Assembly: GCA_028689205.1 (NCBI GenBank)
Contig: JAQTWP010000006.1
Span: 1-64,000, forward strand
Direction of reading: 5' to 3'
DNA: 64,000 nucleotides
Source of the DNA: Candidatus Altimarinota bacterium
GTDB taxonomy: Bacteria > Patescibacteriota > Gracilibacteria > BD1-5 > UBA2023
Part shown: one piece after another, positions 1 through 64,000 of the stretch
Layout: each line of letters opens with the position of its first letter
How positions within the stretch are numbered: position 1 is the stretch's first letter
Translations under genes and position numbers: made by a program
Notes under the pieces: generated by a model
Told to the model about the DNA's origin: nothing
Seen by the model: only the letters and a program-made list of their open reading frames with translations
Databases searched by the model: none

Positions 1-306
1 GCTTGATTATGAGTTCCGAGACTTAGATCTGAAAAAAGATGAACTAATATTATAACAGAAACTTGAGAAGATGTAACACAAAATTTTTTGGAATGAGCAC
101 TCGAGGCTCTAGAAATAGCAAAAGACAAAAAATGTAAATTAGCTATATTAAAATCAAAATCCCCTTCTTGTGGCTGCTGACTTATTTATGATTGAACTTT
201 TAGATGAATACTTACAGAATGAGATTGAATACTTACAAAACTTCTTAAAGATGCCTGAATTAAAGTAATTACAGAAAACTGAATTAATACTATTAATTTT
301 AATTAG
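1..306 (+). CDS. DUF523 family protein, C-terminal part
   Basis: The open frame enters from the left edge and ends with TAG. The visible 101 residues carry DUF523 hallmarks: GVPRLRSE near the start (the family has a G-x-P-x-P-R patch), SPSCGCG about 60 residues in, then IYDGTFRG and LTEGDGVLTKLL. The family is small, widely conserved and of unknown biochemical role, with conserved cysteines that suggest metal binding. Several conserved glycines are written TGA, and without recoding the frame is broken. The N-terminal part with the first CxSxCL motif is outside the window. Confidence 0.8.
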
Positions 307-331
307 ACTTTTTATATTTTAAAAAACCACT

Positions 332-1627
332 ATGGACCCCCTATCGATATTTATATTTACAATTCTAATAATTCTTTCTGCATTTTTCTCAGGAACAGAA
401 ATTGCACTAATGAGCCTTTCTCAACACAAAATAATATCTCTTGTAAAAGAAAAAAAAGCTTGATCCAAATTCCTAAAAAAAATTAAGAAAGATAATGATA
501 AGCTTCTTATAGCAATACTTATCTGAAACAATCTTGTGAATGTATGAGCATCTGCTCTTGCAACTACAACTTCAATACAATTAGCAGAAAAATTCGGCTT
601 ACCAGGAAGTTATTGAATATGAATTGCAACATGAATGGTAACTATGATTTTGCTTTTATTCTGAGAAATAACACCCAAAACAATATGTTCCAAATACAAT
701 GAACAAGTTTCTCTTTTTGTAGCTCCTTTTTATTTTATATTCACAAAAATATTATATCCTATAATCTTTATAATAGAAATATTCGTTAAGATGATTTGAT
801 ATTTTTTTGGTAATAATAGTATACATATAAAAATGTCTTCCGAAGAACTTGAAGCGTTCATAGATATGTCTCATGAAAATTGAGCAGTAGAAGAAGAAGA
901 ACATAAAAAAATTAAATCTATTCTTGATTTATGAGACACTACTGCCGAATCTGTTATGACACCTCGTGTACAGATGGATGCTGTAAATGAACAAATAACT
1001 ATTGACACTCTATGTGAATATCTACTTATGCACTCACATTCTAGAATTCCAATTTATAAAGAAACAATTGATAGAATTGACCATTTTATTACTTTCAAAC
1101 AAGCTTTCAAATTAAAAGAAGCCGGAAGAGGTAACAAAAAACTATCAGAAATCCAACTTGATGAAATAATTAAAATTCCACTTACTCAGCCAATTGATAT
1201 TGTATTCAAAACTTTACAAAAATCTCGTAAACATATGGCTCTAGTTTTAGATGAACACGGATGAGTTGAATGAATTATAACTCTAGAAGACATTGTAGAA
1301 GAGGTATTCGGAGATATAAAAGATGAAACAGATAAAGAGGAGGTTTATTTAAGCAAAATGAAAGACGGTAAAATTCTAGCAAATGGTAATGTAATAATTG
1401 ATGATTTATTAGATGAGTTCAAAATCGGTGAAATTGTAGATATTGGTCTTGGAGAAGAATTCTGTTGAGAAAATCTCAGCTATATTATAACTTCCAAACT
1501 TGAAAGATTCCCTATTAATTGAGAGAAAATTCAATTAATTGGGAAAATCAAAACTCTTTCTCTCGAAGTCAAACAAATCAGCAATGGTAAAATATGACAG
1601 GTTGTAGTTGAGAAGATTATGAGGTAA
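332..1627 (+). CDS. CNNM-domain membrane protein with CBS pair and CorC/HlyC domain
   Basis: 431 residues. The N-terminal ~190 residues are hydrophobic with the CNNM (DUF21) signature FFSGTEIALMSLS near residue 18. A CBS pair follows (VMTPRVQMDAV, HSRIPIYKE, then KHMALVLDEHG) and a CorC/HlyC-type C-terminal domain. Members are linked to Mg2+/Co2+ homeostasis or efflux. Roughly a dozen glycines are TGA. The gene starts 25 bases after the DUF523 stop and ends just before a strong terminator. The family call is firm, the transported ion is not known. Confidence 0.88.
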
Positions 1628-1636
1628 AAAATAACA

Positions 1637-1664
1637 AAATCTCCCGAAAATTTTCGGGAGATTT
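1637..1664. terminator. Bidirectional intrinsic terminator
   Basis: A near-perfect inverted repeat (AAATCTCCCGAAAA / TTTTCGGGAGATTT) lies between two convergent genes, with A and T runs on the flanks so it can work on both strands. Confidence 0.85.
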
Positions 1665-1675
1665 TTTTGAATTAA

Positions 1676-3112
1676 TTATTTCACCAACTTCACTATTGTC
1701 TCAATATGATGAGTATGAGGAAACATATCTACTGGAATCACGTCAGTTATTTTGTAAGTAGAATTCTTCACTATGAAGTCTAGGTCACGAGCAAGAGTTG
1801 CAGGATTACAACTAACATAAATTATAGTCTCAGAATCAAAAGCTATGATACTTGGAAGTGTATCTGGATGCATTCCATCGCGCGGTGGATCAATTACTAA
1901 TAAGTCAACTTCTGAGACCGGTCTTATATTTTCAAGACCGGTCTCTTTTTTTATAAAGTTTTTCAGGAAGTCTTCAACTTTCGCGTTCACGAATTCTATA
2001 TTATTAGCTTTATTTAATTTCGCATTTTTTTCTCAATCCAGACTCGCCTCTTTTACAAGCTCGACACTGTAGACTTTATTAAATCTGTCAGCAAGCATAA
2101 TTCATATAGTCCCAGTTCCTGCATATAAATCCAGAGCTAAACCTCTTTTCTCAGTTCCAATAAGATTAAGAACTTCTGAATATAGCTTCTCTGCTCCAAG
2201 CGAATTAGTCTGGAAAAAGCTCTTTGGATTAATTTCGAATGATTTACCTAGTAGTTTTTCTGTGATAGTTTTTTGTCAGAAAACAAGTTCGAATTCTCAA
2301 GTTACAATATCAGCTTTACCATTGTTTTTCAGATAATATACTGATTTTATATTCGGATATTTTTTAGTAAGATTAGCAACAAAATCTGAGAATATTTTCT
2401 GGAATTCAATTGATTCAGAGCTATTCAGATAAGCATCATTCACACTAAAAATAAGCATTATTTCTCAAGTAAATTTTGCTTTACGTACTACGAAATGACG
2501 CCAGAAACCAATTTGAGATTTTGGATCATAAGTTGTAATTCAAGAATTCCTAGAAAAAGTATTAACTTCCTTAAAAATTGAGTTTGTTTCATCATCGGCT
2601 AGTACACAGAAACTACAATCGATAATCCTGTCGAATTCACCTTGTTTATGGAATCAGAATCTGAACTCATCATGAACTTCTTCTCTTGCACTTATATATT
2701 TTCACCAGCTAAATTCTACTTTATTCCTATATCCATAAATCTCAGGAGAAGCAATTATCGGGTGAAAAGTTGCATCAACAACATAATCTTTTAGATAATT
2801 AAAAGCTTCTTTTACTTGTTCTGTTTTAATTCTCAATTGGTCATCATGATTAATAGGAAGCCATTTACAACCTCCATAAACTTGGAAATGTGCAGGAAGC
2901 GGTTGTTCTAGTGGAGATTTCACAACCTCTTCTAACATCTGAGCCTCATAATAATTCTTGCGGTCTTTTAATATTCTAAGATTAATTACACTCCCAGGAA
3001 TCACCCCTCCTCCAATAATAATCTTCTTCCCGTCCGGAGCTAGACCAAGACCTTTCCCTCAGAAAATTAATTTATCAACCTTTATATTCTCTACTATTTC
3101 GTGCTTTTTCAT
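1676..3112 (-). CDS. rlmD: 23S rRNA (uracil-5-)-methyltransferase, RlmD/TrmA family
   Basis: 478 residues. An N-terminal TRAM-like region ([23 protein letters not shown]) is followed by a Cys-containing GGCKW segment and a SAM-dependent catalytic domain. DPPRDGMHP near the C-terminus and [13 protein letters not shown] hold the catalytic Cys region of RNA m5U methyltransferases. It would methylate U in 23S rRNA (RlmD or RlmCD) or in tRNA, and sequence alone does not separate these. The start is the ATG followed by KKHEIVENI. It converges with the CNNM gene on a shared terminator. Confidence 0.85.
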
Positions 3113-3238
3113 ATTTATAATTTTTAATTAAGTTTCAGGATTATATGGAAAAGTCTGGAATTTGGAAATTTTTTGGATAGAATAGATTTAGAATCTAAAA
3201 TATAAAATAGAAAATAGAAAATTACAAAAAGCTCCAGT

Positions 3239-3316
3239 TTGTCATTGCGAGGCGCCATGAGCGAAAGCGAGGAGGTACTCTTGGAGTGAACGATAGTGAC
3301 GTGGCAATCCCTTTTT
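3239..3316. repeat. Palindromic dispersed repeat, TCATTGCGAG...GTGGCAATCC type
   Basis: The block contains TCATTGCGAGGCGCC, GAGCGAAAGCGAGGAG and GTGGCAATCCC, clearly richer in GC than its surroundings. A diverged relative lies at 27961-28034 (shared TGTCATTGCGAG and GTGGCAATC). Similar GCGAGGAGCGAAGCG/GTGGCAATC units are known as palindromic intergenic elements in unrelated bacteria. The stretch before it (3113-3238) is A/T-rich with no gene seen. Confidence 0.7.
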
Positions 3317-3455
3317 GCAAGTATTATGGAGATTAATTTGATATAATGAAAATTGCAAAAACCAGTATCGTCGCTACAACCAAGTATTCACCTACCACAA
3401 CGGCGCAGAATCCTACTACACAGTCAGAGGGTTTCGAGGGATGTTTATGGTTTAG
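3312..3455 (+). pseudogene. Possible remnant of a surface-protein C-terminus
   Basis: One frame directly after the repeat reads PFLQVLWRLIGYNE, then NCKNQYRRYNQVFTYHNG and ESYYTVRGFRG before TAG. It has no start codon and its base composition is far less A/T-rich than the flanks. The ending resembles the last strand of DUF1566 or Fibrobacter-paralogous domains, where a YxVRCVR-like motif is common, and such a domain occurs here in the prepilin at 28770. This is tentative. It could also be chance translation of repeat-derived DNA. Confidence 0.25.
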
Positions 3456-3588
3456 GTTTGGGATTTTAAGTTTTTTTAGATGATTGAATTATATTTATTG
3501 AAAAAGATTAAAATGTAATTATATTAACCAGAAGTTATAATAAAAACTTTTAACAAATTACTTTTTTTAATTTATAAACTAACTTATT

Positions 3589-3965
3589 ATGAATTTATTA
3601 AAATCATTACTTACTCCAAAATGAAGAATATTTAGAAAAGAATATTTTTTTCAATTATACTCATTTCTGTAATACTGCTCGTATTAATAAAACTTCCGTA
3701 TGAATTAATTATTCGATATACAACTATTTTTATGAACAGGGAATATCTTAGTATTTTTTGATATTATAGCTTGGTAATTTATATACTTTGTAGTTATATA
3801 TTACTTATAAATTCAATTAAAAGATTTCATGATATAAATAAATCATGATGGAATTCATTATTCTTGATAATACCATATTTTGATATTTTGATTTTAATAT
3901 GATTATTAATTATGCCTGGAACTATAGGAGATAATCAATATTGAATTGATTCAAAAATTGATTAA
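3589..3965 (+). pseudogene. DUF805 membrane protein, frameshifted
   Basis: The ATG frame gives MNLLKSLLTPKGRIFRKEYF and stops soon after. From a T-rich stretch at about 3643-3651 the next frame runs open for about 105 residues with several membrane segments. It contains RFHDINKSGWNS and PGTIGDNQYG, the DUF805 signature, and ends with TAA at 3963. The two halves together make a normal-sized DUF805 protein, so a one-base slip in the T run explains the break. It is either a recent pseudogene or a sequencing error. Function of the family is unknown. Confidence 0.8.
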
Positions 3966-3977
3966 TAATAATTGTAA

Positions 3978-4487
3978 ATGCGCGATAACCGCTTTGTAGC
4001 CGAACATAGAGGTTGACCCCTGACTAAAGAACAACATAAGCTATTAATAAAATGGTCGATTGACTGTGTCAGACATATATTGTCACTTTATTGAGAAAAT
4101 ATAGATTTACGAATCTTGTATGCACTTGATGTGGCTGATAAGTGGGAGAAATGAAATGCGACTGTGGGTGACGCTAGAAATGCAGCTTTTGGTGTGATTG
4201 TACTTGCGAGAGAACTTACTAATCCTACTCAGATTGCGATTACCCGTGCAGCGGGGCATGCTGTAGCTACTGCTCATATGGCAGACCATGCTCCGGGATG
4301 AGCAGAATATGCTCTCAAGGCAATAATTTATGAAGGAAAATCTTTTGAAGAAGAGAGGAAATATCAGGATGAGATTTTGCCAGATGTAATAAGAGAACTT
4401 GTACTTTCTTCAAGAGGAATGAAAGCTAAATCTTGGAATACGAGTTTTACTAAAGCGAGAAAAGAAAGAGGAAAGTTGAAAAAATAA
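3978..4487 (+). CDS. Imm5-like putative immunity protein
   Basis: 169 residues. The start, MRDNRFVAEHRGGPLTKEQH, matches the opening of the helical 'putative immunity protein' (Imm-5-like) family. The helices contain ALDVADKWEKGNATVGDAR and ARAAGHAVATAHMADHA-like patches. Family members are proposed to neutralise polymorphic toxins. No toxin gene is adjacent. Codon use is richer in GCG, GGG, CTG and GTG than its neighbours, hinting at acquisition, yet at least four glycines are TGA, so it has adapted to this code. The immunity role is family-based inference. Confidence 0.72.
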
Positions 4488-4556
4488 TCATTTTACATAA
4501 AATATAGTAATCTTAAGTTTTAAAACCTTTTTAATTTATTTTTAACAAAAATTATT

Positions 4557-4955
4557 ATGAACAATGCATATAATTGGTATTCACAACTTATAAAGCCAAC
4601 TTGGTCTCCACCTTCTTGGATTTTTGGTCCTGTTTGGACTGTTCTATATATTATGATTGCCGTTTCTTTTGGTAAAGTTTTCCTAATGGTTATAAAAAAA
4701 GAAATTCCTTTTATAGTTGCTTTGCCTTTTATACTTAATCTTATCTTCAATTTTGCTTTCACTACTATCCAATTCTGACTCAAAAATAATCCATTGGCAG
4801 CTGTAGATATTTTACTTGTCCTAATTACTCTTATATGGGCAATGATTGCAATATATCCTCATATGAAATGGATTACTTATATTCAAATACCCTACTTAAT
4901 TTGGGTTTCTTTTGCTACTGTTTTACAATTTACAATTACTTATTTGAATAGATAA
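4557..4955 (+). CDS. tspO: TspO/MBR family membrane protein
   Basis: 132 residues with five predicted membrane helices. The opening [20 protein letters not shown] and the later [16 protein letters not shown] match the TspO/peripheral benzodiazepine receptor family, which binds tetrapyrroles and sterols and has been tied to stress responses. Only one glycine is TGA. It is followed after five bases by the gene at 4961. The physiological ligand here is unknown. Confidence 0.9.
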
Positions 4956-4960
4956 TTTAT

Positions 4961-5515
4961 ATGGAAATTACATCTAAATCGGAATTTTATCAAGAAATAT
5001 CAACTCTATTATTGAATATTGAAAGTGTAGTTTCTTCTCCGGAGAATATACAATATGAAGCAAAAAAATATTGACTACTAAGTAAAAATGAATTCCATTC
5101 TACAATTATAGGCTCCGAAATTTGAGTAAAAATCCTTGCTCATATAGAACATTTATCTATAGAAGAAAAAGATAATATATTCGGTCAAATTAAAACTTTA
5201 AATAATTCTATAAATTGGGGAGTTACTTTGCAAAATGAATTTTATTTTATTCAGAAAACATATAACTATTTAGTTCCGGGTAGTAATTGAGAAACAATTC
5301 CAGAAATACGAAAATCAATTATACAAATAATAGAAATAAAAGAGTTAATTGAATTTTATAAGGAATTGAATACCTTATTAGATACAGATTTTGAAATTCC
5401 GTTCCCTCACATTACACTGTTTACAACAAGCAATAATGAAAATAACAAACTAAGATGAATATGAATATATTCAAAAGAACAATTCGAAGAATTAAATCCT
5501 AAAAGAATTAAATAA
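4961..5515 (+). CDS. 2H-phosphoesterase-like protein
   Basis: 184 residues. Two H-x-T motifs are visible: FHSTIIG near residue 47 and PHITLFT near residue 149, separated by a mostly helical segment. Paired HxT/S motifs are the catalytic signature of the 2H phosphoesterase superfamily (2',3'-cyclic phosphodiesterases, RNA ligase-like enzymes). Spacing between the motifs (~100 residues) fits. No other family match is recognised, and the substrate is unknown. Treat the enzyme call as a hypothesis. Confidence 0.5.
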
Positions 5516-5535
5516 TAATCTTATAAAAATATAAA

Positions 5536-6114
5536 ATGAACTTCGCGTCTACCTCATACGAAAAAGAAACATTTCAGAATATTTCAGAAATACCGAAAGA
5601 CTTAAGCAATAAGGATTTTACTGAATGTATATTCAAAAAATGCAATTTCAGTGAATGTGATTTTTCTAGCTCAACTTTTGCTGATTGTTCTTTTATTGAA
5701 TGTAATTTGTCCAATATAAAAGTTGCAAATTGTAGTTTCCAAGAAGTTATATTCGAAAATAGCAAATTAGTCTGAGTTAATTTTTCTACAATAAGTAATC
5801 TTCTTCTTAGCTGGGAATTCAAGTCTTGTAAACTTGATTTATGTAATTTCAATAAGCTTGATATGAAAAATAGTAGCTTCCTAGAATGCACCATAAAAGA
5901 AACCGATTTTATTAATACTAATCTAACTGGCTCAAGTTTTGCAAGCTCAGATTTATCTGGAAGCAGATTCCAAGATACTATTTTAAATAAAACTGATTTT
6001 GTCTTAGCAACATCATACTATATTGATCCACTTCATAACAAATTAAAATGAGCCCGTTTTTCTAAGCCAGATGTCCTCGCTTTACTTACAGGTTTTGGAA
6101 TAGTAATTGTATAA
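5536..6114 (+). CDS. Pentapeptide-repeat protein
   Basis: 192 residues. From about residue 25 the sequence follows a five-residue A(D/N)LxX-like rhythm (DFTECIFKKCNFSECDFSSS, later TDFINTNLTGSSFASSDLSG), predicted to form a right-handed quadrilateral beta-helix. Cysteine is unusually common at the turn positions. Family roles vary (gyrase protection, scaffolding), so none is assigned. A terminator follows. Confidence 0.85.
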
Positions 6115-6140
6115 TTAGAATTTTTATTAAATATTTCACA

Positions 6141-6174
6141 AGAAAAACCTACCAGAATTCTGGTAGATTTTTCT
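6141..6174. terminator. Intrinsic terminator after pentapeptide gene
   Basis: Perfect stem CTACCAGAA / TTCTGGTAG extended by an AGAAAAA / TTTTTCT flank, ending in a T run. Downstream (6176-6200) a short direct repeat TTTTCTTCACA occurs twice. Confidence 0.8.
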
Positions 6175-6292
6175 TCACATTTTCTTCACATTTTACTCAT
6201 ATACTTTTCACGTTGTATATATTGCAAAAATATAATTAAAGATATAATTACAGGTCACGAGAGTAATAGTTTATTTTTTAATAAATGTAACT

Positions 6293-6577
6293 ATGTTCAA
6301 ATGAAAAATTTATGTTTACAAGAGTGTAAACGGAAAAAAAGAAGAAATATCTAAGGAATTCGATACTGAAAAAGAGTTTGAAGATTTTTTAGATAAAAAC
6401 CCTTCTTTAAAAATACCAGAAAAATTCGGTTTTGAAACTCTGAAATGGCCAAAGTCACTTTTTGATTTGAAGTGATTCTTAGAAGAGGCAGAAATACTGG
6501 GTGAGAAAAAATGGATTAAAGAAATCGAAAAAGACCTTAATGAAATATTTAAAAAAACAGATAAGCTACTTAAGTAA
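6293..6577 (+). CDS. Small hypothetical protein (94 aa)
   Basis: A Lys/Glu-rich, probably cytosolic protein starting MFKGKIYVYKSVNGKKEEI, with two in-frame TGA codons read as Gly. A predicted beta strand is followed by helices, and it ends EIFKKTDKLLK. It is not recognised. It forms a likely operon with the next small gene, 18 bases downstream. Confidence 0.6.
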
Positions 6578-6595
6578 TTCATAATATATAAAATT

Positions 6596-6886
6596 ATGAA
6601 AACAATAGCAAAATCTTTCACATGAAAGAATATCTCATCCAAAATTAAATCATTCGTCACTAATCATATTACAGGAATCCATGTAAATAACGAAAAAAAA
6701 CTCATAAGCGTAACCGTGGATAAAAAATATTCTCTTAATGAGATTCATGATTCTTGACTTATATGAAATTTTGAAGAATTATTCAAAAAAATGTATTCAG
6801 AAGATTATGAAATTCATTTCAGTGTAAAATCCACGAAAAAATGACATGACAGAGAAATGATGATTCCTCAAAAAATCAAAAGATAA
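6596..6886 (+). CDS. Small hypothetical protein (96 aa)
   Basis: Basic protein opening MKTIAKSFTGKNISSKIKSF, with no signal peptide or membrane segment. Four in-frame TGA codons are needed to read it through. The middle alternates beta-type residues (KKLISVTVDKKYS) and helix. No family is recognised. It sits between the 94-aa gene and the pcm gene, all on the same strand with gaps under 20 bases. Confidence 0.6.
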
Positions 6887-6905
6887 TATCTTGTCAATTC
6901 ATATT

Positions 6906-7526
6906 ATGAGAAATTTAAATAAAGACCTGCTTGAGTCTACATTAAAAGCAAAAGATGTTTTAAAAGATAAAAGAATATTGGAAGCCTTTAGGTATGTAGA
7001 TAGAGTGGATTTTGTGCCTAGTGAAATGAAAGAATACGCATATTTTGATAAACCGATATCTATAGGTTTTTGACAAACAATTTCTCAACCTTTCACGGTT
7101 GGTTTTATGTTAAAATTACTTGAAATAGACTTATGAAATAGTGTTTTGGATATCTGAGCAGGTTCATGATGGACAACTGCCTTGCTTGCATATATAACTG
7201 GAGAAAACTGATTAGTTACATGAGTTGAAATAATTCCTGAGTTAGTTGATTTTGGTAATTCCAATCTTTCAAAATATAATTTCAAAAATGCAAAAATAAT
7301 TCAAGCCGGAAAGAAACTCTGAATACCTGGAGAAACTTTTGATAAAATACTTGTTTCAGCCTCCGCAAAGACATTGCCTACTGATCTAATTCTTCAACTA
7401 AAACCTGGATGAATAATTGTAATTCCTATAAAAGAATCCGTGTGGAAAATCCAAAAAAATCTTGATGGAAGTATTTCGAAATCAGAATTCCCAGGTTTTA
7501 TTTTCGTTCCTCTGATTAATTGATAA
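6906..7526 (+). CDS. pcm: Protein-L-isoaspartate O-methyltransferase
   Basis: 206 residues. The Rossmann-like methyltransferase fold shows the PCMT signature: RVDFVPSEMKEYAYFDKP, then ISIGFGQTISQPFTVGFML, and motif I LDIGAGSGWTTALLA with its glycines as TGA. The enzyme methylates isoaspartyl residues in aged proteins to start repair. The ATG at 6906 is chosen over an upstream TTG because it fits the family N-terminus. It closes an operon of small genes. Confidence 0.9.
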
Positions 7527-7597
7527 ATCAAAAGCTTTTGTAATATCCAATAAAAAAGGTACAATACATAATATTTTTAATCTCACAAGTAATATAA

Positions 7598-8224
7598 ATG
7601 ACTTTTAAACCCACAATTATAAAAATAAAACCTAATCACAAACAGTCCGCCAATTCATATTTTTTCTCATATAAAAACAAAAACAATATGGTAGATGCTG
7701 GGTTTTTTGATTTTGAAAAAATTACAGAAACTCTTAATGATAAGTCCTGAGAAATTCATAATTTATTCATTACTCACTGACATTATGATCATATCGCATG
7801 AATGGAGAAAATCATAGAAGCTCATCCTAATATAACTATATATATCCATGAGGAAGAAAGAATATTCCTGGATAAAAGTGAATATAATTTATCTGGACAT
7901 TTTGCAAAAAACTTCAGTCTGAATGCTAAATATATAAATAATATTAAAACATTTAAAACATGAGATATAATTGATTGAATTAAAATAATCCACACTCCAG
8001 GTCATACTGTGTGATGTTCTTGCTTTTATATTGAAGAGCATAATATTTGCCTTACTTGAGACACATTATTTGCCACTACTCATGGAAGGACAGATTTAGT
8101 TACATGAAATTCAGAAGCTATGAAAAAGAGTCTTGCTAATCTTTTTGAGCTACCCCCAGAGACAATGATTTATCCTGGACATGCAAGAAGTGAAAAATTA
8201 TGTAATATAAAATTCGAATTTTAA
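7598..8224 (+). CDS. Metallo-beta-lactamase fold hydrolase
   Basis: 208 residues. Metal-binding motifs are complete: THGHYDHIAGM (HxHxDH), HTPGHTVGCSCFYIEE (second His site), LTGDTLF (bridging Asp) and YPGH near the end. This layout matches glyoxalase II-like MBL hydrolases of unknown specificity. Candidates are hydroxyacylglutathione-type thioesters or quorum lactones, but the sequence does not settle it. It ends on a bidirectional terminator. Confidence 0.88.
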
Positions 8225-8268
8225 TAATAAAAAATCCAATTCACTAAGAATTGGATTTTTTATTATTA
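8224..8268. terminator. Bidirectional intrinsic terminator
   Basis: Stem AAAAAATCCAATTC / GAATTGGATTTTTT with a five-base loop, extended by AATAATA / TATTATT, between convergent genes. Confidence 0.85.
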
Positions 8269-8281
8269 AAATTATTGTGAA

Positions 8282-8833
8282 TTAAAATTCTGCTCAGCTA
8301 TTATTAATTTCGAAGCTATCTTTACCGCTTACAAACATTGTTTCCGTAAGATTAACTGCAACTTTTTCTCATTCTTTTTTTGTATATATAATATTAGCTA
8401 GAGTGTATCCAGGAGTCAAATTTACAGGCGTTTGGAATTTGAAAGTAAGAGAAGTTATTCCTGGAGTATTACTTATTTTGATGATTTCTAGATTTTTATC
8501 TTCATCATTATAAATATTATTGATTTTAAAAATATTTATATCAGGATTTGTCACTATTGATAATCTCACTTCACTTACTTGTTTTAGCTCTGTTCCAATT
8601 TTAAGATCTAGAGTATCAGCTCAAGTTCATTGTAATTGAAGATAAATATCCGATTTTACAGCTTCTGTTGTTTTTGTAGTTGTAGCATTTTTAACTGATG
8701 TTTGAAGCTTATTACCAACTGGAGTTCAGAATAGAAATCCATTGATTACAAAAGCAAAAGCAAGTGATGATAAAACTATAAGTGTGTTTTTGCGAAATTT
8801 TTGTTTTTTGAATTCTTTTAAGTAATCTTTCAT
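8282..8833 (-). CDS. Membrane-anchored protein with cohesin-like beta domain
   Basis: 183 residues. A basic N-terminus (MKDYLKEFKKQKFRKN) precedes one hydrophobic helix (~18-36), so the rest is likely outside the membrane. The exported part is beta-rich, with LDLKIGTELKQVSEVRLSI and LTPGYTLANIIYTKK, which resemble strands of cohesin-type domains (L-x-PGxxLAxIxF). No dockerin is evident. The family call is tentative. It is transcribed away from rnhB. Confidence 0.5.
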
Positions 8834-8913
8834 AATTAAAACTCTTAATTTGTAAATTTTTAAGTCTTCGTTATATTAACTATTGTAGTATTTTCGTCAA
8901 ATTATAATTAAAA

Positions 8914-9567
8914 ATGGCTTGAATTATAGGGGTAGATGAAGTTGGAAGATGATCATGGGCTTGACCAGTTGTGGCAGGTGCATGCTTTTTTGAAGCCAAA
9001 AACAAAAGAAATTTGGGTATCATTACAAGATTAAATGATTCAAAAAAACTTTCAAAAAAAATAAGAGAACTGCTATTTGACGAGCTTATTGAACTTGAAA
9101 AAACTTGAAAATGCATTCTATGAATTTGAATAAAATCAAATGAAATAGTGGACGCTATTGGTATTAAGAAAGCCAATAAATTAGCAATGGAAGATGCTAT
9201 AAAACAAGTTCTATCAAAAATAAAAAATTCTCAAAAAATTGAACTAAAAATAGACTGAAACGATAATTATGTTTTTGATTGAATAGATTTGGTATCTACT
9301 TTTATAATTAAATGAGATTGTAAAATTGATGAAATCAAAGCGGCATCTATATTCGCAAAAGTTACCAGAGATAGAATGATGCAAGAATATAGCAAAGAAT
9401 TCAGCTGATATTTATTCGAAAATAATGTATGATACGGAACCCAAAAACATATGCAGTGATTAAAAAAATTTGGAATATGTTCAATACATAGACTAAGTTA
9501 TGCCCCAATCAAAAAAATCTTTGATTCTAAACCAAAAAAGATTAGAATAAAGAAAATTACTTTATAA
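8914..9567 (+). CDS. rnhB: Ribonuclease HII
   Basis: 217 residues. It begins MAGIIGVDEVGRGSWAGPVV, the RNase HII signature with the catalytic D-E pair. It continues with NDSKKLSKKIREL, LKIDGND (third acid), AASIFAKVTRDRMM and GYGTQKHMQG. It removes RNA from RNA/DNA hybrids and single ribonucleotides from DNA. Key glycines of the signature are TGA, strong local proof of recoding. The C-terminal tail is short and basic. Confidence 0.95.
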
Positions 9568-9577
9568 AATATATATT

Positions 9578-10657
9578 ATGAAAATACAAAAAATCATTGC
9601 TCTAGCTCTTTTGAGCTGTTATCCATTTTCAATAACTTTAGCGGAAACTGCTGTTCCTGTAACCCAGGAAACAATCATTAATTTACAGAATATTATTAAA
9701 GGTTTTTCAGATACAATCAAAAAACTTCAAGATGAAAATACCAAATTGCAAAACCAAATTGCAGAATTGAATAGCAAATTAGGAATACCTACAGTAATTA
9801 TCCCAAAAACTACTGTAGTAACTTGAATTATATCGAATTCATGAAATATTATTAATTCATGAGCATTAACTGTAAGTTGAGTAACAAACATAACAAAAGC
9901 TTCTAATGTAGAAAAATACAATATTATTGTTGATAAAATTAATTCAACTTCAGCTAAAATATTCGAAGGAAATAGTCTTCCAGCTTATTCTTCTATTGGA
10001 CTTTTTGAATTCATAGAACCATCGAATTTCTTTATTTCTATTGACGATGAAGCTAATCCTACATGAATTACCGCATTTAAAAAGAAAATATTATATTCTT
10101 ATGACAAAGATTTTAATCTTACTGTAGTTTGAATTTTTGACTTGGATTATAAATCACAGTATTACATTACCAAGTTTGGTAAAAACCCATTTGCAAGAAC
10201 AGTAAGAATTAGAGTGAAAAATCCAATATATAAATGAAAATTATTAGAAATAGATAACTCAACTCCAAAAACAACTAGCACTTCTACGGCTACAACTTCT
10301 AATACTGTCAATCAAACTCCAGTAGCAACACCTACATCAAGTGTTAATCTTTCTAGTGTAACTCTTGAATCAGTAAAAACCGCATATTCAAAAAATAAAA
10401 TACTTGATGCACTTAAGTTAAGTACAGAATATATTAAGACTGATCCCAATAATATTGATGTTGCAAAAATCAGATACAGAAGTTTTTATATTCTTGGGAA
10501 ATATGATGACTCTCTTGCAGAAATCCAAAAAATAGAAACTAATCTAGGAAATAACGTTGAAAAGACAATTCTATGTGACGCCAAGATAATCTCAAAACTT
10601 GCCAAGAAAACCGACCTACAACAAAAATATACTACTTTATGTGCTAATGCTAAGTAA
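9578..10657 (+). CDS. Secreted coiled-coil protein with TPR-like C-terminus
   Basis: 359 residues. A signal peptide (MKIQKIIALALLSCYPFSIT, then LAE) precedes a coiled coil (~25-68, QDENTKLQNQIAELNSKL). A beta-rich domain of unknown type follows, then a Thr/Ser-rich linker (~230-260) and a helical end resembling tetratricopeptide repeats (KILDALKLSTEYIKTDPNN). The coiled coil plus TPR layout recalls envelope organisers such as CpoB/YbgF, but no family is confidently matched. It starts 10 bases after rnhB. Confidence 0.6.
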
Positions 10658-10725
10658 TTTAATTAACTTAAATTTTGGCAAAATAAGTTTGCATATCTAA
10701 AAAATGAAGGAAATTAACATATTAA

Positions 10726-11133
10726 TTAATCCCTTATATCTTTATTCAAAACATAAAAAACCCATTTCTGCCGATTGGACATTCAGTAAGTGGGTTTTTT
10801 TATATCTTTTTCACCATACATTTGTTTTTGTACATCTAATTCTTTATATTGTTCTGATTCTTCTTTTGTGACAACAAAAATTACTTCTTCTCAGGGATTT
10901 TTTCGGTTTTGAGAAGATTTTGCGATTTTATCTTTATATGCGTTTGTGTTAATGTATGCAAAATATTCTTTTTTTGTTTTTAATAATATTTTCTTGTTTT
11001 CTATATTTTTTTCTGTCCCTGTAATAATGAGATCTTTTTGGATATCTATGTATTTAAAAGATATAATAAGATAAAGCTCATATACAATTAAGATACTTAA
11101 AAAGAATAATATATACTGAAAATGTTTCCTCAT
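10726..11133 (-). CDS. FtsB/DivIC-like septum formation initiator
   Basis: 135 residues. There is an N-terminal membrane helix (HFQYILFFLSILIVYELYLI), a short coiled coil, then YAYINT-like and NPGEEVIFVV, which matches the end of DivIC/FtsB proteins (YIExxAR...PGExV). These bitopic proteins assemble with FtsL in the divisome. ATG at 11133 is chosen. An in-frame ATG 24 bases upstream would give a longer N-terminus. The last ~40 codons run through a hairpin-forming sequence at 10753-10802. Confidence 0.6.
10753..10802. terminator. Terminator-like hairpin inside the 3' end of the DivIC-like gene
   Basis: AAAAAACCCA and TGGGTTTTTT form the outer stem of a hairpin with a ~30-base loop. It can serve the plus-strand gene at 9578 while also being coding (KKPTYG...QKWVF) for the minus-strand gene. 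Confidence 0.5.
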
Positions 11134-11218
11134 ATTTATAAAAATTTTTACTTTCAAAAAAAACTAATACAATTAGAATAATGAAAAATTTATTTTAATC
11201 TAATTTATTTTAATAAAG

Positions 11219-12508
11219 ATGCAAAAAATTTTAAATTTTATAAAAAACAATAAGGTCATGGGGTTTATTGTTTTTTTATTTATATCAATAATTTACATAA
11301 TAGTTTCTAACTTCAGGGCTGATTATATTAATTATTCAATAATAGAATCATCTACAGAAAATCCATATCTACTAGTAACCAAATGAAGTGCAATTATAAA
11401 AAGAGATACTATAGTAAGTTTGAAAGAAAATGAAAAAAAAGTTTTGGAAATAAATGATAAGATTAGAACTTTTGATGAATCAAGCGCTACGGTATTTTGG
11501 CCAGATTGAAGTATTACTCGTATGTGATCAAAATCCGCAATTACAATATCCGAGATGAGTGCATCAAAAGATTTATCAAATATCAAAATAAAATTCAATA
11601 TTGAACAATGAAAAACTTGGTCTAATATTGTAAAATTCATGACAAAGAATTCATATTTTACAGAAACTTATGATTTTGGGAATTATGCAGCAACAGTTAG
11701 ATGAACTGTATTTGAAATTAATTTGGATGATAATTATATTCATGCAGTTAATCATGATGTGAGCTTAATTGATATAAAAAACGACGAATCATATAATGTA
11801 CAACAATGATTGGGACGTAATTTATCTAGTCCAAAAGATACAACTCCAAGCGAAATATTCAATCAAGTATGGATAGCCGAAAATCTTAAATTAGATAATG
11901 AATTCTTAAAAGAATTATTAGAAAAATGGCAAAAGCAAGTAAACGAAGCAATTGCAAAACAAACAATTGGTACTAATATTGTAACTTATATAAAAATCAA
12001 ACTTTGAAATAAGGATTATTTAATGGCAGATGTTTCTAAGTCAATAGTCGAATGAGGAGGTAATACACTTGAAAAAATTAAAAATATTATTCCTGAACTT
12101 TCTCCAGAAGACAAATTAATACTTAATGAAAAATTAAGTTCCACTTATCAAAATATTCATTCCCTACCCAATTCTGATGAATTAGCATTATACAAATCAA
12201 AACTTCGTGATCTTATAATCAATACTTCTCCTAATGATGTTAAAACAAAATTAACTAATGATTTTATAAAACTTGATATTTATGATTATATAGACGTTTC
12301 TAAAAATAAAGGTTCTAAGGTTGCTTGAGAGTTAAAATCATGAATTGTGAATTATCTAGATCAAATGCAAGATCCAAAAGAACTAGAAGCTTTATTCTCT
12401 TCTTTTTGAGAAAATATGCTGAATGTAATTAATTCGACTTTTTGAAAAGTAAATACTGACATGAAAGAAATTATAACAAATTTGAAAGAACAATTATCTA
12501 CTAAGTAA
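11219..12508 (+). CDS. FecR-domain membrane protein
   Basis: 429 residues. One N-terminal membrane helix (~13-31, GFIVFLFISIIYIIVSNF) is followed by a FecR-type sensor domain: YLLVTKGSAIIKRD, KVLEINDKIRTFDES, WPDGSITRMG and AATVRGTVFEI. The second half is helical with a Pro/Ser hinge and is not recognised. FecR domains usually sit outside the membrane and pass signals to partners. The next gene, a CHASE2-cyclase, starts nine bases later, a pairing seen in other bacteria, so it probably modulates that cyclase. Confidence 0.78.
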
Positions 12509-12516
12509 AAATTAAA

Positions 12517-14679
12517 ATGAACACTGATAAAAGTATTTTTGGAATGAAATTAAATAAGATTTTTTCACTGCAAAATAAATTCATCATAGCAACTTGAATA
12601 ACATTTGTGGTATTGTTATCAATATACATTTCTAATAATGCCTTGTTTTGAAATTTCATTACGAAGCTTAATTATTCAATGCAAAATGCATTATTCACTA
12701 CTTACTCTACCTGAGATACGAAAATAAACGCTAGCAGTGCAATAACTGTAATTGAGATTGATAATAGAACTCTGCAAGATCAAGACAAATGATGACTTGG
12801 TAGATGGCAGGATTTTAGAAGGAAATATTATGCACAGGTAATTGATAACCTAAAAGCTGACTGAGCAATTGTTGTATGATTTGATACATTGTTTTCAGAA
12901 AAATGAATTTGTTATAGTGAAGATGATGATATTTTAGCAAAAGCAATAAAAAAAGCTGGAAATATTATTTTAGCTTTTTCTAAACCAGAAAATCTTTACC
13001 CAATCAAGATATTCGAAAGTTCGGCTTTATGAATATGAGATGTTTATTCTAATACAAGTGAAATAAATCAGAATGTTTATAGTATTTTTCCTTTTTATAT
13101 AAATTCTGAATCTCAAAAAATTGAATATACCCTATCTTTTGCTTTACTCAGAAAATATTATGAGTCAATTTATAAAAAAGACATGAGCTTATCTGTTAAT
13201 CTCAAGAATTATTCTTATTTTAATCTAGGTGATTTGAAAATTCCATATTCAAGATCAGATGAAGGTTTTTCCAGATTAAATAAAAAAGTATATAGCGTTG
13301 ATACTTTAATTAAAGATGTAAATATTAATTATCTTTCTCCTAATCCAGAAGATTTTCAAAAATTATCATTTATTGATGTTTATAATAAAAAATATAATCC
13401 AACTCTCATAAAAGATAAAATAATTCTTATTTGAGCAACAGCAACTACTCTTAATGATGAAAAAGCGACTCCGTTTTGAATAATATCTTGAGTATATACT
13501 CATGCTAATATGATTAATACCGTTCTTAATCAAAAATTCCTAAGATATTTCAATCAAAAAGATGAAGTAATATTTCTAATTCTTTTTATATATCTTATTA
13601 CTCTGTTATGAGTTTATGATAAAAGGAAAATTTATTTTATCTGATCACTATTTTTCCTAATTATTTTATATATATTCTTTTATTGATTTTCATTCAAATA
13701 TTTTAATATAATATTTTCTTTCCCTGTACAGTTTTTTGCATCAATTATACTATCATTCCTAATGGTAAGTCTATACAGGTATTTATATGAAGATAAATGA
13801 AAGAGACTTCTAGAAAGCACTCTTAGTCAATATTTGGCTGCAGACCTAGTTAAATCAGTACTTGATAATTATGAAAAAGTAAAACTTGGTTGACAGAGAA
13901 AAGAAAATACAATTTTTTTCTCAGATATAGCTTGATTTACTACAATCTCAGAAAAAATGGAGCCAGAAGAATTAGTTCATTTTTTGAGTCAATATTTGGA
14001 AAGTGTTTCAAATGATATAATTGATAATAATTGATTTATAAACAAATATGAGTGAGATGCTGTTATGGCATTGTGGTGAGCATTCTGACAAGAAAAAGAA
14101 CAATCATTTCTTGCTTGTAAATGAGCTATTGAACAACAAAAAACAATTCAAAGACTTAATATTTCTTTCAAAGAAAAATTAGGTTTTGAAATAAGCGCAA
14201 GAATGTGAATTAATAAGTGAGATGTAATTATTGGTAATATAGGAAGCCTTTGAAGAAAAATTGAATTCACAGCTCTTGGTGATAATGTGAATCTTGCTTC
14301 TCGTCTTGAATGAATTAATAAATATTATGATACTCTTATTTGTGTATCAGAATCTGTACAAAAATCCGCTTGAGATTCATTTGTATTCAGATATCTTGAT
14401 AAAATTAAAGTTAAATGAAAAAGGAATTCTGTAGATATTTATGAGCTTATTTGATTCAAGAATGAGGTTCCAAGTGAAAAACTTGAAATAATTAATAATT
14501 TTGAAAAGGCTATTAAATTATATTCAGAACAAAAATTCGGTGATGCTGAGAAAATATTTAAGGAGTTAGTTGAGTTGTGAGATAAGCCTTCTGCAATATT
14601 TATTAATAGATGTAGGGAATTCAAAATTCATTCTCCATGAGAAACTTGGGATTCATCTTGGGAATTTAACGAAAAATAA
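12517..14679 (+). CDS. CHASE2-domain class III adenylate/guanylate cyclase
   Basis: 720 residues. A membrane helix (~28-45) leads into an extracytoplasmic CHASE2 domain (VIEIDNRTLQD, GAIVVGFDTLFSEKG, KDKIILIGATATT). Three further helices (~345-425) follow, then a cytosolic class III cyclase domain: FFSDIAGFTTISEKM (metal Asp), INKYEGDAVMALWGA (Lys and second metal Asp), ARMGINKGDVIIGNIG, and TALGDNVNLASRLEG with the transition-state Asn/Arg. All catalytic residues appear present and the Lys/Asp substrate pair favours cAMP. A terminator follows. Confidence 0.92.
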
Positions 14680-14714
14680 AAAAATATAATAAAAATTAAG
14701 CCTTATTTTAAAGC

Positions 14715-14749
14715 AAAAATACAAGTTTTTTAAAAAACTTGTATTTTTT
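14715..14749 (+). terminator. Intrinsic terminator after cyclase gene
   Basis: Perfect stem AAATACAAGTTTTTT / AAAAAACTTGTATTT followed by a T run. Confidence 0.85.
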
Positions 14750-14761
14750 ATATTCAAATAT

Positions 14762-14790
14762 TTGACATATATTAATCTATATGTTTTAAT
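14762..14790 (+). promoter_or_regulatory. Sigma-70-like promoter for the RNA at 14798
   Basis: A perfect -35 TTGACA (14762-14767) is followed after 17 bases by TTTAAT (14785-14790), overlapping TAATAT. No protein start follows until 15142, and a terminator intervenes, so it should drive a separate RNA. Confidence 0.65.
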
Positions 14791-14797
14791 ATATATG

Positions 14798-15059
14798 TCT
14801 ACTGCTTAACAAGGTGAAACTATCTCACCACCACACATCAAAAACCACCAAACAAAAATAAAAATTTTGTAAAATAAAATTCTTCTGTGATGAGTATAAA
14901 AATACCTGTCCAGAAAAGGAGCTGGTAATCTCTTATCTAAAAATACCAAAGTGTGGTAGACACTTCCTACGAGATAGATGGTTTAACTTGTAGAACCGAA
15001 AATAAGTCCGGTACATAGGCAAATTTATTTTAAAAATGCCTTTATGTTCGGACTTTTTT
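14798..15059 (+). ncRNA. Candidate structured non-coding RNA (~260 nt)
   Basis: This 260-base stretch has its own promoter, no credible ORF, higher GC than flanking intergenic DNA and several local stems: GGTGA/TCACC at ~14815-14830, AAGTGT/ACACTT at ~14949-14965 and ATCTC/GAGAT around them. It ends in a long G/C-containing terminator (15004-15059, AAGTCCG...CGGACTT then T6). I could not match it to tmRNA, RNase P RNA, SRP RNA or 6S RNA by eye. It may be a lineage-specific sRNA or a highly diverged housekeeping RNA. Confidence 0.55.
15004..15059 (+). terminator. Terminator of the candidate RNA
   Basis: Outer stem AAGTCCG / CGGACTT, inner stem AGGCA / TGCCT, followed by six Ts. Confidence 0.75.
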
Positions 15060-15141
15060 CCTTTTTAAAAAAAAGGAATTTTATTAATTAATTGCAAATT
15101 GATTATTTTTTTTATAATCAATAAAGCTTAATAAAATTTCA

Positions 15142-16317
15142 ATGAAAATACCAAAAATATTCATATATTCACTTTTACTAACTCTAGGAGTTTTTCCGAG
15201 CTTAATGAACTCCGCAGATATATATGTGAATGCCAGATGAAATGGTAAAATAATAAAATCTTTGAATAGAAATATTATAACAAGTAATTTGGATCTTAAT
15301 TCTACAATATTTGTAATTCAATCAAAAGAAAAATATGTTAATCCCTCAATTTATTCAAGTTGTTCCAATAATCAAAAATTAGTAAATACAGAAATAGTAA
15401 GTGGTAAGTATTTATATTTCATATATTTTAGATTTTTAAATAGTTGTACTGATAGTTCTGTTTATATTAAAAATTGAGATGAATTCTATACAAATACAGA
15501 ATTCAAAATAAATCAGCTCAGTTATGAAAAACTATTTGTAGATTTTAGTGATTTTTCAGATTCATGAATAGATAAAGAATTAAGTATTATAGATATAGAA
15601 ACTCTTAAGCTCGAAGGTGAGCTAGGTGATTTACAAAATAAAACAGATACAAAATCCAAATTTGAAATTATCCAAAATTTATATAATAAAAGGTATGCTG
15701 ATTTTAAGAATATATTGCTTTCTAATATTCAATCATCAAGGAAAACGCTAAAATATATTTCTCCCGTAAATTGAAAAGTAATTCCTACTAGGAAAGGTAT
15801 TGTCCCTAATGCAGCTCGTCCTTATAGAGCAAAATATACAGATTGAATTCATCATTGATGGGATATTTTTGCATCTCACTATACTCCAGTCAGAGCTCTC
15901 GCAGATTGAGTGATAATTAGAATAAAAAACAGTTTTAGTTGGAGTGATTTTGATAAGATATTATGGAAAGATATTAGTAGTGACGATAGAATGACTAATC
16001 TTGATATATATAGATGAAATCAAATATGGTTAAAAACTGCCGATTGAAATGTTACTTTTTATTCACACCTAGAGAATATACCTACAAATATAGCCGAATG
16101 ACAATTCATAAAAGCAAAAACTTTTTTATGACAAGTATGAAGAAGTTGAGTTCCAGATAAGGAATACAGTGATTTTCATCTCCATTTCGAAATCCAAGTT
16201 AATCCTCACACTAAGACTAATAATGACAATATGGATATTATGAGATGGGATTATTTCTGAGAATGAAAAAACTATGACACTCTTATATTAGAGCAAACTA
16301 AACTCTTCAGTTATTAA
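15142..16317 (+). CDS. Secreted M23 family metallopeptidase
   Basis: 391 residues. A signal peptide (MKIPKIFIYSLLLTLGVFPS) precedes an unrecognised ~190-residue beta-rich region and a short coiled segment. The C-terminal M23 (LytM/lysostaphin) domain shows HHGGDIFA (H-x3-D zinc ligands) and HLHFEIQ (HxH). The enzyme would cleave peptidoglycan cross-bridges during growth, division or against prey/host cells. Both zinc motifs are intact, so activity is expected. The last glycines of HHGGD include TGA. Confidence 0.88.
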
Positions 16318-16335
16318 TTTAATATTAAGTAAAAT

Positions 16336-16370
16336 TAAAAAGACGTTAGTAAAATACTAACGTCTTTTTA
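16336..16370. terminator. Bidirectional intrinsic terminator
   Basis: Perfect 15-bp stem TAAAAAGACGTTAGT / ACTAACGTCTTTTTA between convergent genes. Confidence 0.88.
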
Positions 16371-16380
16371 ATTAACTTTT

Positions 16381-17814
16381 TTAGAAAAAATCTCTAATAG
16401 TAATTATTTCAATTGCAGGAATTTCTTTTCCATCTTTTTGGATATCTGTAATTACTATAACTTTACTTTCACGAGTTAATTTTCATTTCTCGAGAAGCAA
16501 GCTAATTGAAGAAGTTACATTTTCCTTTGATGATTCTGACCAACTATTCAATAAAAATGGTTCAACTCAGAAAAGAATATTCATATGTTGTACAGAATGA
16601 AAATCTCCACTGAAAGAATATACAGGTTTTTTTGGTCTATAAGAAGCCGCAAGACGAGCTAATCTACCAGAACGCGTGAATATAAGAATAGCGTCAACAT
16701 CAAGCTCATCAGCCATAAATACTGAGCTTTTAATAAGTAACTTTTTTTCTATATCTCTAGGAGTTAATCCGTTATTCTCAAAATCATGATGTTTATAATG
16801 AATTTGGTTTTCTGCAGCAACTATAACTTTTGTCATCATTTCCACACATTCAATTGGATATTTTCACATTGCAGTTTCACCTGATAACATAAGACAATCT
16901 GCCTTTTGCATTACGCTGTTAAATACATCAGATACTTCTGCTCTAGTTGGAAAAGGGCTTTCAATCATAGTTTCTAGAAGATGAGTTGCGATAATTACGA
17001 ATTTACCAGTTTTCAGACATTTACTTACCATTTGTCTTTGGAAAATTGGAAGAGATTCAATCGGAACTTCTATTCACAAATCTCATCTAGCAACCATTAT
17101 TCCATCAGCAACTTCAATTATTTCATCAAGATTTTCTACTCACTCTTCATTTTCAATTTTTGCAATAATTTTGATATGAAAAGCATTATTACTATCCAAT
17201 AATTCTCTTAATTCAAGAACATTTACCTTACTTCTTACGAAACTTTGAGCAATAAAATCATATTTATTCTCAATTGCAAAAAATACATCTTCTTTATCTT
17301 TTTGAGTGATTCATGGTAATCTTATTCTTTTACCAGGAAGATTAATATGTCTTCTAGAGCCAATTAAACAAGGACTAAGCGCTTCAACTTCTAGATAATC
17401 TTTGTTTTTTGCTTTTACAAGAGCTTTCATAAGACCAGAATCTATTTCTATAATATCACCTATATTCAAGTCCTCAACCAAGTATTCATAATCGCAGAAT
17501 AAAGATTTCCCATCTTCGGTATATTTAGCTTTATCTACAAATATTTTGAAAATATTTCATTTCTCGAATTGTATTTTAGTTTCTAAATCCCCTGTTCTTA
17601 TTTCTGGTCATTTGGTATCAAGAAGTGCACTAAGACAAGTTTCTCTAGATTTATTTAACTTATCAATTCTAGATTTTACAAGTTTTGCATTTTCATAATT
17701 CGCATGAGAAAAATTGAATCTTATAATATTTACTCAAGATTCATATAATTTTTTGATAGATACTTCACTATCAGTAGAAGGTCAAATAGTTGCTATGATT
17801 TTAGTTTTTTTCAT
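16381..17814 (-). CDS. pyk: Pyruvate kinase
   Basis: 477 residues, full length for the family. It opens [20 protein letters not shown], then [26 protein letters not shown], the active-site segment [23 protein letters not shown] and [15 protein letters not shown], followed by the C-terminal allosteric domain. It converts PEP and ADP to pyruvate and ATP. No other glycolytic gene is in the window, so it stands alone here. Confidence 0.95.
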
Positions 17815-17940
17815 ATTTTATGTAATTAATTTTATTGGAATTGGGAGTGTATAAATTTTTGGATAAAAGTAAAGTAAAAAAATTGCAACTACATCAATAA
17901 TAAATATAATGCACTGGCTTTAATTTTAACTAATTATATT

Positions 17941-18498
17941 ATGTCACCTTTAATAATTATACTTATAATAATTGCTCTAGCTGTATTTTTTGTAATAGCA
18001 AAATACAATGGAATAATCCAAATGAGAAATAACAGACAAAATGCCTTTGCTGATATAGATGTTCAATTACAACAAAGATTCGACCTTGTACCAAATCTTG
18101 TAGATACAGTAAAATGATATGCAACCCATGAACAAGCTATTTTTGATAAAATCATGGACGCTCGTAAAGCTTATTCTTGAGCTTGATCTGTTGATGATAA
18201 AATCGCTGCAAACGGAATGTTAACTTGAGCTTTATGAAGACTTTTTGCAGTTGTTGAAAGTAATCCAGAACTAAAAGCAAATCAGAATTTTATGCAATTA
18301 CAAACAGAATTAGCAGATATTGAAAATAAACTTGCTGCTGTAAGAAGATTCTTCAATTCTTCTACAAATGAGTACAACACATATATTCAAGTTTTTCCTA
18401 CTAATATAATCGCCACTATATTTAATTTCAAATCAGAAATTTTCTTCGAAGTTGAAAATAGAGAAGAAGTTGCTAAATCTCCAAAAGTTGGATTTTAA
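17941..18498 (+). CDS. lemA: LemA family protein
   Basis: 185 residues. An N-terminal membrane helix (LIIILIIIALAVFFVI) is followed by the LemA helical domain: NRQNAFADIDVQLQQRFDLV, PNLVDTVKGYATHE and the conserved ending RRFFNSSTNEYNTYIQVFPTN. It is anchored to the membrane with the helical bundle on one side. LemA is often found beside HtpX, as here with one gene between. Function remains uncertain in the family. Confidence 0.92.
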
Positions 18499-18525
18499 TT
18501 TATTAATTATTCACAATTAAAAAAA

Positions 18526-19179
18526 ATGGATCAAGTATTAGAAAAAGAAAAATCATTACCTTTTCTTACGTCAATTGAATCTATAGGTAATTTACTAAGA
18601 GATTATTACGATTTTAATAAAGGAGCAATTCAAGATGCTACAGATAATGAGCATTATAATGATATATCAAGAATAATTATAGAAAAATCTGGGTTATTTA
18701 ATTGAATAAGTGATAATCTTATATTAGAGCCTCTTGAAGAAAAAAAAATTAAAATCAATTACTTATCGCCTTGAAGTTCTATTATAAAAGAATGATCATA
18801 TAATTGTGATAGTATTTTTTTGTTACTATGTTGAGAATTAGATATATATAAAGAATGAGTAAAATTAACTACCATAAATCAAATGTGTGTTGTTTGAGAA
18901 ATGGCTTATCTTAACCCAAAAATAAAAAGATCCGCTACTGTCAAAACTCCTAATTGAGCTTATATTTTAATGCTAACTAGGGATTTTATTGATAGTCTCT
19001 GAGAAAAACATTCTGAAATAATAAAGCAGAATTTATATAATTTTATAACAGAAAAATTAATTAAGACTAATGAAACCCTGGCAGCAGATAAGGATAATAA
19101 CAATAATCAAGAGGATGATATTTTTATTTCTTCAATAAAAAATGCTGTTGCTAATATTTGTGTATTAGATTCTTTATAA
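18526..19179 (+). CDS. Cyclic-nucleotide-binding-domain protein
   Basis: 217 residues. The central region folds as a cNMP-binding domain: INYLSPGSSIIKEGSYNCDS, IFLLLCGELDIYKEG and VVGEMAYLNPKIKRSATVK (phosphate-binding cassette with Arg). No helix-turn-helix is evident, so it looks like an effector or adaptor rather than a CRP-type regulator. It lies between lemA and htpX with gaps of 27 and 7 bases. Its likely ligand source is the cyclase at 12517. A Asn/Asp-rich loop occurs near the C-terminus. Confidence 0.8.
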
Positions 19180-19186
19180 TAAAAAT

Positions 19187-20161
19187 ATGACAGCTATTTG
19201 AATTCAATCATCCATTTGGTCTAATAGACTCAAAACTATTATGCTTCTAATATTATTCCCTGTTTTAGTTTTCGGGGTGGTATTTTTAATTATGTTTTTT
19301 GTATTATATTCAACTCCTTGAGAAATAATACATTCAACAGATTTTTATTTGAATCAAAGTCTTATCCAATCAATACAGGTTTTTACATATTTGTTACCTA
19401 TAATACTTATTTGGGCACTTATATCGTTTGCTTTTTATAGACAAATTATTTTTGCTTTTACAGATGCAGAACCAATAACTCGTATAGAAAATCCAGAAAT
19501 ATACAATATTGTAGAGAATCTTTGTATTTCTAGATGAATTCCAACTCCGAATATAGGTATTCTTGAAGATGATAGTCTTAATGCTTTTGCAGTTGGTTGG
19601 AATCCCAAAAAATCCTGGATAGTTTTTAGTAGATGAATTCTGAATAAGCTTAATAAACAAGAAATAGAAGCAGTTGCAGCTCACGAGCTTACTCATATTA
19701 TGAATAAGGATTGACTTTTATTAGTAACAGTAATTGTATTTATTGGAGCAATTGCTGCAATCTGAGAAATAATGTTCAGATCAGCAAGAGTTATGTGATG
19801 ATCAAAAGATTCTAACTGAAAATGAAATCAATTACAATTAATTCTAATTCTAGTCTGATTAGCTCTTCTTATTCTTGGTTATCTTGTACTTCCACTAGTC
19901 CAGCTTGCAGTTTCTAGGAAAAGAGAATATCTTGCTGATGCATGAAGTGTAGAACTTACAAAAGATAAATATGCAATGATTACAGCTCTACAGAATATAA
20001 GCTATGATTCAACTATTGAATCCATTAAAAAAGATTCAATTTCCGCTCTATGTATAGAAAACCCATTCCCAAGAACTGCCTGACTTTCTAATCGGTTCCA
20101 CGAATTTTTCTCAACTCATCCAACCATAGAAAACAGAATTAAAATGTTAGAAAGGTATTAA
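19187..20161 (+). CDS. htpX: HtpX-like M48 membrane metalloprotease
   Basis: 324 residues. Two N-terminal membrane helices are followed by the protease domain with VAAHELTHIMNKDG (HExxH zinc site), two more helices, then KREYLADAGSVELT (the third ligand Glu) and a C-terminal FFSTHPTIENRIKML. It degrades misfolded membrane proteins. It follows lemA and the cNMP-binding gene closely and ends in a terminator. Confidence 0.93.
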
Positions 20162-20202
20162 AAATAATCTGATTAGTGAAGAAAAATAAACTTTAATCTA
20201 AC

Positions 20203-20237
20203 AAAAAACTCGTCTTAATTTTTAAGATGAGTTTTTT
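20203..20237. terminator. Intrinsic terminator between convergent genes
   Basis: Stem AAAAAACTCGTCTTA / TAAGATGAGTTTTTT with one G-T pair and a five-base loop. Confidence 0.85.
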
Positions 20238-20252
20238 ATTATTAATTATTTT

Positions 20253-22202
20253 TTATCTATTAGGATCTGTACTTATTATCTTTTCTTCAAAGTAAGAAGC
20301 AAGTACATGGATTCATACATGTTCCGTTCATGCGAAGAATAAACCTTGTCCGACTGAAGCCTGAAGCAAGATATACTTTTCTTGCTCAGTTAATTTGAAT
20401 ACATTTTGTAGTACATCAATTGATGCTGGAGATTGTTTTAGGAGTAATTGAATTGAAGAATTCGTAACTATTGCTTTACCGTATTGAGAAGTAACAAAGT
20501 CCTCAACATCTTGCGTAATTGTAGTTATTCAAAGATTATATTTACGAGCACGTTTTACAAGTCAGAATACGAATTTGGCACTATCCTCATATTGCATGAT
20601 ATTCCAGGCCTCATCTATTACTAACATTCTTTTTTTATTGGAGCTTCTTACTGTATTCCAGATATATTTAAGTACAATATACATTGCAACTGGGCGAAGT
20701 GATTCGTCCAAATCACGAACCGAGAATACAACTAATCATTCTTGTAAATCGATATTGGTTTTTTCAGAAAATATTCAAGCGAATATTCAATAAACATATT
20801 TTTCTAATCTTTCTGTAACTCATTTACCTCAATCCATAGTTTCTAGAACAGAATAAAGATCTTTCATTATTGGTATTTCTTTACCTGTTATATCATCATC
20901 TTCAAATGTAATTCATTTAAGAGAATATGTAATAATTATTGCTTTTTCTAGAACTGAAGATTCACTAGGGGTAAGTTTACCAAGCATAAGATTCATTAAT
21001 CACAGTAGATCAACTATTGCTCATCTAAGTAAATCTCATGGTCTAGTTTCTGTATCTTTAAGAGCTCTAGGTAGGTCAAAGGGATTAATTCTTTCTTGAG
21101 AATTAAGATTAATATTCAAATAACTTCATCCTACAGTATCTACAAGTGATTTATATTCATTTTCTGGATCAATTACTATTACATCAGTTCCAAGCATAAG
21201 ACTACGAAGAACTTCAAGTTTTACGGCAAAAGATTTTCAACCTCACGACTTCGCAAAAACTACCATATTGGCATTTTCTGTCTTGAATCTATCAAATATA
21301 ATTAGTGAATTGTTATGTGTATTAATTCAATACAAAATACCATCATCTTGAGATAAAGTATTGGAAGTAAAAGGGAAAGTAGTTGATAATCATTTAGTTG
21401 AGATATTTCTATAAACAGAAACCTCATCTTTTGCGAATGGTCAAGTACCAACGAAACCTTGCTCTGATCTTATAAAACATTGTTTTGTAAGTATATTCCT
21501 TCAGCTAAGTAGTGTTTCAAGAGTATTACCTGTTTTTTTAAGTTCTTCTTCTGACTCTGCATAAATCGTAATATATATTCATAAGTGGAAATATTTTTCT
21601 TGTCCACGTGTAAGACTTCACCTAAGTTCTTCAACATCTTGTAATTGTGCATCAAGAGCAGGATCACTAACTAGTCACTTATCCATATTAATTGATTGTT
21701 GTGCTCTAAGTTCAGTCAAACGTCTTTTCAGATACTTCATTATAAAAGCCGAATCAACTGGATATACATACATTGACATATCGAATTTTATATCCCAATT
21801 AATCAGTGGTCATAGCCAATTTCATTCTAAGAAATCTGGATAAGCATAAACGAAAAAGGTACGAGCATAAGTGTCCCCAATTTGGATTTTGGTTGAATCA
21901 ACTTTCATCATAGAAGGTGCAATTGCATCTTTTAAAAAAGCAAGAGCTTCTTTATATTCTTTTTCTCATCTTCTGATTTCTTCAGCTTCTTCTTTTGTTA
22001 TTTTTTTGTTAGTATCTTCAATCTCAATTTTCTTTTCTTCCTTAATATCATCTTTAATTACCTCTACAATATTATCTTCTTTTTTTTCAATAGTCTCATT
22101 TACCATATCAAAAATTGCCGAAGAACTTATGTTTTTTTCATAGTTTTCTGCATCTCAGGTATAATTTTTATTTATTAATTCTAGTAATTCAGTGGTTGCC
22201 AT
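20253..22202 (-). CDS. virB4: VirB4/TraC-like type IV secretion ATPase
   Basis: 649 residues. A Lys/Glu-rich N-terminal extension (~40-85) precedes the VirB4 N-terminal domain. The ATPase domain has VVFAKSGGGKSFAVKLE (Walker A), VIVIDPENEYKSL and RMLVIDEAWNIM (Walker B), then TITQDVEDF (sensor). It is typical of VirB4 proteins that power DNA or protein transfer or pilus assembly across the membrane. No VirB6, VirD4 or relaxase gene is adjacent, though a T4SS-pilin-like gene is at 51045. Confidence 0.88.
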
Positions 22203-22310
22203 GTGATTTAATTTTTTATTTACTTCTTATATTATTCCTTAATTGTATAGAAAATAATTATTTAAAAAAATAAAAATGATTGATTATTCTCAAAAACTAT
22301 TCATTATTAA

Positions 22311-23474
22311 TTAATTCCAATACCATTCGGTAATATTTTCTTTTGGAATTATAGGGTTAGCATCCGTTTCAATACTTTGATTTCATTTATAATGAAGTAC
22401 CACCAAAGTAATATCATCGAATTGTTTACAATTATAACCCATCCAGCGAGATAATTCTATTGTAATATTATTAAAAACTCATTGTGCAGTTTTAAAAGGA
22501 GATTTTTCTATTACATCAACCAGTTTATCAATTCAAAACATAAGTCAATCTTCTTTGTTTGTATTACGAGCTTCTGTAATTCCATCCGTATATAATATAA
22601 CTATATCTCACTGTTCAATTGCAATTTGAGATTCTTTTACAATTTTGAAAATATTTTTTGTCATACCTAGAGCAACTCATCCGGACTTTATTTTGAAAGC
22701 TTTTTGTTGCTCTTTTTTATAAACCAAAAGATATTCATGTCATGCTCAAGTCATAAATAGTTTCTTTTCTATCTCATTCCACCTTACCATAAGTAATGTC
22801 ATAAGCATATTAGAGGGCACACGAGGTTTAAGAATTTCATTAGTGTTAGCGATGATTTCGGCAGAATTTACAAGTAACTTAGAAAATCAAGAAATAAGAG
22901 CATTTACCATCATCATAACGAATCCGGACGCCACTCAATGACCGGTTACATCTCATAGATATATATAATAATTATCATTACTATTAATTACATCATAACT
23001 ATCTCAACCAACTTCAGTCGCACTTTTTGTATTTGCAACTATATCAATAGAAGGAATTACTGGAAGATTTTTTGTAAGTGTGTTTTTTTGAATTTCTGAG
23101 GCTAATTGCACTTCAGATTTTAGTACTTTCCCGCTTTTTAATTCATCTTTAAAGTTTTTTAATATTTCCAAACTTTTATTGAAAAAGCTTATAACATACT
23201 TCATTGATGGATGAGCTGTATTCATTTCTAGTTTTCAAGAACCTGTTCATATAGTAAGGAAAAGTGAAATTTGTTTTTTTAATTCATTTACCGGAGTTAG
23301 AAAAGTTGAAGAAACGAAAAAATAAAATGAGATGAATTCTAAAGCAATAATAACAGGCCAAGCATAATCAAGGGACTGAACCATTTCTCAAAAGAAATAA
23401 TAAATTGCAAAATTCACTCAAATAATAAAAAGTGTTGCTATTAGAACTATATTTTTTTGTAACCAACTATTCAT
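22311..23474 (-). CDS. SpoIIE-type PP2C serine phosphatase with membrane anchor
   Basis: 387 residues. Two N-terminal membrane helices (~8-28 and ~38-58) connect through a HAMP-like/coiled segment (FFNKSLEILKNFKDELKSG) to an RsbU/SpoIIE phosphatase domain. That domain has VQLASEIQKNTL, VGGDSYDVI (metal Asp), YLGDVTGHGVASGFVM, MVRWNEIEKKLFMTGAGHE and YTDGITEARN. Such phosphatases usually control anti-sigma/anti-anti-sigma pairs, none of which is seen in the window. Confidence 0.87.
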
Positions 23475-23571
23475 AATTTAATCAATTTAATCTTTAATAT
23501 GTGAATATAGTAACATATTTTTATTTTTTATGCAAAAATTTGATATTATTTTTTAATCTATATAATTAGCC

Positions 23572-23598
23572 TGTAAGTTATTTTATGAAATACTTACA
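23572..23598. promoter_or_regulatory. Inverted repeat upstream of ssb
   Basis: TGTAAGT and ACTTACA are separated by 13 bases in the ssb upstream region. It could be an operator or a small RNA hairpin. No protein partner is known. Confidence 0.3.
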
Positions 23599-23640
23599 AT
23601 GTATTATATTTGCGTTTTTTATTATTTTATATTAATTATT

Positions 23641-24099
23641 ATGAATTCATTAAATAAGGTTCAAATTATCGGTAACGTTACTATGGAACCAGAAGTAAAA
23701 CAAACTCCAAGCGGGCAATACGTTGCAAACTTGAATATAGCTACCAATAGAACATGGAAGGATGCTTCTTGAATGAAACAAGAACAAACAGAATTTCATC
23801 CAGTTGTAATTTGGTGAAAATTGGCAGAAATTGTCCAACAATATGTACAAAAGGGTAAAAAAATCTATATTGAATGAAGACTTCAAACAAGAAATTGGGA
23901 AGATCAAGCAGGTCAAAAAAGATATAAAACTGAAATAGTAGCTGATAATATAATTCTACTAGGAGCTCCAGGTGGTAAAAACGAAGATTTTGGTGATTCA
24001 TACAGTTCTTCTGATTCAGAAGATATTTCTCCATCAAAAACTAAAAAATCAATCCCAAAACCAGAACAAGAAATCAATATCGAAGATATTCCTTTTTAA
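23641..24099 (+). CDS. ssb: Single-stranded DNA-binding protein
   Basis: 152 residues. The OB-fold core is clear: NKVQIIGNVTMEPEVKQTPS, NLNIATNRTWKD, TEFHPVVIWGKLAEIVQQYV and KKIYIEGRLQTRNWED. The tail is acidic and ends EINIEDIPF, the conserved C-terminal tip that binds replication and repair partners. It is essential for replication. A terminator follows 20 bases later. Confidence 0.95.
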
Positions 24100-24118
24100 T
24101 AAAAAGAATCCAATTTAT

Positions 24119-24154
24119 TAAAAAACGCGAACCTTCAATAAGTTCGTGTTTTTT
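24119..24154 (+). terminator. Intrinsic terminator after ssb
   Basis: Stem AAAAACGCGAAC / GTTCGTGTTTTT with a nine-base loop and a T run. Confidence 0.8.
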
Positions 24155-24278
24155 GTTTTTCAAATATTTTTTTAACCTTTACTTTTTAAAAAAATACATA
24201 TAATAGTTCCAGTTTTAAAGAAACCGATGTCTAATCGGTTTATTTTTACTTTATTAATTTTCTAATTATATTTAAAAT

Positions 24279-26081
24279 ATGTCATATAGAAATATAGCGA
24301 TTATAGCCCATGTAGATCATGGTAAAACAACTCTTGTTGATACTCTTCTAAAACAATCTGGTACTTTCAATGAACATGAAGATGCTGGTACTTGTATTAT
24401 GGATAGTAATGATCAAGAAAAGGAAAGATGAATCACGATTTATGCAAAAAACACTGCGGTAAATTACAAAGGTGAGAAGATCAATATCGTAGATACTCCA
24501 GGTCATGCTGATTTTGGTTCAGAAGTTGAACGTGTACTTAGAATGGTTGATAGTGTAGTTCTTGTAGTTGATGCTTATGAAGGACCTATGCCTCAAACAA
24601 AATTCGTTCTAAAAAAAGCTCTTGAACTAGGAATAAAACCCCTAGTAGTAATTAATAAAATTGATAAACCAACTGCTCGCCCTAATGAAGTAATTGATAT
24701 GCTTTTTGACCTTTTCGTACAACTTGGAGCAACTGATGAACAACTTGATTTCCCAATAGTTTTTGCTATTGCAAAACAATGAATTGCAATAAGAAACCTT
24801 TGAGATGAAAAAGTAGATATTTCTCCATTATTCGAAGCAATTATTGAACATGTAGAATTAGCAAAAAATGATACAGAAGTTCCATTTAAAATGCAAATAG
24901 CTAATCTTGGTTATGACAATTTTATGGGTCGTCTTGGTATCGGTAGAGTATATGAATGAAAAGTAAAAACTGGTCAAGCTGTTACTGTAATTGGTAATGA
25001 TTGAGCTAGAAGAAATGCAAAAATTGGTAAAGTATTCACAACTCTAGGTTTACAAAGAGTATCTGTAGATAGTGCAGAAGCTTGAGATATAGTTACAATA
25101 AGTTGAATCGCTGATATTTATGTTGGTGAAACTATTTCTACTGATGCAAATACAGAATCTATGCCACCAATAACAATTGATGAACCTACTCTAAAAATGG
25201 AATTCCTAGTAAATGATTCTCCATTTGCAGGTAAAGAATGAAAACTTGTTACTTCAAGAAATATTAGAGATAGACTTGCTAAAGAATTAGAAATGAACGT
25301 TGGACTAAAAGTTGATCTAGAAGGAAGTGATGGTAATGTATTCATGGTTTCTGGAAGATGAGAACTTCATTTATCAGTTCTTATTGAAACTATGAGAAGA
25401 GAATGATTCGAATTACAAGTAGGTTGTCCTCATGTAATCTTTAAGGAAGAAGATGGAAAAAAACTAGAACCTATGGAAGCTGTTATTGTTATAGTACCAG
25501 AATCAAATGCTTGAACTATAATTGAAAAATTAGGTAAAAGAAAAGGTATTATGAAAGATATGAAGACTGAAAATGGAATCACTTCAATGGAATTCGAAGT
25601 TCCAACAAGATGACTTCTTTGATTCAGATCTGGATTCATTATTGATACAAAAGGTGAATGAATTATGTACTCATCTTTCTCTCATTATGAAGAATACAAA
25701 GGAACAATTGAAAAAAGAGATGTTGGTTCTATGATATCTGGATGTCCAGGTACTACTATGGCCTACAGTCTATGGAAATTAGAAGAAAGAGGACCAATCT
25801 TAGTTGATCCAGCTGTTAATATATATGAAGGAATGATTATTGGAGAACATCTTAAAGGATGAGATCTTACAGTTAATCCTACTAAAAATAAACAACTTAC
25901 TAATATCCGTGCATCTGGTACTGATGAAGCAATTCGTCTTACTCCAATCCGCAAAATGACATTAGAAGATGCTCTAGATTATATCAAAGATGATGAATAT
26001 GTAGAAGTAACTCCTATAAATATTCGTCTAAGAAAGAAATGGTTAACTGAAAACGATAGAAAAAAATATTCTAGAGGTTAA
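24279..26081 (+). CDS. typA: GTP-binding protein TypA/BipA
   Basis: 600 residues. The GTPase domain has [12 protein letters not shown] (G1), [10 protein letters not shown] (G2 region), [16 protein letters not shown] (G3) and VINKIDKP (G4). Elongation-factor-like domains follow, with [20 protein letters not shown] and the BipA C-terminal domain ending [12 protein letters not shown]. It is a ribosome-associated translational GTPase active in assembly and stress. Glycines are a mix of GGN and TGA. The gene is bracketed by terminators, so it is probably monocistronic. Confidence 0.96.
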
Positions 26082-26094
26082 TTAAAATAATTTT

Positions 26095-26130
26095 AAAAAA
26101 ACGACTCAATATTAATTGAGTCGTTTTTTT
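26095..26130. terminator. Bidirectional intrinsic terminator
   Basis: Stem AAAAACGACTCAAT / ATTGAGTCGTTTTT between convergent genes, with T and A runs on the flanks. Confidence 0.87.
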
Positions 26131-26338
26131 AATTTATCGCTGAAGCTATTTTAACTCATTTAATTAATTCATCAATCTTACCAAGATATTCTGGATAATT
26201 AAGTTTTACTGTTAGAATTCTATATATTTCATCACTTACACTAAGAGTTAGAATTTCTGCATCTGGTTTTCCTTTATCAACAACATGTATCGGATTTATA
26301 TTACAAGCTTTAGTCTCAGTATTTACAAAAAGTTCCAT
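26129..26338 (-). CDS. Small hypothetical protein (69 aa)
   Basis: Starts MELFVNTETKACNINPIHVV and ends LIKGVKIASAIN. One TGA is read as Gly near the end. Its stop touches the terminator. The middle (SDEIYRILTVKLNYPEYLGK) is predicted helical. There is no signal peptide and no recognised family. A hairpin with a T run lies just upstream at 26363-26398. Confidence 0.55.
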
Positions 26339-26362
26339 AAAAAAATAGGTTAATAAATAATA

Positions 26363-26398
26363 AAAAAGCCAACTAATTAAAGTTGGCTTGGGTTTTTT
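26363..26398 (+). terminator. Terminator-like hairpin upstream of secY
   Basis: AAAAAAGCCAAC / GTTGGCTTGGGTTTTTT forms a stem with a T tail on the plus strand. No plus-strand gene ends just before it, so it may be part of a long secY leader (attenuator-like) or terminate antisense readthrough. Confidence 0.5.
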
Positions 26399-26626
26399 AG
26401 TGGTTTAATGTGGATTGCTTTTCTCATAATTTTTGATTATATCTTCTGAGAATTGTATTATATAAATTAAAAAATATAGTCAAGTAGTTTTTATATAAAT
26501 TGATATAATGTATTTCTCTTTATTATTTCTTACTTTTTGCTTTACTTTTTGAGATTTTTCATATAATTTCACCATGCTCAAAAAGAGCAATTTTTAAAAA
26601 ATACTTTTTATTACTTATAATTAAAT

Positions 26627-27934
26627 ATGTTACAAAAATATTTTAGTAAGATTTGGCATTCAGAATCACTTAAGAAAAAAATTATATTAACACTTGCTCT
26701 AATTGTACTTTTTGAATTCCTTTCTATAGTACCAGTTCCAGGAGTTAATATTGCTGCTCTTGAAGCATTTCAAAATAATTTGAAAATGAATTCATGATTA
26801 ACTTTTTTTAGTTCTCTAATGTGAGGATGATTAAAAAGATTTTCTATTATTCTTATGGGTCTTAGCCCTTTCATTAATGCAGTTATTATTATCCAACTTC
26901 TTGCTGTTGTAATACCTAAACTTGAAGCTCTTAAAAAAGAATGAGAACAAGGACAGAAAAAAATTGATCTATATACTAGATGGCTTACTCTACCTTTAGC
27001 TTTTGCTCAAAGTTACGGTATGATTATTCTTTTAAATACTCTTTTTGGTCAAGGTTCTAACTTAATTAATGTTAATGATTTTTGGGGAACTATCCTTCCT
27101 GCAATGATAATAATTACGTCAGGAACATTATTCCTTATGTGGCTTGGTGAAATTATAACAGAATCTGGAATCGGTAACGGTACATCTATGATAATCCTAG
27201 CTTGAGTATTAGCTTGAGTTCCTACTCATGTCATGGATTATGTTAATTTTGGGAATTATTGACTTCTTGCTTGACTTACTGCTGCTACTCTTGGAATTAT
27301 ATTCATAATTATCAAATTCACTGAATGATACCGTAAAATTCCGTTAATATATACTAGAACTTGAAGAAGTGAAAAATCATATTTCCCAATAAGAGTTAAT
27401 CAAGCATGAATGGTACCTATAATATTCGCAATCTCACTTGTTACTTTCCCTTCTTTAATAGGTCAAATTCTACAAAAAAGAGCATCTGGAAATGGTAGAG
27501 AAATTGGAGACTGGCTTGTTGCTAATCTTTCAATGAATAATCCAGGTTGGCTATATATTTGAATTTATTTCTTATTAGTACTTGGTTTTGCATTCTTTTA
27601 TGTTTCTATAGTTTTCAATACTACAGAAATTGCAGAAAGCATCCAAAAAAGAGGTGGTTATATACCAGGGGTTAGACCAGGTCGCGAAACTGCAGAATAT
27701 CTAGAAAAAACTTCTATGCATCTTAATTTATATGGCGGATGATTCCTTGCATTAATTGCAATATTCCCTTATTTAGCTTCAAAAATAAGTGATCTACTTG
27801 GACTTTGAGTATCATGAAAAATCGATTTCATCATTAGTTGAGCTTGACTTATAATTGTTGTTTGAGTATTCCTTGATCTTATACGTAAAATTGATACAGA
27901 ATTAAAATCTTATGATTACAAAAGATTTTATTAA
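26627..27934 (+). CDS. secY: Preprotein translocase subunit SecY
   Basis: 435 residues with ten membrane helices. Signatures include PVPGVNIAALEAF, LMGLSPFINAVIIIQLL, ESGIGNGTSMIILAG, RSEKSYFPIRVNQAGMVPII, FNTTEIAESIQKRGGYIPG and RPGRETAEYL. It forms the protein-conducting channel. In many bacteria secY lies in the ribosomal spc operon. Here it is alone, about 25 kb from the ribosomal block and behind a ~290-base leader. Confidence 0.96.
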
Positions 27935-27960
27935 TACAAATATTAAGAATTAAATAATTT

Positions 27961-28034
27961 CTGTCATTGCGAGTGTTAGCGTGGCAATCTATAACTCGTG
28001 TTATTCTGGATTGCATCGTTCCTCGTAATGACAT
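27961..28034. repeat. Palindromic dispersed repeat
   Basis: CTGTCATTGCGAG at the left is matched by CTCGTAATGACA at the right, and GTGGCAATC by GGATTGCATC inside, so the block folds as one long hairpin. It is related to 3239-3316. It sits between secY and the exonuclease gene and could double as a transcription stop. Confidence 0.75.
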
Positions 28035-28072
28035 TTTTTAAAAAAAGTATTAAATTTTAAACTATATAAATT

Positions 28073-28675
28073 ATGAAGGCATTCGTTTTTGATACAGAAA
28101 CGACAGGTTTTACAGTTAAGGACTGAACTCTCGAAGAACAACCTTATATTGTGCAATTTGCATGAATACTAGGAAATATCAGTAAGGAAAAATGATTCGA
28201 AGAAATTTCTAGAATTAATGTATTAGTGAGACCTAGAATTTCAATTCCTTTTAGTGCATCTCAAGTTCATGGTCTTTATGATAAAGATGTTGAGAATGCA
28301 CCTTATATTGAAGATGTTATTGGTGATTTCTTGAAATATCTAAATACATCTGATGTCATAGTTGGACATAATGTAGAATTCGATGAATGAGTAGTTAGAA
28401 ATGAATTAGCAAGACTCTGAAGAAGCTGAGATTATCAACCAATGAAAAGCATATGTACAATGAGATGAAGTACCGAATATTGCAAACTTCAATGAAGAGG
28501 ATTTTCTTTTAAACCACCAAAATTAAATGAGCTATATAAACATTTATTCTGAGAAAGATTTGAATGAGCACATGACGCAATGGTGGACGTTGAAGCTACG
28601 CTAGCCGCATTTACAGAGTTAGTAAAAAGATGAGTAATAGTTCTGGAAGAGAATAGTTTAATGAGATTGTTTTAA
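28073..28675 (+). CDS. DnaQ-like 3'-5' exonuclease (DEDDh)
   Basis: 200 residues. The exonuclease motifs are all visible: VFDTETTGFT (Exo I, Asp/Glu), HNVEFDEGVV (Exo II) and GAHDAMVDVEATLAAF (Exo III, H-x4-D). The fold is that of the DNA polymerase III epsilon/RNase T superfamily. It has no polymerase fusion, so it may be the replicative proofreader or a stand-alone repair/RNA trimming nuclease. Confidence 0.88.
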
Positions 28676-28769
28676 ATAAAACTTTTCAAAAAAAAAAAAC
28701 GTGTACAATATGAAAGTAAAACCTAATATTTATTATTTAGTTTATTTTTAACTTTCTAATTTTATTCAT

Positions 28770-30221
28770 ATGCAAAACATAAAACAAAAACTATCTGTCA
28801 TTTCATCCCCTTCTCCTATCATTTCGACCTTGTGGAGAAATCTATTCACTAAAAAAATACCTTCTCCTCTAAAAATCAAAAACTACCAATCAAAAACTAT
28901 TTGATTCACTCTCGTAGAACTAATAGTGGTAATAGTAATTCTAGCTATACTTAGTACTATTGCTTTTCTTTCTTTTAATTCATATAGTTCTAGTTCTAGA
29001 GATTCTGCGAGATTGTCTGATTTATCTAGTATATCCAAATGATTATCTCTTTATAATGTCGTATCAGGTAAATATCCTAAACCAGATTCATATATAACCA
29101 TTACAGCTTCTTGAACTCCTATTGGATATCAATGAAAAGCTGGAGCTAATGTAATTTCAAATATAAAATGATCTGCAAATTGATTCAGGGATCCTATAGA
29201 TAATAATTCTTATTATACTTATTCTACAAATATAAATCAAAGTAAATATCAACTATTATGATTTCTAGAGGATTCTAATAATATTAGTTTAAGTTTTAAT
29301 TCTCTTTTTTACTCTTGGAAAGATATATGAGGTGAATATGCTAATGCTCTAGATTATTCTAAGAGATTCTCTTTTACTAAATGAGATACTATTGGAATAT
29401 TACTTAGTAGTTGAAGTCTTGATCCTGTAGAGAATCAAAAGAGTGATAGTTTTAGTGGGATTGATATAGTAAATACTACTGGAAGTTATACTGTACAACT
29501 AAATAATAAAATTAAATTAAGTTGAAGTTGAATAATTCAACTTCAACTTTCAATGGAACAATGAAAATATTATACATGGGAAACATGCAATAATTCAGAG
29601 GAGATACAAATCTGAACCCAGTGTTGGAAAAAATATGATCAAAATATTTGAACTTTTACTTGAATGTATATTTCATTATGATGAGTAATGAACATGGATA
29701 TTTTTTTACAAAAATCCATACAATTAAAGTGATTTAAATGGTGCTATAGTGATAATAATAGTAACTGTACTGATAGTTGAACTTGAGCATTTTATACTTG
29801 GGATATGGCAATGAATTGAGAATTATCTTCTAATAATATTCCATCTTGAGTTAAATGAGTGTGTTGAACCTGATTTCATATTCCATCAGATAATGAGTTT
29901 AAGGTAACTGAGAAATATTTATGATGTACCGATTATAAAAATTATTGATATGTTTGTGATTGATTGGGATATAGCTGAAGTTTATCTACAAGTAAATATT
30001 GATGATTATTTAGTAAATTAAATTGATGAATGCAATATGATAGTAATTCATCTATTTTAAATTGATTATTCGGTAGATATTGGACTTCAACAATAACTCT
30101 AATAAAATGAAAAGAAGAATGATATATACAAAGAAGAACTTTTCGGAATTATATGTCTAATGTTACTAATAGTGACGTTTTTAAAATTTATTGATCAAAT
30201 GTTAGATGTTTGAAGGATTAA
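28770..30221 (+). CDS. Type IV prepilin-like protein with Fibrobacter-paralogous C-terminal domain
   Basis: 483 residues. An unusually long leader (~50 residues) precedes the prepilin signature GFTLVELIVVIVILAILST. The leader includes translated DNA that matches a dispersed repeat. The middle has the 'type A' module (SGKYPKPDSYITITASGT). The C-terminal ~180 residues have CNNSEEIQIGTQCWKK, FYTWDMAMNGE, GVCGTGFHIPSDNEFKVTE, YWTST and a final VRCLKD, matching the Fibrobacter succinogenes major paralogous domain. It is likely a minor pilin or surface adhesin. It is first of four tandem paralogues. Confidence 0.82.
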
Positions 30222-30273
30222 TACAATTTAATAAAATTAAAACAAGTTTAATTAAATACCTAACTTCATATTT

Positions 30274-31701
30274 ATGAAAACCAAAAACAATCAACCAAAA
30301 ACTACTATTTGATTCACTCTAGTTGAACTAATAGTAGTAATAGTAATTCTTGCTATACTTAGTACTATTGCTTTTCTTTCTTTTAATTCATATAGTTCTA
30401 GTTCTAGAGATACAGTAAGATTAACTGATGTAGCTAATAGTAAAAAAGCTTTAGAATTATATATTACTAAGGCTAGCAAATATCCTATTCCAGATGAAGT
30501 TGAATTATATGTTGGGAATACATGAAGTGTAATTAGTCAATGAGTACTCTGAGATAATGTAGCTAGGAATATCTGATTAAGTAAAGTAGTAATAGATCCT
30601 TTGACTCAAGGTAAATATACTTATTCTACATTTGGTAATTGATTATATTATCAGATAGCTTCTAGTTTGGAGAATAATGATTGATTGGTAGGATTTAATG
30701 ATTTGGATAGGATGTATTGAAATGGTTTATTTGTAGATGATTTATTTGTACAAAGAGCTAATGCTGTAGATTCTAGTACTTCAACATCTTTTAAGACGAC
30801 TAGGGTTGAATGAAATTATAAAATGGATCCTAGTTTACCTAGTTTGATTGTAGTTCCTAGTAGTGTTAATACTAATTCATGAATATTTGATCCTAGTGTT
30901 TGTTTTGTAGTTGATTGATGAGTTAATACTAGTAATAGTTGATTGGTAGTTAATACTGTTACTAGTAGTTCTTGAAGTTGTGCTAAGAAGAAAGATATGA
31001 ATTTAAAAGATTTTGATAGTAGTTTGGTTGGGTATTGGGATATGGAAACGACTTTTAATAGTTGATGAAAAATTTGGATAAAAGATAATTCCTGATATTG
31101 AAATGATGTTTTTTGAAGTGGAATTACTATTAAATATGAAACTTGATGAATAATTAACAATGCAATTGAATTTAATTGAGAATGATTATCTCAAACATGA
31201 TATTATGAATCTGAAAAAATGATGTGAAATATTTTCAATGATAGCCTAACAATGTCTGTTATATTTAGAAAAAACAATGCTTTTGAAACAAAATATCAAA
31301 AATTGATTTTAATTTGAACTTGATCAACAAAAAATAACTTTCTTGTATGAATTTCTCAATGAGATATTAATTATAATTTTTATTGAATAATTTGGCCAGA
31401 AAGCTATACTTGAGCATTATATACAAGAGTTTTTACTAAATATCCAAATCCAAACCAACGGAATTTAGCCTCGTTATCATATAATAAATGAGAATTAAAG
31501 TTTTTTTTAAACTGAAATTTAATCTGAAAATCCAATTATACAGCGAGTTGAACTTTTTTAGAAAAGAAAAATCTACCACTAAGGATTGGTTACTGATATA
31601 ATATTGAATATTTTAAATGAATCATCGACGATGTCAAAATCTACAACCGCGCCTTATCTGACTCAGAAATATATCAGCAAGCAAAGATTGCTGGATTTTA
31701 A
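30274..31701 (+). CDS. Type IV prepilin-like protein with LamG-like C-terminal domain
   Basis: 475 residues. It has a short leader (MKTKNNQPKTTIG) and then FTLVELIVVIVILAI. The middle carries the 'type B' module (LELYITKASKYPIPDE, AVDSSTSTSFKTT, SLIVVPSSVNTNS, CAKKKDMNLKDFD). The C-terminus from LVGYWDMETTFNS to IIDDVKIYNRALSDSEI is a LamG/concanavalin A-like jelly roll, a carbohydrate- or protein-binding fold. The gene follows the first paralogue by 52 bases with a conserved leader sequence. Confidence 0.8.
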
Positions 31702-31771
31702 GTCTTAAAGGTTAGAATAAAAATATCTTACAAAAGCCCCCTTATTATTTTTTATATATAATTTCATACTT

Positions 31772-33046
31772 ATGAAAACCCAAAACAATCAACCAAAAAC
31801 TACTATTTGATTCACTCTAGTTGAACTAATAGTAGTAATAGTAATTCTTGCTATACTTAGTACTATTGCTTTTCTTTCTTTTAATTCATATAGTTCTAGT
31901 TCTAGAGATACAGTAAGAATAACTGATATAGCTAATATTTCTAAATGAATATTAGTGCAATATACAGTGTCTGGTAAATATCCAATACCAGACAATTATA
32001 TAATTATTACAGCTAGTTGAACCTCCTTATGATATCAATGAAAAGTATGAACTAATGTAAAGAATATTATTAAAATTTCTGAACCATCAGTTGACCCTCT
32101 AGATAAAACTGAATATACATATTCTACTAATTTATGACAAGATAAATATCAACTACTTTGGTTTTTAGAAGATAACATAGCTTATATAAATAATCCATTA
32201 TTAAATCAAGTATTTGCTTTTGATTACTCAAATAGAAAAGCAAATACAAAATGAGATACATTATGAATACTTCTATCGAGTTGAAGTTTGGAACCTGTGG
32301 AGAATTTAAAATCACTTACATTTACTTGAGTTGATCTTATAAATGAATGAACTTGAAAATATATTACAAAATTATCTAATACAGAAACTATAAATGATAC
32401 TATTCTCTCAAAATATTCTTCTTGATTAGTATGATATTGGGATATGGAAAGTACAACAATTGATTGAAAACTTAAGGATTTAACTTGAAATTGAAATGAT
32501 TTATCAATAAGTTGAGTGATTCAAATTTGAAATTGAGTTTGAAAATTTAATAAAGCAACTTCTTTTGATTGAACTTCCAAATATTTTTATAAAGATAGTT
32601 CAGATTTTAATTTTGATTGAAATTTTACAATTATTGCCTGGGCAAATACATTTACATGATGAAATATTGTTACCAAAACTACAAATTGGAAAGATTGATA
32701 TGCATTGCAAAGAGTTTTTAACAATAAAAACTATTTTACATTTGTCACATGATCATGAACATGATTTGCACCTGCAAATTCACTGAATAATTCTATTTTA
32801 GATAATAATTGGCAGATGGTAAGTTGAATTCATAATAAAGATACTAATATTATCTATATAAACAATATAATGTATTGAACTAAAACTTGAGCTTTATCAA
32901 TAACTACACCTTCGATAAATACATTTAATATTTGATCAGTATGAAATTGATTACATAATTTTAGCTGAATTATTGATGAGGTTCGCATATATAACCGTGC
33001 TCTCTCAGACACAGAAATTAGTGTATTATATAATAATACTAAGTAA
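31772..33046 (+). CDS. Type IV prepilin-like protein with LamG-like C-terminal domain
   Basis: 424 residues. The first ~40 codons are almost identical in DNA to the 30274 gene. The middle is 'type A' as in the 28770 gene (SGKYPIPDNYIIITASGT, LGILLSSGSLEPVENLK). The C-terminus is LamG-like (LVGYWDMESTTIDGKLKDL to IIDEVRIYNRALSDTEI). So it joins the middle of one paralogue type with the end of the other. Predicted to be processed after Gly by a prepilin peptidase. Confidence 0.8.
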
Positions 33047-33074
33047 ATAACTTTTTACATTTAACTTTATATTT

Positions 33075-34577
33075 ATGAAAACTAAAAACTATCAATTAAA
33101 AACTATTTGATTCACTCTCGTAGAACTAATAGTAGTAATAGTAATCCTAGCTATACTATCTACTATAGCATTCCTATCATTCAATTCATATAGTTCTTCT
33201 TCTAGAGATACTGTAAGGTTAACTGATATATCTAATAGTAGAACTGCTTTAGAATTATATATTACTAAAGCTAGTAAATATCCTATACCAGATGAAGCTG
33301 TATTATATACATGAAATACATGAAGTGTTATTAGTCAATGAGTACTATGAGATAATGTAGCTAGGAATATTTGATTAAGTAAAGCTATATTAGATCCATT
33401 AACTCAAAGTAATTATACTTATTCTACATTTGGTAATTGATTGTATTATCAGATAGCTTCTAGTTTAGAGAATGATAGTAGTATTAGTTATAATAATTGA
33501 GTAGTAGAATTTAATAAATGATTGTCTGAGAATTGAAATAATATAATTAATATTCCTGCTTTAGCAGGAATAACTAAACTTGAATTTTTTGATAGTATTT
33601 TAAATGATGCTTTTTTTCAAACAGTAAATGCTGTAGATTCTAGTACTTCATCATCTTTTAAGACAACTAAGGTTGAATGAAATTATAAAATAGATCCTAG
33701 TCTACCTAGTTTGATTGTAGTTCCTAGTAGTGTTAATAGTAATTCATGAATATTTGATCCTAATGTTTGTTTTGTAATGGATTCTTGAGTCAATACTACT
33801 AGTAGTTGATTGATAGTTAATACTGTAGATAGTAGTTCTTGAACATGTGCTAAGAAGAAAGATATGAGTTTAAAAGATTATGATAATAGTTTGGTTGGGT
33901 ATTGGGATATGGAGACGACTTTTAATAGCTGATGAATAGATTATTTGAAAGATTTGAGTGGGAATGGGAAAATTTGAAGTTGATTTTTTTGAATATGAAT
34001 CTGAGATAAAGAATGATTAATTTGAAAATCAACGGGTTTTAATTGAACAAATCAATATTTCAAAATTGATAATTTTTATTCATCATGAGAAATACTAAAT
34101 GAGATAACAATTTCCGCTTTAGTAAAAGTAAATACATATAATCCTTCAGTGGCGACACCATTTATCAGTAACTGGCATACTTGGTCAATTTGAAATCAAA
34201 AAGGCTATTTATTAAGGTGATTTTCTCCTTCAACATCTAGATTTGAAAGCGATTTTTGTTATTATACAAATTATTATACAATGATTTGACCAAATTCAGC
34301 TTATAATGATTTTAATAATCAATATTCAAACAAATGGTTATTTTTAACTTCAGCTTATTCACAAAATTGAACTATAAAAATATATTTAAACGGTATGATT
34401 ATTTGACAATCAAAAAATAATTTACCTTACAAAATATTTACTGATACTTACTTGTTTTTTTGACGAAGTATTATAAATTCATGATATTTAAATTGAATAA
34501 TCGACGATGTCAAAATCTACAACCGTGCATTATCTGATTCAGAAATATCTCAACAAGCAAAGATTGCAGGGTTTTAA
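33075..34577 (+). CDS. Type IV prepilin-like protein with LamG-like C-terminal domain
   Basis: 500 residues. The leader is MKTKNYQLKTIG followed by FTLVELIVV. The middle is 'type B' (LELYITKASKYPIPDEAV, AVDSSTSSSFKTTKVEG, SLIVVPSSVNSNS) and closely tracks the 30274 gene. The LamG region has LVGYWDMETTFNSGGID and ends IIDDVKIYNRALSDSEIS then QQAKIAGF, the same ending as the 30274 gene. Its stop abuts the stop of nrdG on the other strand, with no gap. Confidence 0.8.
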
Positions 34578-35279
34578 TTACTTCCTCACCTCACAAACAT
34601 CTACATACCCAGCTCAAACCACTTGAAGTTCATTAAGTTCATCCGGAGTAAAACTTTTACCATCAAAACCTGCATTGAGCAGGTTTTTTTCTTCCAGATT
34701 TTGGAGATACCATCTTTTTGCTCCGACAATATCTTCTCAAATTTCTTTTATAATTTGTTCATCGAAATATCATTTGGATATTGTTGTCCTGAATTCATAA
34801 TCTAGGTTTCAATTAAGTAAAATATCTTTACTTTTTATGAATTTAGCAATATCTTCATCAACTCAGATAATTTTTTTATATTTTAAAAACGGATATTTGA
34901 TATCCATGGCTACATAATCAAGTAGATTTTCAGCTATTAATCTTTCTAATAATTCTGGATTTTGTCAGTTAGTATCAAGTTTTACGAGAAATCATAACTC
35001 TTTTATTTTAACTATGAACTCATATAAATCCTTCTGAATTGTCGGCTCTCATCCAGTAATTACAACTCAATCAAGGAATCATACTCTGGTTTTCAAGAAA
35101 TTAAAAAATGCAACTTCAGGAATAAGATCATTCATAAAATCAGCAACTTTTTCTGGAAGTACGAATTCATAGTTGTGACAATAATGGCAACGAAAATTGC
35201 AACCCAGAGTAAATACTATAGTTGCAACTTTGCCTGGGAAATCAAGTAGAGTAGTTTTTTTTATTCAAGAAATTAGCAT
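34578..35279 (-). CDS. nrdG: Anaerobic ribonucleotide reductase activating protein (radical SAM)
   Basis: 233 residues. LGCNFRCHYCHNYEF is the radical-SAM CxxxCxxC motif for the 4Fe-4S cluster, and GVVITGGEPTIQKDL is the GGE motif. The N-terminus GIKKTTLLDFPGKVATIVFT matches NrdG-type activases. It generates the glycyl radical on NrdD. It is last in the minus-strand nrdD operon, seven bases after a small unknown gene. Confidence 0.88.
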
Positions 35280-35285
35280 AATATA

Positions 35286-35558
35286 TTAGATCGTGAGACT
35301 TAGAATATGATTTAAATGTTGTTGTGTAATTGAGATTATTCTGATTGTAGGTTTTGAAATAGGTATTTCTCATAAAGCCAACAAAGCCCTACTTCAGTCT
35401 TCAGTTAAACATGGTATTCATAAATGATTTTTTATTGCAGTATTAACTATTCTATAAAGCTCCATATATTTAGGAATAGATATATCAACAATACCAATTC
35501 AATCAAGAGCGAAAACATTACTTGAATGACTGCTGGGTATAAAATTAGATTGTGCCAT
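35286..35558 (-). CDS. Small hypothetical protein in the nrdD-nrdG operon (90 aa)
   Basis: Opens MAQSNFIPSSHSSNVFALDG and is predicted to be alpha/beta, with two TGA glycines. No family is recognised. It sits between the zinc-ribbon gene and nrdG, with its stop seven bases before the nrdG start, so it is translated in the same operon. A role in RNR or its activation is possible but only by position. Confidence 0.55.
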
Positions 35559-35586
35559 TTTTATTATAATTAAATAATAATTATAA

Positions 35587-35617
35587 AATTCCGAGACTTA
35601 AAAGCCTCGGAATTTAT
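35587..35617. terminator. Hairpin between zinc-ribbon gene and 35558 gene
   Basis: AAATTCCGAG / CTCGGAATTT with an 11-base loop and short A/T tails. It could reduce transcription into the downstream nrdG part of the cluster. Confidence 0.6.
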
Positions 35618-35748
35618 TATCAATGAATTACAGAAGGAAGACATCAAACACATAAATGTTTTTCTTCATCTTCTTTTTCAATTTTTACAAGTACTTTCTC
35701 ATGAGAATTAACTCAACACATAAAACACACATTTTGTTTAGTAGTCAT
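35617..35748 (-). CDS. Small zinc-ribbon-like protein (43 aa)
   Basis: MTTKQNVCFMCGVNSHEKVL then LCVGCLPSVIHG gives two CxxC pairs separated by ~23 residues, a typical zinc ribbon. It lies within the nrd cluster, so it may be a reductase accessory or an unrelated small zinc protein. The last Gly is TGA. Confidence 0.6.
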
Positions 35749-35794
35749 AAATGAATTAGTTAAAAAGTTGCAAGTTTACAAAGTATAAATCACT

Positions 35795-35888
35795 TGTCAT
35801 CCTGAGCCTGTCGAAGGATAAAATCCATAAGATTTTAATATTTTTTATAACTCTTGCGAGTTAATAGTTCGACAAACTCACTATGACA
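35795..35888. repeat. Palindromic dispersed repeat, TGTCATCCTGAGCCTGTCGAAGG type
   Basis: TGTCATCCTGAGCCTGTCGA at the left is matched by TTCGACAAACTCACTATGACA at the right, giving a ~95-base imperfect hairpin. Relatives are at 36372-36484 and 56904-56998. Confidence 0.78.
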
Positions 35889-35939
35889 TTTACCTATTTT
35901 TTCTAAATCTCTAATATTCTTAGCTCTTAGCTCTTCTAA

Positions 35940-36167
35940 TTAACAAGAAGTTACGCTATAATCTTCTACGAATTTTGAATTGCAAGTCTTACATTCTGTA
36001 AAATAAGTTCTTGAATAATATTCTGATTTTTTACCTTCATTGAATTGACTTACTGGACGATGGTAACCCATTACACGAGTATATACTTCACATTTTTGTC
36101 TTTTAGTAGCTGCTGGAACTGATGTTCTTGGGTCTACAGTAGATCCGTCACTTGATACTGATCACAT
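35940..36167 (-). CDS. nrdD: Separate glycyl-radical segment of anaerobic RNR
   Basis: 75 residues. The core CEVYTRVMGYHRPVSQFNEG then KKSEYYSRTYF matches the C-terminal glycyl-radical loop of NrdD (RVxGY with the radical Gly, then RPVxxWNxGK). After it come ECKTCNSKF and a final SC, extra cysteines that could bind zinc. The large NrdD gene upstream ends without this motif, so this small ORF probably supplies it in trans. It starts MGSVSSDGSTVDPRT, with an in-frame TGA at codon 2. Two palindromic repeats separate it from the main gene. Confidence 0.75.
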
Positions 36168-36260
36168 AATTTAAAATAGTTTAAAAAAATAAATATAAGG
36201 TTTTTTACTTTTTATAAGTCAAAAGTAACAAAGACTTGAATTTTTCATTTCTGGAAGTTT

Positions 36261-36360
36261 TGTTTGTCATTTCGACTATAGGGAGAAATCTACATTAGCT
36301 TTAATCCATAATTTATTTTAGCTTTGGAAGATTTCTCGCTATCACTCGAAATGACAAACA
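36261..36360. repeat. Palindromic dispersed repeat, TGTCATTTCGA...TCGAAATGACA type
   Basis: Perfect 15-bp terminal inverted repeats TGTTTGTCATTTCGA (36261-36275) and TCGAAATGACAAACA (36346-36360) enclose GGGAGAAATCT and AGATTTCTCGC, which also pair. This looks like a MITE-like or palindromic element. A part of the same unit occurs inside the prepilin gene at 28819-28844. Confidence 0.85.
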
Positions 36361-36371
36361 AGAAATTTTTC

Positions 36372-36484
36372 TGTCATCCTGAACGCCCGTAGTAAGTACT
36401 CTTGGGTGCCTGTCGAAGTATAAAATCTATAAATTTTAATTTTATAACTCTCACGAGTTAATAGTTCGACATGCTCACTAAGAC
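36372..36484. repeat. Palindromic dispersed repeat, second copy
   Basis: TGTCATCCTGAACGCCCGTA at the left and GTTCGACATGCTCACTAAGAC at the right, with the same TGTCGAAG and TAACTC core as 35795-35888 plus an insertion GTAGTAAGTACTCTTGGG. It lies directly beside the 36261 element and fills most of the gap between the two nrdD parts. Confidence 0.78.
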
Positions 36485-36486
36485 TT

Positions 36487-38688
36487 TTATGCTTGTTGTC
36501 TTAATTCTGCTAATTTTTCTGGATCTTCGGTATATTTTACTCTTGCATCTAGATCTAGTTTTTGACCATGGAATCACATTTCTGCATCACATTTTGGACA
36601 ATAGTCGAACTCTCCTGCAATATATCCATGTTTTGGACATATAGAGAATGTTGGAGAAATTGTAATATAAGGCAATTGGTAGTTGGTAATAACTTTTTTC
36701 ACTAGATTCTTACATGCTGTTGCATCTGATATTCTTTCTCACATATATAAATGAAGAACTGTACCTCAAGTATATTTACATTGCAAATCATTCTGATATT
36801 CTAGAGCTTCAAATGCATCATCTGTAAATCCTACTGGAAGTTGAGAAGAATTAGTATAATAAGGAGCTTCCTGCGTTCAAGCTTGGATTATATTTGGGAT
36901 TTGTTTTTTATCTTCACGAGCGAATCTATAAGTTGTACCTTCTGCTGGAGTTGCTTCTAGATTATATAAATTCCCTGTTTCTTCTTGATATTTTTTTAGG
37001 ATTTCTCTCATGAATTCCATTATTTCAATAGAAAGTTCTTTTCAATACTTTGTAGAAACATTTTCTTTTCAATCAGTGAAATTAAGAATTGCTTCGTTCA
37101 TTCCATTAAGACCAATAGTTGAGAAATGATTTCTAAAAGATTTAAGATATCTGTAAGTATAAGGATAAAATCATCTATCTAACCATTTTGTAAGTTCTTC
37201 TCTTTTTAATTCTAATGAAGTTTTTGCAAGATTCATAAGATATTCGATTCTAGATTTGAAAGCTTCTTTGTCTCATTTGGTATTATAACCAATTCTTGCC
37301 ATATTAATAGTAACTACTCAGATTGAACCAGTCATTTCAGCAGAACCAAAAAGTCAATTTCATCTCTTTAATAATTCTTTTAAATCTAATTGTAGACGGC
37401 AACACATTGAGCGTACTGCTCCAGGAGTATATGCATCAGCGTTTCTAACAGTTTCTGTATTCCCTTCTGCATTTTTTTCTCTTTTGAATTGTGAACCAAT
37501 GAAATTTTGGAAATATGGAAGACCATATTTAGCGGTCATTTCGAAAAGTAGCTCAGTATTAGAAGAATCCCAATCAAAATCTTCAGTAATATTATAAGTA
37601 GGAATCGGGAAAGTAAATACTCTTCATTTAGCATCTCATTTTGTATAGATTTCAATTAATACTTTATTAATAAGATCCATTTCTTTTTGAAGCTCTGAGT
37701 AGTTTTTCTTATATAATCCTTTGTCATAACCTCCAAGATGTAAGGCTTTATCTTTTAAATCTTCTGGACAAACCCAATCAAGCGTAATATTCGTGAATGG
37801 AGTTTGAGTCCCCCAACGAGATGGAACATTTAATCAGAAAACAAAGTTTTGAAGATTTTGATATACATTTTTGTATACTTTATCAGTAATGAATTGTTCT
37901 TTTACTGCTTCTGAATCGAATTTCATTGCATATTTTTCAATATCATTTCTCACTTCTTCTTCATATTTGTGTACGAACGGAGCAAGATAAGTATCAAAAG
38001 ATGAGAAAGCTTGAGCTCAAGCCCATTCATTTTGCAGAGTTCCAAGGAAATTAATCATTTGATTTACTGCAGCTTGAAGATTTCTAGGAGGAGAAGATTC
38101 TATTCTATTTGGAGCACCATTGAATCATTCTTCAAGAAGTTGACGAAGTGACCAACCGGCACAATATCCACAGAACATATCAAGATCATGAATATGATAA
38201 TCTCAATTACGGTGATTATTACCAATTTCTGCAGGATAAACGTGAGATAACCAGTAATTTGCAGTAACTTTACCAGATACATTAAGAATAAGTCATCCTA
38301 AAGAATATCCAGAATTAGCATTAGCATTAACTCTCCAATCTGTTTGATCTAGATATTCATCCATTGTTTTACCTACTTCAACAACAACATCTCTATCATG
38401 ACGAGCCTCTGTTCTTTTTTGACGATAAATAATATAGTTTTTTGCAACTGTATCATGTCAGTGTTTTATTAATATTTCTTCAACTTTATCTTGTATCATT
38501 TCTATATCTGGTACATTTTTACCAGCCACAACTTCTACTCTTTCGATTATTTTATCTGTAAGGTCTACAACCTCTGAAAAATCTTTTCATCCTGCAGCTT
38601 CGATAGCCTTTTTAAGTGCATATTCAATTTTTGATCTATCAAATGTTACAATAGCTCAGTTTCTTTTTCTTACTTTATAGATTGCCAT
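36487..38688 (-). CDS. nrdD: Anaerobic ribonucleoside-triphosphate reductase, large part
   Basis: 733 residues. An N-terminal ATP-cone (VRKRNGAIVTFDRSKIEYAL) for allosteric control precedes the catalytic barrel with NGDYHIHDLDMFCGYCAGWS, FGLNVPSRWGTQTPFTNITL and SMCCRLQLDLKEL. The zinc-site region ICPKHGYIAGEFDYCPKCDA is followed by a unique tail ending AELRQQA. The usual glycyl-radical loop is missing from this polypeptide and is found in the gene at 35940. It reduces NTPs to dNTPs without oxygen. The upstream region has two NrdR-like boxes. Confidence 0.93.
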
Positions 38689-38834
38689 TTTGTAAAATAT
38701 AGGTTAGGAATTATAGTAAAGTACTTACTTCTTGGTGTGTAAATTTTAATATTCAATATAGTTTGCATATAAAAAAATTTTGGGTAATTAAGCCCAAAAA
38801 TTCATATTTCTTCCGTATATTCAAATATTTTAAA

Positions 38835-38882
38835 TAACTATATATTGTTTGTATTTGTTTATGTATATACTATATATAGTGT
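38835..38882 (-). promoter_or_regulatory. Tandem NrdR-box-like sites upstream of nrdD
   Basis: TAACTATATATTGTTT (38835-38850) and ATACTATATATAGTGT (38867-38882) both resemble the NrdR consensus (acaCwAtATaTwGtgt). They are spaced 32 bases start to start, about three helical turns, as in known nrd operons. They lie 147-194 bases before the nrdD start. The divergent gene rlmH begins at 39068, so the ~380-base gap could also serve it. Nothing else is seen in the gap apart from A/T-rich DNA. Confidence 0.6.
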
Positions 38883-39067
38883 TTTTTTACTCAATTGCAA
38901 ATCTTTTTTCAGAAAAGTGTCTAGTTTGTTTATTGGCCTTATAATTGATAGATTTTTATAGATTATAAGTACAGTATTAATTTTGACAATAGCGTTTCTT
39001 AAGTAGTTTTGTTTAATTATATATAATTTGTATTATTAGAATATAAAATAACTTAAATTATTAAAAT

Positions 39068-39520
39068 ATGTTCCAAATAATAATAGTTTCAGATTCCTTT
39101 AATCACTTCGAAAAACCAATCAGTGAATATATCAAAAGACTTGGGAAAGATATAAAAATAATAAAAATCAAACCAGAGAAAAATGGTGAAATTTCTACTA
39201 TAATAAGAAAAGAGACAGAAAAAATAAAGGAAGTCTTAGAAAAAGAGAAAGGTTTTATAATCTGACTGGATTTTTTGTGAGATGAACTTTCAACTGAGGC
39301 TTTCAATGAATTTGCAAATAAAACAATCCAAAGACAATCAAAACTTACTTTCGTAATTGGAGGTTCATATTGATATGATAAAGAACTAATGGAACCTATC
39401 TTACATAAAAAGTTAAGTCTCAGTAAAATGACTTTTCCTCATTCTATGGCTTTTCTTATGTTAATAGAACAAATATACAGAATTAAAAGTATTGAGAAAA
39501 ATACAGGATATCATCACTAG
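39068..39520 (+). CDS. rlmH: 23S rRNA (pseudouridine1915-N3)-methyltransferase
   Basis: 150 residues. The C-terminal signature [33 protein letters not shown] and QIYRIKSI is characteristic of RlmH (SPOUT fold). It methylates N3 of pseudouridine 1915 in helix 69 of 23S rRNA. Residues 1-70 form the N-terminal half of the knot. It ends with TAG, one of few such stops here. Confidence 0.93.
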
Positions 39521-39626
39521 TTATGCAATTTGAGATAATACAAACTTTCTGTTATCTTAGATTTTTCATTATTATATTTAACAAATATAAATATAATACT
39601 CACCATTAATAAATTACAGCTTAAAA

Positions 39627-40040
39627 ATGCAGATAAATCCTTTCAAAATTAAAGAATATAATACAGTTTCAATCCGTTCAAGGGTAAAATTCATTTGAAA
39701 TTATTATGATGAATTAAAACTTACCGTAGAAGCTGTGGAAGAACTTATAGAGGCAGAGCTTGAAAAGCATTTCAAGGTTACATCTATAATATCATGAAGT
39801 CATAATCTCAAAATCAGAATAAATGATACTGAGAAATGAATAGTGAAACATATTAATTGTGCATTCAAGTATGATAATACTGATATACGCTATTGAAATA
39901 CAAAAATTGATATTATTACAAGTGAATTATCAAAAAAGCCTCATCTTCATTTTGTCTGAAAATTCAATATTCTAGAAAGAGATAAAATTAAGCAAAAGGT
40001 TTTAGCAGATTTAATATCTTGATTAAAAGAAAAAAATTAA
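39627..40040 (+). CDS. Hypothetical protein (137 aa)
   Basis: It starts MQINPFKIKEYNTVSIRSRV and includes an acidic helix (TVEAVEELIEAELEKHFKV), then beta strands (SHNLKIRINDTEKG) and a basic end. No membrane segment or signal peptide. No family is recognised. At least six TGA codons are in frame. It stands alone between rlmH and yebC. Confidence 0.6.
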
Positions 40041-40118
40041 TAAAAAAAGTTTTTTCTTTACAAAAATATCTATTCAAATAAAATACACCTCGTTAATTAA
40101 TTAAATAAATTACAAAAA

Positions 40119-40895
40119 ATGTGAAGAGGACCAGTTATAGAAAGGAAAAGAAATATTTCTAATGCTCTTAAATGAAAAGCATTCACAATACATGCTAAGC
40201 TTATTACACTTGCCGCACAAAAATGATGAGATCCAGATAAAAATCCTACTTTATTTGATGTAATAGAAAAAGCAAGAAAAGCAAATGTACCAACAGATAA
40301 TATAGCTAGGGCAATAAGAAAATGAACATGAGAAGATAAATCTGGGTTACAAATCATGGAATTATATTATGAATGATTCGCAGTAGGATGAGTCGGAATA
40401 ATTGCAAAATCACTGACAGATAACAAAAACCGCACGTCTTCAGCCATTCGTCATATTTTCTCAAAATACGGATGAAATCTATGAGAAACCTGATCTGTTT
40501 CATCTTTTGGATTCAAGTTTATGTGAGTGATTTACCTTGAATTAAAAGGAAAAAAGTTAGAAGAGCTGGAAGAAATAATTATTGAATCAGGTGCAGAAGA
40601 CTATTTACTAGAAGATGAAGAAATATTAAAAATTCTTACACAAAAGCAAGACCTTGCTCAAGTTGCTAATTATTTAAAAAATAAAAATCTTTCTATTGAA
40701 AGTTTTTGACTTGAATATGTACCAAATAATTTTATTGAAATCACAGACTTTGACAAAGCATTAAAAATTATTAAACTGATTGAAGACCTTGAAGAAGATG
40801 AAGATATAGAAAAAGTTTGGTATAACTATAGTATTCCAGATGAACTTCAAGATCAGGTAATTGACGCACTAGAAAAAGCAAAATTTAGAACATAA
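40119..40895 (+). CDS. yebC: YebC/PmpR family transcription regulator-like protein
   Basis: 258 residues. It begins MGRGPVIERKRNISNALKGK and continues AKLITLAAQKGGDPDKNPT, then NVPTDNIARAIRKGTGE, all aligning with YebC (KGGGDPxxNPxL, NxPxxNIExAIKKGxG). The rest has the three-domain pattern with an acidic C-terminal half. Some YebC proteins regulate transcription, others relieve ribosome stalling at prolines. The next gene begins 12 bases after the stop. Confidence 0.92.
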
Positions 40896-40906
40896 CATAA
40901 ACAAAA

Positions 40907-41290
40907 ATGACTGAACTTTCACCTATAAATTCTATTTTATTAGAATTAGCATCAAACCATCCATTAACTGTTTTTAATGAAGAAGATTTTCTGGAATTAT
41001 TAGAGCACTCTCTTTCTTTGAATATATATGAGAAAAAAAGAGTAATTGATGCAATTCCTACTTTGAGCCAATTCCAAATAGATGAACTTATAAAAGTTTT
41101 TGAAGATGAAAGAGAAGAATTCAAAAAACTTATGTGAACCGAAGCAGAATCAATTAAAGAACTTGTAGTGAAATCACGCGAATGATGGAAACAACTTGGA
41201 GATATTTATATACAAGAAAAGAAACAAAATGAAAAAGTCTGAGAAGATCAAGCAAAAATTGATGATTTGAAAAATAGTCTTTGATTATAA
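40907..41290 (+). CDS. Hypothetical protein downstream of yebC (127 aa)
   Basis: Helical, acidic and Lys/Glu-rich throughout: MTELSPINSILLELASNHPL, then KKRVIDAIPTLSQFQIDELI and a final coiled stretch KQNEKVGEDQAKIDDLKNSL. It has no signal peptide and no known family. It is probably cotranscribed with yebC and ends in a terminator. Confidence 0.6.
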
Positions 41291-41302
41291 GATAATAACC
41301 AA

Positions 41303-41331
41303 AAAAAAATCCGCTACTAGCGGATTTTTTT
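41303..41331. terminator. Bidirectional intrinsic terminator
   Basis: AAAAAATCCGCT / AGCGGATTTTTT with a four-base loop. It overlaps the stop of the minus-strand gene at 41330. Confidence 0.85.
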
Positions 41332-42031
41332 AATTTTCAAGAATTTGAGATGTATTGTTTGTAACTTTAGTTTTAACTGAATTTATTTGATTAACATTTT
41401 CAAATTCCTCTAACACTAATTTAGCCAGATGTTTATAAAAAATTAAAATATATTTTTCACAAATAAGAGAATCTTCTCCTGTATAAGTTTTAATAAAATC
41501 CCTAAATTCATTGATTAAATTAGAAAATTTACAATTTCATACTAGATATATCATAACATTAATTATTTCTTGTACATGAGAATATCATTTGATTTCCCCT
41601 TCGAAATATTGTCTATTTGTAATTCTTGCAGCCAAATATTCAATAGCCAGTCCATATTCCTTTTTTATATTATTTCAATCAAAATCAAATGAATACTGCA
41701 CAGCCTGATTTCAGAAATATATAAGAAAAGCTTTTTCTATAAGTCTAAGAACATCTTTTTCTTTTATTCATAAATTAATTATTGAATTAATTTCTTCTTT
41801 TCATACTTGGACGAAAATTTCTGATCACTCTAGTGTCTCATTTATTATTTCATGTTTTTGTCAATCAAAACTATCACAAAGATAAAGTCTAATTAATGCA
41901 AGTCTTCTTATATTATCATATTGTGAATTTTTAATTTTATTGATAAGTACACTATTTTTTGGATAACCTAATAAAGACAATTCCAATAATTGACTTGAAT
42001 CTTCCAAAATATTATCTGCTTTATTTAACAT
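41330..42031 (-). CDS. Hypothetical protein (233 aa)
   Basis: Mostly helical and without membrane segments: MLNKADNILEDSSQLLELSL, KNSQYDNIRRLALIRLYLCD, YGLAIEYLAARITNRQYFEG. The start-stop span is intact when TGA is Gly. No family is recognised. It is transcribed away from the 42179 gene; the two may share a regulatory region at 42032-42178, where no clear operator was seen. Confidence 0.6.
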
Positions 42032-42178
42032 TTTTTTAGTTAATATTCGAATATTTTAAAAATAACTAGAGTATTTATTTAAGTCTTACTAAAGCCTAAA
42101 ACAAATACTATTGCCATTTTTTGCTTTTTCATTATATTAATGATAAAATAAAAGCAATTAATTTTTCTTTTAAAAAAA

Positions 42179-42871
42179 ATGACAAACAATATTCATGACA
42201 TATATGTATTGAAAGCTTTTGAAAAACTAGTTTATTCAGATATGATAAAACTATTAAATGAACTAAAAGTTTTAGTTAAAGCTTACGATAAAAATGATGA
42301 TTCATTTGATTTAGCTGATTTTCACCAACCTGTAAAAAAAGAAGTGATAATTGGAGAATTATCAGAAGAAAAGAATTATATTGAAGAAAAGAAGTTAGAA
42401 ATTAAAAATTATTTGTATGATATAAAAGAACAAGAGGTTTTTGATCAATTAATTAAAAAAATTGATGAAGCTTATAATGGTCATGAAGAAAGAACTACTC
42501 TAAAAAAAATAGTTTCAATTATTAATGAAAGAATACAAAGTTTTGAAAATATAAACCAAGTAACACATACTACTCAATGAAATATTATTGAAATTCTTAA
42601 TGAGTGAACGGAATGAGACGAAATATCACATGAATCGTGAGATATAAATGTAACAGATATAGAAATACCTAATAGAAAAAAAGATATATTAAAACAAATT
42701 TTCCAATATCTTAAAGGTTATAATAAAATTGAATTTGAGCAATTTCTAGAACATATTCAAAAAAATGGGGATATTGATTTTGAAATTGAACCCTGAGTTA
42801 ATTTGTATTCGTTTGCAATTACGAATTGATATGACGATATAGTTAATTTGATTCAAGCATATAAAAAATAG
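42179..42871 (+). CDS. Hypothetical protein with ankyrin-like C-terminus (230 aa)
   Basis: Starts MTNNIHDIYVLKAFEKLVYS; the first 130 residues form Lys/Glu-rich helices. A Gly/Glu/Ser linker follows (~135-155). The end (NGDIDFEIEPGVNLYSFAIT, then NGYDDIVNLIQAYKK) recalls the final ankyrin repeat helix pair, but too few repeats are visible to be sure. TGA is rarer here (none in the first 133 codons). It ends with TAG. No function is proposed. Confidence 0.55.
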
Positions 42872-42885
42872 CTAAAAATAATTTT

Positions 42886-42914
42886 TTGACTAATTATCCA
42901 ATATATTGTATAGT
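42886..42914 (+). promoter_or_regulatory. Sigma-70-like promoter for the 42942 gene
   Basis: TTGACT (42886-42891), a 17-base spacer and TATAGT (42909-42914), 27 bases before the ATG. The same stretch has the hairpin ATCCAATATA / TATATTGGAT with a T run, so it may also end the upstream transcript. Confidence 0.6.
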
Positions 42915-42941
42915 ATATTGGATTTTTTATTAATTTATATC

Positions 42942-43394
42942 ATGGATAAGGAGAAAAGGCATCATAGTAGTATTGAATCTTTTGAAGAAACATACTCTCA
43001 AACAAGTATTGATGGGCTTTTTGTATGCCTTAATAATTTCATTGATAAATCAAATGAATTATCTAATTGCTGAATAAATAATGATGAGCAATTATTTTCT
43101 CATATAAAATATATAATTCAGATACTCTATATCAAACATAATATTCCCAAAAATAAAATCAAAGACCAAAAATATTTAAGTTTTCTTATAGAGAAATATT
43201 CTGATTTGAATAATGCATGGGACAGGGCCGATGATACATGATGACATTGAAAAGATAGGATTTTATATGAAATGCAGGAAACTGAAAAAAATCTTAATAA
43301 GTTTTGACTTGATAATGAGTGAAATCTACTTAAATCATTAGGAGATCTGCAGAAATCAGTAAAAGAAACTGTAAAAAATAGACTAGACAAATAA
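42942..43394 (+). CDS. Hypothetical protein (150 aa)
   Basis: MDKEKRHHSSIESFEETYSQ, a helical hydrophilic protein with NELSNCGINNDEQLFSHI, WDRADDTGGHGKDRILYEMQ and a basic end. No signal peptide, no recognised family. It is driven by its own promoter and converges with the SOD gene, whose stop lies five bases away. Confidence 0.6.
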
Positions 43395-43398
43395 GAAC

Positions 43399-43992
43399 TT
43401 ATTTGAATCTTCTTTCAACAATTTTCCAATCTAGAACTTTCCAAAAATTATCTAAATATTTAGCTCTCTTATTCCTATAATCAATATAATAAGCATGTTC
43501 CCAAACATCACACACAAGAAGTGGAATTTGTGAATTTTCTGGATTACTTATAGGAGTTATCGCATTAGAAGTATTAATTATATCTAATTTTCATGAGTTT
43601 TTATCTTTTATAAGCCAAGTCCATCATGAGCCAAAATTAGAAATGGCCATTTTATTGAATTCAACTTTAAAATTATCTAGACTTCCCCATTTTTCAATTA
43701 TATTTTCTAATAAAATAAGATTCGGCATTATTTCTGGTTTAGGAGAAAGCGCTTCAAAATAAAAGTTATGATTCCAAACTTGGGCAGCATTATTAAAAAT
43801 TGGACCTGCTGAAGATTTTTGAATTATTTCTTCTAAAGATAAATTCTCAAATTCAGTTCAAACTATTAATTTGTTAATATTTTCTACATACATTGTATGA
43901 TGTTTATTATAATGATAATCTATTGTCTCAGCAGATATAGCTGGTGCCAGAGATTTTGGATCAAAATTAAGTTTTGGTAATTCGATAATCAT
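43399..43992 (-). CDS. sodB: Superoxide dismutase, Fe/Mn type
   Basis: 197 residues. Metal ligands are in place: [16 protein letters not shown] (first His), [12 protein letters not shown] (second His) and [20 protein letters not shown] (Asp and third His). FGSGWTWLIKD is also conserved. No signal peptide, so it is cytosolic. The metal cannot be decided with confidence, so the symbol is provisional. It detoxifies superoxide, notable beside the oxygen-sensitive RNR nearby. Confidence 0.92.
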
Positions 43993-44120
43993 AAATTGAA
44001 AGTTAAATAATAAGACGCACATTATATCCTCCTAATATTATAAATCAAATTTTATGAAATATGTTTTACTTTTTTGCTTTTTTAAATATACTTCGCGGGT
44101 TATTTTTATATAGTTTATAT

Positions 44121-44747
44121 ATGTTTAAAAAAGTTTTAACTTTAATTTTTGCTAGCTTTATTTTGCTTTCTTGTACTGCAGAGAGAGATATTTTCAATGA
44201 AGAAACTGCTAAAAGTTTTAAGAATCAAAATATAGAAAGTCCTTTTTTTGGGAATCCTAATTCAAAAGTTCAACTTATGATTTTTTCTGATTTTCAATGT
44301 CCTGCATGTATTAATTTTGAAAAAACAATCGGTAATAAGTTATTAACTGAATATGCGCTAACCAATAAAATTTGATTAACATATAAGAATTTTCCACTTA
44401 ATATACATGTAAATGCTCCCGAAGATGCACTAGCTTCAATGTGTGCTCATGAACAAAATAAATATAATGATTTTGCCGTTAAAATGTACGCTCTTGAGGA
44501 ACAGAAAAACTGACTAAGACTTTCTACCGAAGATAGACAATGAGTTGCCAAAGCAGCTGGATTGGACGTAGCTAAATTCAATCAATGTGTATTAGAATGA
44601 AGATATGTAGATAAAGTAAAACAAGATATGGCTGAATGAGAAAAAATGTGATTACAATGAACACCATCAGTATATGCTAATTGAAAACTTATTGGTTTTA
44701 ATAGTTCTGAAAGTTTTTATACAATATTGGATTGATTATTAAAATAA
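44121..44747 (+). CDS. DsbA-family thiol-disulfide oxidoreductase, probable lipoprotein
   Basis: 208 residues. MFKKVLTLIFASFILLSC is a lipoprotein signal with the lipobox Cys at 18. The start at 44121 is preferred over an in-frame upstream ATG because it gives this signal. The thioredoxin fold has FSDFQCPACINFEKTI (CPAC active site) and GTPSVYANGKLI (cis-Pro). It introduces disulfides into exported proteins. The VKOR gene 39 bases downstream should re-oxidise it. Confidence 0.87.
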
Positions 44748-44786
44748 TATACCTGTCGAGATTTGTTTATTATTAATTAATGACTT

Positions 44787-45242
44787 ATGAAAAAATTACT
44801 TACAATTTGTATATTAAGTGTAATAGCTTTTATGAATGCAACTTATCTTACTGTCCAAAACTACAAAATAGAGCATTCTCCAGTTTGATCTGTATCTTCA
44901 TTCTGCGATTTGAGCAATAGCCTTTCTTGTACTAATGTTCTATCAAGTCCTTATTCCAAAGTATTATGACTTCCTTTTACAGCTGTTGCTATGATTGTTT
45001 ATCCAATAATATTTGCAATTGCTTTTCTTTGAATGCAAAAAATAATCAGAAAACCTTTTCATATATTATCTATTCTATGAGTTGGATGAATTATGTTTAA
45101 TTGATATTTCATTTCACAAGAATTCCTTAATATTTGATCATACTGCCCACTTTGTATGGTTTGTACTGGTATAATTATTGTTATATTAATACTGTGAATT
45201 TTGGGAATACGAAGTGATTTTAATAAAATCTTGAAAAAATAA
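44787..45242 (+). CDS. VKOR family disulfide-generating membrane protein
   Basis: 151 residues with four to five membrane helices. SFCDLSNSLSCTNVLSSPYS has the loop Cys pair and SYCPLCMVCTGIIIV the CxxC active site. VKOR proteins re-oxidise DsbA/thioredoxin-like partners using quinone. Paired with the DsbA gene, it completes an oxidative folding pathway in the envelope. A terminator follows. Confidence 0.87.
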
Positions 45243-45247
45243 ACAAT

Positions 45248-45505
45248 TTATAAAAGTAAAAAGGCGACCCATGGGTCGCCTTTTATATATCCAAAATCTG
45301 CTCAATATCTCAACCTTGTAATAAAAGGTTTCTCCGGAAATGCGCCAGCTAGAAATAGCTGATGCTTAATTCCTGGATCAAAATCCATACTATCAAGAGT
45401 GCGGTTTGTTTTGCCATATTTATTGAAACTCTTTATAAGTTTCCTAACAGGCGTAGAAACTCCTACAAATACCCTTGTTGAAATAGTAACTTTTTCTTCG
45501 GACAT
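45248..45505 (-). CDS. Small unknown protein with Shine-Dalgarno start and atypical codon use
   Basis: MSEEKVTISTRVFVGVSTPV to ITRLRY is 67 residues with no TGA, using GGC, GGA, CGC and AGG, unlike neighbours. The next codon is TGA (45302-45304). If it is Gly the frame continues 17 more residues through the terminator hairpin to TAA at 45248; if it were a stop the gene ends at 45302. A clear AGGAG lies seven bases before the ATG, very rare in this window. An upstream in-frame ATG would add seven residues. No family is recognised. It looks acquired. Confidence 0.6.
45258..45285. terminator. Intrinsic terminator
   Basis: AAAAGGCGACCC / GGGTCGCCTTTT with a two-base loop centre, one of the most G/C-rich stems here. 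It serves the VKOR gene and overlaps the possible 3' end of the minus-strand gene. Confidence 0.87.
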
Positions 45506-45643
45506 AATTTTCTCCTTTTTCATCATTAGATTTGTGATGCATAAGTCATTTTAAGAAAAAATGTGTTTTGTCAATTATTTTTTATGCAATATAAATAGAA
45601 TTAGTCAATAATATTGCAGTATTTTTTGGTGGTTAAAAATAAT

Positions 45644-45671
45644 TTGACAATTTTTCTATAATTTTTAATAT
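45644..45671 (+). promoter_or_regulatory. Sigma-70-like promoter for the thrS leader
   Basis: TTGACA (45644-45649), a 16-base spacer and TAATAT (45666-45671), about 30 bases before the leader ATG. Confidence 0.65.
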
Positions 45672-45699
45672 ATTCACATATATTCAACCAACCCTTGCT

Positions 45700-45750
45700 A
45701 TGGTTTCATTACTTGTTACGACATTAACAACTAATACTTCTATTAAGTAG
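45700..45750 (+). CDS. Threonine-rich leader peptide of thrS
   Basis: MVSLLVTTLTTNTSIK then TAG. Five of 16 residues are Thr, clustered at positions 7, 8, 10, 11 and 13, just upstream of a terminator hairpin and threonyl-tRNA synthetase. That is the classic layout of ribosome-mediated attenuation: ribosomes stalling at Thr codons when charged tRNA-Thr is scarce would alter the downstream fold. No Shine-Dalgarno is present, as usual here. Confidence 0.65.
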   Translation: MVSLLVTTLTTNTSIK

Positions 45751-45775
45751 GTCTTTTGAATTACAAAAATAATCA

Positions 45776-45803
45776 AAAACTCCTACTAAAATAGGAGTTT
45801 TTT
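45776..45803 (+). promoter_or_regulatory. Attenuator hairpin of the thrS leader
   Basis: Terminator stem AAAACTCCTA / TAGGAGTTTT followed by Ts, 41 bases before the thrS ATG. AGTAGG at 45746-45751, overlapping the leader stop codon, can pair with CCTACT at 45782-45787 and so form an antiterminator that breaks the hairpin. Confidence 0.65.
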
Positions 45804-45843
45804 AATAATTTAAAATGAAAAATATTATTTAACCAATAGAATT

Positions 45844-47595
45844 ATGAGTCATGAAATATCTACTATACGCCACAGCTTATCTCACATATTAGCTCAAGCT
45901 GTAAAATCTATTTATCCAGAAGTTCAACTTGCAATATGACCAAGTATTGAAAATGGATTTTATTATGATTTTGATTTCTGAGATATTAAACTTGAAGAAT
46001 GAGCTCTCAAAGAAATTGAGAAGAAAATGAAAAACATAATAAAACAAAACCAATTATTCGAAGAATATGTTTTACCAATTGATGATTCAATTGAGATAAT
46101 CAAAAATTCATGAGAAATATACAAATTAGAAATGGCCGAAGATCTTAAAAAATCTTGAGAAACCGAGCTAACTTTTTATAGAAATAAAACTCAACAATGA
46201 GTTCCTACTTTCGTAGATATGTGTAGATGACCTCATGTAGACAAAACACTTGATATCGATGAAAATGCTTTCAAATTAGAACGTATTTCTTGAGCGTACT
46301 GGAAATGAGATGCAAATAATAAAATGCTTACTCGTATTTATTGATTTGCTTTTGAATCAAGAGAAAAGCTAGATGAATATCTGAAAAATCTTGAAGAAGC
46401 AAAAAAGAGAGATCATAAAATAATAGGTAAAAATCTTGATTTATTTAGTTTTCATCATGAAAGTCCTGGTTCTGCTTTTTGGCATCCAGCTGGACTTATA
46501 ATTTGGAGAGAATTAGAGAATTTTTGGAGAGAATTCCATATCGCCAATTGATATACAGAAATCCAAACTCCTCAAATGGCCAAAAATGATTTATGGATTA
46601 CTTCTGGTCATTGGGATCATTACAAAGAAGATATGTATCATTGGGAAGAAAGTGATGAAACTTTTTGTCTAAAACCAATGAGTTGTCCTTTTTGAGTGCT
46701 TATATATAACGAAAAACAATCTTCATATAAAGATTTACCAATAAGATTTAATGAAATTGGTAGAATATTCAGGAATGAAAAATCATGAGAATTAAATGGA
46801 CTTTTCCGCGTAAGAACAATTACTCAAGATGATGCACATATTTATCTTAGAGAAGACCAAATTTTTAATGAAATTAAAGATCTTCTTAATATGGTAAAAG
46901 AGTTTTATGCAATTTTTAAATTTAAACCTAATTTCTTTCTTTCTACAAGACCAGATAGTTTCCTCGGAGAAATTGAGACTTGGAATAAAGCAGAAGATGA
47001 CCTTAGAAGTGCCTTGAGTGAAAATAATATTGAATATGGTTTAAAAGAATGAGATTGAGCTTTTTATGGTCCAAAAATAGATATTCAAATTAAAGATGCT
47101 ATCGGTAGGACTTGGCAATTAGCTACCATTCAGCTTGACTTCCAACTGCCTTGAAGATTCGGAATGGAATATGTTGATAAAGACTGAACTAAAAAAACTC
47201 CAGTCATGATTCATAGGGCAATTTTTGGAAGTTTTGAAAGATTAATATGAATATTAACAGAACATTTCTCTTGAATATATCCACTTTGGCTAGCTCCAAG
47301 ACAAGTTGTAGTGGTACCTGTTAGTGATGCTTTTAATGATTACGGAAGAAAAGTATATGATGAATTAAAGCAATCTTGAATAAGAGTGAGTATTGATGAT
47401 AGCAGTGATAGTCTTAATAAAAAAGTTAGAAATGCAGAAAAAATGCATATAAATTATATTCTAGTTGTTTGAGAAAAAGAAAAAGAATCAAATACTGTTT
47501 CAGTTAGAAATTACAAAACTAAAGATCAAAACGAAGAAGGTGTAAAAGCATTCTTATCAGATATAAAGGCTGAAATTAATAATAAGAAAATTTAA
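45844..47595 (+). CDS. thrS: Threonyl-tRNA synthetase
   Basis: 583 residues. It lacks the N-terminal TGS domain and starts directly at the editing (N2/SAD) domain: [13 protein letters not shown] (HxxxH) and VDMCRGPHV (CxxxH). The class II core has [18 protein letters not shown] (motif 1 region), [31 protein letters not shown] (motif 2), QDDAHIY and GSFERLIGILTEHF (motif 3), then the anticodon-binding domain. It charges tRNA-Thr and is expected to be under leader-peptide control. Confidence 0.95.
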
Positions 47596-47601
47596 TATAT
47601 T

Positions 47602-47632
47602 AAAAAACCAGTTCGATTGAACTGGTTTTTTT
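47602..47632. terminator. Bidirectional intrinsic terminator
   Basis: AAAAAACCAGTTC / GAACTGGTTTTTT with a four-base loop, between convergent genes. Confidence 0.87.
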
Positions 47633-47651
47633 GTAGCTTTTTATATAATAA

Positions 47652-48344
47652 TTAATCATTAAATCTGAGAGTAAAAAATATTTTTCAAATAGTGACTCTG
47701 TAGTTTTTTTCAATATATTTTCTTGATAATCATAATCCGATATCTTCCTGAATTAGTTTTCAGCCAATTTTTTCAACGTTACAATTAATTAATCTTCAAG
47801 CCTCATCGGCTACAATTAAAGAATTTCAACTTGATTGCACTTGGAATTTATAGATATTTTGAGGTCAAAAATCTAGAGTTATAAGGTACATATTTCATTG
47901 TCAAATTCTTTCAACTTGTTTTGATTGTAAAGGTTGAATTCTTGTATCTTTTTCAGTTCTTGCAAATTTTCACTTTAAATGGAATGATAGTGTTTTTCAA
48001 GAATTCATCATTCATGCATCTTCCACATCAAGATTAGTTGAATAAGCTTTTTCTCTTGATTCACAAAAGGCACTAGACCTTTGATTTAATATTTTAGAAT
48101 ACAAACTACCTAGGTCTTGCTTTGTAGTAGGATTTTTTGTAATATTTTTTTGTCTTTCAAAATATGTCATTAACTGGTTAAAATTACCAGTATTCAGACA
48201 GTTAGTTAGATTTAATATATTTAATAAATTACCTTCGTTTCTGTAATGAAGATATTTTTTTACTTTATTTATAAAATCTTTTTCGATTTCCTTGTATTGT
48301 TCAGGATTATTCTGTATCTCTCCGTTTTCGAATTCTGATTCCAT
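47652..48344 (-). CDS. Hypothetical protein (230 aa)
   Basis: It begins MESEFENGEIQNNPEQYKEI. The first ~100 residues are helical and hydrophilic; the second half is more beta-rich (FHLKGKFARTEKD, NMYLITLDFGPQNIYKFQVQ, KYIEKNYRVTIGKIF). No signal, membrane segment or known family. It follows the 48350 gene by five bases on the same strand, so the two form an operon. Confidence 0.6.
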
Positions 48345-48349
48345 TGTGA

Positions 48350-48703
48350 TTATTTTTTAATTATTAAATTATTTTCAATTCCTGCTTTTATTTCTCATAT
48401 TGCCCTTTTTTCAGGTCACTCTGCTTTACTAAAAATATCAGGTAATTCAACATTTTTGATTTTTAATCTTTCTTCTTCATTTAATTCAAAAAAATAAGCT
48501 ACTATTTCTTGCTTTTTAGAATTAAACTCTGAGAAAATTTCAAGTAACTTATTCAAATTAACAGTTCAAAAATTTTGTAATTTTTCTTTTTCCATTGTCT
48601 CTCTGGCTTCCAGAAATACTTTACGGTAAACTTCAATTGATGAACAAAAAATCTCAATGTTATCCTTTGTATTCTCAATGTTATCTTTTAGTTTTTTTGT
48701 CAT
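48350..48703 (-). CDS. Hypothetical helical protein (117 aa)
   Basis: MTKKLKDNIENTKDNIEIFC, Lys/Glu/Asn-rich helices with likely coiled-coil character in the first 50 residues and an end AGIENNLIIKK. Unrecognised. First gene of a two-gene minus-strand operon divergent from tmk. Confidence 0.6.
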
Positions 48704-48811
48704 CGAACTTTATTTATATGGATTAATAGAATTGTATCATATATAACTTTATTTTGCAAAAAATATGTTTTCTTTTAAACTGTTTTTACTAAAAATAATT
48801 AATAAAAAAAT

Positions 48812-49504
48812 ATGTTTATTGCAATAGAATGAGTTGACTGAGCATGAAAAGCAACTCAAACCAGACTACTTTTAGAAAATCTTGATAAAAAATGATTCAG
48901 TGCCGAAAGTATATCATTTCCTGCTTATTGAGAATGATCATGTAGGTTCGTTGAGAATTTTTTGAATTGAACATACGGACATCCATCAGAACTTGATTGA
49001 TATATAGCTTCTAGTTTTTATGTACTTGATAGATTCGAACAATCTCCAAAACTCAAGAATATTATAGCTACAAAAGATTTCCTAGTAACTGACAGATATT
49101 CAATATCCAATTTTATACATAGATGAACCAAATTCCTTGAATCAAACGACACAGAATGATTACATAAGTTTTTTGATTGGATTTATGATTTTGAATTCAA
49201 TAAAGCATGACTTCCAAAGCCTGACCTAATAATTTTTCTTTCTCTTTCAATGAAAAATATAAGATCACAAATAGAAAGGAAAAAAGAACAAGATAGACAA
49301 TATGTATCTATAGATTGATGATTAGATTTGGCAGAACAAGATATCAAACATCAGGAATATTCTCTACTAGTATGAAAAGAATATCTACCAAAATATTTCC
49401 ATAATTATATCGTGTTTGAATGTGAAAAAGAAAACTGAGAAATGATGACTCCAGAAGAAATAAATGAAAAATTGGTAGAAATTATTTTAAGTAAAAAATC
49501 TTAA
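48812..49504 (+). CDS. tmk: Thymidylate kinase
   Basis: 230 residues, a little long for the family. MFIAIEGVDGAGKATQTRLL is the P-loop (two of its glycines TGA), TDRYSISNFIHRG holds the DR-Y motif, and GLPKPDLIIFLSLS precedes the LID region with RKKEQDRQY. It makes dTDP from dTMP. Its TAA stop is one base before the next ATG, so it is cotranscribed with the prepilin-like gene at 49506, an odd partner. Confidence 0.9.
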
Positions 49505-49505
49505 T

Positions 49506-50927
49506 ATGCATAATTCACTAAAAACCAAAAACAAAACACTAAAAATTAATTTCTGATTCACTTTAGTTGAGCTCCTGATTGCAGTGACGCTTTCTGCACT
49601 TTTAATGACTTCTGTAATGATATTTACCTGAGCAAATATTAGGAATTCAAAAAAAAATGAAAAAATACTTTCGAATTCTAATAAAAATTACAGTTTTGAA
49701 ACCAAATTATTAGAAGTAACTGGGAATATTGATACTAATTGAATATATAATTCTTGAAGTAGTTTTTGAAGTTATTCAAGTTGAATATTTTTATCAACAA
49801 AATGACCTAATCTACCTATTACATTTATTGGAATAAAAACATTCACAGGTTTTTGTGATTCTTTTTCATGATCAGCAAGTGCAACATGAACTATTAATAG
49901 GCTTGTAATTAAAGAAATGCTCTCAGAAAATAACTCTCATTCGTGAACTACCAATTATTATATCAATAGAGATAAAAATTCTATCTATACTTCTTGATCA
50001 ATTCTTGCTGTTTGAACATGATTAAAATGAAATAGTCTTAGTAGTAGCTGAACCTGAACAGAACTTAATAATCCTTCGGCTATAATTGAGAATTCTGGTA
50101 TTCTATATATTGCAGATTCATGAAATAATAGAATTCTATCATATGTAATATCAACTGGTGGAATATATGAAATTGCAAATAATAAAAACTGAATATCTAA
50201 TCCTACGGATATATATTATTCCTGAGCTTTATATATAACCAATGCTTGAGCCTGAAATATTATAAAAATTACAGATTGAATGTGAACTTGAGATAAATTA
50301 GATACTTCATTTAAAGTCCCAAAAAACATTACTTTTGATAAAATTGAATTTATCTTCAATTGAATTGCAAATATATCTAGCCCAACATCTAGTTGAAGTT
50401 TTACTTTTAGTTGAATAAGCACGGGTACAGAAGATATTGTCAGTACTTGAACTACTCTAACTTACTTTTTTTCTTGAACAACAAGGACTATTAATTCTTG
50501 AACTACTTATTGAGTTACAATTAATTCAATATCTCCATATCCAACTTCTACTTGATCATATTCCGTAAAAGTTAATTTCCTATCTTGAGTAATAGTGCAG
50601 GATAGTCTTAATTTGCCATATTTTATCAAATGAGATTGAATTACCACCACAATGAAGTGAAATACTATAGAAGTACTTAGTTGATGAATTATCTACCCTA
50701 ATAATATCACATCAATAACTGCGCGGGATTCAACGATTACTAATTACAATAGTTTGCTTAATAATTCATTCTGAATAAAAACAATTAGTGAACTTCCTAT
50801 AAAAGATTTTAATTATAATGTAGATTGAAATATCTTAAGTATAAAAGTTAGCTACTACAAATATTATGATTGTCTGAATGAAAAACATATTATAAAAGAA
50901 AAAATCTATAAAAAGCTTTTGAAATAA
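49506..50927 (+). CDS. Type IV prepilin-like protein with NHL-like repeats
   Basis: 473 residues. The leader MHNSLKTKNKTLKINFG precedes FTLVELLIAVTLSALLMTSV, a prepilin N-terminus different from the tandem set at 28770-34577. The middle reads PSAIIENSGILYIADSGNNR and NPTDIYYSGALYITNAGAGN, typical of NHL/beta-propeller blades. The rest is Ser/Thr/Gly-rich beta structure. It is probably surface-exposed after prepilin peptidase cleavage, perhaps a minor pilin or adhesin. Confidence 0.75.
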
Positions 50928-50992
50928 ATTAACAATAACTATTTACCTCCAAATATCTTCAAAGAAGAAAAAATCTCTTTAAGATTTTATAA

Positions 50993-51036
50993 TAAAAAAA
51001 GACTAGTCTAAAAAATTTTAGACTAGTCTTTTTTTT
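50993..51036. terminator. Bidirectional intrinsic terminator
   Basis: AAAAAAAGACTAGTCTAAAA / TTTTAGACTAGTCTTTTTTT, a long perfect palindrome between convergent genes. Confidence 0.9.
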
Positions 51037-51044
51037 GGTATTGA

Positions 51045-51482
51045 TTATAAATTCGAAAAATCTGCGGGAAGTTCATCAGTTCAGGTGGAAGAATCTATAT
51101 TCAAATCATCTTTAGAACCAAAGAATTTTGTAGAAATTTGCTTAATTTCAAGAAATATTGCATTAGGGGAAACATATTTTGACACATTAAGTCATAACAT
51201 ATCTCATATCTTAGGTGATATAAATATAGCAAGTATAATTATGATAAGACCAATTATAGAATATCTTATAGAATTAATTGCAGGTTTTGTTTTTTCTTCC
51301 TTTCATCCAGAAAGAATTAGCATTACTCATCACCATATAAAATAAAATACAGCGAGCATTCAAGAAAAAAGAACTACTAAGGCAATAGCAACTCTTATAA
51401 TATCATCCAATTCATAAGCTTTTGATCCTTCAATTCATATTTCTCAAGCTGCAACTGCAGCGCTTGCTATTTCTATAAACAT
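51045..51482 (-). CDS. T4SS-pilin-like membrane protein
   Basis: 145 residues. Two membrane helices (FSGMLAVFYFIWGGVMLILS and YSIIGLIIIILAIFI) are joined by SGGKEEKTKPAINSIR, the W-GG-x-L-x-SGG-x-E-K-x-x layout of VirB2-like/T4SS-pilin proteins common in CPR genomes. The C-terminus is polar. It could be the pilin partner of the VirB4 at 20253, although the two are 29 kb apart. Confidence 0.65.
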
Positions 51483-51554
51483 ATTAATTAACTTTTTAGT
51501 TATAAATCGCTCTCACTATAGTTATCTAAGCAAAAAAGTAAAGAATTTTTTACC

Positions 51555-51579
51555 AAAAAAGTCCCGAAGGACTTTTTTT
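51555..51579. terminator. Intrinsic terminator of the khpA-rpsP region
   Basis: AAAAAAGTCC / GGACTTTTTT with a four-base CGAA loop. Confidence 0.85.
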
Positions 51580-51590
51580 AATTTTTTATA

Positions 51591-51830
51591 TTATTCTTCA
51601 ACAACTTTTAGATTAACTCTAGCATTTGTTTTAGAACCGTATACTCTAAGAACAGTTCTGATGGCATCAATTGTTTTACCACCTTTACCAATTACTGTTC
51701 ACATATCATTTTTATTGATTTTTAGTAAAAGTAAAGTTCCCATTTCATCTTCTTTGATTTCAACTTCAACATCTTGTGGAGTTTTTACTAAAGAAGTAAC
51801 TATAAACTTCAAAAATTCTACAGCTTCCAT
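51591..51830 (-). CDS. khpA: KH-domain RNA-binding protein KhpA
   Basis: 79 residues. A type II KH domain with NDMGTVIGKGGKTIDAIRTV (GxxG loop GKGG) and a C-terminal strand VNLKVVEE. It binds RNA broadly and in many bacteria works with KhpB and sits beside rpsP, as here (24-base gap). Confidence 0.92.
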
Positions 51831-51854
51831 TATTTAAAAGTAAAAAAATAAAAA

Positions 51855-52082
51855 TTATTTATTGCGTTCCAAAATTCTTTTTAAGCTATCTGAGTATTGA
51901 GCTCAGTTGCTTATATATTTTTGTGCTTCATTAGTATCAAAACTAAGTTCTTTTGTTAAAGGATTATAAAATCCAAGAACCTTTTGATGTCAGTGTTGGG
52001 GAGCTCTTTTAGCCTCAGTAAGAACAATTCTGTAAAAAGCTAGGTTTTTTCTTCAAGCTCTAGAAAGTCTGATTTTTAACAT
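51855..52082 (-). CDS. rpsP: Small ribosomal subunit protein bS16
   Basis: 75 residues. MLKIRLSRAGRKNLAFYRIV, ALTEAKRAPQHGH-like and VLGFYNPLTKELSFD match bS16. It supports 30S assembly. khpA follows in the same operon. The family order bS16-KhpA is common. Confidence 0.93.
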
Positions 52083-52131
52083 GATTAAAGTAAAATTAGG
52101 AATTACAAGTTATAAAAGTTTGTATTTATTA

Positions 52132-52216
52132 TGGTGCCCGGGGCGGGAATTGAACCCGCACTCCCGAAGGAACAGGATTTTAAGTCCTGCGTGTCTACCA
52201 ATTTCACCACCCGGGC
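52132..52216 (-). tRNA. tRNA-Leu (TAA anticodon)
   Basis: An 85-base class II tRNA with 7-bp acceptor stem GCCCGGG/CCCGGGC, a variable arm around TTCCTTCGGGAGT, T-loop GGTTCAATTCC and anticodon TAA in GACTTAAAATC. The CCA end is encoded. Confidence 0.93.
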
Positions 52217-52263
52217 AAGAATAGTAGACTTTAATATCTAAAAAGAACTAAAGTCTAAAATTA

Positions 52264-52461
52264 TTATAAAACTCATTTAGTTTTAAGTGTCTTAATTGCT
52301 TTAGCAGATAATCTCATTCTAAACATGAGACCAGTTGCTGGATCTTTAATATTTCTCCAAAATAAATTTGGTTGAAATGTTCTTTTTGTTCTTCTTACTG
52401 AATGAGATACATTATTTCATGTACTTGTTCTCTTACCAGTCAATTGACATACGCGTGCCAT
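52264..52461 (-). CDS. rpmB: Large ribosomal subunit protein bL28
   Basis: 65 residues. MARVCQLTGKRTSTGNNVSH, SVRRTKRTFQPNLFW and MFRMRLSAKAIKTLKTKG match bL28. The zinc-type Cys set is not complete (a single Cys). The gene stands between tRNA-Leu and rpsJ. Confidence 0.93.
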
Positions 52462-52491
52462 AAATATTTATAAGATTAGTAAATTAATTGT

Positions 52492-52812
52492 TTATAGTAC
52501 TTTTAATTCAACACCAACTCAAGAAGGAATATTAATACCTTGTAAAAGCTCTAATGTTTTAGAAGTAGGTTCTTTAATATCGATAATTCTCTTATGTCTT
52601 CTGATTTCGAATTGTTCTCTTGCATCTTTATTTACAAAAGTTGATCTATTAACAGTAACTTTTTCTATTTTAGTTGGAAGTGGAATTGGTCCAACAACAA
52701 TTGCTCAAGAATCTTTTGCAGTAAGAACAATTTTTTTAACAGCTTCATCTATAAGCTTATGTTCGAATGCTTTAACAACAATTCTTATGTTCCCAGTTTT
52801 TTTTGCAGACAT
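52492..52812 (-). CDS. rpsJ: Small ribosomal subunit protein uS10
   Basis: 106 residues. [40 protein letters not shown] and [15 protein letters not shown] are diagnostic of uS10. It acts in 30S structure and, as NusE, in antitermination. It lies just downstream of tuf, a str-S10 type junction, but the rest of the S10 operon is not in this window. Confidence 0.95.
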
Positions 52813-52859
52813 TGTATAAAAATTATTAATTATGAATTACATATTATAAATTCATTTTT

Positions 52860-52885
52860 TGTAAGGAAGATTGCTCCTCCTTACA
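52860..52885 (-). promoter_or_regulatory. Leader hairpin upstream of rpsJ
   Basis: GTAAGGA / TCCTTAC stem with ten-base loop in the tuf-rpsJ gap, with no T run on the minus strand, so a regulatory or RNA-processing hairpin is more likely than a terminator. Confidence 0.4.
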
Positions 52886-52944
52886 AATTGATTAATCTAT
52901 AATGGAATAAAATTATTAAAACGAAAATAATTGTTTGAAAAATG

Positions 52945-53000
52945 AGTACCGGAGCGAAACGTAGTGAAAACTACGGTGAGCGAGGAAACGGAGTTTTGAA
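52945..53000. repeat. GC-richer repeat-like block between tuf and rpsJ
   Basis: ACCGGAGCGAAACGTAGTGA, AAACTACGGTGAGCGAGG and AAACGGAG resemble the GAGCGAAAGCGAGGAG core of the 3239 element. It contains the perfect hairpin CGTAG-TGAAAA-CTACG. It may be a short relic of a dispersed palindromic element. Confidence 0.45.
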
Positions 53001-53026
53001 GACAAAGATTAAGTTTTAATGTTTTA

Positions 53027-54220
53027 TTAAGCTGTTACTTTAGCAACTACTCAAGAACCTACAGTTCTACCACCTTCACGGATAGCGAATCTAAGACCTT
53101 GATCCATAGCTATTGGAGAACCTAATTCAATAACCATTTTAATGTTATCTCATGGCATAACCATTTCAACACCAGCAGGTAATTCAATTGTACCAGTTAC
53201 ATCAGTAGTACGGAAATAGAATTGAGGTTTGTAACCTTTGAAGAATGGAGTATGACGACCACCTTCATCTTTTGTAAGTACGTATACTTCAGCTTCGAAT
53301 TTAGTATGTGGTTTGATTGATGCTGGTTTAGCAAGAACTTGTCCTCTTTCAATATCATCTCTTTCAATACCTCTTAGAAGTAGTCAAGCATTATCTCAAG
53401 CTTCACCTCTATCTAATTGTTTGTGGAACATTTCAACTCAAGTAACAGTAGTTTTTTTAGTATCTCTAATACCTACTACTTCAATTTCATCACCAATTTT
53501 AATAACTCATTGTTCAATTTTACCAGTAACTACTGTACCTCTACCTTTAATTGAGAATACATCTTCAACTGGCATAAGGAAAGGTTTGTCAAGTGGTCTA
53601 TCAGGAACTGGAACGAATTTTTCAATTGCTTCAAATAGTTCAATAATAGTTTTAGCACCATATGCTTTGTCCATATCAGTTGGATTTTGTAGAGCTACTA
53701 ATCAAGAACCTCTGATAACTGGAGTATCATCTCCTGGGAAATCATATTTTGAAAGTAATTCTCTAATTTCCATTTCAACTAAATCTAGCATTTCTTCATC
53801 ATCTACCATATCACATTTATTCATGTAAACTACGATATATGGAACACCTACTTGTCTAGCTAAAAGAATATGTTCTCTAGTTTGAGCCATTGGACCATCA
53901 GTTGCAGCAACTACTAGAATTGCAGCATCCATTTGTGCAGCACCAGTAATCATGTTTTTAATATAATCAGCATGCCCTGGACAATCAACGTGAGCGTAAT
54001 GTCTAGCTGCAGTTTCATATTCAATATGTGCAGTATTAATTGTTATACCACGTGCTTTTTCCTCTGGAGCAGCATCGATTTTGTCGAATGCAGTTACATC
54101 TCATCCAAACTTGCTAGCAAGAACGATAGAGATACCAGCTGTAGTAGTAGTTTTACCATGATCAACGTGACCAATGGTACCTATGTTTAAGTGTGGCTTT
54201 GAGCGATCAAAAGTTGCCAT
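53027..54220 (-). CDS. tuf: Elongation factor Tu
   Basis: 397 residues, full length. [19 protein letters not shown] (G1), [15 protein letters not shown] (G2), [20 protein letters not shown] (G3), [11 protein letters not shown] (G4), then domains II and III with [18 protein letters not shown] and the ending [17 protein letters not shown]. It delivers aminoacyl-tRNA to the ribosome. Many glycines use GGT/GGA, fewer TGA than in typical genes here, which may reflect high expression. Confidence 0.97.
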
Positions 54221-54303
54221 AATTATAAAAAATTATTAAATAAAAATTAAATAGTGTTTTTAAGCGATCCAATGATATGAAAAATGCAGAAAAATGCAAA
54301 TAA

Positions 54304-54390
54304 TTATTTTTGGATTTTACGCATCTTTTTAGTAATTCTATCACTAGCTCTACGTAGCTTTTTATGAGCTTTTGTTGTTAATCTAGGCAT
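54304..54390 (-). CDS. Tiny basic protein (28 aa)
   Basis: MPRLTTKAHKKLRRASDRIT, then KKMRKIQK. Very basic, helical, in the translation gene block, starting one base after the stop of the next upstream gene. It could be a small ribosome-associated protein, but no family is matched and the short length leaves doubt. Confidence 0.45.
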   Translation of the reverse strand: MPRLTTKAHKKLRRASDRITKKMRKIQK

Positions 54391-54391
54391 A

Positions 54392-54604
54392 TTATATTTT
54401 GTTAATATTTATAGAATATTTCTTTAATTTTACCATAACAAATTTCCTAGCATTAATAAGCCATTTTGTTTGTCATTCTACTATTACTCTTTTTTCAAGT
54501 GCCTTGAAATGTTTAATAGTATTTTCGATTTTCCTTCCCGATTTTGCTCATTTTTTAGTTACAGCATAATTTAGGGCTCTAGGTCTTTTGTTACTTAATC
54601 ACAT
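54392..54604 (-). CDS. Small basic protein (70 aa)
   Basis: MGLSNKRPRALNYAVTKKGA, KSGRKIENTIKHFKALEKRV and a basic tail. About a quarter of residues are Lys/Arg, which suggests RNA or ribosome binding, and it lies between tuf and tRNA genes. Three TGA codons in frame, including codon 2. It is not assigned to a ribosomal protein family with confidence. Confidence 0.5.
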
Positions 54605-54688
54605 ATTCTATAAAAGTTAATATTGTAATGTACGGAGTAAATAAAGAAAGTTTATGTAAACTTTCTAATTAAACTTTTTACTTAAATT

Positions 54689-54765
54689 TGGTGGAGATTA
54701 AGGGGGTCGAACCCTTGACCTCCTGCGTGCAAGGCAGGCGCTCTAGCCAACTGAGCTAAATCCCC
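54689..54765 (-). tRNA. tRNA-Ala (TGC anticodon)
   Basis: 77 bases with acceptor GGGGATT/AATCTCC (one G-U pair), D-arm GCTCAGTTGGCTAGAGC, anticodon loop CTTGCAC (TGC) and T-arm AAGGGTTCGACCCCCTT. CCA is encoded. Confidence 0.95.
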
Positions 54766-54829
54766 AAATTTACATTTTTTTAGTAAATTGAATAATTTTT
54801 TTGTACTAAATTTTGGCTAACACAATTTA

Positions 54830-54906
54830 TGGCGGAACCAACGAGATTCGAACTCGCGACCTCCCGCGTGACAGGCGGGCGCTCTAACCAGCTGAGCTAT
54901 GGTTCC
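54830..54906 (-). tRNA. tRNA-Asp (GTC anticodon)
   Basis: 77 bases with acceptor GGAACCA/TGGTTCC, D-arm GCTCAGCTGGTTAGAGC, anticodon loop CTGTCAC (GTC), T-arm GCGAGTTCGAATCTCGT and encoded CCA. Confidence 0.95.
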
Positions 54907-54982
54907 ACTTAAAAAATGGTGCGCACAATATATGTTTTTTTTTACAAATTGCAAATTTTTTTATAAGATTATTGAAGAAACC

Positions 54983-55909
54983 TTATTTTAATTTTGTACT
55001 TCAGGCTTTATTTATGAATTTTTGTGAAGATAAAAATCAACTAATTATTCAAACAAAAGACATTCATCATATTTCATAAAAGAAATAGCTTTTGTAATTA
55101 AGTAAGAATTTATCTATAAATTCGGGAAAATTCTTAATAAGGTATATATTAACGGTTTTTATTATATAAATAAATATAAGCAAACTTAGAACTGTTGAAA
55201 ATATTGTATAAATTAACCCCTGTACACTAAAAGGACCATAAATGAATACATTATCACCTCCTACTAATTTGGTTACCTTAATTTCGTCTCTATAGAAGAA
55301 TATAAAATTACCAATAGTATTATAGATAATAATAAAGACAGAAAAGATAAAAGAACAGATAATTACGTATATTCAAATTTTAATAGAATTAAATACTTGA
55401 ATTACTCATTTTACTCTTTCATGTTGAGCCTTATATGCTATAATATTATTTTTGAATCCTGCCTCGTCATATATTACAACTCCCTTATATTTACTAATTA
55501 CATCATTTAATTCATCATATTCTCCGATACCAATATTCTCAACCTTAATTGATGCTGGAAGAGGATTTTCTGAATCAGTCTCGACTAACTGAGTAAGATC
55601 AGGACTATATTTTTTCATTTCACTTAACGCCTCGTCAGAAGAGACATATATGACATTTATATTATCACTTATAGACTTCACTCATGATATAAGCTCCACC
55701 ACCTCAGAGTTCTCACTACTATATCATTTATTGAATGTTATAGACATTGATAATCTAGAATTGATATCCCCTATTAATTCATCAGTAGTAAAATTCACAA
55801 GCAAAAGAATATTTATAAAAAATATTATAAGAGAAATAACGAGTACAGAAGAAAATGACAAAAAGGCATTTCTTTTGATATTTTTAATAGCGTATTTTAG
55901 AATTCTCAT
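54983..55909 (-). CDS. ftsX: FtsX-like cell division ABC transporter permease
   Basis: 308 residues. There is one N-terminal membrane helix (FLSFSSVLVISLIIFFINIL), an extracytoplasmic domain with VSSDEALSEMKKYSP and NPLPASIKVE (the FtsX NPLP-S motif), then three further helices and an end near FVGIISGFLSSQKFI. FtsX couples division to peptidoglycan hydrolase activation, normally with the ATPase FtsE. No ftsE is adjacent; the upstream neighbour is a divergent unknown gene. Confidence 0.87.
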
Positions 55910-56028
55910 AAATATTTGGGAGTTAATCGAAAGTATTGTAGAAAATAATTGAGATATGGCAAATTTTTGATAAAAAAAATAAAATATGATATACTAGAAA
56001 TATACTTTTATAAATTAATTAAAAAAAT

Positions 56029-56445
56029 ATGAACAAAATATCTGAAGGAATGAATTGTAATATTGCAACATTTAAAAATGGAGAAACTGTTTTATATATT
56101 AATCCTGATAAATGAAGTGTAGATATATCATATTCACATTGAAATTGACATAAATGAATATGCGATATAATGTCAACTACAAAATCTAAAAGTGAAAAGG
56201 AAATTGCAGAATGACTTAAAGTTTCAGGATATTATCTTCTATGAAGGACTGATAAAAAATGAAAAATACCAGAATATATAACTGATGCGATCGATATAAC
56301 TACACATGAAATTGTTTTTGTCACATGAACAAAGAACGATGAAGTTTTCATAGAAACATTAATATTTGCAAAATTACCTGAACTAAATAAAGTAAACAAG
56401 AAAAAAGTATGATTTAAAGAAAAAATCAAAACATTGATTGAATAA
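56029..56445 (+). CDS. Hypothetical protein (138 aa)
   Basis: Opens MNKISEGMNCNIATFKNGET and contains many TGA glycines (GSVDISYSHGNGHKGICDIM). Alpha/beta, no signal peptide, ends basic (KKKVGFKEKIKTLIE). The only plus-strand gene in the 51-64 kb block. No family is recognised. Confidence 0.6.
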
Positions 56446-56464
56446 AAGCGAAAGAATATAAAAT

Positions 56465-56510
56465 AAAAATTCCACTTATGAACTTGACCCCATAATAGTG
56501 GAATTTTTTA
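56465..56510. terminator. Intrinsic terminator between convergent genes
   Basis: AAAAATTCCAC / GTGGAATTTTT with a ~23-base loop. Confidence 0.7.
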
Positions 56511-56598
56511 GTTATTTCGTAGTATTATATAGGCATTTAATTAAATACAAAAAAACTGATGTTAAAAACACCAGTTTAAATTTATTTAATATTCAGAA

Positions 56599-56871
56599 TT
56601 ATTTTACGCTTACGTAAACATCTCTATAAACTCTTTTATCAAATCTAACTCTTCTTTTCTCTTGGAAAACAACAGTTCATTCAATTTTAGAGTAAAGAGT
56701 AAAATCTACACCTTGAGAAACATTTTCCCCTGGCCAGAATTTATTACCTTTTTGACGTATTATGATACCACCAGCTTTAACTGGTTGTTCACCGAATACT
56801 TTTACACCAAGTCTTTTTGCTTGGGAATCACGACCATTACTGGTACTTCATTGAGCTTTCTTATGAGCCAT
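56599..56871 (-). CDS. rpmA: Large ribosomal subunit protein bL27
   Basis: 90 residues. [59 protein letters not shown] match bL27, located at the peptidyl transferase centre. The start is MAHKK, so no N-terminal cleavage extension of the Firmicutes type is present. bL21, its usual partner, is not adjacent. Confidence 0.95.
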
Positions 56872-56903
56872 AGTTCTTATTATTAAGAGTTAATTGAGTT
56901 TTT

Positions 56904-56998
56904 TGTCATGGTGATCCCGTCTGCGGGAGAACTATTAAGTCAGAGACTTATAATTTATAACTCTTGCGAGTTAATCCTTCGACAGGTTCAGAAAGACA
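56904..56998. repeat. Palindromic dispersed repeat, third copy
   Basis: TTGTCATGGTGATCCCGTCT at the left and TCCTTCGACAGGTTCAGAAAGACA at the right, with the shared TATAACTCTTGCGAGTTAAT core of the 35795 and 36372 elements. It lies between rpsG and rpmA inside the ribosomal block. Confidence 0.75.
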
Positions 56999-57011
56999 TT
57001 AATGTTTTAGA

Positions 57012-57470
57012 TTATTTTCTGTTTTGAGCAAATCTAGCGAATGCTTTATTAGCTTCAGCCATTTTGTATACTTCTAATTTTTTCTTGAAAGCGTTCCCTG
57101 TTTCTTGAGATGCTTCAATAATTTCTTGAGCTAGAAAACGTGAGAATTCTCAACCTTTTTTAGCGTTAGCAGAAGCAAGTATCCATCTTGTAGCAAGAGC
57201 TAATTGTCTTTTTGGTTTTACTTCTTGTGGAACTTGATAAATAGAACCTCAAACTCTTTTTGGTCTTACTTCGATTTTTGGCATAACATTTTCAAATGCT
57301 TTTTCAAAAACTTCTTCTGGATTTTTTTGTCCTTTAGCTTTCATTTCTTCGAAAGTATTAGAAATGATTTTTAATGCAAGAGATTTTTTACCATCTTTCA
57401 TTATATAATTAACGAATTTTAGAATTCTTTCGTTTTTCATTCCTGTAATGACACTACCTTTTGTACTCAT
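57012..57470 (-). CDS. rpsG: Small ribosomal subunit protein uS7
   Basis: 152 residues. [54 protein letters not shown] and [17 protein letters not shown] match uS7. It nucleates 30S head assembly. It follows rpsL by 28 bases as in the classical str operon, but fusA is absent downstream. Confidence 0.96.
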
Positions 57471-57498
57471 AATCTATGGAGATTTATATAAAATTAAA

Positions 57499-57918
57499 CT
57501 ATTTTTTTGCTTTTGGTTTTTTTGCACCGTATAGACTTCTTGATTGTCCTCTTTTATCTACTCATTGAGTATCTAGAACTCATCTTAAGATATGATATCT
57601 CACACCCGGTAAATCCTTTACACGTCCTCATCTAATCATAACAACTGAATGTTCTTGTAAGTTATGACCAATTCAAGGAATATATGCAATTATTTCTTCT
57701 CAATTTGTAAGTCTAACTTTTGCAACTTTACGTAACGCAGAATTAGGTTTTTTTGGAGTAGTTGTATATACTTTTGTACAAACTCATCTTTTTTGAGGAC
57801 AAGCTAATTCAGTAGTAGTTCTCTTAATTGAGTTTTTAATAATCTGCAAAGCAGGAGATTTACTTTTTCTGCTTTTGTCAGCTCTTGGTTTTCTGATTAA
57901 TTGGTTTATAGTAGTCAT
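57499..57918 (-). CDS. rpsL: Small ribosomal subunit protein uS12
   Basis: 139 residues. [72 protein letters not shown] and VRYHILRGVLDT match uS12 of the decoding centre. The KPNSALRK streptomycin-region Lys is present. It ends with TAG rather than TAA. C-terminal tail is long and basic. Confidence 0.96.
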
Positions 57919-57955
57919 GATGACAAATTATAATTAATATCTAAAATTAAAATGA

Positions 57956-58351
57956 TTAACGTTTTGACCATTGAGTAGCTTTTCTTGCTTTGTGTAGACC
58001 TGGTTTTTTTCTTTCAACCTTTCTAGCATCACGAGTAAGAAGACTTGATAGTTTCATTGTTTTTTTATAAGCAGCATCTACTCTTGATAGACCGCGAGCA
58101 AGTCAATGTCTAATTGCTTGAACTTGTGCGCTTTCTCCTGATCACTCAACTTTAACTTCAAAATAATATTTTCATTCACCACTAACTAATTTTAGTGGAG
58201 AAAGTAAAACTTGGAAAAGATCTGCACGTTTTACATAAGTTTGAAAATCTATTCAGTTAATCAATGATTTTCACTCTCATTCGTATAATTTTACTTGTGC
58301 AACTGCAGTCTTTCTTTTTCAGAGTGCATATATATATTTCTTTGAAGCCAT
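57956..58351 (-). CDS. rpsI: Small ribosomal subunit protein uS9
   Basis: 131 residues. [56 protein letters not shown] and the ending ATQWSKR match uS9, whose C-terminal tail contacts P-site tRNA. It follows rplM, the usual pair. Confidence 0.96.
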
Positions 58352-58375
58352 AATTGAATAATTAGAATATTATTT

Positions 58376-58807
58376 TTATAAAGTTATTGTTTCTGGTTTT
58401 TGAGCAGCAAAATTATGAGTAGCTCAAGTTTCTAGTTTTAATCTCAAAAGTACATCCTCTCTATGCTTAGTCTTAGGTAACATACCTTTAATAGCAAGTT
58501 TTAAGATTTCTGTAGGTTTTGTTTTTCTCATGGTCTTTACAGAAGTTTCTTTAAGTCCACCCATAAATTGTGAATGAGTACGATATAATTTATCTTCTTC
58601 TTTATTTCAAGTCAAAGTAACTTTATCTGCATTAAGTACAACCATGTAAGCTCAGTTATCAACATGAGGAGCAAAGTCTACTCTATCTTTTCATCTTAAA
58701 ATTACAGCAATTTTTGTAGCTAGTCTACCTAATGTTAGACCTTCTGCATCAATTTGATACCATTTTCTTTCAGTATTTGCAATTTGCTTTGGATTAATCG
58801 TTTTCAT
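58376..58807 (-). CDS. rplM: Large ribosomal subunit protein uL13
   Basis: 143 residues. [40 protein letters not shown] and [19 protein letters not shown], then [20 protein letters not shown], match uL13. It precedes rpsI, 24 bases away. Confidence 0.96.
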
Positions 58808-58833
58808 AATGTTTTTCTTAAAGCTTTAATTTT

Positions 58834-59193
58834 TTAAACTAATTGAATTTTTACAAGTTTTGCTCCATCTCATTCTCTATATTTAATTGGAGTTGTAGTA
58901 GTTAAACCACATTTTCTGTCTTTATATTTCGGAGCGATATTTTTAAAAAGTTCTATTGAAGATTCTTTTGTAAAAACATTTTTCTGAACTTCGCGAATAG
59001 CATTCATTTCGTCTTTTGAATTAACAATGTTAACTAAATGATCTACCATAATAGAAAGTGCTTTTGCTCTTTTTGGTGTAGTTATCATACTTTTGTGCAT
59101 GAAAAAACTAGTGCAAAGATTGCGAATAGTAGCATTTCTATGGTCTCAATCTTTGTGATTGAATTTGAATAAATTATTAACTCTATGTCTCAT
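58834..59193 (-). CDS. rplQ: Large ribosomal subunit protein bL17
   Basis: 119 residues. MRHRVNNLFKFNHKDGDHRN, LCTSFFMHKSMITTPKRAKA and the ending EGDGAKLVKIQLV match bL17 at the exit-tunnel region. It follows rpoA directly, as in the alpha operon. Confidence 0.95.
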
Positions 59194-59220
59194 AATTTCT
59201 TATAAATAATTTAAATATTA

Positions 59221-60201
59221 TTAATCGTCACCTAGAAGTTTTAAACCTCTTTCTCTTAGTGAATCTCTTATTTCTGTCATTGCTTTTTTACCAAAACCTT
59301 TTATTGAAGAAAGTTTTGCTTCAGTACATTTTATTAAATGTTCAATTGAAAGTATATCTCAATTAACCAATGCATTAAGAGTTCTTGGAGAAAGTCACAT
59401 AATCTCAATTGGAGTATAAGTTTCTTTTTCTAGCTCTGTCTTAATTTCAGCTTTTTCTCTTTCTAATAGTTTTTTAATATCTCCTATGAATTCTCATTCA
59501 ATTTGTAATCATTCTTCGTTAAATAATCCGAAGTAAGATTTTAACATATTAGATGAAAACATTAGTACATCTTGAGGACTCATTATTCAGTTAGTTTTAA
59601 CTATCATTTGAAGTTCATCAAGGTTTGTAATGTCAGCAACTCTATGAGGTAGTACTTCATATTGAACATTAAGTACTGGAGAAAAGTTAGCATCAATTAC
59701 TAGAACTGCAACATCATCTTCTCTTTTCTTTAATTCTTCAATACTTAAGTAACCTGCTCATTTTTCAACTCTAATTTCAATACTTAATTCAAGACCATTT
59801 TTATCAATTTCTGTTATATACATTTCTGGATTAAGAATTTTTAGATTTGTTGGACAAGTGATATCTCAAGCAACAACAACTCCAGCTTTATTCTTTTTAA
59901 GAGAAATCCACTCAATTGAGTTATCAGATTTATCAACAACTAATCATTTAAGATTCAGCATTAAATCAAGTACACTATCTTTTATTCATGGGATAGTAGA
60001 ATATTCATGTGATACTCATTTTACTTTAATACCTGTAACTCTCGCTCAAGGTATTGAAGAAAGCATAATTCTTCTTAAAGAATTTCATAGAGTAACCCCA
60101 TAACCACTTGGTAATGGAGAAATATTGAATATTGCTTCATTAACAGATTTTTGTTCTTTAGTAATCTTCGGAACTCAAATGATGTTGTGAATAATGTGCA
60201 T
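59221..60201 (-). CDS. rpoA: DNA-directed RNA polymerase subunit alpha
   Basis: 326 residues. The N-terminal dimerisation domain has PLPSGYGVTLWNSLRRIMLS and SIPGARVTGIKV, and the C-terminal domain has IEIMGLSPRTLNALVNGDIL, SIEHLIKCTEAKLSSIKGFG and KKAMTEIRDSLRERG, so the promoter-binding alpha-CTD is intact. It sits in the conserved rpsM-rpsK-rpsD-rpoA-rplQ order. Confidence 0.97.
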
Positions 60202-60241
60202 ATTGCTAATATAAATTAAATATAAATCGAACCGGTAATTA

Positions 60242-60871
60242 TTATTTAGAGTAAAATTCAATAATTTTTTGTATATCTATAACTTGGTCAAAATCTTCTT
60301 TTTCAGGAACTCTAGAAACAGTTATTGTAAGTTTATCTCAATTTACTTCTAACCATTTTGTGTTTGTAATTGATCCTGCTTTATTTTTAGTAGCAAATTC
60401 TTTGAATTCCTCAATTAAAGTTTTGTATAATGGAGAATCCTTCATTTTTTCTCTTAATTCAATTTTATCACCTACTTTAACTGCATATGAAGAAATGTTT
60501 ACTTTTTTTCAATTCACATTGAAGTGAGCATGTCAAACAAATTGTCTAGCTTGCATTATTGTACGAGCAAAGTTAGATCTGAAAACTATGTTATCAAATC
60601 TCATTTCAAGAAGTCTAAGCATATTCTCTCATAGAATTCATTCCATTTTCATAGCTTTTTTATAGTATGAAACGAATTGTTTTTCAGTAAGACCGAACAT
60701 TCTTTTAGCTGATTGTTTTTTCCTAAGTTGTAAACCAAAGTCAGAAATTTTTGCCATTCTAGATCAACCTAGAAGTTTTCTGTGGTTTTTACTTAAGTCA
60801 TATTTTTCAGTTCAAAAAAGGTTAATACCTTCTCTTCTACATAATTTTAATTTTGGACCTGTATATCTCAT
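60242..60871 (-). CDS. rpsD: Small ribosomal subunit protein uS4
   Basis: 209 residues. MRYTGPKLKLCRREGINLFG, GLQLRKKQSAKRMFGLTEKQ, RLLEMRFDNIVFRSNFARTI and QARQFVGHAHFNVNGKKVNI (S4 RNA-binding domain) match uS4. Only one of the zinc-type Cys residues is present. It is an early 30S assembly protein. Confidence 0.96.
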
Positions 60872-60908
60872 ACTAGAAAATTTTTAATTTTTAATTTTTA
60901 AATTCAAA

Positions 60909-61301
60909 TTATAGTTTACGTACTTTCTTTTTTCTACAACCATTATGTGGAACTGGAGTTACATCTAAGATTGCATTTAAATCTAATCAAGCACTTATAA
61001 CTCATCTAATTGCTTGTTCTCTTCATGCTCCTATTCATTTAACATAAACAGTAACCTTTTCCATTCAGTGCATAGTTTTTGCTTTTGTACAAGCACTTTC
61101 TGCAGTTATTTGAGCTGCATATGGTGTTGCTTCTCTAGCTCATTTGAATCAGCTACTTCAACCTGTTGCCCAAGTAAGAACTTTTCATTCTTTGTCAGAT
61201 ACAACAACGTGAGTATTATTAAAGTGAGCCATTATAGAAACTATACCTTCTTGTACATTTCTTCTGGTTTTTTTTGCTCTTTTAAGTGTTGGTTTTGCCA
61301 T
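60909..61301 (-). CDS. rpsK: Small ribosomal subunit protein uS11
   Basis: 130 residues. GIVSIMAHFNNTHVVVSDKE, TWATGCSGFKGAREATPYAA, QITAESACTKAKTMHGMEKV and VTPVPHNGCRKKKVRKL match uS11 of the 30S platform. 37 bases to rpsD. Confidence 0.96.
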
Positions 61302-61330
61302 AAAAAGATTAGAATTTAATTATTTAAAGA

Positions 61331-61696
61331 TTATTTTTTCTTGTTTGCAATTGAAACAGCTTTTCATTTTCTAGTTCTTGCATTTGTTTTAGTTCTTTGT
61401 CATCTAACTGGTAGTTTTTTCTTATGTCTAGTTCATCTATAACAATTGATTTCTTGAAGTCTCTTAATATTCTGAGCGACTTCTCTACGTAAATCTCATT
61501 CAATTTGATATAGTTTTAATTCTTCACGAATTTTATCTAGTTCTTCTTCATCAAGAGTTTCAATTTTTCTGTTTCTTTCAATTCATACTTTAACTAAAAT
61601 ATCGCTTGATAATGTTCTACCTACTCAGTAAATATAAGTAAGTGCTATTTCAACGTGTTTTCCATTAGGAAGTGTAACTCAAGAAATTCTTGCCAT
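61331..61696 (-). CDS. rpsM: Small ribosomal subunit protein uS13
   Basis: 121 residues. MARISGVTLPNGKHVEIALT, IYGVGRTLSSDILVKVG, YQIEGDLRREVAQNIKRLQE and the ending RGQRTKTNARTRKGKAVSIA match uS13, which contacts the 50S subunit and tRNA. Confidence 0.96.
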
Positions 61697-61768
61697 AAAT
61701 CAATATAAAATAAAAATTAATAAAATTAAGAACAAAAAACAAAAATTGTATTATTTCAATTTTTCCTT

Positions 61769-61882
61769 TTATCCTTGTCTTTGTTTGTGCTTAGGATTAT
61801 TACAAATTACGCGTACTACTCAATATCTTCTAATAATCATGCATTTATCACAGATTTTTTTAACAGATGGTCTTACCTTCAT
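61769..61882 (-). CDS. rpmJ: Large ribosomal subunit protein bL36
   Basis: 37 residues: MKVRPSVKKICDKCMIIRRY, then GVVRVICNNPKHKQRQG. The zinc site Cys-x2-Cys ... Cys ... His is complete. It stands in the infA-rpmJ-rpsM order normal for bacteria. Too short for most ORF cut-offs. Confidence 0.95.
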
Positions 61883-61902
61883 ATTTATTGTAGTTTAATA
61901 AA

Positions 61903-62136
61903 TTATTTTTTTCTAAATATTATACGTCATTTACTTAGGTCATACGGCGTAAGTTCAACTAGTACAGTATCTCATTCTATCAGATTAATGAAATTCTTTC
62001 TCATTTTTCCAGATATGTATGCTCTAATGATGATTCAACCTCCTCCAAAATCGTCTGGAAGCTTAACCTCAAATAGTGCTCAAGGAAGGGTCTTTACAAT
62101 AACACCTTCTACTTCAATTTTATCTTCCTTTGACAT
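61903..62136 (-). CDS. infA: Translation initiation factor IF-1
   Basis: 77 residues. MSKEDK, IEVEGVIVKTLPGALFEVKL, GGGIIIRAYISGKMRKNFIN and LIEGDTVLVELTPYDLSKGR, IIFRKK match IF-1 (OB fold). It occludes the A site during initiation. It precedes rpmJ by 20 bases. Confidence 0.95.
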
Positions 62137-62317
62137 GTATGTAATTTTTGTTTAGAAACATCTAAAATAAATTAGCTCGTGCATTGTATAAAAAAACGAT
62201 TTTTATGCAAATTTATTTTAAAAAAAGTTTAGTATATAAAGTATTTAATTTTTAAAAAAAATTTACTTATGTTTATTCAGTGAGAAAAAAGCTGAACAAA
62301 TAATTATTACAGAAAAA

Positions 62318-62737
62318 TTATTTTAATTCATTTTTTAGCTTTCTATCATTAATGACTTCAGCAATCTTATCATAAATATCTTTTCTTTTTCTAGCCAATT
62401 CAGTAATTGAATAGTTCATCATAACTATAAGAACAGTTTCCTCTAAAGATTTCACTGATGCCATCCTTCTTTTGGGTATATTTTCTCAATCAAAGAAAGC
62501 CATTTCTCAAACGAATTCTCATTGTTCAATGTAACCCAAGGTCTGATCTCAGTCTGGTCTTTCTTTATGCACTCTTAATTTACCAGATTTAACAATATAT
62601 AGTGCCGTAGCCTCATCTCATTCCTTAAATAGCACTTCTCATGCCTTAAGAAATCTCTCTTGGCAAAATAGAGCTAAATTATCTTTCTCCTGAAGAGAGA
62701 GATTATCAAAAAATGAAATTCAATCTAATATAGACAT
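62318..62737 (-). CDS. Small cyclic-nucleotide-binding protein
   Basis: 139 residues, nearly all one cNMP-binding domain: MSILDGISFFDNLSLQEKDN, GEVLFKEGDEATALYIVKSG and EFVGEMAFFDGENIPKRRMA, where the final Arg fits the phosphate-binding cassette. No helix-turn-helix or kinase domain follows. It is located between infB and infA (25 bases from infB), an unusual place. It may link cyclic nucleotide levels to translation genes, by position only. Confidence 0.82.
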
Positions 62738-62762
62738 AAAAAACAAAATTAAAAGTTAAGCT

Positions 62763-64000
62763 TATTTCCTTACTACAACTTTATAAAAATCTAGTATATC
62801 TCATATTTCTAATTTAACATCTCATTTGAATGCAATTCAGAATTCTCATTCAATTATTTCATTAACATCAATAACTCAGCTTTTCAGTGAAACTAATTCT
62901 CCACTTCAAGCTTTTTTACTATCTCTAACTACTCTAATTTTAGCTTTACTTTCAACTTTTCAGCTAATAAGTTCACAACCTACTACCATTTTATCTTTTG
63001 AAGTAAAGAAAATTGCTTTCACTCTAGCTTCTCATAAATCAAGATCATCATGTTTGATATCAATCATTCATGTAATTATAGATTCAAGTTTTTCTAGAAT
63101 ATGATAAATTACTTTTTTGTTTATAACTTCAATTTTTGAATTTTGTAAAGTCTTTTTTGCGTTTCAAACAACTCAAACATTATATCAAACTAGAATAGCT
63201 TGCGAAGTTCAGGCCATAATTACATCAGATTCATTGATTTCTCAAACTCATGAATGTATAATTTGGATTTTAATTTCTGCAGTTCCAAGTTTACCAAGAG
63301 CATCTTTTAATGCTTCAAGACTTCAATTTGATTCAGATTTAACTACAACTTTTAATTGTTTTAAGTTTCAAGTTTTAATTCTATTAAGAAGAAGTGAAAG
63401 AGATGCTCATTCGAATTGATTAAGGCTTTTTGAAGATTTTGTTAATTCATATTCCTGTGCTTTTTGTTTAGCTGTTTCAACACCTGAAGTAACTTGTAGA
63501 ATATCTCAACCTTCAACTACTCTACTTAATCAAGATATCATAACTGGCGTAGAAGGTCCGGCTTCATCAATATTTTTCCCACGGTAATCTTTTATGAATT
63601 TTAATCTTCCAGATGACGCTGCACAAACTACACAATCTCATTTTTTAATTGTTCAAGCATTTACAAGTACAGTTGCCAAAGGTCACAATCTTGAATCAAG
63701 ATGTGATTCAATAACTGTCGCAATTGCAGGACGAGTTGGATCAGCTTTTAAGTCTTGCATTTCTGATACAAGAATAATCATTTCTAATAATGTATCAATT
63801 CCAAGTCAGGTATGAGCAGAAACAGGAACAACAACAACATCTCATCCCCAATCCTCTGGTTGTAATCATTGCTCAGACATTTGTCATTTGATCAAATCAA
63901 CATTTGCTCAAGGCTTATCCATTTTATTTATAGCAATTATAATAGGCACTCAAGCTTCTTTTGCATGGTTTATTGATTCTATAGTTTGAGGTTTCATTCA
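62763..64000 (-). CDS. infB: Translation initiation factor IF-2, C-terminal part
   Basis: 412 residues remain; the N-terminus and G1-G3 motifs lie beyond the right edge. The visible part starts near the end of the GTPase domain with [13 protein letters not shown] (G4) and [20 protein letters not shown] (G5), then domain II ([20 protein letters not shown]), domain III and domain IV ending [15 protein letters not shown]-2 brings fMet-tRNA to the 30S subunit. Many glycines are TGA. Confidence 0.96.

Follow-up and report, generated by a model that had tools for sequence, protein, structure and literature searches.

A tandem array of modular type IV prepilins with a mosaic history in a Candidatus Altimarinota genome

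Four consecutive prepilin genes (g1 to g4) in a 64,000-nt stretch of a Candidatus Altimarinota genome, hereafter the window, are the largest tandem cluster of a modular prepilin family that probably provides a type IV pilus adhesin repertoire with layered diversification. A sequence-only reading of the window had described the array and proposed that recombination or gene conversion produces variable adhesins from it. Most of that description held, and to it we add a family dispersed over the genome, a poly-A promoter-like element and a retroelement.

The genome uses TGA as a glycine codon (genetic code 25), with 34-38 in-frame TGA codons in each array gene. The array ORFs vanish under table 11, and table 25 restores all four at exactly the coordinates given earlier, each a full ORF with a start. 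TGA usage differs widely within a single GTDB family: in a comparison of secY (G014 and G018 versus G019-G024), some family members have 28-30 in-frame TGA codons and others have none. The array genes and their modules are as follows.

28770..30221, + strand: g1, modular prepilin, 483 aa, type A middle, FISUMP (C-type-lectin-like) head
29019..29504, + strand: type A middle (pilin body) of g1, 54% identical to g3
29604..30215, + strand: FISUMP domain of g1, Pfam match, dissimilar to the template of the diversity-generating retroelement described below
30274..31701, + strand: g2, modular prepilin, 475 aa, type B middle, LamG head
30424..31023, + strand: type B middle of g2, 69% aa and about 88% nt identity to g4
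31237..31671, + strand: LamG domain of g2, about 38% aa identity to the g4 head
31772..33046, + strand: g3, modular prepilin, 424 aa, type A middle, LamG head
32567..33022, + strand: LamG domain of g3, tail ...LYNNTK, as in G002 paralogs
33075..34577, + strand: g4, modular prepilin, 500 aa, type B middle, LamG head
33225..33890, + strand: type B middle of g4, g2-like
34041..34550, + strand: LamG domain of g4, Pfam match

The intergenic gaps are 52 (g1-g2), 70 (g2-g3) and 28 nt (g3-g4), and the sole forward terminator-like site found for them is weak and lies within the end of g2, suggesting that g1-g4 are likely carried on a single transcript. All four proteins match N_methyl (PF07963) above the Pfam cut-off and carry a class III signal peptide with the N-methylation motif GFTLVEL, including Glu5 (GFTLVELIVVIVILAILS), as expected from the earlier description of four consecutive prepilin-like genes.

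The C-termini had been read as LamG-like in three genes and Fibrobacter-paralogous in one, and a domain search recovers exactly this distribution above Pfam cut-offs in all four genes. The head of g1 matches FISUMP (PF09603, 3.1e-12), the family that we take to be InterPro entry IPR011871, and those of g2, g3 and g4 match Laminin_G_3 (PF13385; 3.2e-14, 2e-17 and 2.6e-15, respectively). When the LamG members are searched as a profile, the N-terminal part hits solved chains of geopilin, PilE1 and GspG, and the C-terminal part hits LamG-type domains from sialidases and from an S-layer-domain protein. We assign the head folds from these profile matches because the predicted structures of g3 and g1, made from 10-sequence alignments, were unusable (pLDDT 32 and 39).

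The middles alternate A/B/A/B along the array, as previously noted, with 54% aa identity between g1 and g3 (type A), 69% between g2 and g4 (type B) and about 30% between the types. Type A occurs with both kinds of head (g1 with FISUMP, g3 with LamG), again in agreement with the sequence-only reading.

The mosaic history of the array is clearest at the N-terminus. Over the 114 nt from the cleavage site, g2 and g3 are 99% identical and g1 is 91-92% identical to both, so the near-identical N-terminal DNA reported earlier for all four genes applies to g1-g3. It does not extend to g4, which shares 84-85% with the other array genes and here most resembles dispersed paralogs (91% identity with C14:134k), despite its g2-like middle. 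Two exact matches mark this region.

28944..29003 (g1), + strand: 60-nt pilin helix segment, identical to 30352-30411 (g2) and 31850-31909 (g3)
30284..30420 (g2), + strand: 137 nt, exact match to 31782..31918 (g3), inferred to result from gene conversion

In codons 1-50, 48/48 same-residue codons are identical between g2 and g3, compared to 28/45 past the N-terminus (p 6e-7). For g2 and g4 the pattern is reversed, with 32/48 identical in the N-terminus and 140/155 in the middle (p 3e-4). Since paralogs bearing the same N-terminal peptide differ at 20-40% of codons, the g2/g3 identity exceeds what protein conservation would leave. Up to alignment column 82 the informative sites among g2, g3 and g4 group g2 with g3, and from there on they group g2 with g4 (z 8.19, 0/5000 permutations). 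Together, the topology switch and the synonymous-site contrast indicate gene conversion of the N-terminal block between g2 and g3, supporting intragenomic recombination as the source of the mosaics, within one genome that is the sole representative of its genus among those compared. Such recombination may be continuing in the array. For exchange between the array and loci elsewhere in the genome, the evidence is no more than suggestive: a conversion test on the 114 nt alone gave a pair p of 0.001 and a global p of 0.16. In the C14:117k paralog, 56 nt of N-terminal coding DNA exactly match g2/g3.

In Neisseria pilE/pilS antigenic variation, gene conversion acts among pilin genes sharing an N-terminus. 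The array resembles this system in that N-terminus-sharing pilin genes appear to have undergone conversion, but differs in that conversion has affected the conserved helix and not the variable part. We rejected a Neisseria-like system of silent 5′-truncated cassettes because all four array ORFs are complete and the broken dispersed paralogs retain their 5′ ends.

A separate signal concerns the heads of g2 and g4, which are 38-39% identical compared to 69% for their middles. Identity to G022 is 36% for the heads and 38% for the middles, so that the g2 and g4 heads are hardly closer to each other than to those of another genus. In bit scores, the g4 head matches a G022 head (90.5) almost as well as it matches the g2 head (95.5), whereas the type B middles score 277 between g2 and g4 and 114 to G022. 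Synonymous positions agree at 140/155 sites in the middle and at 34/53 in the LamG region (p 5e-5). These comparisons strongly suggest that the g2 and g4 LamG heads either have a history apart from their middles, through replacement, or have diverged much faster. A further breakpoint considered in the tail of g2/g4 (codon 450) was dropped, as synonymous sites give p 0.61 and the tail is probably just conserved. A scan of the genome contigs for close relatives of g4 yielded just two matches, a distant LamG prepilin and a weak one.

The combinations themselves appear to be older than the array. Type B middles with LamG heads and the same tail (...QQAKIAGF / ...QQARIAGF) occur in G021 and G022, and type A with LamG (...LYNATK, of the tail form ...LYNxTK) occurs in G002, all of the same GTDB family; type A with FISUMP occurs in a paralog on contig C11 of the same genome. 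As the A+LamG and B+LamG combinations are present in other genera, module mixing seems largely inherited and the pairing of middle and C-terminus mostly ancient. Thus, the recombination proposed earlier is borne out by the mosaics, including the g2/g3 block, and not by the pairing of modules. The secY-exonuclease pair just upstream of the array is kept in most genomes of the GTDB family, usually without a prepilin after it, although in G002 and G019 a prepilin gene directly follows secY. With this neighbourhood conserved and most relatives lacking an array there, the array is a lineage-specific gain. G002 has 45 matches to long prepilins of this kind, and on its contig C153 LamG prepilins lie adjacent to each other.

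About 25 long prepilins with the same N-terminus are dispersed over the contigs of the genome. By profile matches, heads in this family include FISUMP, Lcl_C, fibrinogen-like, BspA LRR, beta-helix and cadherin-like domains, as well as FecR, Listeria-Bacteroides repeat and FGE-sulfatase-like domains. Two paralogs are no longer intact: a frameshift within a short A run disrupts C14:117k (L024:5183-7232), and only 129 aa remain of C6:67.8k. A prepilin peptidase is encoded at C14:215916 (PF06750, 1.4e-23). The family also carries short palindromic interspersed elements, one of them in the array.

28818..28844, + strand: palindromic element ATCATTTCGACCTTGTGGAGAAATCTA, in the part of g1 encoding the cleaved leader peptide

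Further copies of this element lie at L026:6374, L029:3277 and L034:4377, and short palindromic elements are also present in the prepilin leaders of L024 and L026 and in linkers. Insertions in cleaved leaders or linkers would scarcely disturb the mature protein.

Upstream of g1 lies a promoter-like element in which a homopolymer sits between a putative -35 and a putative -10 hexamer.

28676..28720, + strand: promoter-like element ATAAAACTTTTC-A12-CGTG-TACAAT-ATGAAAGTAAA, upstream of g1
28683-28688: TTTTCA (putative -35)
28688-28699: A12
28704-28709: TACAAT (putative -10), after a 15-nt spacer

A genome-wide pattern search for the element core found five exact copies, 5/5 upstream of prepilins, compared to none for the reversed pattern. 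A sixth copy, with one mismatch and A16 (L155, C14:157526), precedes a 194-aa putative exported protein that has no Pfam match and by eye resembles phage tail-collar proteins. Among the six copies, which allow length comparison between paralogs only, the A-tracts measure 10, 12, 14, 16, 16 and 18-19 nt, and the flanks are conserved. In 365.6 kb of the genome, mostly regions around prepilins, A/T runs of at least 9 number 22, compared to about 89 expected from a first-order model; apart from the prepilin tracts, long A/T runs are thus about four-fold depleted despite a G+C content of 28%. All four A/T runs of at least 12 in this sample are tracts of this element upstream of prepilins. The only long microsatellite in the sequence examined, (TGCT)26 at L029:7027-7130, precedes the retroelement-target prepilin on contig C11 at a distance of about 86-190 nt. 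The TTTTCA and TACAAT hexamers are a weak promoter match, and promoter-like sites in the region are no commoner than chance. The placement of the copies upstream of surface-protein genes, in a genome poor in long A/T runs, suggests that the element may be a promoter phase-variation switch of the contingency-locus type.

The third candidate source of diversity is a diversity-generating retroelement elsewhere in the genome, arranged as follows.

L029:5490-6941 (contig C11), - strand: target prepilin-FISUMP gene, domain match
L029:5100-5281: template repeat (TR), after the prepilin-FISUMP target
L029:3803-5032: reverse transcriptase, 409 aa, motif LPIGNLTSQ, PF00078 at 8.9e-15
L029:3526-3867: Avd-like protein, NF033474 over the full profile at E 1.2e-15, 57.6 bits versus a curated cut-off of 80

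Over 182 nt, 19/19 mismatches between the TR and the variable repeat (VR, C11:13991-14172) fall at template adenines (Fisher 2e-11), and the reverse transcriptase motif has the [ILV]GxxxSQ form typical of these retroelements. This is the sequence signature of a retroelement that mutates the prepilin-FISUMP paralog. Diverged copies of the repeat, again with a bias towards adenines (p 0.004 each), are found in two remote prepilin-FISUMP genes (C1 and C14:134k). G001 and G002 (one genus) and G023 (another) share the C11 arrangement, and their prepilin-FISUMP targets likewise differ from the template at adenines only; in G019 the locus lies at the end of a contig and its target lacks the start. 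From these gene arrangements, the anchor of the retroelement target in this bacterial family is a predicted type IV prepilin. We considered g1 as a target and rejected it, as it gives no meaningful alignment to the TR and is absent from the genome-wide TR matches; by similarity to the TR, no retroelement action was detected on the array genes.

We propose that the prepilin peptidase would process the array prepilins into minor, probably tip-exposed type IV pilus subunits, whose LamG or FISUMP heads would bind host or partner surfaces. This agrees with the adhesin function suggested earlier, in that adhesin-type heads on pilins fit the family, and a host-attached lifestyle for the bacterium is plausible. 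The element upstream of g1 would drive one g1-g4 transcript, and a change in A12 length could alter promoter spacing and so turn the cluster up or down. The repertoire would have diversified by old duplication and domain fusion, by N-terminal gene conversion, for which g2/g3 provide the evidence, and by replacement or very fast divergence of LamG heads (g2/g4), with FISUMP paralogs elsewhere in the genome diversifying via the retroelement. That conversion and head replacement, promoter switching by poly-A and tetranucleotide tracts, and hypermutation of FISUMP heads by the retroelement all act together in a combinatorial pilus-tip repertoire is a more tentative proposal, to which we give slightly less than even credence.

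Ordinary tandem duplication and divergence, with purifying selection on the pilin helix keeping the N-termini alike and no special diversification system, would account for middle and head combinations that are old and common to several genera, and modular pilins with LamG or FISUMP are common.PMC8179133 We consider this unlikely, because the synonymous sites contradict it (g2/g3 48/48 versus 28/45, g2/g4 32/48 versus 140/155) and the topology switch speaks against a single history. Could the mosaic instead have arisen during assembly, the genome being metagenome-derived? By our reasoning, an identical block of 137 nt comes close to the short-read k-mer range. A repeat misjoin, on the other hand, cannot itself create identity between two N-terminal blocks, the ORFs are all intact, and related LamG prepilins are also adjacent on G002 contig C153, making an artefact very improbable.

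A stronger competitor concerns the poly-A tract, which could have a fixed role in the promoter, as a UP-like or bent-DNA element that the paralogs inherited with one promoter, and involve no switch. A-tracts are able to activate promoters, and the tract flanks are conserved among paralogs, so this reading is a serious possibility, though not the one we prefer. It does not readily explain why tract length differs in nearly every copy while the flanks stay constant, why the genome otherwise avoids long A/T runs, why the element is also found at one other surface-type gene, or why the retroelement-target paralog has the (TGCT)26 tract upstream instead. As to function, the prepilins might be pseudopilins for DNA uptake or secretion and not for attachment. 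GspG, GspH and ComGC profiles do match, weakly and within the shared N-terminal helix, whereas large lectin-like heads that vary among many paralogs, and retroelement mutagenesis of one head type, are better suited to recognition of variable surfaces; we regard pseudopilins as improbable. Our preferred reading remains that of a layered pilus adhesin repertoire.

Each of these mechanisms is already known elsewhere, and their joint use on one pilus-adhesin family would be the new part; we did not find such combined use on a CPR pilus-adhesin family in the open-licence papers searched. Modular type IV pilins are represented by PilB and PilC of Streptococcus sanguinis, which combine IPR012902 with an extra module,PMC8179133,PMC9934059 PilC being a lectin with a ConA-like head.PMC9934059 PF13385 and IPR011871 are among the 15 commonest modular-pilin architectures, with one example protein from Gracilibacteria.PMC8179133 Like PilB and PilC, the array genes have a class III prepilin N-terminus and a grafted head, and they carry the extra C-terminal domain, not pilus-specific, that defines modular pilins (PF09603 in g1, PF13385 in g2-g4). 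Unlike PilB and PilC, which are few and encoded in one pil locus, the family here comprises some 25 dispersed paralogs plus a tandem mosaic array and is accompanied by a poly-A promoter element and a retroelement. In the Saccharibacterium Nanosynbacter lyticus, the minor pilin PilX2 is required for host binding.PMC12206443 Both cases would involve large, bulky-headed minor pilins in a patescibacterium; PilX2 differs in its beta-propeller head, its single gene and its class.

The closest parallel to the promoter-like element is in the Vlp lipoproteins of Mycoplasma hyorhinis, whose vlp genes are switched by a poly-A tract in the promoter.PMC10502178 Both are surface-protein families with poly-A in a promoter or promoter-like region. 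In our case, length variation is between paralogs, the proteins are pilins and not lipoproteins, the element heads some members only, and its switching is putative. The retroelement resembles those of CPR bacteria in its IGxxxSQ-type reverse transcriptase, Avd-like protein, adenine-specific TR/VR changes and C-type-lectin-like target C-terminus.PMC8144416 The CPR survey described retroelement targets without recognisable anchors or domains, as is usual for those of its CPR clade 2,PMC8144416 whereas the targets here are prepilins in three genera. Pilin-linked targets are not wholly new, as putative pilin structures have been linked to DUF1566 targets.PMC6642488

The question of how ultrasmall, host-dependent bacteria recognise their hosts and keep up with them becomes testable through this locus and its family. 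If our reading is correct, a layered repertoire would let an ultrasmall bacterium track changing host surfaces, and prepilins would be the surface anchor hitherto missing from at least some CPR retroelement targets.

Two other features of the window lie outside the array. A prepilin-like gene of 473 aa with 40 TGA codons is present at 49506-50927 and shows no close kinship to the array genes. Between nrdG and nrdD, a REP-like 50-nt direct repeat occurs at 35843-35892 and 36440-36489.
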